Positions 1 to 64,000 of a stretch of DNA of 64,000 bases are shown here, in pieces. The notes beneath the pieces are model-generated. The model was not told where the DNA came from. It made no database searches and saw nothing but the letters and a program-made list of their open reading frames with translations. Each line of letters opens with the position of its first letter. Position 1 is the stretch's first letter. A program made the position numbers and the translations under genes. Where the stretch lies: positions 1-64,000 of the forward strand of contig JAAWEK010000025.1 of the NCBI GenBank assembly GCA_022794265.1, given 5' to 3'. Origin of the DNA: Lachnospiraceae bacterium. Its GTDB lineage: Bacteria > Bacillota > Clostridia > Lachnospirales > Lachnospiraceae.

Positions 1-140
1 AAGGACGGAGCAGGTTTGCTCAATCCTTTAAATTACTATCTAAGATAGGTTGGAATATAAGTTGTAGAGCCGTATACGAGACCCGTACGTACGGTTCAAT
101 GAGAGGGAGATAACTCTTGCAGTTATTTCTCTACTCTATT
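1..140 (+). mobile_element. Group II intron, 3' end (domains V and VI), partial
   Basis: This is the catalytic 3' end of a group II self-splicing intron; the rest lies left of the window. Domain V is at 67-97: outer arms GAGCCGTA and TACGGTTC pair, an inner TACG/CGTA stem caps it, and the two-base CG bulge sits on the 3' side. Domain VI follows at 101-136: AGGGAGATAACT (104-115) pairs with AGTTATTTCTCT (121-132), and the GAG/CTC base leaves A133 bulged as the branch-point adenosine. The 3' splice site should be near 139-140, seven or eight bases past the branch point. No intron-encoded reverse transcriptase is visible here, as expected if its ORF is in domain IV upstream. The distal loop of domain V is not a clean GNRA loop, so activity is unproven. 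Confidence 0.8.
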
Positions 141-204
141 TACGATGATACTGTCAATTGATTAATAGCTGAAAGTGTGTTAAAATGTTGAATATGAAAG
201 GAAT

Positions 205-1110
205 GTGAAAAGTTTGAAAGATTTGTTATTTATTTATAATCCGTTTTCTGGTAAAGGAATGATAAAAGATTGTCTGTCTGACATTATAGATTTATTTGTA
301 AAAGCCGGCTTTCAGGTTGGTATTTATCCGACTCAGGGAAAATTGGATGCAAAGGAGCATGTAATACACTGTTCATCTCATTATGATATGATTGTCTGCA
401 GCGGCGGTGACGGAACCCTGAACGAAGTAATCAGTGGAATTATGGAATTAAAAGAACGGCCGGTACTGGGATATATTCCGGCAGGATCTACGAATGATTT
501 TGCCACAAGTATCCGTTTGCCAAAGGATATGAAAGATGCAGCAGGAGTAGCGGTAAAAGGAATGCCTGTTGCCGTAGACATTGGGCGGTTCAATAGGAGA
601 AACTTTGTTTATATCGCTGCATTTGGTGCGTTTACTGATGTTTCATATATGACTCCTCAGGAAATGAAAAATGCTATCGGGCATCCGGCTTATATCATTG
701 AAGCAGTAATGAAACTTACCTCCCTGCGAACCTATCATATGAAAGTAAAGTATGAAAACGGTGAATTGGAAGGAGATTTTCTGTATGGAATGGTGTCAAA
801 TTCAATTTCTGTCGGTGGATTTAAAGGAATTACGGGAAAAAATGTAGTGCTGGATGACGGAATGTTTGAAGTTACATTGGTAAAGCAACCGAAAAATCCG
901 CTGGATTTGCAGATTATACTGGGATGTCTTCTGGGACTGGATATGAGGTCTGATAGTATCATTTCTTTTAAATCATCTAAAATTATTTTTATGGCAGATG
1001 AAAAAGTACCTTGGGTTTTGGACGGAGAGTATGGCGGTTCTCCAAAGAATGTAAAAATTGAAAATTTAAATAAGGCTATTAGAATAATGTCTGGAATTTC
1101 AAAAAAATAG
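205..1110 (+). CDS. Diacylglycerol kinase-family lipid kinase (YegS/BmrU/DgkB-like)
   Basis: The protein of about 300 residues belongs to the DAGK catalytic superfamily, which phosphorylates diacylglycerol or related lipids at the membrane. The N-terminal NPFSGKG segment (about residue 12) and the GGDGTLNEV nucleotide-binding motif (about residue 68) are intact, followed by the PAGSTNDFA segment. The C-terminal half has the beta-rich fold typical of the family, and the length is normal. The start is uncertain: GTG 205 is only two bases from AAAGGA (197-202), while TTG 214, in the same frame, has better spacing. The gene stands between the group II intron end and rpoD and is followed by its own terminator. 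The exact lipid substrate cannot be read from sequence. Confidence 0.85.
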   Translation: MKSLKDLLFIYNPFSGKGMIKDCLSDIIDLFVKAGFQVGIYPTQGKLDAKEHVIHCSSHYDMIVCSGGDGTLNEVISGIMELKERPVLGYIPAGSTNDFATSIRLPKDMKDAAGVAVKGMPVAVDIGRFNRRNFVYIAAFGAFTDVSYMTPQEMKNAIGHPAYIIEAVMKLTSLRTYHMKVKYENGELEGDFLYGMVSNSISVGGFKGITGKNVVLDDGMFEVTLVKQPKNPLDLQIILGCLLGLDMRSDSIISFKSSKIIFMADEKVPWVLDGEYGGSPKNVKIENLNKAIRIMSGISKK

Positions 1111-1216
1111 TTGTTTCAGATTATACTGAAAAATGCAAGATGTAATATTTGATAAACTTGTCGACTTTTTTTGACGAAATATTATATTTTTTCACAAAAT
1201 TTAAAAATATTCGAAT

Positions 1217-1242
1217 AGCTGGTTTACACCAGCTGTTTTTTT
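1217..1242 (+). terminator. Rho-independent terminator of the lipid kinase gene, overlapping the rpoD promoter
   Basis: AGCTGG (1217-1222) pairs perfectly with CCAGCT (1229-1234) around the loop TTTACA, and a run of seven T (1236-1242) follows. The loop is also the -35 hexamer of the next promoter. Confidence 0.8.
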
Positions 1243-1251
1243 GTGTATAAT
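1223..1251 (+). promoter_or_regulatory. Sigma-A promoter for rpoD
   Basis: TTTACA (1223-1228) and TATAAT (1246-1251) are separated by exactly 17 bases. Transcription should begin near 1258, which rules out the upstream in-frame TTG 1241 and ATG 1250 as rpoD starts. The -35 lies in the loop and the spacer in the T-tract of the preceding terminator. Confidence 0.8.
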
Positions 1252-1303
1252 GTTGCACCGTACAAGGGATAATGTAATTAGACGACAGAAAGGACCGATA
1301 TTA

Positions 1304-2455
1304 GTGGTTGAAGAAGAATTCTTAGGCAATTTGTTCAGATTAGTAGAAAAAGGTAAGAGTAACAATAACTCCATTGAATTTTCGGAAATTGATGGATTTT
1401 GTAAAGAAGCAAAACTTACAGGTGACCAGATGGATCTGGTATATCAATATTTGGAAGATAATAAAATTGACGTGGTTCAGATAAGTGAAGAACCGGAACT
1501 GGAATATATAAATGGCACGGATTTGCTGTCTGATGATTCTTTATTATTGGAGCCGACAGACGATGAACTGGAGGAAGAGGAAGAAAACATTGATCTGGAT
1601 GCCATAGATTTATTGGATGGCGTAGGAACGGAAGACCCGGTCAGAATGTATTTAAAGGAAATTGGTACAGTTCCCCTTCTAACGGCAGAGGAGGAACTGC
1701 GTCTTGCCAAAAGAAAAGCCGAAGGAGATCAGAAGGCAAAGGACCGTCTGATTGAGGCTAATCTGCGTCTTGTTGTCAGTATTGCCAAAAGATATACTGG
1801 CAGAGGAATGAGTTTTTTGGATTTAGTACAGGAAGGAAATCTGGGTCTGATTAAAGGCGTGGAAAAATTTAATTATGACAAGGGATTCAAGCTGAGTACA
1901 TATGCTACTTGGTGGATTCGACAGTCAGTTACAAGGGCTCTTGCAGATCAGGCAAGAACGATTCGTGTGCCGGTCCATATGGTAGAAACCATTAACAGAA
2001 TGTCTAAGATGCAGAGAAAATTAACACTGGAACTGGGATATGAACCTTCCCCGGCAGAATTGGCAACGGCACTGGATATGTCAGAAAGTAAGGTTCTTGA
2101 AATCATGCAGATTGCAAGGGAGCCGGCATCTCTGGAGACGCCAATCGGTGAAGAAGATGATTCCAATCTTGGAGATTTTGTTGCAGATAATAACACTGTA
2201 ACACCAGAGGCAAATGTGGAAGCAGTGATGCTCAGAGAGCATATTGATTTATTGCTGCAGGATTTAAAAGACAGGGAGCGTCAGGTAATAGTCCTGCGTT
2301 TTGGTTTGGAGGATGGTCATCCTAGGACGTTGGAAGAAGTGGGAAGGGAATTCAATGTAACCAGGGAAAGAATCCGTCAGATTGAGGCAAAGGCATTGCG
2401 GAAATTAAGAAATCCGGTGCGGAGTAAGAAGATAAAAGATTTTTTGTCGAATTAA
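1304..2455 (+). CDS. rpoD: RNA polymerase primary sigma factor (sigma-A, RpoD)
   Basis: This housekeeping sigma factor directs RNA polymerase to -10/-35 promoters. From GTG 1304 it has 383 residues, normal for Firmicute SigA. A short acidic region 1.1 is followed by region 1.2 ([12 protein letters not shown]), region 2 with the melting and -10 recognition helix ([19 protein letters not shown]), region 3, and region 4.2 with the helix-turn-helix around [20 protein letters not shown]. The start is set by AGAAAGGA nine bases upstream and by the promoter at 1223-1251, which excludes earlier codons. The stretch between regions 1.1 and 1.2 is very acidic. In many Firmicutes dnaG precedes rpoD; here a lipid kinase does. 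Confidence 0.97.
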
Positions 2456-2475
2456 AATTGAATTGTTATATATAT

Positions 2476-2594
2476 GGCTAGTCGGACGCAGCTTTTATAA
2501 TTAGAATATTTGCAAGCAATAAAATTTTAATACTTAATAATTATATAAATTCGGCAGAAACCAGGAAGGCTTTCACCCCTGCGTTCGGCCAGCC
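2476..2594 (+). repeat. Long imperfect inverted repeat in the rpoD-gltB gap (possible structured RNA or MITE)
   Basis: GGCTAGTCGGACGCAG (2476-2491) and CTGCGTTCGGCCAGCC (2579-2594) pair at 15 of 16 positions, counting two G-T pairs. They enclose 87 bases, AT-rich in the left part and GC-richer near the right arm. No ORF lies in the 316-base gap between rpoD and gltB. There is no T-tract after the right arm, so it is not a simple terminator. I could not match it to a riboswitch class. Confidence 0.55.
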
Positions 2595-2675
2595 AAATTC
2601 TTGAAAATTGCATACACAATTTCTGGAATTGATTCAAAACAAGAAAAAGTCAGACAATTCCCTAAAAAATTATTA

Positions 2676-2704
2676 TTTACAATTTAAAAAAGTTGTAGTA
2701 TATT
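2676..2704 (+). promoter_or_regulatory. Putative sigma-A promoter for gltBD
   Basis: TTTACA (2676-2681), a 17-base spacer and TATATT (2699-2704) lie about 70 bases upstream of the gltB start. No operator or riboswitch was recognised between it and the gene. Confidence 0.6.
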
Positions 2705-2771
2705 ATCATACAGAAGATTAAGGCTCATACAAATGAACTTAACTAAAAAATTGAATAAGGAAGGGATGCAC

Positions 2772-5700
2772 ATGAACCAGAACGAATTATTTGTTCGTGC
2801 TGCTGAACAGGGAATGTATAGCCCGAGATTTGAGCACGATAACTGCGGTATTGGTGCTGTCGTTAATATCAAAGGAAAAAAGACGCATGAAACCGTTGAG
2901 AATGCATTAAAAATAGTAGAAAATTTAGAACACAGAGCAGGCAAAGATGCCGAGGGAAAGACCGGAGACGGTGTAGGAATTCTATTACAGATTTCACACA
3001 AGTTCTTTAAGAAAGCGGTCAGATCCCTCGGTATTTTTTTAGGTTCGGAGAGAGAATACGGAATTGGTATGTTTTTCTTTCCGCAGGATGAACTGAAACG
3101 CAATCAGGCAAAAAAGATGTTTGAGATTATTGTGGAAAAAGAAGGTCTGGAATTTTTGGGATGGAGAGAAGTACCAACAGTTCCGGAAGTTCTGGGGGCC
3201 AAAGCGGTGGAATGTATGCCTTGTATTATGCAGGGGTTTGTTAAGAAGCCAGAGAATGTGAAAAAAGGTTTGGATTTTGACAGAAAATTGTATGTGGCAA
3301 GACGGGTATTTGAACAGAGTAATGATAATACATATGTTGTATCACTGTCCAGCCGTACCATTGTATACAAAGGTATGTTTCTGGTTGGACAGCTCCGGTT
3401 GTTTTTTCAGGATTTACAGGATGCCGATTATGAGTCCGCTATTGCCATGGTACATTCCCGCTTCAGTACAAATACCAATCCAAGCTGGCAGCGCGCCCAT
3501 CCCAACCGCCTGATGGTTCACAATGGTGAGATTAACACGATTCGCGGAAATGCAGACAATATGCTGGCCAGAGAAGAAACAATGGCCTCTGAATATCTGA
3601 AAGGCGAAATGCATAAAGTTATGCCGGTGGTAAACCAGGAAGGTTCTGATTCAGCAATGCTGGACAATACATTGGAATTTCTGGTTATGAGCGGAATGGA
3701 ACTGCCGTTGGCTGTTATGATTACCATTCCGGAACCGTGGGACAACAATTATACGATTAGTCAGGCCAGAAGAGACTTTTATCAGTATTATGCAACCATG
3801 ATGGAGCCATGGGATGGTCCGGCTTCAATTTTGTTCTCGGATGGTGATATTATGGGAGCGGTTTTGGACAGAAACGGACTTCGTCCGTCCCGTTATTATA
3901 TTACCAATGATGATACACTGGTATTATCTTCGGAAGTAGGTGTCCTTGACATGGATCCGACTGAAATTGTTGCCAAGGAAAGGCTTCGTCCGGGAAAAAT
4001 GCTTTTGGTGGATACCGTAAAAGGCAGATTGATTGATGATGATGAATTAAAAGAAAGATATGCATCCAGACAGCCGTATGGAGAGTGGCTGGACAGCAAT
4101 CTGGTAAAATTGAAAGATTTAAAGATACCGAATAAAAAAGTAGAAGAATATTCGACAGAGGATAGAAAACGCTTGCAGAAAGCCTTTGGATATACCTTTG
4201 AGGAACTGAAAACTTCCATACTTCCCATGGCAAAAAATGGCTCAGAGCCTATATCTGCCATGGGAAGCGATAAACCATTAGCGGTTCTTTCCAATGAAGC
4301 ACAACCGTTATTTAATTATTTTAAACAGCTGTTTGCGCAGGTAACAAATCCGCCGATTGACGCTATCCGGGAGGAAATAGTTACATCCACCACAGTTTAT
4401 ATTGGCGAAGATGGAAATATTTTGGAGGAAAGACCGGAGAACTGTCAGGTTTTGAAGGTTTCTAATCCAATCCTGACCAGTACGGATATGTTGAAGATTA
4501 AAAATATGAATGTACCAGGATTTCGGGTAGAAGTCATACCTATTTTATATTATAAAAATACTTCTCTGGAAAAAGCAATTGAACATCTCTTTGTGGAAGC
4601 AGACAGAGCCCATAGGGATGGTGCCAATATTTTAATTTTGTCTGACAGAGGTGTGGATGAAAATCATGTGGCAATCCCATCTTTGCTGGCGGTATCAGCG
4701 CTTCATCAGCATTTGGTTCTTACAAAGAAAAGAACCAGTCTGGCCATTATTCTGGAAAGCGGAGAACCAAGGGAAGTTCATCATTTTGCAACCCTGCTGG
4801 GTTATGGTGCATGTGCGATTAATCCTTATCTGGCACAGGAATCCATTAAACAGCTGATTGACCTGGATATGTTAGACAAAGATTATTATGCGGCGGTGAA
4901 CGACTATAATGATGCAATTCTTCACGGAATCGTTAAGATTGCTTCTAAAATGGGAATTTCAACAATACAGTCCTATCAGGGTTCCCAGATTTTTGAAGCG
5001 CTGGGTATCAGTGAGGAAGTGATTAATAAGTATTTTACAAATACGGTCAGCAGAATTGGCGGAATTACCTTAAAAGATATAGAAATCAGAGTGGATTCCC
5101 TGCATTCCAAAGCATTTGACCCGTTGGGTCTGGGCGTGGACCTGACTTTAGACAGCAATGGCAGTCATAAATTCAGAAGCGGAAAGGAAGAACATCTGTA
5201 TAACCCTCAGACCATACATTTGCTGCAGCAGTCCACATGGACTGGAAATTATGATTTGTTTAAACAGTACACTCATCATATTGATGAAGAAATGAATGCA
5301 GTCCATATTCGCGGCCTTATTGATTTTAAATATCCGGCTCAGGGGATTCCGCTGGAAGAAGTGGAAAGTGTTGACAGTATTGTCAGACGGTTTAAGACCG
5401 GCGCCATGTCCTATGGCTCCATTTCCCAGGAAGCTCATGAAACAATGGCAATTGCCATGAATATGATTCACGGAAAATCCAACAGCGGGGAAGGCGGTGA
5501 AAGCCTGGAGCGTCTGGAAACCGGTAAAGATGGTTTGAACCGTTGTTCTGCCATAAAGCAGGTAGCTTCTGGAAGATTCGGCGTTACTTCCAAATATCTG
5601 GTCAGTGCGAAAGAAATACAGATTAAGATGGCGCAGGGGGCAAAACCTGGAGAGGGCGGCCACCTTCCGGGACAGAAGGTATATCCGTGGATTGCAAAAA

Positions 5701-7322
5701 CCAGACATTCCACACCAGGCGTCAGCCTGATTTCGCCGCCGCCACATCACGATATTTATTCTATTGAAGATCTGGCCCAGCTTATTTATGACTGTAAAAA
5801 TGCCAACCGGGATGCAAGAATTTCCGTAAAACTGGTATCGGAAGCGGGAGTAGGCACCGTTGCTGCAGGTGTTGCCAAGGCAGGGGCACAGGTGATTCTG
5901 ATTTCCGGATATGACGGCGGTACCGGAGCGGCGCCGAGAAATTCTATATATAATGCAGGACTTCCATGGGAATTAGGTCTGGCGGAGGCGCACCAGACAT
6001 TGATTCTGAACGGTCTGAGAAATAAAGTTATTGTAGAAACCGATGGTAAGCTGATGAGCGGACGGGATGTTGCCATAGCAGCTATGCTGGGAGCGGAAGA
6101 ATTCGGCTTTGCCACGGCGCCTTTGGTGACAATGGGCTGCGTCATGATGCGCGTCTGTAATCTGGATACCTGTCCGGTGGGCGTGGCTACACAGAATCCG
6201 GAACTTCGAAAGAGATTTAAGGGAAAACCGGAATATGTTGTAAACTTTATGAAGTTTATTGCTCAGGAATTAAGAGAATATATGGCGAAGTTAGGAATAA
6301 AAACAGTGGATGAACTGGTGGGAAGAAGTGATTTTCTGATACCGAAGAACGGCGTTATGGATGGCAATGCCGGAACCGTGGATTTATCCAGAATCTTAAA
6401 CCCCGATGTTATCCATGAGCCGGTAAAATATTATGAAAAGAATGTATATGATTTCCAACTGGAAAAAACACTGGATGAAAAAATTTTGCTTAAGAAGCTG
6501 AAGGGGGCTTTGGAAAAGAAACAAAAGCGCAGCATTGAAGTGGATGTCAGTAATACGGACCGCTCTTTTGGAACGATATTTGGATCAGAAATAACAAAAA
6601 TGTATCATGACACTTTGGAAGAGGATACATTTATAGTTAAATGTAAAGGGGCAGGCGGTCAGAGTTTCGGTGCATTCATACCGAAAGGACTGACACTGGA
6701 ACTTACTGGTGACAGCAATGATTACTTTGGAAAAGGACTGTCCGGCGGCAAGCTGATTGTATATCCGCCGAAAGGAATCCTGTATAAACCGGATGAAAAT
6801 ATCATTATTGGTAATGTGGCGCTGTATGGAGCCACCAGCGGCAAGGCATATATTAACGGTGTGGCAGGCGAGCGGTTCTGTGTTCGTAATTCAGGTGCAG
6901 TAGCAGTGGCAGAAGGCGTAGGTGACCATGGCTGTGAATATATGACCGGTGGCCGGGTGGTTATTCTGGGTAGAACAGGAAAGAATTTTGCAGCCGGCAT
7001 GAGTGGCGGAGTGGCATATGTTCTGGATGAAGACAGGAATTTATATACCAAATTGAACAAAGAGCTGGTATCTTCCAGTGAAGTTACTTCAAAATACGAT
7101 GTCATGGAATTGAAGCAGATGATTATTGATCATGTGGCATATACCAATTCGGAAAAAGGAAAGATGATACTGGATAACTTTGGAGAATATCTTCCGAAAT
7201 TTAAGAAAATAATTCCGCACGATTATAATAAAATGCTAATGACTATCGTTCAGATGGAAGAAAAAGGCTTAAGCAGCGAGCAGGCCCAGATTGAAGCATT
7301 TTATGCAATGAACAGAAACTGA
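2772..7322 (+). CDS. gltB: Glutamate synthase large (alpha) subunit
   Basis: The large subunit of GOGAT makes glutamate from glutamine and 2-oxoglutarate. ATG 2772 is chosen because AAGGAAGG lies seven bases upstream; ATG 2766 and ATG 2733 fit the RBS worse. From this start the protein has 1516 residues, the usual size. A 24-residue propeptide precedes the catalytic cysteine of the class II amidotransferase domain (HDNCGIGA, Cys25). The central region is followed by the FMN-binding synthase barrel (TGAMSYGSIS, and GYDGGTGAAP further on). The 3Fe-4S cluster cysteines follow near residues 1122-1133 (CVMMRVCNLDTC). The C-terminal GXGXG beta-helix domain begins near GAGGQSFGAF. gltD follows after 32 bases. 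Confidence 0.97.
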   Translation: MNQNELFVRAAEQGMYSPRFEHDNCGIGAVVNIKGKKTHETVENALKIVENLEHRAGKDAEGKTGDGVGILLQISHKFFKKAVRSLGIFLGSEREYGIGMFFFPQDELKRNQAKKMFEIIVEKEGLEFLGWREVPTVPEVLGAKAVECMPCIMQGFVKKPENVKKGLDFDRKLYVARRVFEQSNDNTYVVSLSSRTIVYKGMFLVGQLRLFFQDLQDADYESAIAMVHSRFSTNTNPSWQRAHPNRLMVHNGEINTIRGNADNMLAREETMASEYLKGEMHKVMPVVNQEGSDSAMLDNTLEFLVMSGMELPLAVMITIPEPWDNNYTISQARRDFYQYYATMMEPWDGPASILFSDGDIMGAVLDRNGLRPSRYYITNDDTLVLSSEVGVLDMDPTEIVAKERLRPGKMLLVDTVKGRLIDDDELKERYASRQPYGEWLDSNLVKLKDLKIPNKKVEEYSTEDRKRLQKAFGYTFEELKTSILPMAKNGSEPISAMGSDKPLAVLSNEAQPLFNYFKQLFAQVTNPPIDAIREEIVTSTTVYIGEDGNILEERPENCQVLKVSNPILTSTDMLKIKNMNVPGFRVEVIPILYYKNTSLEKAIEHLFVEADRAHRDGANILILSDRGVDENHVAIPSLLAVSALHQHLVLTKKRTSLAIILESGEPREVHHFATLLGYGACAINPYLAQESIKQLIDLDMLDKDYYAAVNDYNDAILHGIVKIASKMGISTIQSYQGSQIFEALGISEEVINKYFTNTVSRIGGITLKDIEIRVDSLHSKAFDPLGLGVDLTLDSNGSHKFRSGKEEHLYNPQTIHLLQQSTWTGNYDLFKQYTHHIDEEMNAVHIRGLIDFKYPAQGIPLEEVESVDSIVRRFKTGAMSYGSISQEAHETMAIAMNMIHGKSNSGEGGESLERLETGKDGLNRCSAIKQVASGRFGVTSKYLVSAKEIQIKMAQGAKPGEGGHLPGQKVYPWIAKTRHSTPGVSLISPPPHHDIYSIEDLAQLIYDCKNANRDARISVKLVSEAGVGTVAAGVAKAGAQVILISGYDGGTGAAPRNSIYNAGLPWELGLAEAHQTLILNGLRNKVIVETDGKLMSGRDVAIAAMLGAEEFGFATAPLVTMGCVMMRVCNLDTCPVGVATQNPELRKRFKGKPEYVVNFMKFIAQELREYMAKLGIKTVDELVGRSDFLIPKNGVMDGNAGTVDLSRILNPDVIHEPVKYYEKNVYDFQLEKTLDEKILLKKLKGALEKKQKRSIEVDVSNTDRSFGTIFGSEITKMYHDTLEEDTFIVKCKGAGGQSFGAFIPKGLTLELTGDSNDYFGKGLSGGKLIVYPPKGILYKPDENIIIGNVALYGATSGKAYINGVAGERFCVRNSGAVAVAEGVGDHGCEYMTGGRVVILGRTGKNFAAGMSGGVAYVLDEDRNLYTKLNKELVSSSEVTSKYDVMELKQMIIDHVAYTNSEKGKMILDNFGEYLPKFKKIIPHDYNKMLMTIVQMEEKGLSSEQAQIEAFYAMNRN

Positions 7323-7354
7323 GCCACATACATCTGCGTAGAAAGGAGTTAAGA

Positions 7355-8839
7355 ATGGGCAAACCAACCGGTTTTTTAGATTATGAGCGGGAGAACAGCA
7401 AAGCTGTTTCTCCAAAAGAAAGAATAAAAAATTTTAATGAATTTCATACCCCACTGTCAAAAGAAAAACAGCAGTTACAGGGCGCCAGATGTATGGACTG
7501 CGGCGTTCCGTTCTGTCAGTCCGGCATGATGATTGGCGGAATGGCTTCCGGCTGTCCGTTAAACAATCTGGTTCCGGAATGGAATGAATTGTTGTATACC
7601 GGTAACTGGGAGCAGGCGTATAACCGTCTGCATAAGACAAATAATTTTCCAGAGTTTACGGGAAGGGTATGTCCGGCGCTGTGTGAAAATGCATGTACCT
7701 GCAATCTCAATGATGAGCCGGTAGCTTCCAAACAGAATGAGCTGGCAATTATTGAAAATGCCTATGAAGAAGGATATGCAGCGGCAAAAATTCCAAAGGT
7801 CAGAACCGGTAAAAAGATAGCGGTTATCGGTTCCGGTCCTTCCGGACTGGCAGCAGCGGACCAGTTAAACCAGAGAGGTCATACAGTGACCGTATTTGAG
7901 CGTTCCGACCGGCCAGGCGGCCTTCTGATGTACGGTATTCCAAATATGAAGCTGGAAAAGCAGTATGTGGAGCGGAAAATCAGTATTATGAAAGAAGAAG
8001 GCGTAGAATTTATTACAGATACCAATGTAGGAAAAGATATTAAGGCAGATAAGATACTGAAGGATTATGACAGAGTGATTCTGGCCTGTGGCGCATCGAA
8101 TCCGAGAGACATAAAAGCACCAGGAAGGGAAGCCAGAGGAATTTATTTTGCAGTGGATTTTCTGAAAGCCACCACAAAAAGTCTTTTGGATACCGGTCTG
8201 AAGGAAGGAACCTATATTTCAACAAAAGGAAAGAAAGTTGTAGTTATCGGCGGAGGGGATACTGGTAATGATTGTGTGGGAACATCTATCCGTCTGGGAG
8301 CGGCCAGTGTACTGCAGCTGGAAATGATGCCAAAGGCTCCGGACTGCCGGGCAGCGGATAATCCGTGGCCGGAATGGCCAAAAATCTGTAAAACCGATTA
8401 CGGGCAGGAGGAATCCATTGCGGTGTTCGGTAAAGATCCGAGAGACTATTGTACCACGGTAAAAGAGTTTATTGCCGATAAAAATGGAAATCTCTGCCGG
8501 TTAAAACTGGTGAAACTGGAGAGCAGAAAAGACCAGGCCAGCGGAAGATTTATGATGACGGAAATCGAAGGCAGTGAATATGAAGTGGAAGCTGATATTG
8601 TATTGATTGCCGCAGGTTTCCTTGGAAGTGAATCTTATGTGACAAAAGCCTTCGGGGTGGAAGTGAATGAGCGTACCAATGTAAAGACGGCGGCCGGCCG
8701 GTATGAAACCAGTGCAAAGCGGGTATTTACTGCAGGAGATATGCACCGGGGACAGTCTCTGGTGGTATGGGCTATCCGGGAAGGACGGGATGCCGCCCGT
8801 GAAGTTGACCTGAGTCTGATGGGATATACCAACTTGTAA
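7355..8839 (+). CDS. gltD: Glutamate synthase small (beta) subunit
   Basis: The beta subunit oxidises NAD(P)H on FAD and passes electrons through 4Fe-4S clusters to the large subunit. At 494 residues it has the usual length. The N-terminal adrenodoxin-like part carries the cluster cysteines (CMDCGVPFC, GCPLNN, and CPALCENACTC about residues 107-117). The FAD-binding Rossmann motif is GSGPSGLAAAD (about 158-168), the NAD(P) motif is VVIGGGDTGNDC (about 296), and the second FAD contact is the C-terminal TAGDMHRGQS. AAAGGAG precedes ATG 7355. It is in one operon with gltB. The lepB promoter overlaps its stop codon. Confidence 0.96.
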   Translation: MGKPTGFLDYERENSKAVSPKERIKNFNEFHTPLSKEKQQLQGARCMDCGVPFCQSGMMIGGMASGCPLNNLVPEWNELLYTGNWEQAYNRLHKTNNFPEFTGRVCPALCENACTCNLNDEPVASKQNELAIIENAYEEGYAAAKIPKVRTGKKIAVIGSGPSGLAAADQLNQRGHTVTVFERSDRPGGLLMYGIPNMKLEKQYVERKISIMKEEGVEFITDTNVGKDIKADKILKDYDRVILACGASNPRDIKAPGREARGIYFAVDFLKATTKSLLDTGLKEGTYISTKGKKVVVIGGGDTGNDCVGTSIRLGAASVLQLEMMPKAPDCRAADNPWPEWPKICKTDYGQEESIAVFGKDPRDYCTTVKEFIADKNGNLCRLKLVKLESRKDQASGRFMMTEIEGSEYEVEADIVLIAAGFLGSESYVTKAFGVEVNERTNVKTAAGRYETSAKRVFTAGDMHRGQSLVVWAIREGRDAAREVDLSLMGYTNL

Positions 8840-8861
8840 TTTTAAAGAATTGTGATATAAT
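8834..8861 (+). promoter_or_regulatory. Putative promoter for lepB
   Basis: TTGTAA (8834-8839), a 16-base spacer and TATAAT (8856-8861). The -35 element overlaps the gltD stop codon, so lepB can be transcribed independently of gltBD. Confidence 0.6.
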
Positions 8862-8914
8862 ACATGTGTAACGATTTTCCCTGAAACAGAGAAGGGTTGC
8901 GAGGTGAATGCGGC

Positions 8915-9565
8915 ATGTATAACAATCTTGATGATGATATTGAGATTATCTACTGGGGGGAAGATGAAGAGGACGATATTGTCAATTCTGAAAAATTCAA
9001 AAAGCGCAGAAGACGGGGCCGGCTGCCGGAGGATTTTGATCTGCGGAAAGAAGCGATGAATTGGCTGAAGCTGATAGTTGTTGCCGTTATATTAGTAGTT
9101 GCAATTAATAAACTGGTAATAATAAATGCCAGAGTACCCACTGGTTCCATGGAACGGACCATTCATGAGAAAAGTCGTATGATAGGTTCACGGCTGGCAT
9201 ATTTATTTTCAGAACCGGAACGGGGAGATATTATAATTTTCCGCTTTCCGGATAATATGAAAGAGAATTATGTGAAGCGGGTCATCGGTCTTCCGGGAGA
9301 GTATGTGGAGATACGAAACGGTATTGTCTATATTGACGACGAACCGTTGGAAGAAGACTATACGTATTTTGATGACGGAATCGTAGATTTAAAAGGAGAT
9401 TTTGCAAAAACACAGGTTCCGGAAGGATGTTATTTCGTATTGGGTGATAACCGGAATAATTCCCATGATTCCAGGACCTGGAAAACCACTCATTTTGTCA
9501 AGGAAAATCTCATACTGGGCAAGGCAATGTTTAGTTATTACCCTAAAATTTATTGGCTGAAATAA
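8915..9565 (+). CDS. lepB: Signal peptidase I
   Basis: This membrane serine protease removes signal peptides from exported proteins. ATG 8915 is preceded at seven bases by GAGGTGA; the in-frame TTG 8897 has no proper RBS. The 216-residue protein starts with a charged cytoplasmic stretch of about 50 residues, longer than in Bacillus SipS. One transmembrane helix follows (about 52-72). The catalytic serine is in PTGSMERT, the general-base lysine in YVKRVIGLPGE, and the C-terminal box is LGDNRNNSHDSR. The 3' end is followed by a strong palindromic terminator shared with the convergent acetyltransferase gene. The number of other type I signal peptidases in the genome cannot be known from here. 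Confidence 0.95.
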   Translation: MYNNLDDDIEIIYWGEDEEDDIVNSEKFKKRRRRGRLPEDFDLRKEAMNWLKLIVVAVILVVAINKLVIINARVPTGSMERTIHEKSRMIGSRLAYLFSEPERGDIIIFRFPDNMKENYVKRVIGLPGEYVEIRNGIVYIDDEPLEEDYTYFDDGIVDLKGDFAKTQVPEGCYFVLGDNRNNSHDSRTWKTTHFVKENLILGKAMFSYYPKIYWLK

Positions 9566-9584
9566 ATCCCATATAGGAAATTTA

Positions 9585-10397
9585 TCAAAGTTTATTAAGG
9601 ATGAAATATTGTATTTCATCCTTAATTTTAAATCCGCAGTCTGTATATAGTCTGCGGGCCTTTTTATTTTTTCCGGTAACCTGCAGGGATACGGCGGAAT
9701 ATCCTTTTTCTTTCAGATCCTGACAGATAAGGATTAAGCCGGATGTTCCATATCCTTTTCCCTGTTCATTGTCTACGATGCCGAATTGATAGATCATGGC
9801 TTCTGTTTCCGAAAGATGTTCTATCAGGCAGCCACCTACATAGAGGTCTTTCGCCCAAAGGGAGTATTCGCAGCCGGAAGCCTGCTCTTCATATTCCAGA
9901 TCCAGCAAAAACGATTTTCTATTACCAGATTTCATGGATGAAATCGGGGCATTTAGATTTTTTTTCATCAGATACTCACTATATTCGTAACATATCCGGC
10001 CGGAGCGGGTATAATGAGTCAATGCCTGGCAGCGGGCTTTGGTATTGATTGGAAAAAAGATATTGACAGTAGGAGCGTGGGATTTATCCAGGGACCGGAA
10101 TACGGTTTCCAGTAACCTGGAAAAACAGCGCTGGCGTCTGTAGCCGGGATGGGTGATTCCGTATATGAATAATTCCGTTTGATCAAAAAAAAGGGAAATA
10201 AAACAGATTAAGCGGTGGTCAAATGAATATAACTGATAAAAGCAGGGAAAATTATCATGACAGATTAATTCATTTTCGATAAAACAATCATAGATATAAC
10301 CGTCAAACAGGGCGGATTCCTTCAGCAGATGTTGAATGTCTGTCTGTTCGTCAGAAGTCAGCTGTACAGTATTTGTGATATAATATTCGTCCGGCAT
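9585..10397 (-). CDS. Tandem GNAT-family N-acetyltransferase
   Basis: This 270-residue protein has two GNAT-like halves. The N-terminal half has an acetyl-CoA loop-like segment HPGYRRQRCFSRLL, which is degenerate. The C-terminal half has the better motif IVDNEQGKGYGTSGLIL followed by NKKARRLYTDCGFK, typical of the C-terminal beta-strand region. The substrate is unknown. It runs convergently to lepB and divergently from pepF. Its last codons (KDEIQYFIL) lie inside the palindromic terminator at 9595-9625, so the protein C-terminus and the terminator share the same DNA. Ile or Leu follow in the last positions, and the stop is at 9585. Confidence 0.8.
   Translation of the reverse strand: MPDEYYITNTVQLTSDEQTDIQHLLKESALFDGYIYDCFIENELICHDNFPCFYQLYSFDHRLICFISLFFDQTELFIYGITHPGYRRQRCFSRLLETVFRSLDKSHAPTVNIFFPINTKARCQALTHYTRSGRICYEYSEYLMKKNLNAPISSMKSGNRKSFLLDLEYEEQASGCEYSLWAKDLYVGGCLIEHLSETEAMIYQFGIVDNEQGKGYGTSGLILICQDLKEKGYSAVSLQVTGKNKKARRLYTDCGFKIKDEIQYFILNKL
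9595..9629 (+). terminator. Palindromic terminator of lepB, inside the 3' end of the opposite gene
   Basis: TTAAGGATGAAATA (9595-9608) and TATTTCATCCTTAA (9612-9625) form a perfect 14-base-pair stem with loop TTG, followed by TTTT on the + strand. The same palindrome encodes the C-terminus of the minus-strand acetyltransferase. Confidence 0.7.
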
Positions 10398-10479
10398 CTA
10401 AACAATTCCTCTCAAAAATTCGATATAAACAGTATATTGTAAAATGTAGAAAAAGGCAAGTCCGCCGAAAGGAGTAACT

Positions 10480-12279
10480 ATGGCAAATATGGAAAGCATA
10501 AAAACCAGAAAAGAGATTGATGATAAATATAAATGGAATATGAAAGATGTATATGCAGATGAGGAGTTGTGGAGCAGTGATATTGAAAAAGCAAAAGAAC
10601 TGTTTTTGCAGCTGAAAGAATTCCGGGGAATCATCTGCAGGGATGTGGATTCCTTTGCGGAATGCATGAAGCTTATGAGTGAAATTGAATTATTGACGGA
10701 GAAAATATTTTTTTATGCCAATCAGAAATACCATGAGGATTTGGGTTGCAGTAAATATCAGAATATGGCGGGGGAATCCACAGATTTGCTGACCCGGTTT
10801 TATACGGCTTCCTCTTTTGTGGAACCGGAACTGCTGGCGGCAGATGAGGCGACAATCAGGAAGTATCTGGAAAGGGAGGACTTACGGGAGTTTACACAGT
10901 ATTTTAATAACTTATTCCGTCAGAAGAAGCATATCCTGAGCGATGAGGCAGAAGAAATATTGGCAGCATCACAGAAGATTTCACAGTCACCTTCGGATAT
11001 CTTTCAGGTATTTAATAATGCAGATTTAAAATTTCCGGAGATAGAAGATGAAAACGGAGAAAAGGTTAGAATCACTCATTCACGGTTTGGTATTTTTTTG
11101 GAAAGCCGGGACAGGTCTGTCAGAGAGGCTGCATTTAAGCAGATGTATTCTGTTTACGGGCAGTTTCGAAATACAATTGCGGCAATTTATCTGGCAAGTG
11201 TAAAAAAGGATAAATTTTATGCGGAAATCAGAAAGTATGATTCCAGCAGACAGATGTATCTGGAGGATGGAAATATTCCGGAACAGGTATATGATAATCT
11301 GATTGAAACCGTACAGGAACATCTGCCTCTTCTGCATCGGTATGTTGAGTTGCGTAAAAAAGCGCTTTCTCTGGAAGAAGTACATCTGTATGACCTGTAT
11401 GTTCCTCTGGTGAAAGATGTGGATTTTGATGTTCCATTTGAAAAAGCAAAGGAAATGGTACTGGAAGGGTTAAAACCAATGGGCGAAGAGTATGGTGCGC
11501 TGCTCCGGAAAGGTTTTGAGGAAGGCTGGATTGATGTTTATGAAAATGAAGGAAAACGCAGCGGAGCCTATTCCTGGAGTATCTATGGAGTGCATCCTTA
11601 TGTGCTGTTGAATTATCAGCCGAATCTGAATAATGTATTTACGATTGCCCATGAAATGGGTCATGCGCTTCATTCCTATTACTCTAATGAAAATCAGACA
11701 TATACGAATGCCGGATATAAGATTTTTGTTGCCGAAGTGGCATCTACCTGTAATGAATCTCTGTTGATTCATCATCTGATTGAAAATACAAAGAGCAAAG
11801 AAGAAAAAGCGTATCTGATTAATCACTTTCTGGAGCAGTTCCGCACCACACTGTTCCGGCAGACCATGTTTGCGGAATTTGAGAAGATTACTCATGAAAT
11901 GGTGGATTCTGGTAAAGCGTTAAACCAGGAAATACTTTGTGAAATATATTTTGAGTTGAACCGGAAATATTTTGGTGATAAGATTGTAATTGACAAAGAA
12001 ATAGAAATGGAATGGGCAAGAATACCACATTTTTACACTGCATTTTATGTCTATCAGTACGCTACCGGTTTTTCAGCGGCAATCGCACTTTCCAGACGGA
12101 TTCTGGAACTAGGAGAACCAGCGGTGGAAGACTATAAAAAGTTTTTAAAAGGCGGTTCTTCCGATTATCCTATTGAACTGCTAAAGACAGCAGGGGTGGA
12201 TATGGGCAGCAGGGAACCGGTGAAGGCGGCAATGCAAGTGTTTGAAGAACTGCTGGAGGAATTGGAAAAATTGCTGTAA
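10480..12279 (+). CDS. pepF: Oligoendopeptidase F (M3B zinc metallopeptidase)
   Basis: The 599-residue cytosolic enzyme cleaves short peptides of roughly 7-17 residues. The zinc-binding HExxH motif appears as AHEMGHALHSYY near residue 388. The third ligand glutamate follows in a FVAEVASTCNE helix. The N-terminal helical domain (about 1-110) and the C-terminal YVYQYATGFSAA segment are typical of the family. AAAGGAG lies six bases before ATG 10480. The gene is divergent from the acetyltransferase gene with 82 bases between them. No signal peptide is present. Confidence 0.95.
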   Translation: MANMESIKTRKEIDDKYKWNMKDVYADEELWSSDIEKAKELFLQLKEFRGIICRDVDSFAECMKLMSEIELLTEKIFFYANQKYHEDLGCSKYQNMAGESTDLLTRFYTASSFVEPELLAADEATIRKYLEREDLREFTQYFNNLFRQKKHILSDEAEEILAASQKISQSPSDIFQVFNNADLKFPEIEDENGEKVRITHSRFGIFLESRDRSVREAAFKQMYSVYGQFRNTIAAIYLASVKKDKFYAEIRKYDSSRQMYLEDGNIPEQVYDNLIETVQEHLPLLHRYVELRKKALSLEEVHLYDLYVPLVKDVDFDVPFEKAKEMVLEGLKPMGEEYGALLRKGFEEGWIDVYENEGKRSGAYSWSIYGVHPYVLLNYQPNLNNVFTIAHEMGHALHSYYSNENQTYTNAGYKIFVAEVASTCNESLLIHHLIENTKSKEEKAYLINHFLEQFRTTLFRQTMFAEFEKITHEMVDSGKALNQEILCEIYFELNRKYFGDKIVIDKEIEMEWARIPHFYTAFYVYQYATGFSAAIALSRRILELGEPAVEDYKKFLKGGSSDYPIELLKTAGVDMGSREPVKAAMQVFEELLEELEKLL

Positions 12280-12356
12280 GAACGAAAATAAATGGAAAGA
12301 TAAGTTCAGATTAAAGTACAAATGAAATTTGAGATATGGGAAAGGTGGAATCTTCA

Positions 12357-13112
12357 ATGAAATTCAGTGATGCGATTTACAAACGGAAATCTGTAAGGGC
12401 ATTTGCAAATCATGAGATAGAGCCGGATTTAATTATGCGTATCAAGTTAGCAATTGACAATGCTGCAAGAAAGTATAGGGATGTACAGATTAATGTGGTG
12501 ATATCGGATTATTGCAGGAAATCCTTTCTGGCGCCGTATTATATAGGGATATATACGGATGGCAGCAGGAGGTCAGAAATCAATGCAGGATATGTTTTGC
12601 AGCAGGTGGTAATATATCTGACAGCCATTGGAATCGCTACCTGTTATCAGGCGGATAACACCATATTCAGGGAGAAAGATTATATGGGCCGGAAAATGAC
12701 CATAGCTCTGGCTCTGGGGTATCCTACCGGAAATATGTACCGGAGCCGGAGGGAGATTAAACGGATGAAGACAGATAAAATCTGTGTATTTAAGGAAGAA
12801 CCGAATATGGATATAAAGGAACTGCTGGAACTGGCCAGAGTTTCTCCGTCCTCTTATAATACCCAGCCCTGGCGGTTTATAGTGTACGCTAACCGGATGC
12901 ATGTATTTCTGAAGAAATCCAGAGTGAAAAGAACCGCTGCCATGGAATATGTCAATATGGGAATCATGCTTGCCAATATTGTAATCGGGGCAGAAGAGAA
13001 GTGGATTGATATCTGCATGAAAGAACAGGAGGAACTGAAGGAAAAAAAGATTGGAACCAACGAATATATACTTACGGTATTTAATAGAAACGGAGACGGC
13101 AGACGGATTTAA
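12357..13112 (+). CDS. Nitroreductase-family protein
   Basis: This 251-residue protein resembles flavin-dependent nitroreductases. The N-terminal segment FSDAIYKRKSVRAF and the central SPSSYNTQPWRF match the FMN-contacting parts of the family. A long insertion separates the two segments, as in the putative TM1586-like nitroreductase subfamily, in which the pseudo-dimer halves are fused. ATG 12357 has AAAGGTGG eight bases upstream; the earlier ATG 12336 lacks an RBS. It follows pepF by 77 bases and may be co-transcribed. The substrate is unknown. Confidence 0.75.
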   Translation: MKFSDAIYKRKSVRAFANHEIEPDLIMRIKLAIDNAARKYRDVQINVVISDYCRKSFLAPYYIGIYTDGSRRSEINAGYVLQQVVIYLTAIGIATCYQADNTIFREKDYMGRKMTIALALGYPTGNMYRSRREIKRMKTDKICVFKEEPNMDIKELLELARVSPSSYNTQPWRFIVYANRMHVFLKKSRVKRTAAMEYVNMGIMLANIVIGAEEKWIDICMKEQEELKEKKIGTNEYILTVFNRNGDGRRI

Positions 13113-13149
13113 TCGTATCGGTACCGGCAGGCAAGTAAATAAAAAATGG

Positions 13150-13178
13150 TTGACAATATAATATTTATAATGTAAAAT
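13150..13178 (+). promoter_or_regulatory. Promoter of the tRNA-Gly gene
   Basis: A consensus TTGACA (13150-13155), a 17-base spacer and TAAAAT (13173-13178) lie about 40 bases upstream of the tRNA. Confidence 0.75.
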
Positions 13179-13219
13179 AACATTTGTTGTCAGAGATATT
13201 TTATGGCAATGAAATGTTT

Positions 13220-13291
13220 GCGCGAGTGGCTCAGTGGTGGAGTATCGCCTTGCCAAGGCGAGGGTCGCGGGTTCGAATCCCGTCTCGCGCT
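13220..13291 (+). tRNA. tRNA-Gly (GCC)
   Basis: Acceptor arms GCGCGAG and CTCGCGC pair fully. The D-arm contains GGCTCAGTGG, the anticodon stem TCGCC/GGCGA carries loop TTGCCAA with anticodon GCC, and the T-arm has GGTTCGAATCC. The discriminator base is T13291 and CCA is not encoded. It is a single-gene transcript with its own promoter and terminator. Confidence 0.97.
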
Positions 13292-13296
13292 TATGG

Positions 13297-13326
13297 AAGT
13301 TTCGGATTTTCCGAAGCTTTTTTTTT
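13297..13326 (+). terminator. Terminator of tRNA-Gly
   Basis: AAGTTTCGG (13297-13305) pairs with CCGAAGCTT (13311-13319), one G-T pair, loop ATTTT, followed by a run of T to 13326. Confidence 0.8.
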
Positions 13327-13361
13327 ATGTATAAAATTTTTGTTTACATCCCAAAATAATA

Positions 13362-13391
13362 TTGACAGATTTAAACAGTATATGGTAATAT
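13362..13391 (+). promoter_or_regulatory. Promoter of the first DegV gene
   Basis: TTGACA (13362-13367), an 18-base spacer and TAATAT (13386-13391), about 35 bases before the RBS AAGGAG at 13419. Confidence 0.7.
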
Positions 13392-13433
13392 CAAACATAG
13401 TTATAAAAACCACATTACAAGGAGAAAAAAACT

Positions 13434-14285
13434 GTGAATATAGAAAAAGTTGCTATATTAGCTGATTCGGGATGTGATATCCCTGAGGAATTTATAGAGA
13501 AACATAATATAAAGCTTTTGGGTCTGAAGGTGATTTATGGAATGGAAATGTACACTGACGGACTGGACATTGATCCAATGATGATTTATGAAAGATTCCC
13601 AGACGAGATACCTACCACATCTACGCCGAATACCGGAGATGTTATTGATATTGCAGATAAATTGAAATCAGAAGGCTATGAGAAAATTATAGCTGTGTGT
13701 ATATCTTCTAAACTGAGCGGTACATTTAATACGGTGAAGACAACCTTGGATGAATATCAGGGACTTGACACATATACATTGGATACTAAGAATATATCTA
13801 CAGGTTCCGGTCTTCTTGCCATGTGGGCTGCCATACAGTTAGAGCAAGGAAAAAGTTTTCAATGGGTAACCGGAGAACTGGAAAGAAAGGTAGCGGATTC
13901 TCATGTGTATTTTTATATGGATACTCTGGATTATCTGAAAGCAGGAGGAAGAATCGGAAACGTTACAGGTTTTATCGGCAAGGCATTGAATTTGAAACCT
14001 GTGATTTCCTGTGATGAAGAAGGGGTGTACCGCACCGTGACCATGTTAAGGGGAAGAAAGAATGCAGTAGAAAAACTGGTAGAGATTGTAAAGAAAAATA
14101 CAAAATCAGAAAAGCTGTGGCTTAGCATTATGAACGGTCATGCAGCGGATAAAGTAGAAGAAGTCAGGGGATTTCTGACAGAGAATTTTAAAGATGCAGA
14201 AATTGTGGCGGAAAAACAGATTGTGGCATCTCTGGCTGTTCACACTGGGCCGGGACTGGTGGGAATCGGAGTACTATATTTTTAA
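13434..14285 (+). CDS. DegV family fatty-acid-binding protein
   Basis: DegV proteins bind a single fatty acid; in Staphylococcus the FakB members deliver it to the FakA kinase for phospholipid synthesis. The 283-residue protein shows the family hallmarks: ILADSGCDIPEEF at the N-terminus, TSTPNTGD near residue 62, SSKLSGTFNT near 86, and DTLDYLKAGGRIG near 163. The start is GTG 13434 with AAGGAG nine bases upstream. It is monocistronic, with a promoter at 13362 and a terminator at 14341. A second DegV gene is at 49168. No fakA is in the window. Confidence 0.9.
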   Translation: MNIEKVAILADSGCDIPEEFIEKHNIKLLGLKVIYGMEMYTDGLDIDPMMIYERFPDEIPTTSTPNTGDVIDIADKLKSEGYEKIIAVCISSKLSGTFNTVKTTLDEYQGLDTYTLDTKNISTGSGLLAMWAAIQLEQGKSFQWVTGELERKVADSHVYFYMDTLDYLKAGGRIGNVTGFIGKALNLKPVISCDEEGVYRTVTMLRGRKNAVEKLVEIVKKNTKSEKLWLSIMNGHAADKVEEVRGFLTENFKDAEIVAEKQIVASLAVHTGPGLVGIGVLYF

Positions 14286-14340
14286 GATTAGTATCAGTTA
14301 AGCGGTGTTGTTGTCAGGCAGTTAAGATAGAATAGAAGTT

Positions 14341-14384
14341 CCTGATTTCATGTGGATTAAAGACATGGAATCAGGAGTTTTTTT
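14341..14384 (+). terminator. Terminator of the first DegV gene
   Basis: CCTGATTTCATGT (14341-14353) pairs with ACATGGAATCAGG (14363-14375), one G-T pair, then seven T (14378-14384). Confidence 0.85.
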
Positions 14385-14435
14385 GTGGTGATAAAAGATT
14401 AAAAATTTATGTCGGATTATGTCGAAAATTTATTA

Positions 14436-14462
14436 TTGATAATAGTTTATATTTGTTATAAT
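14436..14462 (+). promoter_or_regulatory. Putative promoter of the toxin-immunity gene
   Basis: A good -10 TATAAT (14457-14462) lies 85 bases before the start codon. The best -35 is TTGATA (14436-14441) at a short 15-base spacing, so the call is tentative. The 261-base gap also contains the DegV terminator. Confidence 0.4.
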
Positions 14463-14546
14463 ATTAAAAAAATGTTATTATCGAAATATTTATAAAAGAA
14501 AAGGCTTTACGATAGGGAATAGGTAATGTAAAATAGGAGGAGGAAA

Positions 14547-15671
14547 ATGACAGTAGGAGATAATCCGGTTTTATCATTTGAGATTCTAGACACATTTAGA
14601 GAAGCGAATAAACAGATAAGAGACAGAAAAGATATAACAATTGATTCTGTTAATATAAATTCGAAGTTGGGAAAAAATTTAAAAGACAAAAAAGAGAATA
14701 GTAAAGAGCTGGCAGATGATAATTTGGAAACAGAAATTTTTGATGATTCTGGAAAGTTAAAACCTAATATAAGGTATAAAACTGGTGAATATAATTATTT
14801 ATATGAAACGGATTCAGAAGGGAGAATATCAAAAATTGAAACAGACAATTTGCAGTTGACAAACAGAAAAGAGCGTTTGCCACATAATCCACATACACCA
14901 GGAAAGCTAAAAGGAGACCATGCTGGGCATTTGATTGGAGATAGATTTGGCGGATCTCCGGAGATTGATAATTTAGTTTCTCAGTCAGCAAATGTAAATT
15001 TGAGTCAATATAAAAAGATTGAAAACAAATGGGCAAAAGCTATTAATGCGGGAAATCATGTTACAATAAATGTAGAAGTTAAATACAATGAAGATAGTTT
15101 ACGACTATCTGAATTTATTGTCGAATATACTATAAATAATAAATATTTTCAGGAAGACATAATTAACAAACCTAAAAAACAAAGAAAAATTAGAAAAATT
15201 TTGGAGGTAAATATGAGTAAAGTATTTGAAGATTTGTTTAGTGAATTACAGGCGGATATGGTTTCGATCTGTTTGGAAAATGTTGAAAGGCGGGCAAATG
15301 TAATATATATTTACTGTTCATATGAAGACAATGTAGTTGCAAGTTGTTATTTTTATAATATCAACGGAATGGTTGTTTCAAGAAGTGAATTAAACGATGC
15401 AATCCGTCCGGATGAGATGCAATATGATGTTTCTGTTGGAAGGCAAAAGGCTGTAACGAAGATAATAAACGAGGATATTAAACAGATAGAGAAAGTGTGC
15501 TCGGAATATAACAGACCAATGCCGACTGAAATGAAATTGATTTATGATGTAAAGAAGAATTCATTAAAAACAGAATATAAATATGAAAACGTATATTCGG
15601 AAAGTGAAACGAAAACGGCTTATGATATTGCAGATGAATGGTTTGAAGAAATAAAAGAAACAGAAATATAG
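14547..15671 (+). CDS. Nuclease toxin (Endonuclease_NS_2-like) fused in frame to a YezG/DUF600-like immunity protein
   Basis: The 374-residue ORF has two parts. Residues about 60-205 resemble the non-specific DNA/RNA endonuclease toxin domain found at the C-terminus of LXG/type VII and other polymorphic toxins: NYLYETDSEGRISKIE, the catalytic region GDHAGHLIGDRFGG, NLVSQSANVNLSQYKK and ENKWAKAI. Residues 223-374 resemble the YezG/DUF600 immunity family, which protects against such nucleases. No stop codon separates them. An internal RBS and ATG at 15203-15215 start the immunity half in the same frame. No LXG, PT-VENN or signal sequence precedes the nuclease, so it is a bare cassette. AGGAGGAGG precedes ATG 14547. 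Alternatives are an ancestral stop-codon loss or a real fusion. Toxicity is untested. Confidence 0.75.
   Translation: MTVGDNPVLSFEILDTFREANKQIRDRKDITIDSVNINSKLGKNLKDKKENSKELADDNLETEIFDDSGKLKPNIRYKTGEYNYLYETDSEGRISKIETDNLQLTNRKERLPHNPHTPGKLKGDHAGHLIGDRFGGSPEIDNLVSQSANVNLSQYKKIENKWAKAINAGNHVTINVEVKYNEDSLRLSEFIVEYTINNKYFQEDIINKPKKQRKIRKILEVNMSKVFEDLFSELQADMVSICLENVERRANVIYIYCSYEDNVVASCYFYNINGMVVSRSELNDAIRPDEMQYDVSVGRQKAVTKIINEDIKQIEKVCSEYNRPMPTEMKLIYDVKKNSLKTEYKYENVYSESETKTAYDIADEWFEEIKETEI
15203..15215 (+). promoter_or_regulatory. Internal RBS and ATG for the immunity half
   Basis: GGAGG (15203-15207) stands five bases before ATG 15213, codon 223 of the fused ORF and in the same frame. Translation from here would give a free 152-residue immunity protein (15213-15671) in excess of the fusion. 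Confidence 0.65.
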
Positions 15672-15678
15672 GTATAAG

Positions 15679-15742
15679 CCTCTTGGATATAATGAAATGG
15701 ATTAATAATATCTATTTTTATTATGTTGAGAGGTTTTTTTTT
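15679..15742 (+). terminator. Terminator of the toxin-immunity gene
   Basis: CCTCT (15679-15683) pairs with AGAGG (15729-15733); inside, ATAATGAAA pairs with TTTTTATTAT to make a long imperfect AT-rich stem. Nine T follow (15734-15742). Confidence 0.6.
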
Positions 15743-15775
15743 ACCATTTTTGTATACAATAAATTAATAAACAGG

Positions 15776-15820
15776 AAAGGAGAATGGTATCCTTTTTTTG
15801 AAGATACCATGACAGATATA
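15776..15820 (+). promoter_or_regulatory. ptsH leader: RBS separated from the start codon by a hairpin
   Basis: The only strong RBS, AAAGGAG (15776-15782), lies 38 bases before ATG 15821. Between them ATGGTATC (15784-15791) and GATACCAT (15803-15810) form a perfect 8-base-pair hairpin; excluding it leaves about 11 bases between RBS and ATG. ATG 15784 also opens a five-codon frame (MVSFF). Confidence 0.45.
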
Positions 15821-16078
15821 ATGAAAGAATTTAAGTATACAATTAAAGATGAGGCAGGACTTCATGCGAGGCCGGCCGGTTTATTGGTGAAAGAGGCGAA
15901 GAAATTTTCATCTAAGATCACGCTGTGTGCCAATGGAAAATGTTCAGAAGCCACAAAGCTGATGGCGATTATGGCAATGGGTATTAAACAGGGGCAGGAA
16001 GTTACCGTTACCATTGAAGGGGAAGATGAAAGTACGGCAGAACAGGAATTAAAGGACTTTTTCATGTCTAATCTGTAA
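15821..16078 (+). CDS. ptsH: Phosphocarrier protein HPr
   Basis: HPr carries phosphate from enzyme I to the sugar-specific EIIA proteins of the PTS. ATG 15821 gives 85 residues, the normal family length; ATG 15809 would add four. The active histidine is in GLHARPAG (His15 by family numbering). The helix that normally holds the regulatory Ser46 (in AKSIMGV) reads ATKLMAIMAMG here, with lysine at the serine position. Phosphorylation by HPr kinase at that site, used in CcpA-mediated catabolite repression, therefore looks impossible for this copy. ptsI follows 74 bases downstream. The extended upstream frame from 15683 is rejected because it runs through the terminator. Confidence 0.93.
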   Translation: MKEFKYTIKDEAGLHARPAGLLVKEAKKFSSKITLCANGKCSEATKLMAIMAMGIKQGQEVTVTIEGEDESTAEQELKDFFMSNL

Positions 16079-16152
16079 ACCCGGGAATTAGAGAACAGGA
16101 AAACGATTGTTGCAGTATCACAGAATAATCTGCGGTGTGCGGAGGTAGAGAA

Positions 16153-17766
16153 ATGGAAAAGATAAATGGTAAGTCCATCTTTAATGGAATTGCAATCGGA
16201 AAAATTTTATTTTATTCAAAGGATGCAGGAAAGGTTAAAAGAATTAAAACAAAGGATACAAAAGCAGAACTGGAACGATATCAAAGAGCAAAAGAGAAAG
16301 CAATTGCCGAATTAAATGAAATATATGCTAAAGCAGTGAAAGAAGTGGGAGAACTGAATGCGCAGGTATTTGAGGTACATGCCATGATGCTGGAGGATGA
16401 CACGTTTAATGATTCCATTCAGAATATTATTGAAACCCAGTATGTAAATGCAGAATATGCGGTGGCAACTACAGGAGATAATTTATCAACCATGTTTGCC
16501 GAGATGGAAGATGAATATTTCAGGGCGAGAGCGATTGATGTCAAAGATATTGCTGAGAGGGTTATTTCAATTTTACTGGGTAAATCCACCGCTAATAATA
16601 TCGGAAATGAACCGGTAATTATAGTAGCAGAGGATTTGGCACCCAGTGAAACTGTACAGATGGATAAAGAAAAACTGCTTGCTTTTGTGACCCGGCTAGG
16701 TTCGTCCAATTCCCATACAGCTATATTGGCCAGAACCATGAATCTGCCGGCGCTGATTGGAGTGGATATCCGGGAAGAATGGAATGGAAAAACGGCAATT
16801 GTGGACGGTTTTGCAGGAGAATTTATTATAGAGCCGGATGAAGAAACATTGGCGAAAATGCAGGAGCGGCAGGCTGAAATTATCAGAAACAGGGAATTGC
16901 TGGAAAGTCTGAAAGGAAAAGAAGATATTACACGGAGCGGAAAAAAAATAAAACTATATGCAAATATCGGCGGTGTAGGCGATGTGGCCAATGTTCTTAA
17001 AAATGACGGGGCGGGCATAGGATTATTCCGCAGTGAGTTTTTATATTTGGAATCCGGCGATTATCCGTCTGAAAATGACCAGTTTCAGGCATATAAAACA
17101 GTAGCTGAAAATATGGCAGGCAAAAAAGTTATAATCCGGACGCTGGATATTGGTGCAGATAAACAGGTGGATTATTTTAATTTGGATAAAGAAGAAAATC
17201 CGGCGATGGGATACCGGGCGATAAGAATCTGTCTGGACCGGATTGATATTTTTAAGACACAGCTTCGTGCGCTTTATCGTGCCAGCGCTTATGGAAGCAT
17301 TGGAATTATGTTCCCGATGATTATCAGTGTCAATGAAGTCAGGCAGATAAAAGCAATTGTGGAAGAAGTAAAAAAAGAATTGGATGAACAGCAGATTCAA
17401 TACGGCAGTGTGGAACTCGGTATTATGATTGAAACTCCGGCGGCAGTGCTGATTAGTGATTTATTGGCAGAAGAAGTTGATTTCTTCAGCATTGGCACCA
17501 ATGACTTAACCCAGTATACACTGGCTGTCGACCGTCAGAATTCCAAACTGGACAATATTTATGATCCCCGCCATGAGGCAATTCTACGGATGATTCAAAT
17601 GGTAGCGGATAACGGACATAAACATAACATATGGGTTGGAATCTGTGGGGAACTGGGGGCTGATTTAAGTCTGACGGAAGAATTCATCCGAATGGGGATT
17701 GATGAATTGTCGGTTTCGCCGGCTTCTATTTTGCCGATACGTAAAATTATACGTGAAATGGAATAA
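16153..17766 (+). CDS. ptsI: Phosphoenolpyruvate-protein phosphotransferase (enzyme I)
   Basis: Enzyme I takes phosphate from PEP and passes it to HPr. ATG 16153 with GGAGGT seven bases upstream gives 537 residues. GTG 16135 would place the RBS inside the coding region. The N-terminal HPr-binding helical domain contains AMMLEDDTF. The phosphorylated histidine is in GSSNSHTAILAR (about residue 187). The C-terminal PEP-binding barrel shows GIGLFRSEF, RTLDIGADKQ, GTNDLTQYTLAVDR and the active cysteine in CGELGAD (about 500). It is the second gene of the ptsHI operon. Confidence 0.96.
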   Translation: MEKINGKSIFNGIAIGKILFYSKDAGKVKRIKTKDTKAELERYQRAKEKAIAELNEIYAKAVKEVGELNAQVFEVHAMMLEDDTFNDSIQNIIETQYVNAEYAVATTGDNLSTMFAEMEDEYFRARAIDVKDIAERVISILLGKSTANNIGNEPVIIVAEDLAPSETVQMDKEKLLAFVTRLGSSNSHTAILARTMNLPALIGVDIREEWNGKTAIVDGFAGEFIIEPDEETLAKMQERQAEIIRNRELLESLKGKEDITRSGKKIKLYANIGGVGDVANVLKNDGAGIGLFRSEFLYLESGDYPSENDQFQAYKTVAENMAGKKVIIRTLDIGADKQVDYFNLDKEENPAMGYRAIRICLDRIDIFKTQLRALYRASAYGSIGIMFPMIISVNEVRQIKAIVEEVKKELDEQQIQYGSVELGIMIETPAAVLISDLLAEEVDFFSIGTNDLTQYTLAVDRQNSKLDNIYDPRHEAILRMIQMVADNGHKHNIWVGICGELGADLSLTEEFIRMGIDELSVSPASILPIRKIIREME

Positions 17767-17858
17767 ATATTAAAGTAAGGAAATATGGTAAAACATCAGA
17801 AAGAAATTACAGAAGAAAGGTAACACAAGAAGACTTGTGAAATATTGGTATAAAATTC

Positions 17859-18344
17859 ATGATAGATTATGAAAATAGTGTACGTGGAAAGAAAGCGATG
17901 GATTTATTTAAACAGGGATATAATTGTTCTCAGGCAGTATTTCTTGCGTTCTCGGATATGTATGATATGGACGAAAAGACGGCTGCAAGGCTTAGCTCCT
18001 CCTTTGGAGGAGGCATGGGGAGGCTGCGGGAGGTCTGCGGTACCGTAAGCGGAATGTTTATGGTTGCCGGAATGTTATTTGGTTATGACTCGCCGGAAAC
18101 AGGAAAAATTAAGGCGGAGCATTATGCCAGAATACAAAAGCTGGCAGGTGAATTTACAGAAATCAATGGATCTATTGTCTGCCGGGAATTACTTGGAACA
18201 CTGGCCGGTGAGAAAAGTCCGGTTCCGGAACAGAGAACGGAAGAATATTACAGGAAGAGGCCCTGTGTTCATCTGGCCGGTATTGCTGCGGCACTGCTGG
18301 AGGAATACATTGCAGCGGAAGGACATCTTGTGAAGGAGAATTAA
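17859..18344 (+). CDS. C_GCAxxG_C_C family (redox-type) protein
   Basis: The 161-residue protein matches the family defined by spaced conserved cysteines: GYNCSQAV, a glycine-rich SSFGGGMGR, VCGTVSGMFMVAG, a cysteine in SIVCRELLG, and the last in RPCVHLAG. Family members are often next to redox enzymes and may bind a metal or cluster, but the function is not established. The start is uncertain because no clear RBS precedes ATG 17859; ATG 17898 is an alternative but would trim the conserved helix. Rubrerythrin follows after 61 bases, which fits a role in redox or oxygen defence. Confidence 0.75.
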   Translation: MIDYENSVRGKKAMDLFKQGYNCSQAVFLAFSDMYDMDEKTAARLSSSFGGGMGRLREVCGTVSGMFMVAGMLFGYDSPETGKIKAEHYARIQKLAGEFTEINGSIVCRELLGTLAGEKSPVPEQRTEEYYRKRPCVHLAGIAAALLEEYIAAEGHLVKEN

Positions 18345-18405
18345 AATTGTCCTTGGAGAGGGACGTTAAAAACTACTACAAATAATGGCAAAGGGGTATA
18401 ATAGT

Positions 18406-18948
18406 ATGCCGAAATTAAATGGGACAAAAACGGAAGCAAATTTAATGACTGCTTATGCAGGAGAATCAGAAGCGAGAAATAAATATACGTATTATGCTTC
18501 GAAAGCAAAAGAAGACGGCTATATTCAAATAGCCAATATATTTAAGGAAACTGCTGCAAATGAGAGAGAACATGCAAAGTTATGGTTTAAAATATTACAT
18601 GGCGGGGATATTCCGGATACCCTGGATAATCTTAAGGATGCGGCAAAGGGTGAAAATTTTGAATGGACCGATATGTATGTGCAGTTTGCAAAAGATGCAA
18701 AGGAAGAAGGTTTTAATGATATTGCCTATCTGTTTGAAGCGGTGGCCAGGATAGAAAAGGAACATGAGGAGCGTTACCGAAAACTGATTGCCAATATTGA
18801 AGGTGGACTGGTATTTTCCAAGGACGGAGATACAATCTGGCAGTGCTTAAACTGTGGTCATATCGTAATCGGTAAAAAGGCACCGGAGGTTTGCCCGGTA
18901 TGTAAAAAATCCAAGGCGTATTTTCAGGAAAAACCGGAAAACTATTAA
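18406..18948 (+). CDS. rbr: Rubrerythrin
   Basis: Rubrerythrin reduces hydrogen peroxide in anaerobes. ATG 18406 has AAAGGGG about nine bases upstream; ATG 18385 lacks an RBS. The 180-residue protein has a ferritin-like four-helix domain with di-iron ligands in [19 protein letters not shown] and IEKEHEERY. The C-terminal rubredoxin-like domain follows, with the FeS4 cysteines in CLNCGH and [11 protein letters not shown]. The length is normal. A strong terminator follows at 18970. Confidence 0.95.
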
Positions 18949-18969
18949 AAGAAAAATATGGACTATGAC

Positions 18970-19010
18970 AGCGCAAATGTTTGAAAAGATAACATTTGCG
19001 CTATTTTTTT
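18970..19010 (+). terminator. Terminator of rubrerythrin
   Basis: AGCGCAAATGTT (18970-18981) and AACATTTGCGCT (18991-19002) are perfect complements around a nine-base loop, followed by A and seven T. Confidence 0.9.
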
Positions 19011-19019
19011 GTCAGAACA

Positions 19020-19048
19020 TTGACAAAAAAAAGATGCTGTGTTAAATT
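19020..19048 (+). promoter_or_regulatory. Promoter of proS
   Basis: TTGACA (19020-19025), a 17-base spacer and TAAATT (19043-19048). The leader to GTG 19122 is only about 65 bases, too short for a T-box, and no T-box motif is seen. Confidence 0.65.
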
Positions 19049-19121
19049 TGGATAAAATTTAGATATAAGCGGGCATGAATTTTCTATGCCTGTGATTCGG
19101 GCAGAGAAAGGATGAAACAGA

Positions 19122-20873
19122 GTGAAGTTAGATAAAATTGTCGGAGACAGATTTAAAGAAAGACCAGCAGATTGCGTGATTGACAGCCATGCGCTGATGG
19201 TACGGGGGGGATATATGAAATATGTTGCCAATGGCATTTATTCCCAATACCCACCTTTGAAACGGGTAACAAAGAAAATTGAAAATATCATCCGTCAGGA
19301 AATGGATAAGATTGACGGTCAGGAGGTATTATTTCCGGTGGTCATGCCTGCGGAGCTGTGGGAAGAGTCTGGAAGATATACCAGTATAGGAAATGAGATG
19401 CTCCGGATGAAAGACAGAAGCGGAAGCAGAATAGTTCTGGGCATGACTCATGAAGAAGCAGCGGTACATCTGGTAAGGGAATACGGTCAGACCTATACGA
19501 AATATCCGTTTATGATTTATCAGATACAGACAAAGTTCAGAGACGAAGCCAGACCTCGTGCCGGTCTGATACGGGTAAGGGAATTCACCATGAAGGATGC
19601 CTATTCCTTTCATACTTCTCAGGAGGATTTAGAAGCCTATTATGAGATATGCTTTGAGGCATATCTTAGGATTTTTGCACGGGCAGGAATACCGGAGGTA
19701 GTGGCTGTGAAGTCGGATTCCGGTATGATGGGAGGCAGCGTATCCCATGAATATATGCTGCTGACACCGATTGGGGAGGATTCCATTGCTATCTGTGATG
19801 ACTGCGGCTACAGCGCCAATATGGAGGCGGCTGAAAATATAATTGAAAATAAGAATCAGGTGCCGAAGGCAGACCTTGTAAAAGTGGAAACACCCCATAA
19901 GGAATCTATAGAAGATGTCTGTGAGTTTCTGCAGAGGCAGGTGGAAAGTTCCTGTAAGGCAGTGGTTTATCAGAAGAATTCCAATGACGAATATATAGTT
20001 GTATTTGTCAGAGGCGATATGGAAGTTAATGAAACGAAACTCCGGAACTATATTGGTGAAGAAATCCATCCGGCCGTGATTACGGAAGAGTGTGGACTGA
20101 CTGCCGGATATATTGGACCTTATAACCTGAATACAGAATGTATCCGGTTATTTGACAATTCTTTAAAGGGAGCGGAAAATCTGGTGTGCGGCGCCAATGA
20201 AACCGGATATCATTATACCGGACTGTGTATGGAACGGGATGTGCAGAATGTGGAATACCATGATTTTTCAAAGATTCTGGAAGGCGGTATCTGTCCGAAC
20301 TGTGGAAAACATTCCATTCGGATTTCCAGAGGAATTGAAGTAGGAAATATTTTCCAGCTTGGAACTAAATATACCAAAGCAATGGATATGAAATATACGG
20401 ATGCAGACGGTAATCTTCAGTACCCAATCATGGGATGTTACGGTATCGGGGTAGGACGTCTGGCGGCTTCTGTCTGTGAGGTACATCATGATGATTACGG
20501 TCCTGTATGGCCGATTTCCATTGCACCATGGGAAGTTCATATCTGCTGCCTGCGGCCGGATGACGAGCAGGTGAAAGGTGTTGCGGATAATCTTTACGAA
20601 ACACTTATGAATGATGGAATCGAAGTCGTGTATGATGACAGAAAAGTCCGTCCGGGAGTTATGTTTTCGGATGCAGACCTGCTGGGAGTTCCGGTCCGGG
20701 TCATTGTCAGTCCGAAGAATTTAAGCGAGAATCTCTGTGAAATTGTAACCCGGGACAAATCGGTTGCAAAGAAAGTACCAGTGGAAGAGACGGTATCAGC
20801 AGTTAAAGAAGTTATAAACCAGCTTTTTGAAGAAATTAATTCCCATTGTCCTTCCGGTTCCCGTTCGGTTTAA
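19122..20873 (+). CDS. proS: Prolyl-tRNA synthetase (bacterial type)
   Basis: This class II aminoacyl-tRNA synthetase charges tRNA-Pro. The protein has 583 residues from GTG 19122, which has AAAGGA upstream. Motif 1 is within PVVMPAELWEESGR, motif 2 in FRDEARPRAGLIRVREF (about residue 138), and motif 3 in GCYGIGVGRLAAS (about 437). The editing (INS) domain lies between motifs 2 and 3 (roughly 225-390), as in bacterial-type ProRS. The C-terminal anticodon-binding domain covers the last 110 residues. It is monocistronic, with a promoter at 19020 and a terminator at 20905. Confidence 0.96.
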   Translation: MKLDKIVGDRFKERPADCVIDSHALMVRGGYMKYVANGIYSQYPPLKRVTKKIENIIRQEMDKIDGQEVLFPVVMPAELWEESGRYTSIGNEMLRMKDRSGSRIVLGMTHEEAAVHLVREYGQTYTKYPFMIYQIQTKFRDEARPRAGLIRVREFTMKDAYSFHTSQEDLEAYYEICFEAYLRIFARAGIPEVVAVKSDSGMMGGSVSHEYMLLTPIGEDSIAICDDCGYSANMEAAENIIENKNQVPKADLVKVETPHKESIEDVCEFLQRQVESSCKAVVYQKNSNDEYIVVFVRGDMEVNETKLRNYIGEEIHPAVITEECGLTAGYIGPYNLNTECIRLFDNSLKGAENLVCGANETGYHYTGLCMERDVQNVEYHDFSKILEGGICPNCGKHSIRISRGIEVGNIFQLGTKYTKAMDMKYTDADGNLQYPIMGCYGIGVGRLAASVCEVHHDDYGPVWPISIAPWEVHICCLRPDDEQVKGVADNLYETLMNDGIEVVYDDRKVRPGVMFSDADLLGVPVRVIVSPKNLSENLCEIVTRDKSVAKKVPVEETVSAVKEVINQLFEEINSHCPSGSRSV

Positions 20874-20904
20874 AGGAAATATTGATATAGAAAAGGTGAA
20901 AACG

Positions 20905-20955
20905 CCGGCGGATATGGGGCATCCATTATAGGATGCCTCATATCCGCCGGTTTTT
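20905..20955 (+). terminator. Strong terminator of proS
   Basis: A 20-base-pair stem at 20905-20924 and 20931-20950 with one G-T pair, loop ATTATA, and T5 after it. It may also serve the convergent membrane-protein gene. Confidence 0.9.
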
Positions 20956-20984
20956 CTGTTTTGAAGATAATATGATGATTTTAT

Positions 20985-21578
20985 TCAGGCTTCTTTGTTG
21001 GTCTTATATACCATATATATCACAATGAGAATCGAAAGACACATGGCAAGGTCAATGCTGAAAGTTCGGAATACGGCAGCTACATTATGTCCACCGAAGA
21101 GATTTCCCCAAAAGAGAAAGAAATATCTGATTATACCGTTAAAATGTTCATATATTATGTAAGTGACAGAGACAATAAACGGAACAAACATACTCTTGTA
21201 CTTTAAGCTGGATATAATTACGAATACCATGGCGGCTATCATAACGAGGGATAATATAAAATTGGAAAAATAAGAAGCTCTGTAAAATTTTGTTTCTCCC
21301 ATATTGACCAGTTGATGCATGGCATTGATAAGTTCATTCAGTGCCAGGACAGTCGGTATGATGAGATAATAAACGGGCCGGATGGCATTCGGGGTTGAGA
21401 TTTCAAGAACCGCAAAAGCAAGCAGCGCCAAAGGGGCAAGTAAGAGTATAACGGAGGAAGCCCAGATCCAGCCATCGGCTTTTATCACAATATTAAAAAC
21501 AACACCCATCAGCATAAAAAAGGATGCCACACCAGCAGTGATTAGTTTGATTAATGAATCTTTATTGATTGTATTCAT
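20985..21578 (-). CDS. Polytopic membrane protein of unknown function
   Basis: I do not recognise this 197-residue protein. It has about six hydrophobic segments (near residues 12-33, 38-60, 66-87, 103-125, 129-150 and 170-190), short loops, and a lysine-rich C-terminus, so it is an integral membrane protein. The start ATG at 21578 has AAGGGAG six bases upstream. It is transcribed alone on the minus strand from a promoter at 21610-21638. The neighbours, proS and a degenerate HD-GYP gene, give no functional clue. Confidence 0.7.
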   Translation of the reverse strand: MNTINKDSLIKLITAGVASFFMLMGVVFNIVIKADGWIWASSVILLLAPLALLAFAVLEISTPNAIRPVYYLIIPTVLALNELINAMHQLVNMGETKFYRASYFSNFILSLVMIAAMVFVIISSLKYKSMFVPFIVSVTYIIYEHFNGIIRYFFLFWGNLFGGHNVAAVFRTFSIDLAMCLSILIVIYMVYKTNKEA

Positions 21579-21609
21579 ATAAGTCTCCCTTCTGAAATTT
21601 TACAAATCC

Positions 21610-21638
21610 ATTATAGCATCTATCTTCCGGATAGTAAA
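21610..21638 (-). promoter_or_regulatory. Promoter of the minus-strand membrane protein
   Basis: Read on the minus strand: TTTACT (21638-21633), 17-base spacer, TATAAT (21615-21610), about 32 bases before the start codon. Confidence 0.65.
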
Positions 21639-21755
21639 GAAGTAGGAAAAATACTTTATTTTTTACTGCTGTTAGGGTATAATAATCACAACTGCAATGA
21701 GATATAAAATATAATAAATTTGCCTGGAAAATTTAAATGGCAGAAAGGTGGAAGT

Positions 21756-22856
21756 ATGATTTTTGTTACCACGAATGACTTGAAAAAAGGAATGAGACTG
21801 GCAAAACCTGTTTATAATAAAAATGGAGTTCTGTTATATGGCCGTGATACAAAATTGACCGAACAGGGCATAGTCAGCATTAAAAATTTCAGTCTGATCG
21901 GAATATATGTTTTGGAGCCGGCGGAGCCGTTACCGCCAATGTCGGAAGACGATATTGAGTTCGAGAGATTTCAGACCATGGCGGTGTTCAGCATCAAGGA
22001 CGATATGAAAGCACTTCTGGCAAGAAAAGTGCCTCCGAATTTAAACCGGCTGACGGATATGATTATCAATAATTATGGCGGTGGTGATAAGAAGATTAGT
22101 TTCACCCAGAATTTAAGAAGTCCGTCAGATTATGTGTATAAACATTCATTGAATGTGGCGATTCTTGCTGCCCTCATATCCGGCCAGATTAAAGAAAGTC
22201 TGGAAGAGCAGAGGGAAATCGTAATTGCGGCGTTGCTGCATGATATTGGCAAGCTTACAATCCATGATACCATTGCCTGCAAGGATGAGCCGGATGAGGA
22301 AGAGCAGGAAATTATAAAGAGAGGTATTATGGATGGTTATAGTCTTCTGGAGTATTCGGAGATAACCCCTCAGGCAAAAAGAATGATTACACAGTTTCAA
22401 AGGGAAGTATATGATTTGAACGGAACTGCAGCCGAAGAAACTGACAGAAATATCAGCCTTGCCACCAGTATCCTGATGATTGCTGACGAATACGATAAAC
22501 TGACCGCCATGAAAATAGATGAATCACCAATGTCGGAGATAGCGGTTTTGAAGCGCCTGATGGCAGATGAAACATATTCGGACCGGCTGGTGAATGCTCT
22601 TACAGACAGCATTAATATTGTGGTTCCGGGAGTCTGTCTGGAGCTGACCAACGGTGAAAAGGGACTGGTAATCCGGGAAAATCAGGAGAATCTGTTACAG
22701 CCGGTGGTACTGGGATTTGATAAAAATATTGTATATGATCTGGAAAAGACGGGGGATGCCGTACAGATTAAAGATATCATGAAAACCATGGATAACCGGA
22801 TTATTATTGATAAGGAACGGCTGGAGGAATACAGTAATAAACCGATACATAGTTAA
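21756..22856 (+). CDS. Degenerate HD-GYP-domain protein
   Basis: The 366-residue protein has an N-terminal region like those preceding HD-GYP domains (LKKGMRLAKPVYNKNGVLLYGRD) and an HD domain with HSLNVAILA and LLHDIGKLTIHD (about residue 168). The second half of the HD-GYP signature, the HHE...DGxGYP stretch, is missing; the equivalent position reads ITQFQREVYDLNGT. The ADEYDKLTA segment is retained. Cyclic-di-GMP phosphodiesterase activity, the usual role of HD-GYP enzymes, is therefore doubtful. ATG 21756 has AAAGGTGG five bases upstream; TTG 21720 lacks an RBS. It precedes the pyrimidine genes by 56 bases and could be co-transcribed with them. Confidence 0.8.
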   Translation: MIFVTTNDLKKGMRLAKPVYNKNGVLLYGRDTKLTEQGIVSIKNFSLIGIYVLEPAEPLPPMSEDDIEFERFQTMAVFSIKDDMKALLARKVPPNLNRLTDMIINNYGGGDKKISFTQNLRSPSDYVYKHSLNVAILAALISGQIKESLEEQREIVIAALLHDIGKLTIHDTIACKDEPDEEEQEIIKRGIMDGYSLLEYSEITPQAKRMITQFQREVYDLNGTAAEETDRNISLATSILMIADEYDKLTAMKIDESPMSEIAVLKRLMADETYSDRLVNALTDSINIVVPGVCLELTNGEKGLVIRENQENLLQPVVLGFDKNIVYDLEKTGDAVQIKDIMKTMDNRIIIDKERLEEYSNKPIHS

Positions 22857-22912
22857 ATAAATCTGAAGTGTTCCGGCTACGGACACGATAAAAGAAATGG
22901 AGAATGAACCGG

Positions 22913-24199
22913 ATGTATATTCTGATTAAGAATGGTAGAGTAATAGACAAGGCTGCTGACCTTGACGGTGTTATGGATGTATTGATCCGGGATACCGTAA
23001 TTGAGAAAGTGGCAGAGCGAATAGAGGAACAGGATTACATGGATGTTCGTGTAATTGATGCTGGTGGCTGTTTTGTAATGCCAGGATTTATTGATATGCA
23101 TGTTCATTTGCGGGATCCGGGTTTTACGTATAAAGAAACGATTGCCACCGGTTCAAAGGCTGCGGCAAAGGGGGGATTTACCACCATATGTCCAATGCCG
23201 AATACCAAACCGGTTACCGATAATCCGGAAATTGCAGGTGAAATCGTAAGGCGCGCAACATCGGAAAGTCCCATTACCATACTTCCGGTGGGAGCGGTAA
23301 CCATAGGCCAGCAGGGCAGAGAGGTAACGGATATTAAAGGGATGGCAGACAGCGGAATCTGTGCTATCAGTGAAGACGGAAAGTCGGTGATGAATTCCAA
23401 TCTATACCGGGAAGCGATGAAAATCGCAGGAGAAATCGGGATACCAGTTCTGGCGCACTGTGAAGATATCAATCTGGTGGCCGGCGGCGTTATGAATCTG
23501 GGAGACAAATCCCGGCAGATGGGATTAAAGGGTATCAGCAATGCTGTAGAAGATATTATTGCGGCCCGGGACATCCTGCTGGCAAAAGAAACCGGCGTAA
23601 CCCTTCATCTGTGCCACTGTTCCACTGAGGACAGCGTCAAAATGATTAAAGAGGCGAAAGAAGAGGGACTACCAGTATCAGGTGAAGTATGCCCCCATCA
23701 TTTTACACTGTCTACAGATGATATCAGGGAAAACGACGGAAATTATAAAATGAATCCTCCGCTTCGGAGCAGACTGGATGTGGAGGCATTAAAACAGGGA
23801 TTACGGGATGGTATTATGGATGTTATTTCTACAGACCATGCGCCTCATAGCAGTGAGGAAAAGGCCAGAGGTTTTGAGGGTGCGCCATTTGGAATCGTAG
23901 GACTGGAAACCGCTGCCTCGTTGACTTATACAGAACTGGTTTTGCAGGGATATCTGACACCAATGCAGATGGTTGAGAAAATGAGTTATAATCCGGCTAG
24001 GATTCTGGGAATAGACAGTGGTACGCTTTTGGAAGGAAAAACTGCAGATGTGGTGATTTTTAATCCGGAAAAGGAATATGTGATTAATGCAGAAGAATTT
24101 GTTTCCAAAGGACACAATACGCCGTTTCATGGAAGAACGGTGAAAGGTGCTGTGGAATATACCATTCATCATGGGAAGGTTGTATTTCCGTTTTCATAA
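22913..24199 (+). CDS. pyrC: Dihydroorotase
   Basis: This zinc enzyme cyclises carbamoyl-aspartate to dihydroorotate in UMP synthesis. ATG 22913 (MYILIKNGRV) has GGAG ten bases upstream and matches family N-termini; ATG 22904 is three codons earlier. The type I amidohydrolase barrel shows the metal ligands in DMHVHLRDPG (about residue 58), histidines in AHCED and LCHCST, and the catalytic aspartate in STDHAPHS (about 304). The length of 428 residues is standard. It starts the run pyrC-F-K-D-E; pyrB and pyrI are not in the window. Confidence 0.95.
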   Translation: MYILIKNGRVIDKAADLDGVMDVLIRDTVIEKVAERIEEQDYMDVRVIDAGGCFVMPGFIDMHVHLRDPGFTYKETIATGSKAAAKGGFTTICPMPNTKPVTDNPEIAGEIVRRATSESPITILPVGAVTIGQQGREVTDIKGMADSGICAISEDGKSVMNSNLYREAMKIAGEIGIPVLAHCEDINLVAGGVMNLGDKSRQMGLKGISNAVEDIIAARDILLAKETGVTLHLCHCSTEDSVKMIKEAKEEGLPVSGEVCPHHFTLSTDDIRENDGNYKMNPPLRSRLDVEALKQGLRDGIMDVISTDHAPHSSEEKARGFEGAPFGIVGLETAASLTYTELVLQGYLTPMQMVEKMSYNPARILGIDSGTLLEGKTADVVIFNPEKEYVINAEEFVSKGHNTPFHGRTVKGAVEYTIHHGKVVFPFS

Positions 24200-24235
24200 T
24201 AAAATTATTTAAGAACATCGTATGGAGGAAACAAG

Positions 24236-25159
24236 ATGATTAACAGACTGGTCAGTAAGATTCAGAAATTAAATGCGCCTGTGGTAGTGGGATTAGATCC
24301 TATGCTGGGCTATGTACCGGAATTTATACAGAAAAAGGCATATGCAGAATATGGAGAAACATTAGAAGGTGCGGCGGAAGCCATATTCGAATATAACAAA
24401 GGAATTATAGATGCTACATATGATTTAATACCGGCAGTAAAACCGCAGATAGCTATGTATGAGCAGTTTGGAATTGAAGGACTGCATGCGTTTAAAAAAA
24501 CGGTGGATTATGCAAAATCAAAAGATCTGGTAGTTATCGGTGATATTAAGAGAGGTGATATTGGTTCGACCTCTTCCGCTTATGCAGTTGGGCATTTGGG
24601 TGGTGTAAAAGTCGGAAATACACTGTGCCGTGCATTTGATGAGGATTTTGTTACCGTCAATCCCTATCTCGGAAGTGACGGTGTTAATCCTTTTATTGAT
24701 GTGTGCAGGGAAGAAGGAAAGGGCATCTTTGTTTTGGTGAAAACCTCAAATCCTTCCAGCGGCGAATTTCAGGACCAGATGACCGGTTCCAGGCCGTTGT
24801 ATGAACTGGTTGGTGAACAGGTGGCAAAATGGGGAGAAACTCATATGGGAGACTCCTACAGTTATGTAGGTGCTGTTGTGGGAGCTACATATCCTGAAAT
24901 GGGTAAAATTCTTAGGAAATTAATGCCAAAGACTTATATTCTGGTTCCGGGATATGGAGCACAGGGCGGAAAGGCAGCAGATCTTGCTCCGTATTTTAAT
25001 GAAGACGGTCTGGGGGCAATTGTCAATTCTTCCAGAGGCATTATTGCAGCATATAAACAGGAGAAATATAAAGAATATGGGGAACAGAACTATGCGGATG
25101 CATCAAGAGCTGCAGTTATGGATATGATTGAAGATATTACTTCTGCAGTATTTAGATAA
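24236..25159 (+). CDS. pyrF: Orotidine 5'-phosphate decarboxylase (type 2)
   Basis: The enzyme converts OMP to UMP. At 307 residues it is the longer type 2 form. GLDPMLGYVPEF opens the barrel, and the catalytic Lys-Asp pair lies in VIGDIKRGDIGSTSSAY (about residue 100). VKTSNPSSGEFQ and GAVVGATYPEMGK are phosphate-site strands. ATG 24236 has GGAGGAAAC just upstream. pyrK begins 12 bases after its stop. Confidence 0.95.
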   Translation: MINRLVSKIQKLNAPVVVGLDPMLGYVPEFIQKKAYAEYGETLEGAAEAIFEYNKGIIDATYDLIPAVKPQIAMYEQFGIEGLHAFKKTVDYAKSKDLVVIGDIKRGDIGSTSSAYAVGHLGGVKVGNTLCRAFDEDFVTVNPYLGSDGVNPFIDVCREEGKGIFVLVKTSNPSSGEFQDQMTGSRPLYELVGEQVAKWGETHMGDSYSYVGAVVGATYPEMGKILRKLMPKTYILVPGYGAQGGKAADLAPYFNEDGLGAIVNSSRGIIAAYKQEKYKEYGEQNYADASRAAVMDMIEDITSAVFR

Positions 25160-25171
25160 GGAGGCCGGGCA

Positions 25172-25963
25172 GTGGAGCATATTTCAGACAGCAAACACAG
25201 AATGGAGATTGCAGAAATCATCAGTCAGGAAGAAATCGGAACGGATATATATAGTATGTGGCTGAGATGTGAGATGGCAGAGGATGCGAAGCCAGGACAG
25301 TTTATTTCCATGTATTCCGGAAACGGCGCCTGTCTTTTGCCAAGACCTATCAGTATTTGTGAAGTCAATGACAGGAAGAATGCATTACGGCTGGTATACC
25401 GGGTGGTCGGAAAGGGAACAGCTGAATTTTCCGATATGAAGAGCGAAGGCAGGATTAAGATTCTGGGACCTTTGGGAAACGGATATACCCTGAAAAATAA
25501 AACGGCGATTCTTGCGGCCGGTGGCATTGGAGTTCCGCCTATGGTAGAACTGGCAAAAGAACTGAAGAAACAGTATAACTGTGTTTTAAATATCGTCGTA
25601 GGGTATCGAAGTGAATTGTTTTTATATGAAGAGTTAAAAAAGTATGGCAATGTATATGTTTCCACTGAAGACGGCAGTACCGGAGTCAGGGGAAACATTA
25701 TGGATGCAATCAGGGAGTATTCTGTTGAGGGTGATATCATATATGCCTGCGGTCCCATGCCGATGTTAAAAGCCATAAAAAAATATGCGCAGGAAAAGGA
25801 CATTGAGGCGCAGATTTCATTGGAAGAGCGGATGGCATGCGGCGTTGGTGCATGCCTGGGCTGCGTTTGCAGAACAAAAAATAAAGATGAACATACAAAT
25901 GTAAATAACACACGGATATGTACAGATGGTCCTGTTTTCGATTCTCGGATAGTAGACATCTAA
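25172..25963 (+). CDS. pyrK: Dihydroorotate dehydrogenase electron-transfer subunit
   Basis: PyrK couples PyrD to NAD+ through FAD and a 2Fe-2S cluster. The 263-residue protein has a ferredoxin-reductase-like fold: RPISICEV (FAD), ILAAGGIGVPPMVELA (NAD), and cluster cysteines in ERMACGVGACLGCVCRTK plus a fourth in ICTDGPVF. GTG 25172 is the start, with AAGGAGG 12 bases upstream. It sits between pyrF and pyrD, the normal order for the type 1B enzyme. Confidence 0.94.
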   Translation: MEHISDSKHRMEIAEIISQEEIGTDIYSMWLRCEMAEDAKPGQFISMYSGNGACLLPRPISICEVNDRKNALRLVYRVVGKGTAEFSDMKSEGRIKILGPLGNGYTLKNKTAILAAGGIGVPPMVELAKELKKQYNCVLNIVVGYRSELFLYEELKKYGNVYVSTEDGSTGVRGNIMDAIREYSVEGDIIYACGPMPMLKAIKKYAQEKDIEAQISLEERMACGVGACLGCVCRTKNKDEHTNVNNTRICTDGPVFDSRIVDI

Positions 25964-26008
25964 TGGAATAATCAGAAAGAATATGAAAAGAAAGGACAGA
26001 AACAGAAT

Positions 26009-26914
26009 ATGAATATGTCAGTAAATATAGCAGGCGTGGAGTTGAAAAATCCTGTTATGACAGCCTCCGGAACCTTTGGCTCCGGAATGGAATACAGTGA
26101 ATTTGTGGATTTAAACAGACTGGGGGCAGTTGTTACAAAGGGCGTTGCCAGTGTTCCATGGGAGGGAAATCCCACACCAAGAATAGCAGAGACTCACGGT
26201 GGCATGCTGAATGCCATCGGGCTTCAGAATCCGGGAATTGATGTATTTGTGAAGCGGGATATACCTTTTTTGAAACAGTATGATACAAAAATTATAGTAA
26301 ATGTCTGCGGAAAGACAAAGGAGGAGTATCAGGAGGTGGTGGAACGGCTGTCCGACCAGCCGGTGGATATGTTGGAAATCAATATTTCCTGTCCAAACGT
26401 AAAAGAAGGCGGCATAGGATTTGGCCAGGACGCAGGGAATGTGGAAGATATAACAAAAGCAGTGAAACAGGTGGCAAAACAGCCGGTCATTATGAAACTC
26501 AGTCCAAATGTAACGGATATTACCCTTATGGCAAAAGCAGCGGAGGCAGGAGGTGCAGATGCCGTATCCCTCATCAATACCCTGACTGGAATGAAGATAG
26601 ACATTAACCGTCAGACCTTTGCACTGGCAAACCGGACCGGCGGTTTATCCGGCCCGGCTATTAAACCGGTTGCAGTCCGAATGGTTAATCAGGTAGCCAA
26701 TGCCGTAAAGATTCCGGTTATCGGAATGGGAGGAATCGCAACGGCAGAGGATGCGTTGGAGTTTATTCTTGCCGGAGCTTCGGCCGTATCTGTGGGAACC
26801 GCCAATTTCTTTAATCCCAATGCTACGATAGAGATTATAGAGGGGATTGGAGAATATATGAGGAATAAAAACTGTCAGGATATTCATGAACTGATTGGGA
26901 TAGTGAACCGGTAG
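26009..26914 (+). CDS. pyrD: Dihydroorotate dehydrogenase, class 1B catalytic subunit
   Basis: PyrD oxidises dihydroorotate to orotate using FMN. The 301-residue barrel shows NPVMTASGTFGSG at the N-terminus, the active-site cysteine in NISCPNVKEGG (about residue 130), and FMN-phosphate strands VIGMGGIATAEDALEF and GASAVSVGTANF. The catalytic cysteine together with pyrK next door identifies class 1B. AAAGGACAG precedes ATG 26009; ATG 26015 is a minor alternative. Confidence 0.95.
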   Translation: MNMSVNIAGVELKNPVMTASGTFGSGMEYSEFVDLNRLGAVVTKGVASVPWEGNPTPRIAETHGGMLNAIGLQNPGIDVFVKRDIPFLKQYDTKIIVNVCGKTKEEYQEVVERLSDQPVDMLEINISCPNVKEGGIGFGQDAGNVEDITKAVKQVAKQPVIMKLSPNVTDITLMAKAAEAGGADAVSLINTLTGMKIDINRQTFALANRTGGLSGPAIKPVAVRMVNQVANAVKIPVIGMGGIATAEDALEFILAGASAVSVGTANFFNPNATIEIIEGIGEYMRNKNCQDIHELIGIVNR

Positions 26915-26958
26915 ACAGAACGGAAAAAAACAGGTAAAATAAAGGAGAAATCGTATAT

Positions 26959-27633
26959 ATGGAACAGTATAAACAGGAATTTATTGAATTTATGGTAGAC
27001 TGCAATGTATTAAAGTTTGGAGATTTTGTTACCAAAAGCGGAAGAAAAACCCCTTTTTTTGTGAATACCGGTTTTTACCGGACCGGTTCACAGCTTGTGA
27101 AGCTTGGGGAATATTATGCAAAGGCCATTAAAGACAAATACGGCTTGGATTTTGATGTGTTATTCGGACCGGCATATAAAGGGATACCACTTTCGGTAAC
27201 GACTGCAATGGCTCTTAGCAATCTTTACGGGGCGGATATCAGATATTGTTCCAACCGGAAGGAAATCAAAGATCATGGAGATACGGGGATTCTTTTGGGA
27301 AGTCCTATAAATGACGGGGATAAAGTGATTATTATAGAAGATGTGACAACGGCAGGAACATCCATTAATGAAACGCTTCCGATTATAAAAGCACAGGGAA
27401 ATATAACGGTTGCAGGTCTGGTCGTATCCGTTGACCGTATGGAGCGGGGACAGGGAGAGAAAAGCGCCCTTGATGAAATCAAAGAAACCTATGGTATAGA
27501 AACAACAGCCATCGTAACCATGAAGGAAGTAGTTGAACATTTATACAATAAGGAATATAATGGAACAATCATTATTGATGATACATTAAAAGCAGCAATC
27601 GATAAATATTATGAGCAATATGGTGTAAAATAA
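26959..27633 (+). CDS. pyrE: Orotate phosphoribosyltransferase
   Basis: PyrE adds ribose phosphate from PRPP to orotate. The 224-residue protein has DFVTKSGRKTPFFVNTGF at the N-terminus, the FGPAYKGIPL phosphate loop, and the PRPP-binding motif VIIIEDVTTAGTS (about residue 115). AAAGGAG lies about 12 bases upstream of ATG 26959. It is the last recognised pyrimidine gene in the run. Confidence 0.95.
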   Translation: MEQYKQEFIEFMVDCNVLKFGDFVTKSGRKTPFFVNTGFYRTGSQLVKLGEYYAKAIKDKYGLDFDVLFGPAYKGIPLSVTTAMALSNLYGADIRYCSNRKEIKDHGDTGILLGSPINDGDKVIIIEDVTTAGTSINETLPIIKAQGNITVAGLVVSVDRMERGQGEKSALDEIKETYGIETTAIVTMKEVVEHLYNKEYNGTIIIDDTLKAAIDKYYEQYGVK

Positions 27634-27652
27634 AATCTATGGAGGTGTCAGG

Positions 27653-27802
27653 ATGGAAAAAATATATAAATCAATGAAGCATGCAGGAGCCAGCAGTATT
27701 GCACTGGGTGTGATTATGATTGTATTGGGATTAACCATCGGAATACTGACGATTATTAACGGTGCAAAACTGCTGAAAAATAAATCAGGAATTACGTTTT
27801 AA
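27653..27802 (+). CDS. Small single-pass membrane protein (49 residues)
   Basis: ATG 27653 is preceded at five bases by GGAGGTG, and the frame runs 49 codons to TAA at 27800. After a short basic N-terminus (MEKIYKSMKHAG) one hydrophobic helix covers about residues 14-39. I do not recognise it. It begins 20 bases after pyrE, so it is probably co-transcribed with the pyrimidine genes. Confidence 0.6.
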   Translation: MEKIYKSMKHAGASSIALGVIMIVLGLTIGILTIINGAKLLKNKSGITF

Positions 27803-27887
27803 CAGAGCACCTGCTGTGTCGTTGTGCAAGCATCATTTACAGGAGTATTTGTTTCTGTGGATGATGATATTTTAGGAGGTATTTACC

Positions 27888-28385
27888 TTGAAGAAGAATA
27901 ATAAAACACCCCGGACAGGAAGAAATCAAAAACGGCTAATGATAGTTAGCCGTTTGTTGTTTATAATCTATTTGGGATTTACGTTATATTTTATGTTCTT
28001 TTCGGAACGGATGGGAAGAAGCGTATGTGACAGCTATCGGTATAATCTGGAACCCTTTGTGGAAATTAAACGGTTTTACAGTCTTTTGGGAAGCGATATG
28101 ACTTTAACGGCGTATATTAATCTGTTCGGGAATGTTTTATGTTTTATTCCGTTTGGAATATTTCTGCCGGCAGTGGGCAGACATTTTAAGTCGTTTGTGA
28201 GAGTTACGATTCTTGCAGCATTATTCAGTCTCTTTATTGAAAGTATTCAGTTATATTTCAAAGTAGGGATATTTGATGTGGATGATTTGATGCTGAATAC
28301 CCTTGGCGGAATGACAGGATATGTGATGTATAAAATATATGCGTTTATACGGTATGGAAAATATTGGAATTATATTGAGGAATAG
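27888..28385 (+). CDS. VanZ-like family membrane protein
   Basis: The 165-residue protein has the VanZ-like fold of four to five transmembrane helices. The family signatures are NLFGNVLCFIPFGIFLP near residue 85 and ESIQLYFKVGIFDVDDLMLN near 122. VanZ of enterococci gives low-level teicoplanin resistance, but most chromosomal homologues have no assigned function. The start is TTG 27888 with AGGAGGT upstream. The next gene starts six bases after its stop. Confidence 0.85.
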   Translation: MKKNNKTPRTGRNQKRLMIVSRLLFIIYLGFTLYFMFFSERMGRSVCDSYRYNLEPFVEIKRFYSLLGSDMTLTAYINLFGNVLCFIPFGIFLPAVGRHFKSFVRVTILAALFSLFIESIQLYFKVGIFDVDDLMLNTLGGMTGYVMYKIYAFIRYGKYWNYIEE

Positions 28386-28390
28386 GATAA

Positions 28391-28714
28391 ATGAAAACAG
28401 AAAAGCATGGATATAAATTTACAAATAAGCATAACACAAGAGGTGGAATTATAGCCACTATTCTGGGAGTGACAGCCATAATTCTGCTGTGTACAGGTAT
28501 TTATATATCATATACGGATAAAGGAGAGTCTGGTATACAGGTGGGAATGCTGGGAGCGCTTTCGTTTCTGGTTTCAGGTATCGGACTGATTAATGGTCTG
28601 CTGAGTTTCAGGGAAAAAGAACGGTTTTATGTCTTTTCATTTGTGGGATGCGGAATCTGCGGGATTATATGGCTTGTTACCACATTAATTATTGCTTATG
28701 GAGTTATGATGTAA
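28391..28714 (+). CDS. Small membrane protein, unknown function
   Basis: This 107-residue protein has three hydrophobic helices (about 21-42, 51-70 and 82-105) after a basic N-terminus. I do not recognise a characterised family; similar three-helix proteins occur in Lachnospiraceae. It follows the VanZ-like gene by five bases, with AGGATAA before the ATG, so the two are likely translated from one transcript. Confidence 0.65.
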   Translation: MKTEKHGYKFTNKHNTRGGIIATILGVTAIILLCTGIYISYTDKGESGIQVGMLGALSFLVSGIGLINGLLSFREKERFYVFSFVGCGICGIIWLVTTLIIAYGVMM

Positions 28715-28791
28715 TAAAATTAAAAATTCAGGTGACCATAAGTTTCACAAACGCTTATGTAATATTATACATTATGAAAGGAAGGATTTTT

Positions 28792-29388
28792 ATGGAATGG
28801 GATACGGAGAGGCTGAACAGCCAGATAAAATTTATAATGGAGATTGACCGTTTAAAACAGGTTTTCAGGCAAACGTATTTATCAGATGCATCCAGGAAAG
28901 AAAACGATACGGAACATTCCTGGCATTTGGCCGTGATGGCAATGTTGCTTGGGGAATATGCCAATGAAAAAATAGATGTGCTGAAAACCATGTCCATGGT
29001 TCTGATTCATGATATTGTTGAAATTGATGCAGGGGATACATATGCATATGACGAAGCAGGAAATACCACAAAGCGTCAGCGGGAATTAAAAGCGGCGGAC
29101 CGGTTATTCCGGATTTTGCCGGATGATCAGGCGGATTATTTCAGGGGTCTTTGGGATGAATTCGAAGCATCTGAGACACCGGAGGCAAAATTTGCGGTGA
29201 CGCTGGATAAGATTCAGCCTCTGTTGCTTAATGATGCATCGGGAGGATTATCCTGGAAAAATAACGGAATCCGTTTGGAACAGATATTAAAAAGGAACGA
29301 ACCCACCCCGGAAGGCTCTGAAGTTTTATGGGATTTTTGCAAACCGATATTACAGAAAAACGTAAAAAACGGAAACATAATCGATTAG
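28792..29388 (+). CDS. HD-domain hydrolase (YfbR/HDDC2-like nucleotidase type)
   Basis: The 198-residue protein has the metal-binding HD motifs of small 5'-nucleotidase-like hydrolases: ENDTEHSWHLAVMAMLL (about residue 37), LIHDIVEIDAGDTYAYD (about 70) and a later aspartate in VTLDKIQPLLL. YfbR-like enzymes dephosphorylate dNMPs, but the substrate here is unproven. ATG 28792 has AAAGGAAGG about seven bases upstream. The upstream in-frame extension to 28648 overlaps the preceding gene and is rejected. A new promoter follows at 29395. Confidence 0.85.
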   Translation: MEWDTERLNSQIKFIMEIDRLKQVFRQTYLSDASRKENDTEHSWHLAVMAMLLGEYANEKIDVLKTMSMVLIHDIVEIDAGDTYAYDEAGNTTKRQRELKAADRLFRILPDDQADYFRGLWDEFEASETPEAKFAVTLDKIQPLLLNDASGGLSWKNNGIRLEQILKRNEPTPEGSEVLWDFCKPILQKNVKNGNIID

Positions 29389-29394
29389 ATAAAC

Positions 29395-29423
29395 TTGACT
29401 ATAATGCTATTAACTAGTAAAAT
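29395..29423 (+). promoter_or_regulatory. Promoter of the pur gene run
   Basis: TTGACT (29395-29400), 17-base spacer, TAAAAT (29418-29423), about 80 bases before purE. No purine riboswitch or clear PurR box is seen in the short leader. Confidence 0.7.
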
Positions 29424-29504
29424 AAATCTTATCTTTAAAATTTAAAAGGTAAAAATGATAGCAATCTGAGAAAGAGGAATCAATTTAGAAAAGGAGATAC
29501 AAAA

Positions 29505-30017
29505 ATGGCAAAAGTTGGAATAGTTATGGGAAGCGACTCCGATTTGGAGGTAATGAGCAAAGCAGCGGAAATACTGGAGGAATTTGGTATCGAATATGAG
29601 ATGACAGTAATATCCGCCCACAGAATGCCGGATATATTTTTCGATTATGCAAAGAGTGCAGAAGAAAAAGGTATTAAGGTTATTATAGCAGGAGCTGGCG
29701 GAGCCGCTCATTTACCGGGAATGGCAGCAGCCATATTCCAACTGCCGGTGGTTGGCGTACCGATATATACAAAATCTTTAGGAGGCGTGGATTCGTTATA
29801 CTCCATCGTTCAGATGCCACAGGGAATACCAGTGGCTACAGTGGCTATCAATGGAGGAGCCAATGCCGGATTGATGGCGGCAAAGATTTTGGCTGTATCC
29901 GATGATGATCTTCTTATAAAACTGAAAAACTATAAAGAAGGATTAAAAGATAAAGTTGTTTCAAAAAAAGAAAAACTGGAACAGATAGGTTACCGGGAAT
30001 ATTTAAAACAGATGTAA
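29505..30017 (+). CDS. purE: N5-carboxyaminoimidazole ribonucleotide mutase
   Basis: PurE moves the carboxylate in N5-CAIR to give CAIR in purine synthesis. The 170-residue protein has the class I active-site strands MGSDSDLEVMSKAAEIL (about residue 8) and VISAHRMPD (about 40), the loop AGAGGAAHLPGM, and a C-terminal helix. AAAAGGAG precedes ATG 29505. It opens purE-M-N-D; purK is not nearby. Confidence 0.95.
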   Translation: MAKVGIVMGSDSDLEVMSKAAEILEEFGIEYEMTVISAHRMPDIFFDYAKSAEEKGIKVIIAGAGGAAHLPGMAAAIFQLPVVGVPIYTKSLGGVDSLYSIVQMPQGIPVATVAINGGANAGLMAAKILAVSDDDLLIKLKNYKEGLKDKVVSKKEKLEQIGYREYLKQM

Positions 30018-30024
30018 ATATACG

Positions 30025-30099
30025 GATTGTGAATTTCGCAATCGTTTAAAAGAATAACAAATCAGGAAAGGAATATGCAGATTTGCATGGGTAAATAAA
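30025..30099 (+). promoter_or_regulatory. purM leader: hairpin plus short uORF before a start lacking its own RBS
   Basis: GATTGTG (30025-30031) and CGCAATC (30037-30043) form a small hairpin after purE. The RBS AAAGGA (30067-30072) is 27 bases from purM. Between them ATG 30075 opens the frame MQICMGK, whose TAA (30096-30098) ends one base before the purM ATG. ATGCA...TGCAT within it can also pair. Sequence and layout match the leader at 35217-35261. Confidence 0.5.
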
Positions 30100-31125
30100 A
30101 TGGATTACAAAAAAGCTGGAGTTGACATTGAAGCCGGATACAGATCCGTAGAGTTGATGAAGGAGCATATAAAAGGAACGATGAGACCAGAAGTCCTTAC
30201 AAACATAGGCGGTTTTTCAGGAGCCTTTTCTATGGAAGCCTTTAAAAATATGGAGGAACCTACTTTGGTATCAGGAACCGATGGTGTAGGAACCAAGTTG
30301 AAACTGGCATTTTTGTTGGACAAGCATGATACCATAGGTATTGACTGTGTGGCCATGTGTGTTAATGATATTGCCTGTGCCGGCGGCGAGCCTTTATTTT
30401 TTCTGGACTATATAGCATGCGGTAAGAATGAACCAGAAAAAATCGCTACAATCGTAAGCGGTGTGGCAGAAGGATGCAAGCAATCCGGTGCAGCATTGAT
30501 TGGTGGAGAGACAGCGGAGATGCCAGGATTTTATCCGGTGGATGAGTATGACCTTGCAGGATTCGCAGTGGGAGTCGTTGATAAGAAAGATTTGATTACG
30601 GGACAGGATATCAAACCAGGGGATACATTGATCGGTATCGCTTCGTCAGGAGTGCATAGTAACGGATTTTCCCTTGTAAGAAAAGTAATAAAAATGACGG
30701 CGGAAGCCTTAAATACATATTATGACTCTCTTGGGGAAACTTTGGGAGAGGCATTGCTGGCGCCAACCAGAATATATGTTAAGACATTGAAAAATATCAA
30801 AGATGCCGGAGTTAAGGTCAAAGGCTGCAGCCATATTACCGGCGGAGGATTTTATGAAAATATTCCGAGAATGTTGCCAGAGGGAATCCGCGCAGTTATA
30901 AAGAAGGACAGTTATGAAGTACCGCCGATTTTTAATATGCTTTCAAAAGACGGAGATATTGCAGAACAGATGATGTATAATACCTTTAATATGGGAATCG
31001 GAATGGTGCTTGCCGTTGATTCCGGAGATACGGAAACCGTAATGAAAGCAATCGAAGCAGCAGGAGAAAAAGCATATATTATTGGTGAAACACAGGCAGG
31101 AGAAAAAGGAGTTACATTATGCTAA
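30100..31125 (+). CDS. purM: Phosphoribosylformylglycinamidine cyclo-ligase (AIR synthetase)
   Basis: PurM closes the imidazole ring to form AIR. The 341-residue protein shows [12 protein letters not shown] (about residue 60), [19 protein letters not shown] (about 86), [23 protein letters not shown] and NMGIGMVL, all standard. The ATG has no adjacent RBS and seems to depend on the leader at 30067-30099. Its stop overlaps the purN start (ATGCTAA at 31119-31125), which suggests translational coupling. Confidence 0.95.
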
Positions 31126-31745
31126 AAATTGGTGTGCTTGTTTCTGGCGGCGGGACAAACCTTCAGGCGGTCATAGACGGCATAAAGAGTGGGGATATCA
31201 CCAATGCCGGAATTGAAGTGGTCATCAGCAATAATCCCGGGGCCTATGCATTGCAGCGGGCAGCGGATAACAATATACCGGCAGTCTGTATCTCACCGAA
31301 ATCCTTTGATACCCGGGCTGAATTTAATGAGGCGCTGATTGCTAAAATAGATGAATATCATCCGGATTTGATTGTACTGGCAGGATGTATGGTGGTACTT
31401 CCTGCAGAACTGATTAAAAAATATGAAAACAGGATTATCAACATTCATCCGGCTTTAATTCCTTCCTTTTGCGGAAAAGGATTTTATGGGTTACATGTCC
31501 ATGAGGCGGTATTGGAGCGGGGGGTGAAGCTCACCGGTGCAACCGTGCATTTTGTGGATGAAGGAACGGATACAGGTCCGATTATCATTCAAAAAGCAGT
31601 ACCGGTCCGGAAGGGAGATACACCGGAGATTCTTCAGAAGCGCGTAATGGCAGAGGCGGAGTGGAAAATTATGCCACAGGCCATTAATCTGATTGCAAAT
31701 GGAAAGGTAAAAGTAGAAAACGGAATTGCATGGATAGATGAATAA
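31119..31745 (+). CDS. purN: Phosphoribosylglycinamide formyltransferase
   Basis: PurN transfers a formyl group from 10-formyl-THF to GAR. The 208-residue protein has [13 protein letters not shown] at the substrate phosphate site, catalytic residues in [10 protein letters not shown] (about residue 108), and the THF-site aspartate in [13 protein letters not shown] (about 145). It overlaps purM by seven bases. AGGAGAAAAAGGAG lies within the 3' end of purM. Confidence 0.95.
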
Positions 31746-31786
31746 AAACAGAAACGTTTAAGGAAAGGCATAGGGACAGGCAGAAA

Positions 31787-33058
31787 ATGAAAGTTTTAAT
31801 CGTAGGCAGCGGCGGCAGGGAACATGCAATCGCATGGAAAGTGGCAAAGAGCAACAGAGTGGATAAAATATATTGTGCGCCGGGAAACGCAGGAATTTCC
31901 GAAATTGCGGAATGTGTCAATATTGGTGCCATGGAGTTTGAAAAACTGGCGGCATTTGCAAAGGAACAGAGGATTGACTTAACGGTTATCGGAATGGATG
32001 ACCCGCTGGTGGGTGGTATTGTGGATGTATTTGAGCAGGAAGGATTACGGGTATTCGGACCGAAAAAGAATGCGGCAATTCTGGAAGGCTCTAAAGCGTT
32101 TTCTAAAGACCTGATGAAAAAGTATGGGATTCCGACAGCGGGATATGAAACTTTTGATTCACCAGAGGCTGCCATGCAGTATCTGGAAACATCCTCATAT
32201 CCCATCGTATTAAAAGCGGACGGACTTGCCCTTGGAAAAGGTGTATTGATTTGTAATACCAAAGAGGAGGCAATGGCAGGAGTTAAGACCCTGATGCTGG
32301 ACAAGCAGTTTGGCTCCGCAGGAAATACCATAGTGGTGGAAGAATTTATGACCGGTCGGGAAGTATCCGTATTGTCTTTTGTGGATGGAACAACCATTAA
32401 AATCATGACTTCCGCACAGGACCATAAGAGGGCAAAAGACGGAGACCAGGGGTTAAATACTGGAGGAATGGGTACATTTTCACCGAGTCCTTTTTATACG
32501 GAGGAAATTGATGAATTCTGCAAAAAAAATATTTATCAGGCCACTGTTGATGCCATGAAGGCGGAAGGAAGAGAATTTAAAGGAATTATCTTTTTTGGTT
32601 TAATGTTAACGGAACAGGGACCGAAGGTACTGGAGTACAATGCCAGGTTTGGAGACCCGGAAACCCAGGTGGTACTGCCAAGAATGAAAAATGACATTAT
32701 AGATGTGTTTGAGGCGTGTATTGACGGAACACTGGATAATATAGATCTGGATTTCGAAGATAATGCCGCTGTCTGTGTAGTGTTGGCTTCGGAGGGTTAT
32801 CCTGAAAAATATGAAAAAGGATATGAAATTCATGGTTTGGATAATTTTAAAGATAAAAATTCTTATTTTGTGTTTCATGCAGGAACCAGGACAGAGAATG
32901 GTAAGATTGTTACAAACGGAGGCCGTGTCCTTGGTGTAACTGCAACGGGAACCGATTTAAAGACTGCGAGAGCAAATGCTTATGAAGCTGCCGCATGGAT
33001 TGAATTTGATAATAAGTACATGAGAAGCGATATAGGAAAAGCCATAGACGAAAGCTGA
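31787..33058 (+). CDS. purD: Phosphoribosylamine-glycine ligase
   Basis: PurD joins phosphoribosylamine to glycine. The 423-residue ATP-grasp protein begins MKVLIVGSGGREHAIAWK. ATP-grasp strands are YPIVLKADGLALGKGV (about residue 142) and FMTGREVSVLSF. The metal-binding segment is LEYNARFGDPETQVVLP (about 284). AGGAAAGG precedes ATG 31787. Two cell-surface genes follow within the same transcription direction; the next starts 38 bases downstream, so they may share its transcript. Confidence 0.96.
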   Translation: MKVLIVGSGGREHAIAWKVAKSNRVDKIYCAPGNAGISEIAECVNIGAMEFEKLAAFAKEQRIDLTVIGMDDPLVGGIVDVFEQEGLRVFGPKKNAAILEGSKAFSKDLMKKYGIPTAGYETFDSPEAAMQYLETSSYPIVLKADGLALGKGVLICNTKEEAMAGVKTLMLDKQFGSAGNTIVVEEFMTGREVSVLSFVDGTTIKIMTSAQDHKRAKDGDQGLNTGGMGTFSPSPFYTEEIDEFCKKNIYQATVDAMKAEGREFKGIIFFGLMLTEQGPKVLEYNARFGDPETQVVLPRMKNDIIDVFEACIDGTLDNIDLDFEDNAAVCVVLASEGYPEKYEKGYEIHGLDNFKDKNSYFVFHAGTRTENGKIVTNGGRVLGVTATGTDLKTARANAYEAAAWIEFDNKYMRSDIGKAIDES

Positions 33059-33096
33059 ACGGTATTATGTAAGCGGAAGACAAAGGAGTTGCAGCT

Positions 33097-35199
33097 ATGG
33101 GAATAGCTAAAACATTGAGACGGAACATAGGTATGCTGACCATAGGGTTAATTGTGGTGGCGGCAGTTTCATTGTTTTATTACAATATAATGGCATATAC
33201 GGAGAAAAACGGTACGGTAAACGGTACGTATGTCAATATCCGTACCAGTGCGGGAACTGCCGGCAACAGCAATAAACTTACCTATAACGGAAATTATGTT
33301 CAACTGAATATTGGTGACTCTGTAAGAATTATTGATGAGACACATGCTGCAGACGGGGCGTTGTGGTATAAGATTAAGTTTTCTTATACGGGAGGCGTGG
33401 AACTTACCGGATTTGTCCATGGGAATTATGTAGATGTGGAAAATACTTCATATGAACCGGACGGTGATTTTGAAAATTACCTGAATGCACAGGGATTTCC
33501 GGAAAGTTATAAATCAGGACTGCGAATGCTGCATGCCAAATATCCAAAATGGGTATTTGTGGCGGATCATCTGGACTATGAATGGGCAGAGGTAATTCGG
33601 AATGAAAGTCTGGTGGGCCGGAATCTGGTATGGTACAATTCTATCAGTTCATGGAAGTCTCTGGCTCCTGGTTCTTATAACTGGGACAAGGGGACATGGA
33701 ATACTTTTGATGGATCCAGCTGGGTTTCGGCATCCGAGGAACTGATTTCATACAGCATGGACCCTAGAAATTTTCTGGATGAGAGAACCATATTTATGTT
33801 TGAGCTGTTGTCTTTCAATGCGGGAATACACAAAGAAGAAAATGTAGAGTCTCTGCTGAATGGAACCTTTATGGGACATGCCGAAGCTGAGACAGGAAAA
33901 ACCTATGCCAGAACATTTATGGAGGCGGCGGCACAGTCCGGCGTCAGTCCGTATCATCTTGCTTCCAGAGTTATTCAGGAAGTGGGAACCTCTGGTACTA
34001 CCGGAGGCGTAACGGGAAATTACCGGCCGGCAACCGGAAATGTTTATACCGGATTGTATAATTTTTATAATATTGGAGCGTATGCTGCTGACGGAAGAGG
34101 TGCCGTTGAAAATGGACTGATTTATGCATCCAGATCGGACCCCATGAATCTGCGTCCATGGAATACAAAATATAAAGCCATTGTGGGAGGCGCTATATTT
34201 ATTGGTTCCGGTTATATCAATATCGGTCAGGATACGTTATATTATGAGAAATTTGATATGATTGGAGACCCCTATACCCATCAGTATATGTCCAATATAC
34301 AGGCGCCCAAATCAGAGGCAGTGAAAATGTCCAATGCTTATACTGAGACAATGAAGCAGACCATACCATTGGTGTTTAAGATTCCGGTATATAAAAATAT
34401 GCCGGCGGCTGCCTGTGAATGTCCCACCGGCGACGGAAGTCCCAATAATGTACTGGATAATATTGTAGTGGATGGATATTCGTTAACCCCTACCTTTAGT
34501 AAATTCACAACTCAGTATGACCTGATTGTGCCTCATACCGTGGAAAGCATTAAAATAAGCGCGGCGGCTATGGATGGAAATGCGGTGATTTCCGGTACGG
34601 GTAAGAAAACGCTGCAGGTAGGAAGCAATCTGTTTGAAATCAGGGTTACGGCCAGTAATGGCGGGGTGAGAACTTATACGTTAACGGTGGTGCGAAAGGC
34701 AGCAAATGATGTTGGAAATGAACCGTCTCCAAAGCCTCCGGAAGAACCGACTACAGGTTCGGGAACTGTAGGAACCGCGGAGTATTCTACCAGTTACAAT
34801 GTTCAGGATGACATTTATATAACCGGAATCCAGCCTGGAACGGCGGTCAGCAGTTTTACATCCGCATTTACTTTAAAGGGCTGTACAATGGAGATTTATC
34901 AGGCTGACGGAAAGACCCCGTTGACAGGATATATTGGAACGGGCAGCCGTATACTGATTCGTGATATGAATGGAACCGGAGTAAAGGAATATGCGTGTAT
35001 TATATATGGTGATATCAATGGGGACGGTCAGGTGGATATTGTAGATATGTTATATATGAAGAGACATATTCTGGGAACTTCTTCACTGAACGGACTCAGG
35101 GAAATAGCAGCCGATGTTAATAAAAAAGGCGGTATTGATATTGTAGATATGCTGTATATGAAGCGGCACATATTGGGACGCAGTTACATATCACAATAA
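33097..35199 (+). CDS. Secreted glucosaminidase-type cell-wall hydrolase with C-terminal dockerin
   Basis: The 700-residue protein has an N-terminal membrane or signal segment (about 13-33), then an SH3-like domain (about 38-115). Next comes a glucosaminidase-family region (about 120-410) that opens with the characteristic KYPKWVF and NESLVGRNL and contains SRVIQEVG. A cadherin-like beta-sandwich domain (about 455-540) and a Pro/Thr linker follow, then a type I-like dockerin at the end. The dockerin has two near-identical repeats: GDINGDGQVDIVDML and ADVNKKGGIDIVDML, each followed by YMKRHILG. The second calcium loop has Lys where position 5 is normally Asp or Asn. AAAGGAG precedes ATG 33097. 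It likely acts on peptidoglycan outside the cell, and the cohesin protein encoded next is the obvious docking partner. Confidence 0.85.
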   Translation: MGIAKTLRRNIGMLTIGLIVVAAVSLFYYNIMAYTEKNGTVNGTYVNIRTSAGTAGNSNKLTYNGNYVQLNIGDSVRIIDETHAADGALWYKIKFSYTGGVELTGFVHGNYVDVENTSYEPDGDFENYLNAQGFPESYKSGLRMLHAKYPKWVFVADHLDYEWAEVIRNESLVGRNLVWYNSISSWKSLAPGSYNWDKGTWNTFDGSSWVSASEELISYSMDPRNFLDERTIFMFELLSFNAGIHKEENVESLLNGTFMGHAEAETGKTYARTFMEAAAQSGVSPYHLASRVIQEVGTSGTTGGVTGNYRPATGNVYTGLYNFYNIGAYAADGRGAVENGLIYASRSDPMNLRPWNTKYKAIVGGAIFIGSGYINIGQDTLYYEKFDMIGDPYTHQYMSNIQAPKSEAVKMSNAYTETMKQTIPLVFKIPVYKNMPAAACECPTGDGSPNNVLDNIVVDGYSLTPTFSKFTTQYDLIVPHTVESIKISAAAMDGNAVISGTGKKTLQVGSNLFEIRVTASNGGVRTYTLTVVRKAANDVGNEPSPKPPEEPTTGSGTVGTAEYSTSYNVQDDIYITGIQPGTAVSSFTSAFTLKGCTMEIYQADGKTPLTGYIGTGSRILIRDMNGTGVKEYACIIYGDINGDGQVDIVDMLYMKRHILGTSSLNGLREIAADVNKKGGIDIVDMLYMKRHILGRSYISQ

Positions 35200-35216
35200 C
35201 AGTGAAATTTTTTAGG

Positions 35217-35261
35217 AAAGGAAAAATGCAGACAGTCCAGGGCTATGCATGGGTTAAATAA
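35217..35261 (+). promoter_or_regulatory. Cohesin-gene leader with coupled 11-codon uORF
   Basis: AAAGGA (35217-35222) is followed by ATG 35226, which opens MQTVQGYAWVK; its TAA (35259-35261) overlaps the cohesin ATG at 35261 as TAATG. ATGCA (35226-35230) and TGCAT (35246-35250) can pair. The flanks AGGAAAGGAA.ATGCAGA and GCATGGGT match the purM leader. Confidence 0.5.
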
Positions 35262-37114
35262 TGAATTTAAGAATGAAAAAAATACTAACCGGACTATTGT
35301 TAAGCGTTCTGTTTATTGGCTGGAAGCACATTGATGCCATGGCCGGAACGGTAAATATATCAGCGGGTTCCGTGGAGGCTTCCGAGGGAGAAACCATTAA
35401 TGTTCCGATTACACTGGCGGCGGATGCCGTAATGGGGGTCGCAGAAATTTATATTTCTTATGATAGTGCCCTTTTAGAGTATAATGGCGGAGAGGGAGCC
35501 GGTGGAGCCGGTTTGATTAAGTATGTTTTTTATGAGATGGATGAGACCGGTAAGGGAAAAACCTTTAATATTTCCTTTACTGCTAAAAAAGCAGGAACTT
35601 CTGCCGTTAATATTGACAGCAATTCCAGAGTTCTGGAAGATACGGATGGTGAAGTGTTTATGTCCGTGGCATCAGCGCCGGGTCAGGTAACTATATCAGC
35701 ACCGGCATCTGCCTCCTCGGACTGTAATTTATCGGGACTATCGGTTTCGGCAGTGCGTTCCTCGGGGGACAGTGTAAATGTAGAATTTATACCTGGATTC
35801 TCGCCGGATGTATTTGAGTATAAGGCAGAATTGGCAGAGGATGTGGAAAGACTGGTGATTTCCACGACTTTATCTGATCAGAACGCTACAACCCAGGTAT
35901 CCGGTACCAGAATTGATCCAGGTGACAATAAAACCACGATTACAGTTGTGGCGGAAGACGGAACCAGCCAGACCTATACGTTGTATACCACCCGGGCGGT
36001 GGCATCTACTACCACACCGGAAGAAACTACTACGGCAGATACGCCGGGAGAGACTACACCAGCGGAATCAACGGCGCCGGAGATAGACCGTTCACCGGTT
36101 TATATTGAGGCTATCGGAAAATATATTATTCAGGATACCAATTTAATCACACCGCCAGAGGGATTTGAAGAGAATACTGCCACATATGACGGAAGAACCG
36201 TTGTATCGTTCCGGGGAATATCAAAACCATTGACATTACTGTGTCTGGCCGATGATACGGAAGGAACAAATCAGGTATTTTATATTTTAAATGAAATTGA
36301 TGGATCCATGAACCGGATGGTAAATCTGGCGACGAATCAGAAAATATATACCATTATTCCAACAGGAGCAGATTATGCAGGGCCGGAAGGTTATACAGCC
36401 ACAACTCTGGAAATCAACGGTGAGAATATTAATGCGTGGATGAAAGAAGAAGGCAGTGAATTTTATGTGGTTTATGCGATGAATTATAATGGTGAAACGG
36501 CCTTATATGTGTATGATAAGAAGGAAGAGACCATGCAGAGGTTTGCAGTGGGGAACAAGGCGGACGGAAGCGTAACGGAGCCGTCGACGGATGACAGTGC
36601 GGTAAAATCTCTGCAGAATAAATATACAAATCTGAAAAAAAGATATGAGGATGATAAAACAACGAAAAAAAGGATTATCATAGGTCTTGGGGCAGGCTGT
36701 TTTGTTTTGCTTCTTTTATGTATCATTCTTATGTTTAAGGCAAATATAATAAAAGAGGATGAAGAAGAAAACGAAGAGGAAGATAAGATACTGGGAGAAG
36801 ACTCCAAACAGGAGTTGAAACTGGATATGGTTGCCCAGGTAAATGAAATGAAAGCGGAAAAGCTTGCGGAAAACATAAATAATGTTCTGGAGCAGCAGGA
36901 TAGTTCCCAGAATGAAACGGCAGGACAGGAAGAGGAAAATGTACAGGACGGCCAGCCTGATGCCGGACATACGGAAGCATCACAGACGGAAGAAACGTCA
37001 GAACCGGAACAATCCAGAGAAGATGAGCCGTCAAAGAAACAGATAGAGGAAATGGAAGAAGAGGAACCTTTTGAAATTGAATTTGTAGATTTGGAAGACG
37101 GAGAAGACAAATAA
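35261..37114 (+). CDS. Membrane-anchored cohesin-domain protein
   Basis: The 617-residue protein has a signal peptide (about 1-29), a cohesin-like domain (about 30-148), a cadherin-like beta-sandwich (about 155-247) and a Thr/Pro/Glu-rich linker (248-275). An unrecognised domain (about 280-430) and a short coiled coil (448-468) follow. One transmembrane helix (about 471-493) precedes a strongly acidic cytoplasmic tail of about 120 residues. The cohesin call rests on the opening GSVEASEGETINVPITL, the IYISYDSALLEYNGG strand and the jelly-roll-like strand pattern. Cohesins bind dockerins in cellulosomes; here the only visible dockerin is on the hydrolase encoded immediately upstream. Anchoring is by a transmembrane helix, not sortase or SLH. 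No catalytic domain is seen. Confidence 0.75.
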   Translation: MNLRMKKILTGLLLSVLFIGWKHIDAMAGTVNISAGSVEASEGETINVPITLAADAVMGVAEIYISYDSALLEYNGGEGAGGAGLIKYVFYEMDETGKGKTFNISFTAKKAGTSAVNIDSNSRVLEDTDGEVFMSVASAPGQVTISAPASASSDCNLSGLSVSAVRSSGDSVNVEFIPGFSPDVFEYKAELAEDVERLVISTTLSDQNATTQVSGTRIDPGDNKTTITVVAEDGTSQTYTLYTTRAVASTTTPEETTTADTPGETTPAESTAPEIDRSPVYIEAIGKYIIQDTNLITPPEGFEENTATYDGRTVVSFRGISKPLTLLCLADDTEGTNQVFYILNEIDGSMNRMVNLATNQKIYTIIPTGADYAGPEGYTATTLEINGENINAWMKEEGSEFYVVYAMNYNGETALYVYDKKEETMQRFAVGNKADGSVTEPSTDDSAVKSLQNKYTNLKKRYEDDKTTKKRIIIGLGAGCFVLLLLCIILMFKANIIKEDEEENEEEDKILGEDSKQELKLDMVAQVNEMKAEKLAENINNVLEQQDSSQNETAGQEEENVQDGQPDAGHTEASQTEETSEPEQSREDEPSKKQIEEMEEEEPFEIEFVDLEDGEDK

Positions 37115-37157
37115 AAAATCCTGTAGATGGAACTATACTTTGAAAGGCAGTGATTAT

Positions 37158-37532
37158 ATGTTAATATCTATTGATTTTAATAGCGATGAAGCAATATATA
37201 TGCAGGTACGTAATCAGATAATTCTTGGTATAGCGGCAGACAGGATTCGGGAGGGAGACGCACTGCCTTCAGTACGGCAGCTTGCAGACGATATAGGAAT
37301 CAATATGCATACCGTAAATAAGGCGTATGCAGTTCTAAGACAGGAAGGTTTTCTAAAGCTGGACCGGCGAAAGGGAGCAGTGGTAGCTTTTGATATCAAT
37401 AAGATAAAAGCATTGGAAGATATGAGGGAAGAAATGATAGTTATTCTTGCAAAAGCTATATGCAGAAATATCAGTGAAGATGAAGCACATCAGATCGTTC
37501 ATGAAATATATTCGGAATTTTTGGAAGAATAG
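37158..37532 (+). CDS. GntR-family regulator, YtrA subfamily
   Basis: This 124-residue protein has an N-terminal winged helix (ALPSVRQLADDIGINMHTVNKAY, split around residues 34-56) and a short C-terminal helical tail, the layout of the YtrA subfamily. Such regulators usually control a nearby transporter or stress operon. Here the next gene is clpC, 43 bases downstream, the place where ctsR is normally found in Firmicutes. ATG 37158 has GAAAGGCAGTG upstream; TTG 37140 has no proper RBS. Repression of clpC by this protein is an inference from position. Confidence 0.85.
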   Translation: MLISIDFNSDEAIYMQVRNQIILGIAADRIREGDALPSVRQLADDIGINMHTVNKAYAVLRQEGFLKLDRRKGAVVAFDINKIKALEDMREEMIVILAKAICRNISEDEAHQIVHEIYSEFLEE

Positions 37533-37575
37533 GCAATGAATAATAATAGAGGGAGAATTGGAGGCAATTAAGCAG

Positions 37576-40053
37576 ATGGAGGAAAAGTTTACCCTGAAAG
37601 CGAAACAGGTAATTGAGCAGTCGGAAATAATCGCGGCGGAATTACAGCACAGTTATATCGGGACAGAGCATATTTTGCTGGGACTGCTTTCCGTGGAGGA
37701 TACAACGGCGGCGCTTATATTGAAAAAATATAAAGTGGATAAAAATAAGGTAATGGAGATGATTGATTCGCTGGTTGCACCGGTAAAATCCGTGGCTGTC
37801 TGCGACAGGGAACTGTTTACGCCGAGAGCACAAAACGTATTGAATAAAAGTGTTTTATATGCGGAGAAGACCAATGAAAAACTGGCGGGAACCGAGCATA
37901 TTCTTCTGGCACTTATCCGGGAACGTGAAGGTGTTGCCACAAGGTTGCTGAATACATTGAGCATTAATCTGAAAGGGATTTATACGGCTATATTTGAAAC
38001 CATAGGATATGATGTCCGGCAGTTTGAAAGTGCGGTGAGTTCCCAGGAGGGTGGAACTTCTGGTTCCCAGCAGGGACAGAGTGGGCGTCAGGGAACGAAA
38101 TCTGCTTTAAATCAGTTTAGCGTTGATTTGACCGCAAATGTCCGTGATGGGAGAACAGATCCCGTTATCGGAAGAAATCATGAGATATCAAGAATCATTC
38201 AGATTCTGAGTCGTCGTACAAAGAATAATCCCTGTCTGGTAGGGGAACCGGGAGTGGGGAAAACAGCCATTGTTGAAGCGATTGCGGCAAGAATAGCTGC
38301 CGGTGAAGTACCGGATACTATTAAAAACAAGCGGCTGCTGACACTGGATTTACCGGCAATGGTGGCTGGTTCCAAATACCGCGGTGAATTTGAAGAGCGT
38401 ATTAAACGGGTAATCAGTGAAGTAAAGGCTGACGGAAATATATTATTATTTCTGGACGAAATTCATACCATCATTGGAGCCGGCGGTGCGGAAGGATCCA
38501 TTGATGCTGCCAATATTTTAAAACCAGCGCTTGCAAGAGGTGAACTGCAGCTGATTGGTGCAACAACTTTAAACGAGTATAGAAAGTATTTTGAAAAGGA
38601 TGCGGCGCTGGAACGGAGATTCCAGCCAGTAACGGTGGAAGAACCTACAAAAGAAGAGACCGTGGAAATTCTTCAGGGTATTAAACCGAAGTATGAAGAA
38701 TATCATAAGGTCAGAATCTCGGATGAAGCTATAGAAGCAGCCGTTTTCATGTCGGCAAGATATATCAATGACCGTTTCCTGCCAGATAAGGCAATCGATG
38801 TTCTGGATGAAGCAGCTTCAAAAGTTAAGCTGAATCTTCCGGCGAAAGAAATGAAGGAAACGGAATTAAAGAATGAGATTCAGCAGCTGGAAGACAGGAA
38901 AGTCGAAGCTATACGGAATCTGAATTTCAAGCTTGTTTCCAAATATAAAGAAGAGCAGGATAAATTAAGGAAAAAGCTGGAACAGCTTCAGCTGGCAAAA
39001 GCAAAGAAACTGACGGATAAAAAACTGGATCCTGTAGTAGAAGAAAACGACATTGCAGATGTTATCGCATTATGGACTAAGATTCCGGTTGCCAAAATAA
39101 CGGAAAAGGAGTCTGTGAAACTGAAAAAACTGAACCGCATTCTGACGAAACGGGTCATTGGACAGAAAGAAGCCGTGGATGCCGTGTCAAATGCAATCCG
39201 AAGAGGCAGGGTGGGTTTAAAAGACCCAAAACGGCCGATTGGTTCCTTTCTGTTTCTGGGACCTACAGGCGTGGGTAAGACAGAGTTATCAAAAGCGCTG
39301 GCGGAAGCTGTGTTTGGAAGTGAAAATTCCATTATCCGGGTAGATATGTCGGAATATATGGAAAAGCACAGCGTATCAAAACTGATTGGTTCCCCGCCGG
39401 GATATGTGGGATATGACGACGGTGGCCAGTTAAGTGAGCGGGTCCGCCGGAATCCTTATTCGGTAATATTGTTTGATGAAATTGAAAAAGCTCATCCGGA
39501 TGTGTTTAATATTCTGCTTCAGGTACTGGACGAAGGACATATTACCGATAATACCGGAAGGAAGGTAGACTTTAAGAATACAGTCATCATTATGACGTCC
39601 AATGCGGGGGCTCAGCGAATTGTAGAGCCGAAGATGCTGGGATTCAATTCCAGTACTGATGAAACCGTGAATTATGAGAAAATGAAAACCGGTGTTATGG
39701 AAGAAATCAAGCAGATTTTTAAACCGGAGTTTCTCAATCGTATTGATGAAATTATTGTATTCCGTTCCCTGCAGAAAGAAGATATGAAACAGATTGTTTC
39801 TATTATGCTTGGTGAAGTAATCCGGCGGGCAGAAGAACAATTAAATATCGGTCTGGCAGTTACGCCAGCGGCAAGGACCATGCTGGTAGAGGAAAGCTTT
39901 GATAAAAAATACGGCGCAAGACCGCTGAGAAGAAAAATCCAGTCATCCATTGAAGACAGACTGGCTGAAGAAATTTTAAACGGAACCGTGAGTTCAGGAG
40001 ATAAGGTATCCGTAACTGTAAGTAATAAAAAACTGGAATTTAAGGTTGGATAG
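37576..40053 (+). CDS. clpC: ATP-dependent Clp protease ATP-binding subunit ClpC
   Basis: ClpC unfolds proteins for the ClpP protease. From ATG 37576 (GGAGG 11 bases upstream) it has 825 residues. The Clp N-domain is double ([14 protein letters not shown] and [12 protein letters not shown]). The first AAA+ domain has Walker [12 protein letters not shown] and Walker [11 protein letters not shown]. The linker has the UVR-like region near [16 protein letters not shown] that marks ClpC. The second AAA+ domain has [11 protein letters not shown] and [13 protein letters not shown]. mcsA, mcsB and ctsR, its usual partners in Bacillus, are absent here; radA lies downstream. Confidence 0.95.
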
Positions 40054-40060
40054 AATATTG

Positions 40061-40089
40061 TTTTACAAATAATTAACAAATTTGTAAAA
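40061..40089 (+). terminator. AT-rich inverted repeat after clpC, possible weak terminator
   Basis: TTTTACAAAT (40061-40070) pairs perfectly with ATTTGTAAAA (40080-40089), followed by AACTTTTTCTT. The stem is nearly all A-T, so strength is doubtful. A TATACT -10-like element follows at 40121 without a clear -35. Confidence 0.4.
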
Positions 40090-40196
40090 AACTTTTTCTT
40101 CCATTCTATCTAAAATATTGTATACTATTGTTAAACGATAGCAGACAGGCAGTGGGGGACCACGATAAAATAATAAAAATACCAGGAGGACATATT

Positions 40197-40610
40197 ATGT
40201 CAGTAGTAAATGAATTGTTGCGTACGGAAGCTGATAACACATTAAGTTTTGGAAATTTTGAGTTAGAACAGAAATCCAAGCTTGCCGATTATGAATATCA
40301 GGGTGATGTCTATAAGGTAAAGACGTTTAAGGAAATCACAAAACTGGAACGAAATGGAGTGTTTGTATATGAATCGGTACCGGGAACTGCCGTTACCCAT
40401 TTTCAGGAAACCGATGACAGAATGCAGTTCCAGGTGGAGGGCATGGATGATGCACAGATTACGGTGGAAGCCGAAAACGGTGCGGAATATAAAGTAAATA
40501 TTGATGGAATCAATGTAGGAAGAGTCACAGCTAATCTGGGAGGAAAACTGGTATTAAGTGTGGAGCTGAATCCCGGAAAAGTTGTTCAGGTAGAACTGGT
40601 AAAACAATAA
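40197..40610 (+). CDS. Conserved 137-residue protein (annotated 'endosialidase' in Lachnospiraceae)
   Basis: ATG 40197 has AGGAGG eight bases upstream and gives 137 residues; the frame upstream to 40128 lacks an RBS. The N-terminus (FGNFELEQKSKLADYEYQGD, then YKVKTFKEITKLERNG) and the beta-rich rest match a short protein that databases label endosialidase. I see no sialidase Asp-box or other catalytic signature, so the label is probably an annotation artefact. It has no signal peptide and an acidic composition. It stands alone between clpC and radA, probably with its own promoter. Confidence 0.7.
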   Translation: MSVVNELLRTEADNTLSFGNFELEQKSKLADYEYQGDVYKVKTFKEITKLERNGVFVYESVPGTAVTHFQETDDRMQFQVEGMDDAQITVEAENGAEYKVNIDGINVGRVTANLGGKLVLSVELNPGKVVQVELVKQ

Positions 40611-40774
40611 CTGGTATATAGACAGCCTATGGCTTTTTGTATTTTTATAGAACTTCTGCGTTATCTTCAGGATGTAAAGGGCGGCAAAGAATATTTTTCA
40701 TTGTGGCATGAAATCCGGCAGATATCCGGAAGTTCTATGTTTTTATGAAATAATTATCAGGAAGGAAATTTGAT

Positions 40775-42133
40775 TTGAAAGTAAAAGGAAACGTTTTTTT
40801 TTGTAAAGAGTGTGGGTATGAATCTCCGAAGTGGCTGGGACAATGTCCGGGCTGCCGGGAATGGAACACTTTTATAGAGGAACCCGTTGTGAAAAAAAGC
40901 GGTGCTGCAGTTCGGAAATCCCATGCCGTCAGTGAACCGTCAAAATTGAAGGACATATCGCTGAGCAGTGATGACCGGCTGGCAACGGGTCTGGAGGAAC
41001 TGGACCGGGTACTTGGTGGGGGGATTATTCCTGGTTCTTTAATCCTTGTAGGGGGAGACCCGGGAATCGGAAAATCCACTCTGCTGCTGCAGGTGTGCAG
41101 AAATCTCTCTGTCAGAGGGCAGAAAGTCCTTTATATATCGGGGGAGGAATCCCTGAAACAGATTAAACTTCGTGCCATCAGAATCGGAGAATTCGGGGAT
41201 GATGTGAATCTGTTGTGTGAGACAAATTTGGAAATCATAGAGGAAGTAATCCGGCAGCAGAAACCGGAAGTTGTTATTATCGATTCTATCCAGACCATGT
41301 ATAAAGAAGATGTGAGTTCGGCACCGGGGAGTGTCAGTCAGGTCCGGGAATCGACAAATACATTCATGCAGCTGGCAAAAGGTCTGGCGATTTCCATTTT
41401 TATTGTAGGTCATGTTACAAAAGAAGGAGTGGTGGCTGGCCCCAGGGTGTTGGAGCATATGGTGGATACCGTATTGTATTTTGAAGGTGACAGACATGCC
41501 TCTTACCGGATATTGCGGGGAGTAAAAAACAGATTTGGATCTACCAATGAAATTGGTGTCTTTGAAATGCGGGAGACTGGACTGAAGGAAGTGAAAAATC
41601 CCTCCGAATATATGTTAAGCGGCAGACCGGAACAGGCTTCCGGATCCGTTACCGCATGTTCCATAGAGGGAACGCGTCCGATTCTGATTGAGATTCAGGC
41701 CCTTGTCTGCAAAACCAACTTCGGACTGCCCCGGCGGACGTCAGCCGGAACTGACTATAACCGGGTGAATCTGCTGATGGCGGTATTGGAAAAGAGACTG
41801 GGTTTACAGTTAAACGAGTGCGATGCCTATGTCAATATAGCCGGCGGTATAAAGATTAATGAGCCGGCACTGGATTTGGGAATTATTATGGCGCTCGTAT
41901 CCAGTTATAAGGATAAAATTATTGATTCCAAAACCATTGTATTTGGGGAAGTAGGACTATCCGGTGAGGTACGGGCAGTCAGCATGGCGGAACAGAGGAT
42001 TATGGAAGCAGTAAAACTGGGATTTAACGAGTGTATTATGCCAGCGGCATCATTGGAGGGTATTAAAGTGCCGGAAGGGATAAAAATCCTTGGGGTGAAA
42101 AATGTGAAGGAGGCTATTGCATATATCAGGTAA
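40775..42133 (+). CDS. radA: DNA repair protein RadA (Sms)
   Basis: RadA is a RecA-related helicase acting in recombination and branch migration. The 452-residue protein begins at TTG 40775 with AAGGAAA upstream. It has the C4 zinc finger (CKECG and CPGC within the first 30 residues), Walker A GGDPGIGKSTLLLQ (about 92), the RadA-specific KNRFGSTNE motif (about 251), and a Lon-protease-like C-terminal domain (about 280-450). Its position near clpC is the common Firmicute order. Confidence 0.95.
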   Translation: MKVKGNVFFCKECGYESPKWLGQCPGCREWNTFIEEPVVKKSGAAVRKSHAVSEPSKLKDISLSSDDRLATGLEELDRVLGGGIIPGSLILVGGDPGIGKSTLLLQVCRNLSVRGQKVLYISGEESLKQIKLRAIRIGEFGDDVNLLCETNLEIIEEVIRQQKPEVVIIDSIQTMYKEDVSSAPGSVSQVRESTNTFMQLAKGLAISIFIVGHVTKEGVVAGPRVLEHMVDTVLYFEGDRHASYRILRGVKNRFGSTNEIGVFEMRETGLKEVKNPSEYMLSGRPEQASGSVTACSIEGTRPILIEIQALVCKTNFGLPRRTSAGTDYNRVNLLMAVLEKRLGLQLNECDAYVNIAGGIKINEPALDLGIIMALVSSYKDKIIDSKTIVFGEVGLSGEVRAVSMAEQRIMEAVKLGFNECIMPAASLEGIKVPEGIKILGVKNVKEAIAYIR

Positions 42134-42205
42134 ACCGGACTTTTGTATGGAGTAAAGAGAAGTCGCTAATTTGATATGACTGGCTTTGCTGCTTGGATTC
42201 AGTAG

Positions 42206-42241
42206 CCTTAAAGTATATACTGCCGTTGGCGGCCTTTAAGG
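42206..42241 (+). repeat. Inverted repeat before the CD3324 remnant
   Basis: CCTTAAAG (42206-42213) and CTTTAAGG (42234-42241) are perfect complements, with GCCGTTGGCGGC-like pairing inside. No T-tract follows. It may be a leader structure of the broken gene downstream. Confidence 0.4.
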
Positions 42242-42263
42242 AAATTAAGGAGGAAGCCTGCAT

Positions 42264-42390
42264 ATGAAATATTTGAAAGCAAATAAGATTCTCCCGGATA
42301 TGTTAATTGAGGAACTTGCAAAAATATGTTCAGGCAGGATATATTTATATCTCTGCTAAACGTGAGCAGCATAAATCCTGGGGAGAATAC
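42264..42390 (+). pseudogene. CD3324-family gene remnant, frameshifted and truncated
   Basis: The reading begins at ATG 42264 (AAGGAGG ten bases upstream) with MKYLKANKILPDMLIEEL. It then shifts by one base near 42315 and continues in another frame as QKYVQAGYIYISAKREQHKSW. Together these match the first half of the small CD3324-type helix-turn-helix proteins common in clostridia. The expected C-terminal half is missing: at about 42390 the sequence passes straight into an IS3 transposase fragment. One extra base and the truncation make it non-functional. Confidence 0.7.
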
Positions 42391-42992
42391 ATGAATACGG
42401 AACTCCGACTGCATTCCATCGTCCGCCCGAAAAAGCCGGATTATAAACACGGAAAACCACACAGGATATTTGAAAACAGATTGAAGCAGGACCTTACTGC
42501 GGATAAAGTGAACCAGAAATGGTGTATGGACTTTACCTATCTGTTTCTTGCAGATTATGAAGTGAGATATAACTGCACCATTATTGCTCTTCATGATCGG
42601 AGTGTGGTTGTCGGCATTACGGACCGGCACATTACCAGTGACCTGGCAATCCATACCTTGCAGAAAGCGCTGGATTCACAGCCGGCAGTCAAAGGGGAAC
42701 TGCTCCTTCCCAGCAATCAGGGCTCCCAGTATACATTAAAGGCGTTCCTTGAATTCTGCGAATCTGTCCATGTGACACAAAACATGAACAAAGCGGGATA
42801 CCCATATGACAATGCACTGATGGAGAGGTATTTCAACACACTAAAAAACGAATGTACCAATCTGTATGAATTCCAGGCAGAGGAAGCGTTTTATCTGACA
42901 GAGGAAGAATTTACCTATGTCAGCTATAACCAGTGCGTCCCCATAGTTTTAATGGATATCAGACGCCTTATCAGGCACGTATAGCATCGTAA
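42391..42992 (+). pseudogene. IS3-family transposase (OrfB) fragment, decayed
   Basis: The fragment covers the DDE integrase core of an IS3-family OrfB. NQKWCMDFTYLFL carries the first Asp and DNALMERYFNTLKNE the Glu, but the second catalytic Asp, normally in HSDQGSQYT, has become Asn (PSNQGSQYT). The N-terminal half is missing. Near 42940 a one-base shift breaks the C-terminus: the true tail VRPHSFNGYQTPYQAR continues in the next frame to TAA at 42990. The element's right end, TTGACCACTACA-like, lies near 43034-43045. It is inactive on three counts. Confidence 0.85.
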
Positions 42993-43100
42993 AAGAAAAT
43001 TGATATTTTTAGCCACAAGTGTTACAAAAAAGCTTGACCACTACAATGTTTGGTAGTGGAGAAAAGTGAGAGAAAGAACAACGGAGTCATGAGCGGGTGC

Positions 43101-43129
43101 TTGTGAATTTGTTGGTTTTGGGGTATAAT
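43101..43129 (+). promoter_or_regulatory. Promoter of the SIR2-STAND gene
   Basis: TTGTGA (43101-43106), 17-base spacer and TATAAT (43124-43129), just right of the IS3 end and about 50 bases before the RBS GGAGG. Confidence 0.65.
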
Positions 43130-43188
43130 AGATTATAATTGAACGAGTAGGTACATCTCAAAGATTAAAAATATGTGTGGAGGCAATC

Positions 43189-45576
43189 ATGAGGTTTGAT
43201 AAGGAAATACTTTTTAAGGAGTTAGTAACAAAATATGGATTAAATTTATATTTAGGAGCTGGATTTTCAACATATGCATATAATGCAGATGGAGAAAGTT
43301 TACCATTGGGAAATGATATCAATGAAAGACTAATAAAATTGTTCTCTTTAGACGAAAGTAGAAATTTTAATTTAAGTAAGACATGTCAGAAAATTAAAAA
43401 AGATAATGCGGATATGCTAGAGAAAATTTTAAAAGAAACGTATACCGTAAAATCTTTTGATAGAGAATATATTTCCATTACAAGATTGCCAATAAAAAAT
43501 ATTGTAACAATCAATATAGATAATCTTTTGGAAAAGGTATATGATGACCCAGAATCATCTGTAAATTTATCAGATTCGGCTATATATGGTACGTTGGAAA
43601 AAGAAAAAGTGGTGAATCTTTATAAATTACATGGTTCAGTTACATATCTATTGGGAACAAAAATGTCATTTTCAGAAAAGGAATTAACAGATTTATTCAT
43701 TCGTGATAAAGGATTGTTTGAAACGGTTTCTTTTAAGTTATCTGTTGCACCAACTATTTTTTGGGGAACGAGTTTATATGATAACAATACTCTGGAATTA
43801 ATTTGCAATAGTGAATCTTATGCAAAATCTACGATGCAAAAATGGATTGTTGTATATCCAGATGCAAAAAATAAAGAATTCATAGAAGATTTTGAAGATT
43901 TAGGATTTAATATAATTGAAGCAGATACGAAAGAGTTAATACAGTATTTGAAAGCCCAGAGTTTTACTAGAGGGGCTGACATAAAAAAATATATTTATAG
44001 AGAGTATCGAGAAAAATTCCCAAGTAATTTTGTATGTAATGAACTTAAGCAATCTGGCGTAAGAAGACCAGTTGTAGATTTTTTTGCAGGAGCAGAACCT
44101 CAGATATCTGATATTATGTCAAATAATGTTTCTAGAATTTCATATTTTACAAATGCCTTAGACATTATTTTATCTGGGAATATTACATTAATAACTGGTA
44201 TTCCAGGATGCGGAAAATCAACTTTACTGATGCAACTGGCATTCTCAAATGAATTAAATGGTAGAAAATTTTGGTTTAATAATATAATAAAGCAAGAAGC
44301 AGAAGGTTTAATAAAACTGGTCGAAAAAGATGATAATGTGATTATTTTTATAGATAATTTGTATAATAATATAGATGCTTTACAAGTGTTAAAAAGTAAG
44401 GATAGTATTAGAGTGGTGGTGGCAGAAAGAGCATTAAACTTTGAATATGTAAAGCGGTTTTTAAATATTTCGTCAGACAGAATACTTGATATAAGTAATT
44501 TGAATTCTGTCGATATACAAATGGTTTGCAAATCAATGAATCGTTCGAGTGCTGATGCGATTGATTTAATGAGAGAAAATGTAAATATATCATTGCTAGA
44601 AATTGTTTTTTTTGTTGCTACTAATGCAGTAATTCAGGATAGGATTAAAAGATATATAAATGATTTGCTAAGGTTTAAAGATGAAAATTTAAAAATAAAT
44701 TTATTGGAGATATTTACATTGGTTAATTATACAAGCTATTGTGGTATCCCATGTTCAATGGATATGATGTATTTTTATTTTAGTGATGCTATTGATTCAT
44801 ATACGGATATATTATATGCATTGGAAAGAATGAATAAAATTATTGTGGAGAGTTCAGAAGATGGTGCATATGAGCAAGATCAGAATTATATGATTATGCG
44901 TAGTAAACTCTTTTCTGAAAAATCTTTAAGTCTAATTGATAATAATATGATAGCTCAAGTTTTGAATCGCTTTTTGGATAGAGTGAGTACACAGATTATA
45001 TACAGATATGATATTTTTAAGCGTAGGGCATATGATGCGGATTTAACAAAAAGAGCATTTGACGTTGATAGTGGAATTAAGTTTTATGAAAAAATATTGG
45101 AGATTAATCAGTCACCTTATATTAGACATCAGTATGCTTTGTTTTTGCAGAGAAAAAATTTATATGACCTGGCTTGGAAACAGATTGACCAAGCATACAC
45201 AGAAAGTAGAAAGAAAATATTTTCAATTGCAAATACACATGCAATTATAATGTTTGAAAAAAATATAATTAATAAGACGAATAATGAAAATGAATTAGTT
45301 CTGTTGAAAAGCACGATTGATAAATCTTTTTCGACATTAGAATATTGTATTACACAAGATGTTCGGGTGAATTATCATGTACTTACATATTCGCGTCATG
45401 CTATTAGATATTATGAAAGGTTTGGAAATGATGAGTACACAGAGCAATATATAGAAAGTGCGTTAAATCAGCTTGATATTATTTTGACATCTGATGAGTA
45501 TATCTTCCGAGGCACATTAAGAGAATTGAAAAATCTGCAAAAAGAATTAAGCGAGATAAAGCAAATATTAAAATAA
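43189..45576 (+). CDS. SIR2-STAND NTPase, probable single-gene phage-defence protein
   Basis: The 795-residue protein has a SIR2-like NADase domain at the N-terminus: NAD-binding LYLGAGFS (about 20-27), TINIDNLLE (about 107-115), and the catalytic histidine in YKLHGS (about 145-150). A P-loop NTPase follows, with Walker A GIPGCGKST (337-345) and Walker B-like VIIFIDNL (about 384-391). The rest is helical, probably TPR-like sensor repeats. The order effector-NTPase-sensor is that of STAND/Avs-type antiviral ATPases, in which target sensing triggers NAD depletion and growth arrest. ATG 43189 has GGAGG six bases upstream. Base composition is clearly more AT-rich than the flanking housekeeping genes, and decayed IS fragments flank it, both signs of transfer. 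The target is unknown. Confidence 0.8.
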   Translation: MRFDKEILFKELVTKYGLNLYLGAGFSTYAYNADGESLPLGNDINERLIKLFSLDESRNFNLSKTCQKIKKDNADMLEKILKETYTVKSFDREYISITRLPIKNIVTINIDNLLEKVYDDPESSVNLSDSAIYGTLEKEKVVNLYKLHGSVTYLLGTKMSFSEKELTDLFIRDKGLFETVSFKLSVAPTIFWGTSLYDNNTLELICNSESYAKSTMQKWIVVYPDAKNKEFIEDFEDLGFNIIEADTKELIQYLKAQSFTRGADIKKYIYREYREKFPSNFVCNELKQSGVRRPVVDFFAGAEPQISDIMSNNVSRISYFTNALDIILSGNITLITGIPGCGKSTLLMQLAFSNELNGRKFWFNNIIKQEAEGLIKLVEKDDNVIIFIDNLYNNIDALQVLKSKDSIRVVVAERALNFEYVKRFLNISSDRILDISNLNSVDIQMVCKSMNRSSADAIDLMRENVNISLLEIVFFVATNAVIQDRIKRYINDLLRFKDENLKINLLEIFTLVNYTSYCGIPCSMDMMYFYFSDAIDSYTDILYALERMNKIIVESSEDGAYEQDQNYMIMRSKLFSEKSLSLIDNNMIAQVLNRFLDRVSTQIIYRYDIFKRRAYDADLTKRAFDVDSGIKFYEKILEINQSPYIRHQYALFLQRKNLYDLAWKQIDQAYTESRKKIFSIANTHAIIMFEKNIINKTNNENELVLLKSTIDKSFSTLEYCITQDVRVNYHVLTYSRHAIRYYERFGNDEYTEQYIESALNQLDIILTSDEYIFRGTLRELKNLQKELSEIKQILK

Positions 45577-45615
45577 ATATTGTTATCAAGTTAGAATGGA
45601 AATTTTTTGTCTTAT

Positions 45616-45669
45616 ACTTGACACGAGCAGAGCTGATGAACTTGTGAGCTGAACCGCTCCCTGTCAAGT
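45616..45669 (+). repeat. Inverted repeat, probable IS end remnant
   Basis: ACTTGACACGAGC (45616-45628) and GCTCCCTGTCAAGT (45656-45669) pair almost perfectly around 27 bases. It lies between the SIR2-STAND gene and the minus-strand IS3 fragment and looks like the terminal region of that element. Confidence 0.45.
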
Positions 45670-45729
45670 AGACAGTAGAAAAAATAAAATTTTTAGCTGC
45701 CAATCACATCTTTGTGGCTGGCAGACTTT

Positions 45730-46050
45730 TTATGCAACTTCTCTTAAATAATTCCGGTATTCTATCGGCGTCATACAGTTTAGGAGTTTTTGATAGCGGT
45801 GATTATTATGATAATCCATATAATTATTTACTGTTTCCTTTAATTCTTCATAAGTTTGGAATTTTTTAAGATAATACATTTCCGTTTTCAGCATCCCCAG
45901 AATGCTTCCATCGGGCCGTTATCAATACATCTGGACACCCTCGACATGCTTTGTGTCATTCCTTCCTCATTGAGTTTTTTTCGGAAAGACCTTGAGGTAT
46001 ATCGGTATTCCCGGTCACTGTGGAATAACGGTTTTACATCAGGATGGTTT
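45730..46050 (-). pseudogene. IS3-family transposase (OrfB) C-terminal fragment, frameshifted
   Basis: Read on the minus strand from about 46050: ENHPDVKPLFHSDREYRYTS, then GMTQSMSRVSRCIDNGPMEAFWG. After a one-base shift near 45893 it continues LKTEMYYLKKFQTYEELKE and ends MTPIEYRNYLREVA at TAA 45732-45730. This is the catalytic C-terminal part (second Asp and the Glu) of an IS3-family integrase. The N-terminal part is absent: near 46050 the sequence changes into the acyltransferase-like fragment on the other strand. Sequence differs from the 42391 copy, so two different elements have decayed here. Confidence 0.8.
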
Positions 46051-46551
46051 TCATGGATTAATGGGGAGGAGGGATTAAATGAACATGGACTTGCTGTCGC
46101 AATGACCTTTGTTATGACTGAACCAGGAAAGATAAGGGCAGGATTTAACTCCTGTTTCATCGTTCGATATTTGCTTGAAAAGGCAAATAACACAGAGCAG
46201 GCAATCTCGCAACTTTGTGATTTGCCAATCGCTTCTAATTGTAATATTTTACTTGCAGATAAAGACGGCAGGATGGTAGTAGTCGAATGTTCACCGTCTG
46301 CTAAAAATATTCGGGAAGCGGAAACCTTTGATAATGGCAGGATAGGTTGTACCGTCAATAGTTTTATATCCGATAAGATGAAAGCATATGATGATACAGA
46401 TAGAAATGATTATGATTCTCACAAGCGGTATCGGGTTGTTATGGACTGCTTTTCGTCAGAACATATCAGAGATGATTATATTGAAACAACCAAACAGCTT
46501 TTAAAGGGCGATTATGGATTTATGTGCCAAAAATCTTGGTGTGGGTTATAA
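46050..46551 (+). pseudogene. Truncated C45-type acyltransferase/hydrolase fragment
   Basis: The plus-strand frame from about 46050 resembles the middle of C45-family Ntn acyltransferase-like proteins (related to acyl-CoA:6-aminopenicillanic acid acyltransferase): GLNEHGLAVAMTFV, CFIVRYLLEKANNTEQAI, and NCNILLADKDGRMVVVECSP. The N-terminal part with the nucleophilic cysteine is missing, replaced by IS3 sequence, and the end (KSWCGL) does not look native. The open frame extends upstream to 45856 only by reading the opposite strand of the IS fragment, so it should not be annotated as one protein. Confidence 0.65.
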
Positions 46552-46616
46552 CACCAAAAAACATCAGCATTCTGGGAAAATGACAGAAGCCATATATTCT
46601 GAAGTGTACAGTTTTA

Positions 46617-46683
46617 TTGACATACAGAAAAATGCCTGTATAATACAGGTATGGGCAGAACCCTAAAAATCGGCTCTGCCCAT
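46617..46683 (+). promoter_or_regulatory. Orphan promoter followed at once by a hairpin
   Basis: TTGACA (46617-46622), 16-base spacer and TATAAT (46639-46644) would start RNA near 46651. Exactly there ATGGGCAGAACC (46651-46662) pairs, 11 of 12, with GGCTCTGCCCAT (46672-46683). No gene in this direction follows within the gap to 46800. It could be an IS-end remnant or a tiny structured RNA. Confidence 0.45.
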
Positions 46684-46799
46684 TTGAAACTATTAACAAA
46701 TCTTATATCAGTTTTCTGAGTTTGCACAAAACATGAAACGGTCTCGATTGTGAACTGGTATAATCAAAAGTGTTGACAATCCAATTTACAGAAAAAGTT

Positions 46800-47579
46800 T
46801 CATACTCCCTTCTTTATAAGTATAATGGATGTATTATTTAAAACTATATAAAAAACTTTTTCTTCTTCATCAAAACAATACCGGTAAAAAGAATCTGCGG
46901 CTCCATAAAAAGTCATATTCTTTCCCATTGCAGATAAATCGATTTTTTTCTTGGACAACCACTCTCTTAATTCCTCTTCATTCCCATATTCTCCTTCATA
47001 AAACTCCCATTTATTTTCCACCAACACCTCTTGTGCTGTTGTATATTCTGCACCAGCAAGAGCATCCAATAACACGCACATCAAATATTCAGATAATGTA
47101 TGCGCAATTAATTTCCAGTCTGATAATTCATCTGCTTCATGCTGCATATAAACAGGTGGGTTTTCTTGCACCAAATCCTTTTCTTTTATACCATAGAATA
47201 CAACTCCTGCCGAATAATCACTACCAATCTGTAAATAGTTTTCCACTGATTCTGGCCACTGTTCTTTTGGAATCTTTGAATATGGATAAAAAGCATTATT
47301 TTTGCAAAACTCAGGGTCATCAAAATCCTCCCTGCAATCTTCAATCCCATTTTCAATATATTGATAGGAAAAATAAGGAAGAGAATCACTATCTACCCAA
47401 ATGTCTGCAGTAGATAACACTTCTTCATTTCTTACTAAGCTTAAAAAATCAAATAATAATTTAGGAAGTTTTAGATGATTATTCTTTTCAAATAATTCTA
47501 ATTCTCCTTTTGCCATGGGGTTCGTATACCCAAATAGCTTTATGACTTCTACTGGTGTAAGATTGTATTTTATAGCCAA
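46800..47579 (-). CDS. SMI1/KNR4 (SUKH) family protein, probable orphan immunity protein
   Basis: The 259-residue protein has SUKH-fold features: ELELFEKNNHLKLPKLLFDFL near the N-terminus, a central strand region PYFSYQYIENG, and IGSDYSAGVVFYGI. Bacterial SUKH proteins are mostly immunity proteins paired with nuclease or deaminase toxins. No toxin gene lies next to it; the neighbours are IS debris and an amylase gene. The start is TTG 47579, placed nine bases after GGAGGT; the ATG between them is out of frame and closes after five codons. It is AT-rich like the rest of the island. Confidence 0.75.
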   Translation of the reverse strand: MAIKYNLTPVEVIKLFGYTNPMAKGELELFEKNNHLKLPKLLFDFLSLVRNEEVLSTADIWVDSDSLPYFSYQYIENGIEDCREDFDDPEFCKNNAFYPYSKIPKEQWPESVENYLQIGSDYSAGVVFYGIKEKDLVQENPPVYMQHEADELSDWKLIAHTLSEYLMCVLLDALAGAEYTTAQEVLVENKWEFYEGEYGNEEELREWLSKKKIDLSAMGKNMTFYGAADSFYRYCFDEEEKVFYIVLNNTSIILIKKGV

Positions 47580-47730
47580 ACTTCCATTACCTCCGTTTTG
47601 TTTAAATGCTTTTTATTGTTAAACGTAAATTTTTCCGGCTATTTCCTGACGCTCTGGGAGAAGTCATCCGTGAGGCATGGACGCCAAATGGATGACAGTA
47701 GCATCCGTCTGTCAATGCTGGGTATTTATT

Positions 47731-49038
47731 CTATACCGTCAGATAGTATGCACTATATGCCGGCATTTGCAAGCCATTTTCCATATGAACGGTTTCGCCG
47801 CTGATTAAATCAGTCATGGAAGCCGACCCTGAATCGAAATGTGCCGTGTATTCACTATCCGAAGCATTTATTGCCACAAAGACCCGTTCTACGTCACAGT
47901 TCCGTTCAAACACACACTGGTGATTGGTCAGTACAATGGATTTAAAATCCCCATAACAGATTGCCTTGCTGTTTTTATGTGCCTCTGCTAGTTTTGAGAT
48001 ATATTCCGATAATTCATTGTCAACCGGTTCTTCAAAGCAGGCGCGAAGAGCAGGGTCACCTTCATTTTTATGTGCTTTTGCGCCCCATTCACTGCCGTAA
48101 TAAACACACGGAATTCCCGGCATACCGAATTCCATGGCATAAATTAACGGAAGATGCTTTTCGTTTGTAAGGTTGCTTGCAATTCTGGACACATCATGAT
48201 TATCCACGAAACAAAAAAGATGCTTTCCCCTGTACAGGGTCCAGTTTTCAGGTCCGAATTGTCTCAGCAGGGAATGAACGATTTCAAACATATTCATGCT
48301 GTTAAAGCTGGAAAACAGACCTTTATAACATTCGTAGTTTGTACAGCTGTGAAGCATGTCCTGATTAACGAACTGGTTATAATCACCATGAAGCAGTTCA
48401 CCTAACAGCCAGAACTCTGGTTTTAAATCATTACAGAAAGAATGAAGTCTCTTTAAGAAATCTTTGTCAAGGCAGTATGCTACATCCAGACGCAGTCCGT
48501 CAATGTCAAATTCCTCTGCCCAGAACCGGATACTTTCAAATATATGATTGATGACCTCTTCGTTTCTTAAATTCAGTTTTACCAGATCATAATTGCCTTC
48601 CCAGCCTTCATACCACAGACCGTCATTGTAACCGGAATTCCCGCCGAAATCAATTCTGGAAAACCAGCTGACATATGGAGAGTTTTCACGGTTTTTCAAT
48701 ACGTCCTGAAAAGCAAAAAATCCTCGTCCAACATGATTAAATACGCCGTCCAGTACAACTTTTATACCTGCATGATGAAGTTCATCACATACTTTTTTAA
48801 AATCTTCATTCGTACCGAGACGACAGTCAATCTGACGGTAATCCCGTGTATTATAACCATGGGTGTCGGATTCAAATACCGGTGAAAAATAGATGGCATT
48901 GGCACCTAAATCCTGAATATGCGGAATCCAGTCTATTACTTTTAATATTCTTGAGGTGGTGATACCGTCATTTTCAAACGGTGCTCCGCAGAAACCTAAT
49001 GGATAAATCTGATAAAATACGCTGTTTTCAGCCCACAT
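47731..49038 (-). CDS. GH13-family alpha-amylase/alpha-glucosidase-like enzyme
   Basis: This cytosolic glycoside hydrolase of 435 residues has the conserved regions of GH13: DGVFNHVG (region I), GLRLDVAY with the nucleophile Asp (region II), LLGELLHGD with the general acid Glu (region III), and FVDNHDVSRI (region IV). VFYQIYPLGF opens the barrel, and a short beta C-domain ends the protein. No signal peptide is present, so it likely acts on imported maltodextrins or oligosaccharides. AAAGGAGG precedes the ATG at 49038; the ATG at 49062 includes the RBS and is rejected. The 151 bases between its end and the SUKH gene hold no recognisable feature. Confidence 0.9.
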   Translation of the reverse strand: MWAENSVFYQIYPLGFCGAPFENDGITTSRILKVIDWIPHIQDLGANAIYFSPVFESDTHGYNTRDYRQIDCRLGTNEDFKKVCDELHHAGIKVVLDGVFNHVGRGFFAFQDVLKNRENSPYVSWFSRIDFGGNSGYNDGLWYEGWEGNYDLVKLNLRNEEVINHIFESIRFWAEEFDIDGLRLDVAYCLDKDFLKRLHSFCNDLKPEFWLLGELLHGDYNQFVNQDMLHSCTNYECYKGLFSSFNSMNMFEIVHSLLRQFGPENWTLYRGKHLFCFVDNHDVSRIASNLTNEKHLPLIYAMEFGMPGIPCVYYGSEWGAKAHKNEGDPALRACFEEPVDNELSEYISKLAEAHKNSKAICYGDFKSIVLTNHQCVFERNCDVERVFVAINASDSEYTAHFDSGSASMTDLISGETVHMENGLQMPAYSAYYLTV

Positions 49039-49167
49039 GTTAAAAGTCCTCCTTTGATGCATATAATGCTATTAGTATAGCACAATTTACTTGCTTAATC
49101 CATTATTAAATGATAGAATAATTATCAGTAGTAAAAAACGTGTTATGGCACAGATGGAGGTAAAGGA

Positions 49168-50034
49168 TTGAGTAAAATTGCAGTCATTACAGATAGTAAT
49201 AGCGGGATTACCCAGCAGCAGGCAGAGGAACTGGGGATATTTGTTTTACCAATGCCATTTATGATCGATGGTAAAGAATACTTTGAGGGAATCAACTTAT
49301 CCGTAGAAGAATTTTTTGAAAAACTGAAAAGTGACAGGGAAATATCAACCTCCCAGCCTACACCGGAATCCGTGCTGTCATTATGGGACAGGCTGCTGAA
49401 TGAAGGATATGATGAGATTGTCCATATCCCCATGTCAAGCGGACTGAGCAGTTCCTGCCAGACTGCCATTGTACTGGCAGATGACTATGATGGCAAGGTA
49501 CAGGTGGTAAATAATCAGAGAATATCAGTGACACAGAGACAGTCCGTTCTGGATGCCATTCATCTTGCAGAAGCCGGAAAATCTGCGGCAGAGATTAGGG
49601 AAATTCTGGAGAAAGAAAAGCTGGAAGCAAGCATTTATATTATGCTGGATACTTTAACCTATTTAAAACGGGGAGGGAGGATTACGCCGGCTGCAGCGGC
49701 TTTAGGAAACCTGCTCCGCTTAAAACCCGTGTTACAGATACAGGGAGAAAAGCTGGATGCATTTGCCAAAGCCAGAACGGTAAAGCAGGGAAAATCCATA
49801 ATGATTGAAGCTATGAAAAAGGATATCCATGACAGATTTCATGATAATGAAAATGGTGATATAGCTATTAACGTTGCCCATACGGAGAATCTGGATGCAG
49901 CAATGGAATTAAAAAAAGAACTGGAGCAGGTATTTCCTGGCACAGATATTTATGTAGACCATTTATCTCTCAGCGTTTCCTGTCATATTGGTCCGGGTTC
50001 TCTGGCAATTGCGTGTGCAAAGAAGGCAATCTAG
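49168..50034 (+). CDS. DegV family fatty-acid-binding protein (second copy)
   Basis: This 288-residue paralogue of the protein at 13434 has VITDSNSGITQQQ, the TSQPTPES loop (about residue 62), MSSGLSSSCQTA (about 90), and DTLTYLKRGGRIT (about 160), the DegV lipid-binding features. The start is TTG 49168, after GGAGGTAAAGGA. It differs clearly in sequence from the first copy, so the two may prefer different fatty acids, as FakB1 and FakB2 do in Staphylococcus. It is followed by the promoter of the signalling cluster. Confidence 0.88.
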   Translation: MSKIAVITDSNSGITQQQAEELGIFVLPMPFMIDGKEYFEGINLSVEEFFEKLKSDREISTSQPTPESVLSLWDRLLNEGYDEIVHIPMSSGLSSSCQTAIVLADDYDGKVQVVNNQRISVTQRQSVLDAIHLAEAGKSAAEIREILEKEKLEASIYIMLDTLTYLKRGGRITPAAAALGNLLRLKPVLQIQGEKLDAFAKARTVKQGKSIMIEAMKKDIHDRFHDNENGDIAINVAHTENLDAAMELKKELEQVFPGTDIYVDHLSLSVSCHIGPGSLAIACAKKAI

Positions 50035-50081
50035 TCCTGGAATAAAAATCTTCAGCAGGGGAGAAAATGCCGAAATTCAAG

Positions 50082-50110
50082 TTGACATTTATATTGAAAA
50101 GTGGTATTTT
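50082..50110 (+). promoter_or_regulatory. Promoter of the signalling cluster
   Basis: TTGACA (50082-50087), 17-base spacer and TATTTT (50105-50110), about 50 bases before ATG 50160. Confidence 0.65.
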
Positions 50111-50159
50111 TAATTCATAAGAAAATAAGTAAACACGTGAAGAAATATGAGGAGAAGAC

Positions 50160-51242
50160 ATGGATAGACAGCAAATATTGATTGTTGATGATGAAGAAAT
50201 CAATCGTGCAATACTGAATGAGATGTTCCGGCATGAATATGATGTGCTGGAAGCGGCAAATGGACAGGAAGCAATTGATCAGATTGAGAATAATCAGAAT
50301 ATTGTATTGATATTACTGGACATTGTAATGCCGGTTTTAAATGGTTTTAAGGTGTTGAACTATATGCAGGAGCATGACCTGATCGAAAAGATACCGGTGA
50401 TATTGATTACTGCTGAATCTGTTAGGGATAGTGAAGATAAGGCATATGCTTATGGCGTTGCGGATGTCATGCATAAGCCGTTTTATCCTCATATTGTTAA
50501 GAGAAGAGGAAAGAATATCATTGAACTGTACCAGAATAAACGTAATATGGAATTGCGTTTAAAGGAACAGGAAGAGGCTATCCGTCTGCAGGAAAAGAAA
50601 ATCCGTCAGAATAACGAATTTATGATTGATGCGCTTAGTTCTGTTGTAGAATTCAGAAGTCTGGAGACGGGAGAACATATCCGGCGGATTAAATATTTTA
50701 CAAGAATTTTATCTAAGTATTTGATGAAATATTTTCCAAAGTACGGCCTGACACCGGCAATGGTGGACGAAATTGCCAGAGCATCTGCTTTACACGATAT
50801 AGGCAAGATTGGAATACCGGATGCGATTCTTTTGAAACCAGGACGTCTCACACCGGAGGAATATGAAATTATGAAGACTCATACGACCATTGGATGTGAT
50901 ATTCTGGAAAAATTTCATGAGAATCAGACGGAGGATTTTTACCGTTACTGCTATGAAATATGCCGACATCATCATGAGCGGTGGGATGGCAACGGATATC
51001 CGGATCATCTGGTAGGAGATGAAATTCCGATTAGTGCGCAGATTGTTGCTGTTGCCGATGTTTATGATGCACTGGTAAGCCCTAGAGTGTACAAAAGTGT
51101 ATATGCCAACAATGAAGCATTTGACATGATTATGAATGGTGAGTGCGGACAGTTCTCACCGGATATCATGGAATGTTTCGGGCTAGCCAAAGAGGATTTC
51201 TTCAATATTGTGGAAGTAATTAAAATGTTTGATTTTTCATGA
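50160..51242 (+). CDS. Response regulator with HD-GYP phosphodiesterase domain
   Basis: The 360-residue protein joins a receiver domain (about 4-122, phospho-acceptor in ILLDIVMP) through a coiled coil (about 125-155) to an intact HD-GYP domain. The HD motif is ALHDIGKIGIPD (about residue 216) and the second half is HHHERWDGNGYP (about 278). Such enzymes hydrolyse cyclic di-GMP, or related cyclic dinucleotides, under phosphorelay control. GAGGAG precedes ATG 50160. A terminator follows at 51261. It is paired with the kinase at 51321 and the related but degenerate protein at 52778. Confidence 0.92.
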   Translation: MDRQQILIVDDEEINRAILNEMFRHEYDVLEAANGQEAIDQIENNQNIVLILLDIVMPVLNGFKVLNYMQEHDLIEKIPVILITAESVRDSEDKAYAYGVADVMHKPFYPHIVKRRGKNIIELYQNKRNMELRLKEQEEAIRLQEKKIRQNNEFMIDALSSVVEFRSLETGEHIRRIKYFTRILSKYLMKYFPKYGLTPAMVDEIARASALHDIGKIGIPDAILLKPGRLTPEEYEIMKTHTTIGCDILEKFHENQTEDFYRYCYEICRHHHERWDGNGYPDHLVGDEIPISAQIVAVADVYDALVSPRVYKSVYANNEAFDMIMNGECGQFSPDIMECFGLAKEDFFNIVEVIKMFDFS

Positions 51243-51260
51243 TGTTTGAAACAAATAGCA

Positions 51261-51298
51261 GGCAGCAAAAAAAATATTATTTTTTTACTGCCTTTTTT
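51261..51298 (+). terminator. Terminator after the first HD-GYP regulator
   Basis: GGCAG (51261-51265) and CTGCC (51288-51292) enclose a run of A pairing with a run of T, then T6. It suggests partial termination before the kinase gene at 51321 and rules out the longer kinase frame that starts at 51246. Confidence 0.75.
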
Positions 51299-51320
51299 GT
51301 TTTGCCCAGGGAGGGATAGT

Positions 51321-52757
51321 ATGGAGCAGAATGGAAGCTGTATATTTCCTGTTGATGATGCAATAGAGATGATAATTATATTTGACCGGACAGGAGAAAT
51401 TACTTATGTCAATACTGCAGCGAAACAGAAATTAGAGTTTGAGAATGATTTGTGCGGAAAACATATTAGTGATATTTTTCCTAATTCCTTCCGGCTTTCC
51501 GGGGATGGATTTGAAACAGAGTATCCTTTTGGAATGGAACAGCAGAATTTACTGGCCTACCGCAGGAATCTTACCTGTTTTCCGGTGGAAGCCAGAATAA
51601 TACCTGATACAGAAAGTCTGGAAAGATACATATGTATGGCAAACGATATATTGGAAAAAGAACATCTGGGCAGGGAAATTGAACAGGTAAAACAGGAGGC
51701 ACAGCAGGCATTAAAGGTAAAAAGCGAGTTTGTTGCCAATGTGACCCATGAACTGCGGACACCAGTGAACGGAATACTGGGAAATGTCAGAGAGCTGATA
51801 AGTCAGGAAACAGACAGGAAAATGATGAAATCATTATCCTTAATTGAACGCTGTTGTGAGGATATGCATAAGATTATAAATAATATTCTGGATTTCTCCA
51901 AGCTGGAAGCAGGAAAGTTTACACTGGAACCCCGCAGATTTCATTTTAAAAATATGATGGATTATGTAAAATCGAATCATATAAATAAGATTACGGAAAA
52001 GGGGCTGGGCTTTTTTATGACCATATCCCCTAAGATTCCAGAATATATTATAGGCGATGAGTTGCGGATTGTGCAGATTCTGAATAATCTGATTTCGAAT
52101 GCGCAGAAATTTACGACACTGGGAAAGATTTCCGTGGAAGCATTGAAAACAGCCAGGGTGAATGACCGGATAGAACTGTTTTTTATTGTGAAAGATTCGG
52201 GAATCGGAATTGATCAGGCAGACAAGGATAAATTATTTCAGAGTTTTTCACAGGTGGACGCGTCCATTTCCAGAAAATACGGCGGTACTGGTCTGGGATT
52301 GAATATATGTAAGCAACTGGTTGAGCTGATGGGCGGCAGAATTGAAGTGGAAAGTGAAAAGAATAAAGGCAGTATATTTTCTTTTTCCATATGGGTGGGC
52401 GCCTGTGAGGATGAAAATAATGATATATCACAGTTCAATGATAAGAAGGAATCTCTGTTTTCGGAGGTTCCTGTGACGAGCCAGACGGATGAGGAAACGG
52501 TTCAGGATAATATCAGAAGTTACGGAACAACGGAAAACAGGGAAGTCTTAAAGAAAAACCTTTCTAAACTGATTCTTTGCGTGGAAATGGATAATTGGGA
52601 AAAGGCAGAAATGTTTATGGAGACAGTGAAGCAGCTGACGGAAGAAGCGCCGCAGGATGTGAAGCGTCTGGTTCTGAGATTAAAAATGGCAATCCAGAAA
52701 GAAAACTATGATAAAGTAGCTGCCACATATGAAGAATTAAATAATTTATATAAATAA
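51321..52757 (+). CDS. Soluble PAS-domain histidine kinase
   Basis: The 478-residue kinase has an N-terminal PAS-like domain (about 8-110, FDRTGEITYVNTAA), a short coiled coil, the HisKA dimer helix with the phospho-histidine in NVTHELRTPVNG (about residue 147), and an HATPase domain (NNLISNAQKF, DSGIGI, GGTGLGLNI). A helical tail of about 100 residues follows, without a receiver. No transmembrane segment is present, so it senses a cytoplasmic signal. ATG 51321 has GGGAGGG upstream. It lies between two receiver-HD-GYP genes, its likely targets. Confidence 0.9.
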   Translation: MEQNGSCIFPVDDAIEMIIIFDRTGEITYVNTAAKQKLEFENDLCGKHISDIFPNSFRLSGDGFETEYPFGMEQQNLLAYRRNLTCFPVEARIIPDTESLERYICMANDILEKEHLGREIEQVKQEAQQALKVKSEFVANVTHELRTPVNGILGNVRELISQETDRKMMKSLSLIERCCEDMHKIINNILDFSKLEAGKFTLEPRRFHFKNMMDYVKSNHINKITEKGLGFFMTISPKIPEYIIGDELRIVQILNNLISNAQKFTTLGKISVEALKTARVNDRIELFFIVKDSGIGIDQADKDKLFQSFSQVDASISRKYGGTGLGLNICKQLVELMGGRIEVESEKNKGSIFSFSIWVGACEDENNDISQFNDKKESLFSEVPVTSQTDEETVQDNIRSYGTTENREVLKKNLSKLILCVEMDNWEKAEMFMETVKQLTEEAPQDVKRLVLRLKMAIQKENYDKVAATYEELNNLYK

Positions 52758-52777
52758 TCGTGAAAGGAGGTGCATGT

Positions 52778-53839
52778 ATGGTCTATGCAGACGGCAAGAA
52801 TGAGAAAGGAAAGATTCTGATTGTAGACGATGTTGAAATTAACAGGATTGTTCTGGGAGAAATCATTAATAATATGGGTTATTCCCCGGTTCTGGCTGAA
52901 GATGGGGAAATGGCCCTGGAACTTCTGAAAGAAGGTTATCCCCAGCTGGTGCTAACGGATATTTCCATGCCGGGGATGGACGGATATGAACTTTGCAGAA
53001 TACTGAAAGGAAGTGAGGAAACAAAAAATATTCCGATTGTTTTTATTTCTGCATTTGATGATCCTGAGGATATTGTGGAAGGCTTTTTTCTCGGCGGTGC
53101 GGATTATATAACGAAACCGTTTATTTCAGAGGTGGTTCAGGCCCGCGTGGGAGTTCATCTCCGTCTGTCGGAGGCAAATATGGAACTGATGGAAATGAAC
53201 CGGCGGCTCCAGATTTCCGTTCATGAACAGTTAACCCAAATGGAACTGGAAAAGAAAAATATTCTATATGCCATGGCAAATATTGCGGCACAGTATTCTG
53301 GTTTTGATGAAGAGTATACAAAACGGCTGAGCGGGAACTGTGGAATTCTGGCCCAGGGCATGCAGCTTTCTCCTTTGTTTGAGGATAAGATTTCCGACAC
53401 GTTTATTGATGCCATAGAATTGGCGGCGCCTCTTTGCGATATAGGAAACATTGGGATTCCGAAAGAAATTTTGCAGAAAAAAATGGAAGTTACGGATGAA
53501 GAAGCTCTGATTTTACAAAATCATACGGGTATCGGAGCAAAATTGTTAAGTGATATCTATGTTAGCAATGACTATAATGATTTTATAAGTACATCTATTG
53601 ATATTGTACACTATCATCACGAAAACTGGGATGGAAGCGGATATCCGGAAGGGCTGGTAAAGGAAGAAATTCCTTTGGCGGCACAGATTATTTCTGTGAT
53701 GGAACGTTATTGTACATTGACAGAAAAAGAAGTTACCAGCAGGGAAGTAGCCCTTGAAATCATTCGCAGAGAAGCGGGAATAAAATTTAATCCTGATATT
53801 GTTGAAATATGCTGCAAAATATCACGTCAGTTATCCTGA
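52778..53839 (+). CDS. Response regulator with degenerate HD-GYP domain
   Basis: The 353-residue protein has an intact receiver (about 10-130, phospho-acceptor in LTDISMPGMDG) and an HD-GYP-like domain. The HD motif is ruined: the expected HDIGK reads CDIGN (LCDIGNIGIP, about residue 224). The second half is preserved (HYHHENWDGSGYPEG, about 280). Without the metal-binding His-Asp pair the domain is unlikely to hydrolyse cyclic dinucleotides; it might bind them or a partner. AAAGGAGG precedes ATG 52778; GTG 52760 would include the RBS. Confidence 0.88.
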   Translation: MVYADGKNEKGKILIVDDVEINRIVLGEIINNMGYSPVLAEDGEMALELLKEGYPQLVLTDISMPGMDGYELCRILKGSEETKNIPIVFISAFDDPEDIVEGFFLGGADYITKPFISEVVQARVGVHLRLSEANMELMEMNRRLQISVHEQLTQMELEKKNILYAMANIAAQYSGFDEEYTKRLSGNCGILAQGMQLSPLFEDKISDTFIDAIELAAPLCDIGNIGIPKEILQKKMEVTDEEALILQNHTGIGAKLLSDIYVSNDYNDFISTSIDIVHYHHENWDGSGYPEGLVKEEIPLAAQIISVMERYCTLTEKEVTSREVALEIIRREAGIKFNPDIVEICCKISRQLS

Positions 53840-53872
53840 ACTGGATAAATTCATTATTTTTTATTGAGAGGA

Positions 53873-54697
53873 ATGAAAGTTTTGATAACAGATGAAGAGT
53901 TTTTAAGAATTTCAGTTTATATGAAACAGCACTACGGAATTGATTTAAGCCAGAAAAAGGTTATTATTAACGGACGTTTGGAGAATTATATCAGATCCGG
54001 GGGCTGGAAAAATTTTAATGAGTTTATGAATGATGTTGAGAATGACAAAAGTGGGAAGCAGGAGAAAATGCTGGTCAATCTCCTGACAACGAATCATACA
54101 TATTTCATGAGAGAATTTGAACATTTTGAATTTTTCAGAAGTGTGGTTCTCCCATGGCTGAGAACAAAGGAAAAAGATAAAAAGGATTTGCGTATCTGGT
54201 GCGGTGCGGCATCTACAGGAGAAGAGCCGTATATGATAGCTATGGTACTGATGGATTTCTTCGGGTTGGAACGCAGTCAGTGGGATACAAAAGTTCTGGC
54301 TACGGATATATCTACTAAAGTACTACAACAGGCTATGGCAGGCATATACACAGATCAACAGTTAAAAAATATTCCCGACCATTGGAAAAGAAGCTTTTTT
54401 AAGTCTATGGACGGCGGCAGTCAGTATGCGGTAAAGCCGGAACTGAAACAGGAGGTCATTTTCCGCCAGTTTAATTTAATGGATCCTTTTCCTTTTAAAA
54501 AGAAGATGCATACCATTTTTTTACGGAATGTTATGATATATTTTGATGATAATACAAAACGGGAACTGATTCAGAAAGTGTATGATTTTTTGGAACCTGG
54601 GGGCTATTTGTTTATAGGAACAACAGAGACTCTGGACAGAAGCAGCACACCGTTCCAGATCGTCCAACCATCAATTTTCAGGAAAAAGGAAGGATAA
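53873..54697 (+). CDS. cheR: Chemotaxis protein methyltransferase CheR
   Basis: CheR methylates glutamates on chemoreceptors using S-adenosylmethionine. The protein of about 274 residues has an N-terminal helical domain and the methyltransferase domain: NHTYFMREFEHFEFF, SAM loop IWCGAASTGEEPYMIA (about residue 107), VLATDIS, and FLRNVMIYFD (about 220). The start is uncertain: ATG 53873 is one base from GAGAGG, and TTG 53882 has better spacing (ten bases). cheB begins three bases after the stop. Confidence 0.93.
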   Translation: MKVLITDEEFLRISVYMKQHYGIDLSQKKVIINGRLENYIRSGGWKNFNEFMNDVENDKSGKQEKMLVNLLTTNHTYFMREFEHFEFFRSVVLPWLRTKEKDKKDLRIWCGAASTGEEPYMIAMVLMDFFGLERSQWDTKVLATDISTKVLQQAMAGIYTDQQLKNIPDHWKRSFFKSMDGGSQYAVKPELKQEVIFRQFNLMDPFPFKKKMHTIFLRNVMIYFDDNTKRELIQKVYDFLEPGGYLFIGTTETLDRSSTPFQIVQPSIFRKKEG

Positions 54698-54700
54698 TGT

Positions 54701-55729
54701 ATGCGACCAATCAGAGTTTTAATTGTAGAAGATTCCATTGTGTTCCGGGAACTTCTGGTTCAGAATCTGAGCAGGGATCCTGCGATACAAGTGGTAGGAA
54801 CTGCAAAAGATCCGTTTGAAGCCAGGGATGCCATCATAGAATATAAACCGGATGTTATGACGTTGGATGTAGAACTTCCGAGAATGAACGGAATCGAGTT
54901 TTTGCGGAAATTAATGCCGCAGTATCCACTTCCGGTGGTGGTGATTAGTTCCCTCAGCGACAAAGTGTTTGATGCATTGAATGCGGGAGCCGTGGATTTC
55001 GTAGCGAAACCTACGGTTACCGGCAGGGCACAGCTGGAGGATTTTATTCGAAATGAGCTTTTGGTAAAAATTAAAATTGCATCAACTGCCAGAATCAGTA
55101 ATATTAAAAAGACAGTTATGCTAAATGAACAGCAGTCTCTTTCCGTAAAAGGAAATAATCTTATAGTGGCGATAGGGGCTTCCACAGGTGGAACGGAAGC
55201 GATTTTCTCGGTTGCAAAGGATTTTGGAACCGATATTCCGGGAATTGTGGTGGTACAGCATATGCCGCCGGGATTTACCGCAATGTATGCGAAGAGACTG
55301 GATGACCAGTGCAGAATTCAGGTGAAGGAAGCACGGACAGGGGACAGAGTTTTACCGGGGCATATGCTGATTGCTCCGGGAGGAGATGCGCATATGCGTC
55401 TCGTGAAAGTGAATGGAGTCTATCAGGTGGAAGTGAAACAGGGTCCGAGAGTAAACGGGCATTGTCCTTCGGTAGACGTATTATTTGAATCCGTTGCCAA
55501 AGTGGCAGGCGCCAATGCAGTAGGAATAATTCTTACCGGAATGGGCGGAGACGGTGCAAAAGGGTTGTTGTCCATGAGAAAAGCCGGGGCCAGAACCATT
55601 GGACAGGATGAGTCGACCTGCGTGGTTTATGGAATGCCCAAGGTTGCTTATGATCTGGGTGCGGTGGAACATCAGGAGAAACTGACTGATATCGCAGGAA
55701 GAACATACTCGTTATTAAACAAAATGTAA
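54701..55729 (+). CDS. cheB: Chemotaxis protein-glutamate methylesterase CheB
   Basis: CheB removes receptor methyl groups when phosphorylated by CheA. The 342-residue protein has a receiver (about 4-120, acceptor in TLDVELPRMNG) and a methylesterase domain with the catalytic triad: Ser in IGASTGGTEA (about 161), His in VVQHMPPGF (about 188), Asp in GMGGDGAKGL (about 284). GAAGGA precedes ATG 54701. It is tightly linked to cheR and to the receiver at 55742. Confidence 0.95.
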   Translation: MRPIRVLIVEDSIVFRELLVQNLSRDPAIQVVGTAKDPFEARDAIIEYKPDVMTLDVELPRMNGIEFLRKLMPQYPLPVVVISSLSDKVFDALNAGAVDFVAKPTVTGRAQLEDFIRNELLVKIKIASTARISNIKKTVMLNEQQSLSVKGNNLIVAIGASTGGTEAIFSVAKDFGTDIPGIVVVQHMPPGFTAMYAKRLDDQCRIQVKEARTGDRVLPGHMLIAPGGDAHMRLVKVNGVYQVEVKQGPRVNGHCPSVDVLFESVAKVAGANAVGIILTGMGGDGAKGLLSMRKAGARTIGQDESTCVVYGMPKVAYDLGAVEHQEKLTDIAGRTYSLLNKM

Positions 55730-55741
55730 AGGAGTGAGAAC

Positions 55742-56134
55742 ATGAAGATTCTATTGGCAGAAGACGATTTTGCAACAAGGAAATTTATGCTGAATTTCCT
55801 GTCAAAGTATGGTGAATGCGATGTTACTGTGGACGGTATGGAAGCAGTGGATGCATTTATGATGGCTTTGGAAGACGGAGAACCATATGATTTGGTTTGT
55901 CTGGATATTATGATGCCGGTCATGGATGGATATCAGTCCCTTGTAGGTATCCGCAATCTGGAAAAGGAAAGAAATATTCCGGAAGATAAGGCAGTAAAAG
56001 TTATTATGACGACTGCTTTAAATGATGAACAGAATGTCAAAATGGCATTTGAACTGGGATGTACTATTTATTCCGGTAAACCGATTAATCAGGAAAAGTT
56101 TGAACAGGCATTAAAAAAGCTGAACCTGATATAA
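55742..56134 (+). CDS. CheY-like single-domain response regulator
   Basis: The 130-residue protein is a lone receiver: acidic pocket AEDD (about residues 6-9), phospho-acceptor in CLDIMMPVMDG, the T/S position in IMTTALND, and the lysine in YSGKPIN. It could act as the output CheY or as a phosphate sink. AAAGGAG precedes ATG 55742. No flagellar or pilus motor gene in the window shows what it controls. Confidence 0.9.
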   Translation: MKILLAEDDFATRKFMLNFLSKYGECDVTVDGMEAVDAFMMALEDGEPYDLVCLDIMMPVMDGYQSLVGIRNLEKERNIPEDKAVKVIMTTALNDEQNVKMAFELGCTIYSGKPINQEKFEQALKKLNLI

Positions 56135-56173
56135 CGAATGAATATATAAAACTTTGCAGGAAAGGAGAAGGAG

Positions 56174-58336
56174 ATGGCTGAGGAATTTAATACAGAAGGC
56201 ATGCTGGATATGTATCTGTTTGAAAACGAGCAGCTTTTGGAGCAGCTTCAGGAAACTGTTCTGGAGCAGAAGGATGCAGAGTGCTTTGATGAAGACAGTA
56301 TTAATGAAATATTCAGAACCATGCATACCATTAAAGGTTCATCCGGCATTATGATGTTTGATAACATCACAGCAGTGTCGCATAAGCTTGAGGATGTCTT
56401 TTATTATTTGAGAGAATCCCATCCTGAAAATGTACCGCATTTAGAGTTAGTGGAACATGTATTAGAGGTGGAGGATTTTATTTCAAGTGAAATGGAAAAA
56501 ATTCGAAACGGTGATTCCGTGGATGGTGATGCCAGCGACATTATAAAGAATCTGGATAAATTTCTGGATAAGATTAAAAATGGCATGACAGAAGAGGGGG
56601 CAGAACTGCCGCCGGAGAATGTACATGAAGAACCAAAACAGTTTTACATAGCTCCGGTAGCAACCAGCGCCAGCCGTTTTTATAAAATTTATATTACCTT
56701 TTTTCCGGAAACGGAAATGTCTAATGTGCATGCCTATAAAACAGTATATGCTTTAAAGGAAATAGCAGAAGATTTATTATATTCTCCTGAAGATATCATT
56801 TCGGATGAATCAAGTGCAGAAATAATTCTGGAGGAAGGCTTCCGGATACTTTTGCAGGCACAGTGCGATGAGGACGAGATACGTAAGATTATCGGTGTGG
56901 GATATGATATCAAAGCAGTTGATATCTTTGAATGTAAGGCAGAAGAATTCCTGCAGGGATTTGATTTCGGTGAGCAGAATATGCAGATTGATCTGGAATC
57001 CAGCGTGGAAGATATCGAAGCACGGAAACAGGAAGCTGAGGAGGAAGGCAAAGAGGAAAAGAAACCTGAAAAACCACAGAAACCTCAGATTGCACCAGGT
57101 GATTTCGTTATAAAGTCCAAAGAGCCGGGTAAACAGAAGAAACTGGCAAAGGATAAACCGAAAGCAGAAAAAGCTTCATTTATCAGTGTAAATGTCAGCA
57201 AGATGGATCAGCTGATGGACTTAATCGGAGAACTGGTTATTGCGGAATCAGTAGTATTGCAGAATCCTGATTTAAAGGTTCCGGGACTGAATCTGAACAG
57301 TTTTAATAAAGCAGCGGCTCAATTATCAAAGATTTCTACGGATTTACAGAATGTTATTATGTCCATGCGAATGGTTCCGTTAACTAACACGTTCCAGAAG
57401 ATGAACCGTATTGTCTTTGACGTATCCAGAAAACTGGGTAAGGACATTGAGTTTGAAATGATTGGAGAGAACACGGAAGTAGATAAAAACATTATTGAGC
57501 ATATTTCCGATCCGTTGATGCATTTGGTACGAAATGCCGTAGACCATGGTATAGAGACCAATGAAGAGCGGGAAGAAAGCGGTAAGACTGGTAAGGGCAA
57601 AATTACTTTATCGGCAAGAACGGAAGCCGGAAAAGTATGGATTTCCGTGGAGGATAACGGAAAGGGTCTTGACAGGGAAAAGATACTTGAAAAGGCAAAG
57701 AAACAAGGACTCTTAGATGAGAGTAAACCGGAATATTCTTATAAGGATAAAGAGGTTTATCAGTTTATTACTCTTCCGGGCTTTTCTACTAATGAACAGA
57801 TTACGGAATATTCGGGACGAGGCGTCGGAATGGATGTAGTTGTCCAGAATATACAGGAAATTGGTGGTACACTGGATATTGACAGCACTCCGGGTGTGGG
57901 AAGTATCATGAGTCTGAAGATTCCACTGACTCTTGCCATTATTGACGGTATTGTAATGGAAACCGGTTCTTCATCCTTTGTAATGGAAACCGGCGTGATT
58001 AAGGAGTTTGTCCGCGTTACAGAGAATATGATGATTCATGAGCCAAACGGTGATGAGTATATCATGATTCGCGGGGAATGTTTCCCTGTGTTACGTTTAG
58101 GCAAATGGTATGGTTTAAATGAATATCAGGAGTCTGTAGAAAATGGAATGATGTTAATCCTTGAGGTGGAAGATAAGAAAATCTGTATTTTTGTTGACCG
58201 GCTGATTGGGGAACAGGAAATCGTTGTGAAACCGATTCCGTCTTATATTAAGAAGGTCAAAGGTTTATCCGGCTGTACACAGCTTGGAGATGGTAGCATT
58301 GCTTTGATATTAGATCCTGGTGGATTGATAGAATAA
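56174..58336 (+). CDS. cheA: Chemotaxis histidine kinase CheA
   Basis: CheA receives signals from chemoreceptors and phosphorylates CheY and CheB. The 720-residue protein has an N-terminal Hpt domain with the phospho-histidine in MHTIKGSSGIM (about residue 48), a P2-like region (about 155-260) and a charged linker. The P3 dimerisation helices (about 335-400) lead to the ATPase domain (HLVRNAVDHGIE, VEDNGKGLD and GRGVGMDVV). The CheW-like P5 domain (about 580-715) ends the protein. Two RBS-like AGGAG stretches precede ATG 56174. It is followed at once by cheW. Confidence 0.95.
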   Translation: MAEEFNTEGMLDMYLFENEQLLEQLQETVLEQKDAECFDEDSINEIFRTMHTIKGSSGIMMFDNITAVSHKLEDVFYYLRESHPENVPHLELVEHVLEVEDFISSEMEKIRNGDSVDGDASDIIKNLDKFLDKIKNGMTEEGAELPPENVHEEPKQFYIAPVATSASRFYKIYITFFPETEMSNVHAYKTVYALKEIAEDLLYSPEDIISDESSAEIILEEGFRILLQAQCDEDEIRKIIGVGYDIKAVDIFECKAEEFLQGFDFGEQNMQIDLESSVEDIEARKQEAEEEGKEEKKPEKPQKPQIAPGDFVIKSKEPGKQKKLAKDKPKAEKASFISVNVSKMDQLMDLIGELVIAESVVLQNPDLKVPGLNLNSFNKAAAQLSKISTDLQNVIMSMRMVPLTNTFQKMNRIVFDVSRKLGKDIEFEMIGENTEVDKNIIEHISDPLMHLVRNAVDHGIETNEEREESGKTGKGKITLSARTEAGKVWISVEDNGKGLDREKILEKAKKQGLLDESKPEYSYKDKEVYQFITLPGFSTNEQITEYSGRGVGMDVVVQNIQEIGGTLDIDSTPGVGSIMSLKIPLTLAIIDGIVMETGSSSFVMETGVIKEFVRVTENMMIHEPNGDEYIMIRGECFPVLRLGKWYGLNEYQESVENGMMLILEVEDKKICIFVDRLIGEQEIVVKPIPSYIKKVKGLSGCTQLGDGSIALILDPGGLIE

Positions 58337-58358
58337 AACAGAAAGGAAAGGTATCCAT

Positions 58359-58904
58359 ATGGATGAAACAAGCGAATTGAAGATACAGACAGAAGAAACC
58401 CAGGTTACTTCAAATGAGCGGGATGCACAAAAAGGCAAATATATGACTTTTAAATCGGGCAATGAGTATTTTGGGCTGAAAATTCAATATGTCAATGAGA
58501 TAATTCAATTTCAGACGATTACCGCGATTCCTGAAACGGAAGACTATATCAAGGGCCTGATAAATCTGAGAGGAAAAGTCATTCCTGTAATTGACGTCCG
58601 GCTGCGGTTTAAACAGGAGCCCTTTGAATATAATGACAGAACATGTATTATTGTTATTAATGTAAGATCTACGGTAGTTGGGCTGATCGTAGAAAAGATT
58701 GCGGAGGTAGTTGAAATCAAGGAAGAAAATATACTGCCGCCTCCGACCATTGGTCGTGTCGATAAGGCGCACCATAAATATGTATATGGCATTGGCAAAG
58801 TTGGAGATACTGTTAAACTGTTGCTGGATCCCGATAAATTATTAAATGATGAGGATTTAACGGTTGTTGAACAGGTGAATGATATAACTATGAGTGCAGA
58901 TTGA
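58359..58904 (+). CDS. cheW: Chemotaxis coupling protein CheW
   Basis: CheW links receptors to CheA. The 181-residue protein has a 25-residue Thr/Glu-rich N-terminal extension before the SH3-like double barrel: [34 protein letters not shown] (split around residues 68-88) and [24 protein letters not shown] precedes ATG 58359. The MCP gene follows 11 bases after its stop. Confidence 0.94.
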
Positions 58905-58915
58905 GAGGTAATAAC

Positions 58916-60259
58916 ATGAAAAATATGAAAATGAAAACCAAAATGATTCTGGGATTTGTAATTCCTGTTGTACTTACGATTATTAATGTTCTGATTGGTG
59001 ACATGGCTTCCAGACAGGTTGCAAAAGCAAAGAACGTAGAACAGTATTTGACATACTCATCTATTTTTACCGCTGTAATAGCAATAATTTCTGTTTTAAT
59101 TACTGTTTTTGTTGCAGTATCCCTGATAAAAGCTATTGACAGATCAATGATAGAGCTGGCAAATGGAGCAAAGGAAATAGCGCTGGGTCATGTAGATGTC
59201 AATATTAAAAAATATAATGACGATGAATTCGGTTCACTGGTTGATGAATATAACAAAGTAATCGGCAATATGAAGTATCAGGCACAAATAGCAGAAGAAG
59301 TATCAAACGGTAATCTGACGATAACGGTGAAACCGAAGTCCGCAGAAGATTTACTGGGTAATTCCCTGAAAAAGCTGGTAGAAGATAATCTTCGTACATT
59401 AACAAACATCAGCGATGCAGGTTCCCAGGTTACAATCAGTTCCTCTCAGGTAGCAAGTGCAAGCCAGGCGCTGGCACAGGGGTCTACGGAACAGGCAAGC
59501 GCAATTCAGGAGATTACAGCCTCCATTGATGAAATTGCAGAAAAGACAAAACAGAATGCTGAACAGGCAAATTCCGCTGCAGGTCTGGTTGTACGTGCAA
59601 TTGAAGATGTAAAACAGGGTAACAATCAGATGAGAGATATGATGACTGCAATGCAGGAGATTAACAAGTCATCAGAAAGTATTTCAAAGATTATTAAGGT
59701 TATAGACGATATCGCATTCCAGACCAATATTCTTGCATTAAATGCAGCTGTTGAAGCAGCAAGGGCAGGAGAAGCAGGAAAAGGTTTTGCGGTTGTGGCA
59801 GAGGAAGTCAGAAGTCTTGCAGCTAAAAGTGCATCAGCAGCGGCAGAGACTGCAGAACTGATTGAAGATTCCATTGAAAAAGTCAGCTCAGGTTCTAAAA
59901 TTGTGGATGACACTGCAAAAGCGCTGGAAGCAATTACAAAAGTGGTACAGGAAAGTGAAGTTATCATCAATGGTATTGCGGAATCATCCAATTACCAGGC
60001 AACCGCAGTTGCTCAGATTGAGCAGGCCATCACACAGGTTTCCCAGGTTGTACAGACCAATTCTGCTACCAGTGAAGAGTGTGCGGCAGCCAGTGAAGAA
60101 TTATCAAATCAGGCATCCAGAATGCGTGAAATGCTTTCGATTTATAATTTGGGAACCAGCAGCCAGATATCTTCTTTTAAAAATTCATATTCTTCTCCGT
60201 CTTCGTCCAGTATGAATGAGCAGGTAATTTCTCTTGGAGACGGCTTCGGAAAATATTAA
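58916..60259 (+). CDS. Methyl-accepting chemotaxis protein with minimal ectodomain
   Basis: The 447-residue receptor has two transmembrane helices (about 9-25 and 42-66) separated by only about 17 residues. It therefore lacks a periplasmic ligand-binding domain. A HAMP-like region follows, then the long methylated coiled coil and the signalling hairpin tip ([20 protein letters not shown], then [12 protein letters not shown]). ATG 58916 follows GAGAGGT; TTG 58901 would include the RBS. It may sense a membrane or cytoplasmic signal, or be a partner of another receptor. A terminator follows at 60281. Confidence 0.93.
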
Positions 60260-60280
60260 TATTTTGACTAAAAACAGATG

Positions 60281-60313
60281 AAAGCACAGGATTAGATGTT
60301 CCTGTGCTTTTTT
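60281..60313 (+). terminator. Terminator of the che gene run
   Basis: AAAGCACAGG (60281-60290) pairs with CCTGTGCTTT (60301-60310), loop of ten bases, then T to 60313. Confidence 0.9.
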
Positions 60314-60335
60314 ATGAATAAACGAAGGATTCTGA

Positions 60336-60364
60336 TTGATAATCATATTATATTATGATATAAT
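60336..60364 (+). promoter_or_regulatory. Promoter of the Hpt gene
   Basis: TTGATA (60336-60341), 17-base spacer and TATAAT (60359-60364). A long AT-rich leader of about 75 bases follows. Confidence 0.65.
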
Positions 60365-60446
60365 TATATTCAATATTGTGTGATATTGTTTTGAATTTAT
60401 TTTAGAATTTTATAATGAAAATCTGTAGAAATGAGAGGTGTTTCCA

Positions 60447-60800
60447 ATGAGTTTATTTGAAGAACTTACAGCGATGGGAGTAAATATTGATGAGGGACTG
60501 AAGCGTTTGAACGGAAATGAAAATCTTTATAAAAGACTGCTCGGCTCTTTTATAAAAACCATTCAGACGCATTCCGTCCGTCCGGATTTTGATCAGACGG
60601 ATTACAATGAAGTAATTGAAAAAGCTCATGCTATAAAGGGGGCTTCTGGTAATTTGTCGATTACGCCGGTTTATGAATCCTATACGGAGATTGTAAACCT
60701 GTTGCGTGCCGGACAGCCGGAGCAGGCGGTACCGCTGATAGAAAAAATATTACCGATTCAGGATGAGATTGTTAAGTGCATTGAAAAGTATATGGAGTAG
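60447..60800 (+). CDS. Histidine phosphotransfer (Hpt) protein
   Basis: The 117-residue protein is a stand-alone Hpt domain: a four-helix bundle with the phospho-histidine in KAHAIKGASGNLS (about residue 55). Such proteins pass phosphate between the receiver of a hybrid kinase and a terminal regulator. ATG 60447 has GAGAGGTG seven bases upstream. The hybrid kinase with two receivers follows 38 bases downstream and is the natural partner, with the HD-GYP regulators as possible acceptors. Confidence 0.9.
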   Translation: MSLFEELTAMGVNIDEGLKRLNGNENLYKRLLGSFIKTIQTHSVRPDFDQTDYNEVIEKAHAIKGASGNLSITPVYESYTEIVNLLRAGQPEQAVPLIEKILPIQDEIVKCIEKYME

Positions 60801-60838
60801 AGATTTCCAATACACTCTTAAATTAATGGAGAGATAAA

Positions 60839-63379
60839 ATGGACAAGAAAGTAATAAAACTATTCAGGCGCAGTATAATAGGTACATTTATTATATGTAT
60901 AGCAGTGTTTGGCTTTACGACACTGTTCATGTCTTACAATACGGAAGAATCGATTGAAAAAATCAGTAATATATATATGTCTGAGATGAACCAGCAGATT
61001 CAGCAGAAGTTTCAGACAGTTATCAGTCTGCAGTTAGAGCAGGTAGAGGGAATTATAAAACGTGTGGAACCGGGGAAGGAAAGCTATAGTGAGGAAATGT
61101 TAGACGAACTGCGTATGGCTGCTGAAATCAGAAATTTTACTTTTCTGGCACTTTATTCCCAGGAAAGCGGTTTGGAAATAATTTATGGTGAAGATTTAAC
61201 AATTGTTGATAAAAACGGTTCGTTAAATGCAGATGGAAGCATTATCCTACAGGGTCAAAATTCTCAGAATGAAAAAATGCTGCTGCTGGGTAAAGAAGCG
61301 GCCTATCCGATGAAAAACGGCGAAACCAGTCTGGTTTTACTTGCAGGAATGAGTATGGAATATCTGAATCAGGCCCTGTTCTTATATGAAAATGATAATG
61401 TGCTGTATTCTCATATTATCAGCAGAGACGGAGACTTTGTAATCAGAAATGGAGCGGCATACAGAAATAATTATTTTGAGCGTATTGAAGCAACATTTGA
61501 AACATATAACGGTAAGACGGCAGCTGATTATGTAAAGGAACTGCGGGAGGCTATGGATGAAGGAGAAGCATATTATACGATTGCTTCCGTTGACGGTGTG
61601 GAGAGACATATTTATTGTTCTCCATTGGCTGGTAATTCGGCCTGGTATCTGATATCAATCATGCAAAATGGAATCATGAGCAAAACTATCAATGAACTGG
61701 ATTTTCTGCGAATTGTAATCATGATAGGATGTGGCGGAGCAATCTTTCTGGTAATGCTGATTATTTTTATAAAGTATTATCAGTTATCACAGCAGCAGAT
61801 TGTGGAACTTCAGAAAGCAAGAGAAGAAGCGGATAATGCCAATAAGGCAAAAAGTGAGTTTTTATCCAGTATGAGTCATGATATCCGAACTCCGATGAAT
61901 GCTATTATTGGTATGACTGAAATTGCACAGAAAAACATACAGGATTCGGAACGGGTAGAGGACTGTTTAAAGAAGGTTCATTTATCAAGCAAGCATCTAC
62001 TGGGACTGATTAATGATGTATTGGATGTATCTAAAATTGAGAGTGGAAAAATGACACTGAATATTATTCCAATGTCTTTGCGGAACGCTATGGATGATAT
62101 TGTAAATATAATGCAACCACAGGTGAAAGCCAGAAATCAGCACTTTGATATTTTTATTCAGAAAATCGTATCAGAGAATATATACTGTGATAGTGTGCGT
62201 TTGAATCAGGTACTTTTGAACCTTTTGTCCAATGCGGTTAAATTCACGCCAGAGGGAGGACGGATTGATGTTTACGTGGAACAGGAGTCCTCGCCTATGG
62301 GAGATGGATATGTGCGTACCCATTTCAGTGTAATAGATACAGGAATTGGTATGTCACCAGAGTTTCAGAAAAAAATCTGGAATACATTCTCCCGGGAAGA
62401 AACAGAGCAGGTACGGCATACTACCGGAACCGGACTGGGAACCACAATCATTAAGAGAATTATAGAACTTATGGGTGGAACCATTGAAATGGAAAGTGAA
62501 CAGGGGAAAGGTACTACATTTCATGTCATTCTTGATTTTAAGATAGCGGATATTAATGAAGATGATATGAAGCTGCCGAACTGGAATGTACTGGTGGTGG
62601 ATGATAATGAACAGTTATGCATTAGTGCGGCAGCCAATCTGGAAGAGCTGGGTGTACATACGGAATGGACCACTGATGGCAGAGAAGCAGTGAAGATGAT
62701 TGAAGAACATCACAATAGGAAGGAAGATTATTACTTTGTTCTGATTGACTGGAAGATGCCGAATATGGACGGTATGCAGACCATACATGAAATTCGGAAC
62801 CGTGTAGGAAACGATATTCCAATATTTCTGATTTCCGCATATGATTGGAGTGATATCGTAGATGAAGCCAATACCATGGAAATAGAAGGCTTTATATCCA
62901 AGCCGCTCTTTAAATCTACATTATATGAACATTTAAAGCAATTTGTAGACGGATATTGTGAGGAAACAGAAAAAGTCAAAACTGAAAGTATAGATTTTAC
63001 CGGAAAACGTATTTTGTTAGCTGAAGATATAGATATAAACTGGGAAGTTGCGTTTGAAATTCTTTCCTCTGTGGGACTGGAACTGGAACGCGCGGTGAAC
63101 GGTAAGGAATGTCTGGAAATCTTTGAAAGTTCTGAAGTGGGCTTTTATGATGCAATTTTAATGGATATCCGAATGCCGGTTATGGATGGCTATGCTGCTG
63201 CCAAAGCGATACGGGAATTGAATCGTGCGGATCACGGGTTGCCGATTATTGCAATGACTGCTGATGCTTTTTCCGATGATGCAAGACATTGTCTGGAAAG
63301 TGGTATGGATGCACATATTCCAAAGCCATTGGATGTAAGGGAATGTATGCGTGTACTAAAGAAATATTTATATGAATAG
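60839..63379 (+). CDS. Membrane hybrid histidine kinase with two receiver domains
   Basis: The 846-residue kinase has a transmembrane helix (about 11-32), an extracellular sensor region of about 250 residues (probably Cache-like) and a second helix (about 286-310). The HisKA motif is SSMSHDIRTPMNAI (about residue 344), and the HATPase domain (NLLSNAVKF, DTGIGM, GTGLGTTI) comes next. Two receivers end the protein: the first (about 580-700) has the acceptor in LIDWKMPNMDG, the second (about 718-840) in LMDIRMPVMDG. The ligand is unknown. GGAGAGAT precedes ATG 60839. With the Hpt gene upstream it forms a complete phosphorelay. A terminator follows at 63400. Confidence 0.93.
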   Translation: MDKKVIKLFRRSIIGTFIICIAVFGFTTLFMSYNTEESIEKISNIYMSEMNQQIQQKFQTVISLQLEQVEGIIKRVEPGKESYSEEMLDELRMAAEIRNFTFLALYSQESGLEIIYGEDLTIVDKNGSLNADGSIILQGQNSQNEKMLLLGKEAAYPMKNGETSLVLLAGMSMEYLNQALFLYENDNVLYSHIISRDGDFVIRNGAAYRNNYFERIEATFETYNGKTAADYVKELREAMDEGEAYYTIASVDGVERHIYCSPLAGNSAWYLISIMQNGIMSKTINELDFLRIVIMIGCGGAIFLVMLIIFIKYYQLSQQQIVELQKAREEADNANKAKSEFLSSMSHDIRTPMNAIIGMTEIAQKNIQDSERVEDCLKKVHLSSKHLLGLINDVLDVSKIESGKMTLNIIPMSLRNAMDDIVNIMQPQVKARNQHFDIFIQKIVSENIYCDSVRLNQVLLNLLSNAVKFTPEGGRIDVYVEQESSPMGDGYVRTHFSVIDTGIGMSPEFQKKIWNTFSREETEQVRHTTGTGLGTTIIKRIIELMGGTIEMESEQGKGTTFHVILDFKIADINEDDMKLPNWNVLVVDDNEQLCISAAANLEELGVHTEWTTDGREAVKMIEEHHNRKEDYYFVLIDWKMPNMDGMQTIHEIRNRVGNDIPIFLISAYDWSDIVDEANTMEIEGFISKPLFKSTLYEHLKQFVDGYCEETEKVKTESIDFTGKRILLAEDIDINWEVAFEILSSVGLELERAVNGKECLEIFESSEVGFYDAILMDIRMPVMDGYAAAKAIRELNRADHGLPIIAMTADAFSDDARHCLESGMDAHIPKPLDVRECMRVLKKYLYE

Positions 63380-63399
63380 TTTTAGAATAAATTGATTTG

Positions 63400-63434
63400 G
63401 AGGGTGGGATAGATATGAATCCCCCCTCTTTTTT
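63400..63434 (+). terminator. Terminator of the hybrid kinase gene
   Basis: GAGGGTGGGAT (63400-63410, one bulged T) pairs with ATCCCCCCTC (63419-63428), followed by T6. Confidence 0.85.
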
Positions 63435-63466
63435 GGTATAAAATTAAAAAGAAGGGGGAGAAAAGT

Positions 63467-63625
63467 ATGAAAAATCCCCTGAAAAGTAGGTTGTTTTACA
63501 GACAAAGTCGATTTATGTTGAGTATTATACTTTTATATGATAGGATTAATTACAGAGTTAAAGATGTTATGAAATATAGCAGAATGTTGGTTGTTTTCGA
63601 GTGGCTGTGTTATGTGAACTGTTAA
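63467..63625 (+). CDS. Possible small ORF of 52 residues, unknown
   Basis: ATG 63467 is preceded at six bases by GAAGGGGGAG, a very strong RBS, and the frame runs 52 codons to TAA 63623. The peptide is basic and aromatic-rich, with a short hydrophobic stretch (MLSIILLY). I recognise no family, and no clear promoter is seen between it and the terminator at 63400. It may be a real small protein or chance. It occupies most of the 358-base gap before asnA. Confidence 0.35.
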   Translation: MKNPLKSRLFYRQSRFMLSIILLYDRINYRVKDVMKYSRMLVVFEWLCYVNC

Positions 63626-63698
63626 GTGGAAAATGTTTAAGAACGTCGGAGGGGAGCGGATAAAAGGGTTGTGGAAGGAAGAGTATTTTACATATGAA

Positions 63699-63739
63699 AC
63701 AGGCGGCTGTGCACATAATTGCATAACCGCCTGTTTTTT
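63699..63739 (+). terminator. Terminator between the small ORF and asnA
   Basis: ACAGGCGG (63699-63706) pairs with CCGCCTGT (63727-63734), with TGCA-type pairing inside, then T6 on the + strand. The minus strand has a shorter T-run, so it may work in both directions for the convergent asnA. Confidence 0.75.
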
Positions 63740-64000
63740 ATAATAAAGTTATTCCATGCTGCGCTGCGTTTTCTGTAATATCTTCCGGCCATATGGAAGC
63801 CTGAACTTCTCCGATATGAGCTTTTCGAAGATAAAACATACAGATTCGTGACTGGCCGATTCCACCGCCAATGGTATAAGGCAGATTCTGGTCTAAAATG
63901 GACTTTTGGAACGGCAGTTCTGCCCTTTCCGTACAACCGGCTTTTTCCAGCTGCTCAGTCAGAGATGTTTCATCTACCCGGATACCCATGGAAGAAAGCT
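63738..64000 (-). CDS. asnA: Aspartate-ammonia ligase, C-terminal part (runs off the window)
   Basis: AsnA makes asparagine from aspartate, ammonia and ATP. The visible 87 residues match its C-terminus: [57 protein letters not shown] and SIWPEDI. The frame remains open to the window edge (preceding residues LSSM), so the gene continues beyond 64000 and the ATG at 63989 is internal. The class II synthetase motif 3 arginine is in [11 protein letters not shown]. It is convergent with the signalling cluster. Confidence 0.9.

Follow-up and report, generated by a model that had tools for sequence, protein, structure and literature searches.

Adjacent genes for a dockerin-bearing glucosaminidase and a single-cohesin membrane protein: a recurring pair that seems to tether one wall enzyme in Lachnospiraceae

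Introduction

Cohesin-dockerin binding is known chiefly from plant-fibre machinery, and foraging enzymes are the usual display cargo of such systems. The locus characterized here raises the question of what these parts do when the dockerin is carried by a peptidoglycan-hydrolase-type enzyme and the cohesin by a membrane protein encoded next to it. Specifically, in a 64,000-nucleotide stretch of DNA from a Lachnospiraceae bacterium (hereafter the window), gene H (33097..35199, 700 aa) encodes a putative exported, SagB-like glucosaminidase with a C-terminal type I dockerin, and gene S (35261..37114, 617 aa) encodes a single-pass membrane protein, predicted to be N-out, with one cohesin. Both were delineated by open reading frames (ORFs), Pfam and AlphaFold, and H also by NCBIfam; all features described below lie on the + strand. 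An initial annotation had taken the two for a private cell-surface docking pair. The ORFs have the coordinates given there, both on one strand, and the domain reading was borne out overall, as profile matches, fold comparisons and ORF positions agree. A published description of the pair was not found in the literature searched, which comprised open-licence papers.

Results

Domain Organization of H

The AlphaFold model of H had a mean pLDDT of 89.2. Residues 1-33 (33097..33195) form a signal or anchor helix (helix 2-27 in the model) with a candidate signal-peptidase site between NIMA and YTEK, and under a loose rule 78 of the 79 complete dockerin-type H proteins have such a site downstream of the hydrophobic core. 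The SH3-type domain (residues 37-114, 33205..33438) was recognized by PDB profile matches to bacterial SH3-like chains and by fold comparison, its Pfam SH3_3 match being under the cut-off. The glucosaminidase domain (residues 120-438, 33454..34410) has the SagB-type catalytic fold with the conserved Glu, and the candidate catalytic residue, Glu295, was unchanged in 48 of 48 rows. SagB entries were the closest structural matches. H scored 57.8 bits against the NCBIfam SagB equivalog NF052642, whose cut-off is 425, so that we liken H to the SagB of the Staphylococcus aureus SagB-SpdC complex (6u0o) as a relative and not as SagB itself. A cadherin-like beta sandwich (residues 453-533, 34453..34695; Pfam PF12733 at 463-534, and the AlphaFold model) and a beta module (residues 562-634, 34780..34998; pLDDT blocks 88-97) complete the part ahead of the dockerin; the latter has an X-module-like position and remained unnamed by Pfam at E up to 1. 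The glucosaminidase, cadherin-like and dockerin domains were all in the initial list, and the SH3-type domain and the beta module are additions to it.

The C-terminal two-repeat type I dockerin (residues 635-700, 34999..35196) is supported by Pfam, fold and repeat symmetry. Specifically, Pfam Dockerin_1 (PF00404) matched residues 637-693 with 48.6 bits (cut-off 22.9), and the three-helix fold matched 2ccl_B at 0.7 A over 62 residues. As had been read by eye, the repeats are near-identical (15 of 17 residues equal, 646-662 vs 680-696), and the second calcium loop (DVNKKGGIDIVD, from residue 673) has Lys677 at position 5 in place of an expected acidic residue; calcium loop 1 is canonical. We compared 76 family dockerins, taken from 131 rows as those with both repeats gap-free and position 12 occupied by D, E or N. 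The 12-residue loop, by our own rule, was present in 76/76 for loop 1 and 50/76 for loop 2. At positions 17/18 the two repeats were identical at a rate of 0.94 within a protein vs 0.33 between proteins, and at positions 10/11 at 0.74 vs 0.14, a symmetry reached by 0 of 2000 permutations; we take these positions to be the recognition residues, and the cohesin binding face used below is likewise our assumption. Repeat identity inside one dockerin was 0.73, vs 0.53 when a repeat was compared with its counterpart in the nearest relative, and the within-protein value was the greater in 46 of 66 dockerins with 7 ties (p = 3.5e-7; 10 rows more than 80% identical left out). Recent gene conversion is unlikely to be the main source of this symmetry, since residues shared by both repeats use one codon in 449 of 858 cases (52%), barely above the 45% expected, although some conversion is possible. 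This symmetry is what dual binding would lead one to expect, as in cellulosome type I pairs, and because the recognition residues are the same in both repeats, either repeat of H can probably bind.

Domain Organization of S

The AlphaFold model of S had a mean pLDDT of 78.6. Its cohesin (residues 28-150, 35342..35710) had been assigned by reading, and a non-cohesin beta sandwich would have been the contrary outcome. Pfam Cohesin (PF00963) matched residues 31-131 with 28.2 bits (cut-off 24.1) and with 32.4 bits in a search of the own genome, and the model compared as a cohesin jelly-roll fold, so a chance or misread match was ruled out. The folds of H and S are those of type I cellulosome cohesin-dockerin pairs (6kgc, 1ohz, 2vn5, 2vn6). 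The cohesins of Clostridium perfringens glycosidases (2jh2, 2w1n, 2vo8) are non-cellulosomal, as is that of S, and in 2w1n the cohesin precedes a beta sandwich in the same order as in S; however, those cohesins are carried by an enzyme, whereas that of S is carried by a membrane receptor. The beta sandwich of S (residues 153-245, 35717..35995; Pfam at 174-245, and the AlphaFold model) is of the same cadherin-like type as that of H, as the initial annotation held.

The next region had been called a linker. On the contrary, residues 280-429 (36098..36547) are a confidently modelled, internally repeated, membrane-proximal beta domain without a Pfam name (pLDDT blocks 87-96, one of 70), and the linkers of S are short (about 246-279 and 430-445). 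This domain was matched once in the own genome. In a class sample of 293 genomes, it was also matched in 24 that lie outside the family, two of these matches being marginal, and some genomes showed successive half matches. A long helix (residues 445-505, 36593..36775), found by prediction and in the model, contains the single predicted transmembrane span at about 472-490. As anticipated, an acidic, predicted cytoplasmic tail of 126-127 residues follows (45 D/E vs 11 K/R), of which residues 506-617 (36776..37111), terminating in EEEEPFEIEFVDLEDGEDK, are mostly disordered (pLDDT blocks 36-62).

Cohesins and Dockerins in the Own Genome

The own genome, which is 91% complete, had one Pfam cohesin match, with weaker or missing ones possible, and no multi-cohesin scaffoldin was found in this Pfam search; a classic cellulosome was thus rejected. 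It had four dockerins, namely those of H, of two 104-residue secreted proteins and of one 445-residue protein. One cohesin facing four dockerins is what would be seen if S were a minimal, cellulosome-like surface platform serving several dockerin proteins of its own genome rather than one partner. As examined by eye, both H repeats have IV at 10/11 and KR at 17/18, and the two small proteins have QT/QQ then LN/KR, and NK/QE then IM/QK; the dockerin of locus L003 has EK at 10/11 and ER/EQ at 17/18. KR at 17/18 is therefore common to H and one repeat of one small protein, as a platform would allow, but the residues are otherwise unlike among the own-genome dockerins, and a genome of the same genus (G153) has one cohesin and one dockerin, that of H. 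We consider the platform unlikely. Among 33 dockerin-type survey genomes (L106 was entered twice because of a split S, and G043 has two loci), 28 had exactly one dockerin match, which was placed in H in 23 and unplaced among the matches listed in 5; one Pfam cohesin, that of S, was found in 23. The word private accordingly suits most of these genomes and G153, but not the own genome with its three further dockerins.

Co-Occurrence and Neighbourhood in Related Genomes

Of the 77 surveyed genomes with both H and S among the matches listed, 65 have them side by side and in the same orientation, some secondary rows being omitted from the survey counts. Among the 12 others, we inspected G180, G022, G183, G125 and one G063 region: G180 proved adjacent (L136), G022 has an H fragment at a contig end beside S, G183 and G125 have H and S on separate contigs near their ends, and the G063 region has S without H. 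In addition, H and S were adjacent at 70 of 80 named-collection loci retained for closeness to H (the best 80 of at least 584 confirmed stretches, with a profile of dockerin-type H), including those of Roseburia inulinivorans and Lachnospira multipara. The co-occurrence proposed initially is therefore found at most loci examined, and the pair is very probably spread over the family Lachnospiraceae.

In all, 161 loci picked by H or S matches gave 131 distinct H-S loci after removal of 25 without the pair and 5 duplicates; because loci were chosen by H/S or dockerin-type H matches, class proportions are not population frequencies. The median H-S gap was 20 bases (allowed range -150 to 600). A Pfam dockerin was found in 81/131 H and a Pfam cohesin in 70/131 S (E up to 0.01). 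H classes were assigned by a pattern matched to the C-terminal 130 residues, with L166 and L195 reassigned to dockerin by eye and L194 (a frameshifted dockerin in a draft record) grouped with dockerins in the tree only. Note that the counts for the 33 dockerin-type survey genomes above and the no-dockerin, tail and clpC/pur counts below use labels from before the reassignment. H-S adjacency persists at loci without an H dockerin; in 34 such rows, S retained a Pfam cohesin in 15, and 26 were in genomes without any dockerin match. Furthermore, S occurs without an adjacent H between pur genes and clpC at L085 (G011, no dockerin match) and L142, and beside or near glmS, as judged by eye, at L139-L141. 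The cohesin kept without an H dockerin and S without an adjacent H indicate that docking H is not the only job of S.

These observations bear on a reading in which S acts chiefly as a sensor in the membrane or a wall-integrity receptor, with a cytoplasmic output of its own, and H is an accessory outside the cell, recurrent but dispensable, that is tethered by S in some lineages. Such a reading fits the lone S genes at the same chromosomal place or near glmS, and the matches of the membrane-proximal domain inside the own genome and outside the family. It also fits the tails of S, which across loci are acidic, often long and often bear a recurring end motif; when 12 chosen genomes were searched with a DNA pattern for this motif, 8 gave 9 matches in total, each within S by a hand comparison of coordinates, and 4 gave none. 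These tail features are also what could support the initial suggestion that the tail may signal or bind division machinery. On the other hand, most examined loci have H and S side by side, their dockerin and cohesin coevolve specifically (see below), and of 40 class C S proteins, 19 have a tail shorter than 35 residues, so not every S would have a large cytoplasmic output. We regard this sensor role as possible but doubtful.

Among the neighbours searched for, clpC lay downstream of the pair at 65 of the 113 loci with room, and pur genes lay upstream at 30 of 114; long S tails showed no link with clpC adjacency (a downstream clpC at 43/78 long-tail and 22/32 short-tail loci). Given that cohesin-dockerin systems usually show foraging enzymes, H might be a nutritional or competitive enzyme, displayed by S, that digests foreign peptidoglycan or host glycans. 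For Ruminococcus cellulosomes, wall hydrolases with a dockerin are reported together with lysozyme activity (PMC6403190), as is the ScaK lysozyme of R. champanellensis (PMC6780208). Those systems, like H and S, place a wall hydrolase inside a cohesin-dockerin system, but there the hydrolases are cellulosome parts, whereas H and S are neighbouring genes, often without another cohesin match in the genome. In R. bromii, X modules adjoin domains annotated as wall hydrolase/autolysins (PMC5814915). The foraging role is opposed by the best structural matches of H, to SagB, and by the clpC and pur neighbours, although sugar-use genes may lie elsewhere; we find it improbable.

Coevolution of Dockerin and Cohesin

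The coevolution of dockerin and cohesin is specific. In a mirror-tree comparison, the partial r was 0.30 for dockerin-cohesin (0/300 permutations), 0.08 for dockerin vs the cadherin-like domain of S (42/300) and -0.05 for X-module-cohesin, with permutations that preserve phylogeny only partly. After thinning to 64 rows, the first two values were 0.27 (0/200) vs 0.06 (40/200). When rows were split by X-module presence, dockerin-cohesin gave 0.18 (3/300, n = 53) and 0.54 (0/300, n = 23), the X-module-cohesin control being raised too in the 53-row subset (0.10, 21/300). Columns of S covarying with the 17/18 code (z > 2.5) made up 34/109 of the cohesin and 9/84 of the cadherin-like domain (Fisher p = 8e-4), where the mean z was also above zero (1.13); for the 10/11 code the contrast was small (5/109 vs 1/84). 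The excess on the cohesin 8-3-6-5 face was mild (one-sided p = 0.026), and strand b4, off this face, had the highest mean covariation.

These values speak to an association of H and S through their cadherin-like domains, with cohesin and dockerin binding something else. One Pfam domain in both proteins, and adjacency that persists without a dockerin, would suit such contact, but the dockerin coevolves with the cohesin, and its correlation with the cadherin-like domain of S is at noise level, which makes it very improbable.

Discussion

We conclude that H and S probably associate one to one as a cohesin-dockerin complex of the calcium type, which would keep a peptidoglycan glucosaminidase at the outer surface of the cell's own membrane. 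Much of the co-docking interpretation stands: the cohesin and dockerin are real, the cargo is, judging from its sequence, of wall-hydrolase type, the single-cohesin scaffold is membrane-anchored, and the pair co-occurs in the family. In this complex, H would be exported, its signal peptide probably cleaved off, and its dockerin would bind the single cohesin of S, as coevolution supports. With one predicted membrane crossing, S would hold the catalytic domain near new peptidoglycan, where H may trim or release glycan strands, by homology much as SagB does with SpdC. The tail of S, which is often long, probably contacts a cytosolic partner via its end motif. At dockerin-less loci, either a different contact probably keeps the pair together or H acts without a tether.

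As described in PMC10581084, SpdC is homologous to CAAX proteases, whereas S is a single-pass protein with a cohesin; S had no Pfam match to a CAAX-protease-like domain at E up to 1 and has one predicted transmembrane span besides the signal peptide. Unlike in cellulosomes, the scaffold has one cohesin, spans the membrane and ends in a cytoplasmic tail, the cargo is of peptidoglycan-hydrolase type, and a second cohesin was not found in the genome.

A broader joint reading is offered tentatively: Lachnospiraceae and some related Clostridia may share a vertically inherited transmembrane wall receptor whose single cohesin catches one peptidoglycan hydrolase outside; next to the membrane would lie a repeated sensor-like domain, and a rapidly evolving acidic tail whose short end motif resembles DDDFEFxxIDL would link docking to a partner in the cytosol. 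How docking is achieved might have changed repeatedly, between a dockerin, a glycine-rich tail with an end like SNVTIVP, and neither of these.

Cohesin-dockerin parts here appear to tether, one to one, an enzyme acting on the cell's own wall in Lachnospiraceae. If true, the one-to-one complex gives a testable answer to how these bacteria keep a potentially lethal hydrolase at the membrane, and accounts for lone cohesins and dockerins in cellulosome-less genomes. Recognition studies could draw on dozens of pairs that have diverged naturally, 76 dockerin-cohesin pairs having been compared here. The pairing recurs in many related bacteria, and its apparent role is to hold one wall enzyme at the cell's own membrane.

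Gene Organization and Domain Order of H and S

Translation of the window showed two adjoining, co-oriented ORFs, one (33097-35199, 700 aa) encoding H, a SagB-like glucosaminidase with a C-terminal dockerin, and the other (35261-37114, 617 aa) encoding S, a membrane-anchored protein with a single cohesin. The pair is preceded by purE-M-N-D and followed by a gene for a GntR-type regulator and by clpC; purD and gntR were named by Pfam, and the remaining neighbour names, including clpC, were read by eye from the translations. From the N- to the C-terminus, H consists of a signal or anchor helix, an SH3-type domain, the SagB-like glucosaminidase, a cadherin-like domain, a beta module and the dockerin. 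S comprises, in the same direction, a signal peptide, the cohesin, a cadherin-like domain, a membrane-proximal beta domain (36098-36547) that is internally repeated, confidently modelled and lacking a Pfam name, a helix with one transmembrane span, and an acidic, mostly disordered tail.

Among 127 complete S proteins, four had no transmembrane helix by the rule applied. Tails of 60 residues or more were found in 59/74 S proteins paired with dockerin-type H (class A) and in 9/9 of those paired with H bearing a glycine-rich tail (class B), and tails under 35 residues in 19/40 where H has neither (class C). An acidic-aromatic motif such as DDDFEFIDLD often closes the long tails, and a loose pattern recovered it in 23/59 (A), 9/9 (B) and 8/19 (C). 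A DNA pattern for this motif gave nine matches in 8 of 12 genomes, all inside S as judged by coordinates compared by hand, and its reversed control gave zero matches in the 12; as these genomes were picked for an S ending in such a motif, no more follows than that it is uncommon in the rest of their DNA.

Distribution of the Pair

Among 200 family genomes, each at least 90% complete, S was matched in 119 and H in 128 (E up to 0.001), both being upper bounds because in some matches, such as that of G011 to H, the shared cadherin-like domain accounts for the whole alignment. H and S were adjacent in 65 of the 77 genomes with both among the matches listed. When a dockerin-type H profile was run against named genomes, S lay directly downstream at 70 of the best 80 out of 584 confirmed stretches. 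Of the ten other loci, six come from records of Ruminococcus or other Clostridia type in which S is missing (L164, L165, L168, L171, L213, L218), two stop less than 1 kb from H (L208, L211), one had an S-like ORF upstream of H (L198) and one had an ORF in between (L222). Altogether, 161 loci were examined, of which 131 were distinct loci of the pair, 25 lacked it and five were duplicates. The family carrying H-S is very probably Lachnospiraceae. The membrane-proximal domain of S was matched in 31 genomes of a 293-genome class sample, seven belonging to the family and 24 lying outside it, two of the latter marginally (E about 6e-4 and 7e-4).

Almost identical H proteins occurred under the titles Muribaculaceae and Blautia (L169, L170), and a locus titled Thermoflexaceae (L146) groups among Lachnospiraceae in the H tree; all three are probably mislabelled genome bins.

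Recognition Residues and Dockerin-Cohesin Coevolution

At recognition positions 17/18 and 10/11, numbered as in the cellulosome literature, the two repeats of a given protein resembled each other far more than they did repeats of other proteins (76 family dockerins). Repeats within a protein were also closer than the same repeat of the nearest relative in 46/66 rows, with seven ties. Codon sharing between repeats of one dockerin was 52% vs. 45% expected, making recent conversion unlikely as the chief reason for their likeness. Such symmetry would be the outcome expected from selection for two equivalent binding faces.

In a mirror comparison controlled for catalytic-domain distance, dockerin distances followed cohesin distances but did not detectably follow those of the cadherin-like domain in the partner S, and distances of the module before the dockerin did not follow those of the cohesin. 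The dockerin-cohesin signal persisted after thinning of rows and was present in both subsets, being weaker in the larger (0.18, 3/300 permutations), where the control with the module before the dockerin gave 0.10 (21/300 permutations). S columns covarying with the residues at 17/18 were enriched in the cohesin (34/109 vs. 9/84 cadherin columns), and those at 10/11 gave only a small contrast (5/109 vs. 1/84). The excess of covarying columns on the expected cohesin face was mild, and the strand with the highest mean lies off that face.

Other Cohesins and Dockerins in the Same Genomes

The source genome encodes one cohesin and four dockerins. Besides H, the carriers are a 445-residue protein (C9:203631; L003 517-1854), in which the dockerin is accompanied by starch-binding-like repeat modules (by eye) and an RHS-like stretch at the C-terminus, and two tandem 104-residue secreted proteins on the minus strand (C1:28714-29262; L004 1450-1764 and 1834-2148) with little beyond a signal peptide and a dockerin, which are possible free competitors for a cohesin. 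The recognition residues of these three dockerins are mostly unlike those of H; KR at 17/18 is common to H and one repeat of one 104-residue protein. In the same-genus relative G153, the sole dockerin and cohesin found were those of H and S. Among 33 dockerin-type survey genomes, 28 had one dockerin match, and 23 had one Pfam cohesin, that of S (none in nine, two in one); for 16, a single dockerin and a single cohesin, both belonging to the pair, were shown.

Proposed Changes of Docking Mode

The dockerin label requires at least seven changes on the H tree, a quick tree with many weak forks; five changes are forced by well-supported branches for the dockerin group when counted against every other row, S-less H included. 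At nine loci (L115, L118, L120-L126), H has, instead of a dockerin, a glycine/proline-rich tail with a SNVTIVP-like terminus (e.g., GPGGSNVTIVP), a possible alternative docking peptide. At 40 others it has neither, about 30 stopping at the cadherin-like domain (by eye). At loci with room, clpC lay downstream in 28/66 of the dockerin class, 4/7 of the glycine-rich class and 33/40 of the remainder; its presence in all three suggests that the C-terminal differences arose at a single ancestral locus. In the Roseburia inulinivorans draft (L194 5848-8202), the H dockerin seems frameshift-broken, through real loss or draft error.

S cohesins were retained where dockerins are absent, and S also stood without an adjacent H in L085 (5016-6836), between purD and clpC, and L142 (6493-8304), between purD and gntR-clpC, H being absent from that place. 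It may be that the cohesin-like domain recognizes some other ligand or that H is attached through a different contact. Further S homologues without adjacent H (L139, L140, L141) lie next to or near glmS (by eye), which encodes the enzyme that starts the supply of amino sugars to the wall.

Proposed Function

Dockerin-bearing wall hydrolases as such are already known (PMC6403190). Within the literature searched, what appears to be new is the dedicated single-cohesin membrane receptor encoded by the adjacent gene, the breadth of the pair, and the repeated swapping of docking mode. The best-supported reading of H-S is a membrane-held glucosaminidase; it would work like SagB-SpdC (PMC10581084), but would be held through a cohesin and a dockerin.
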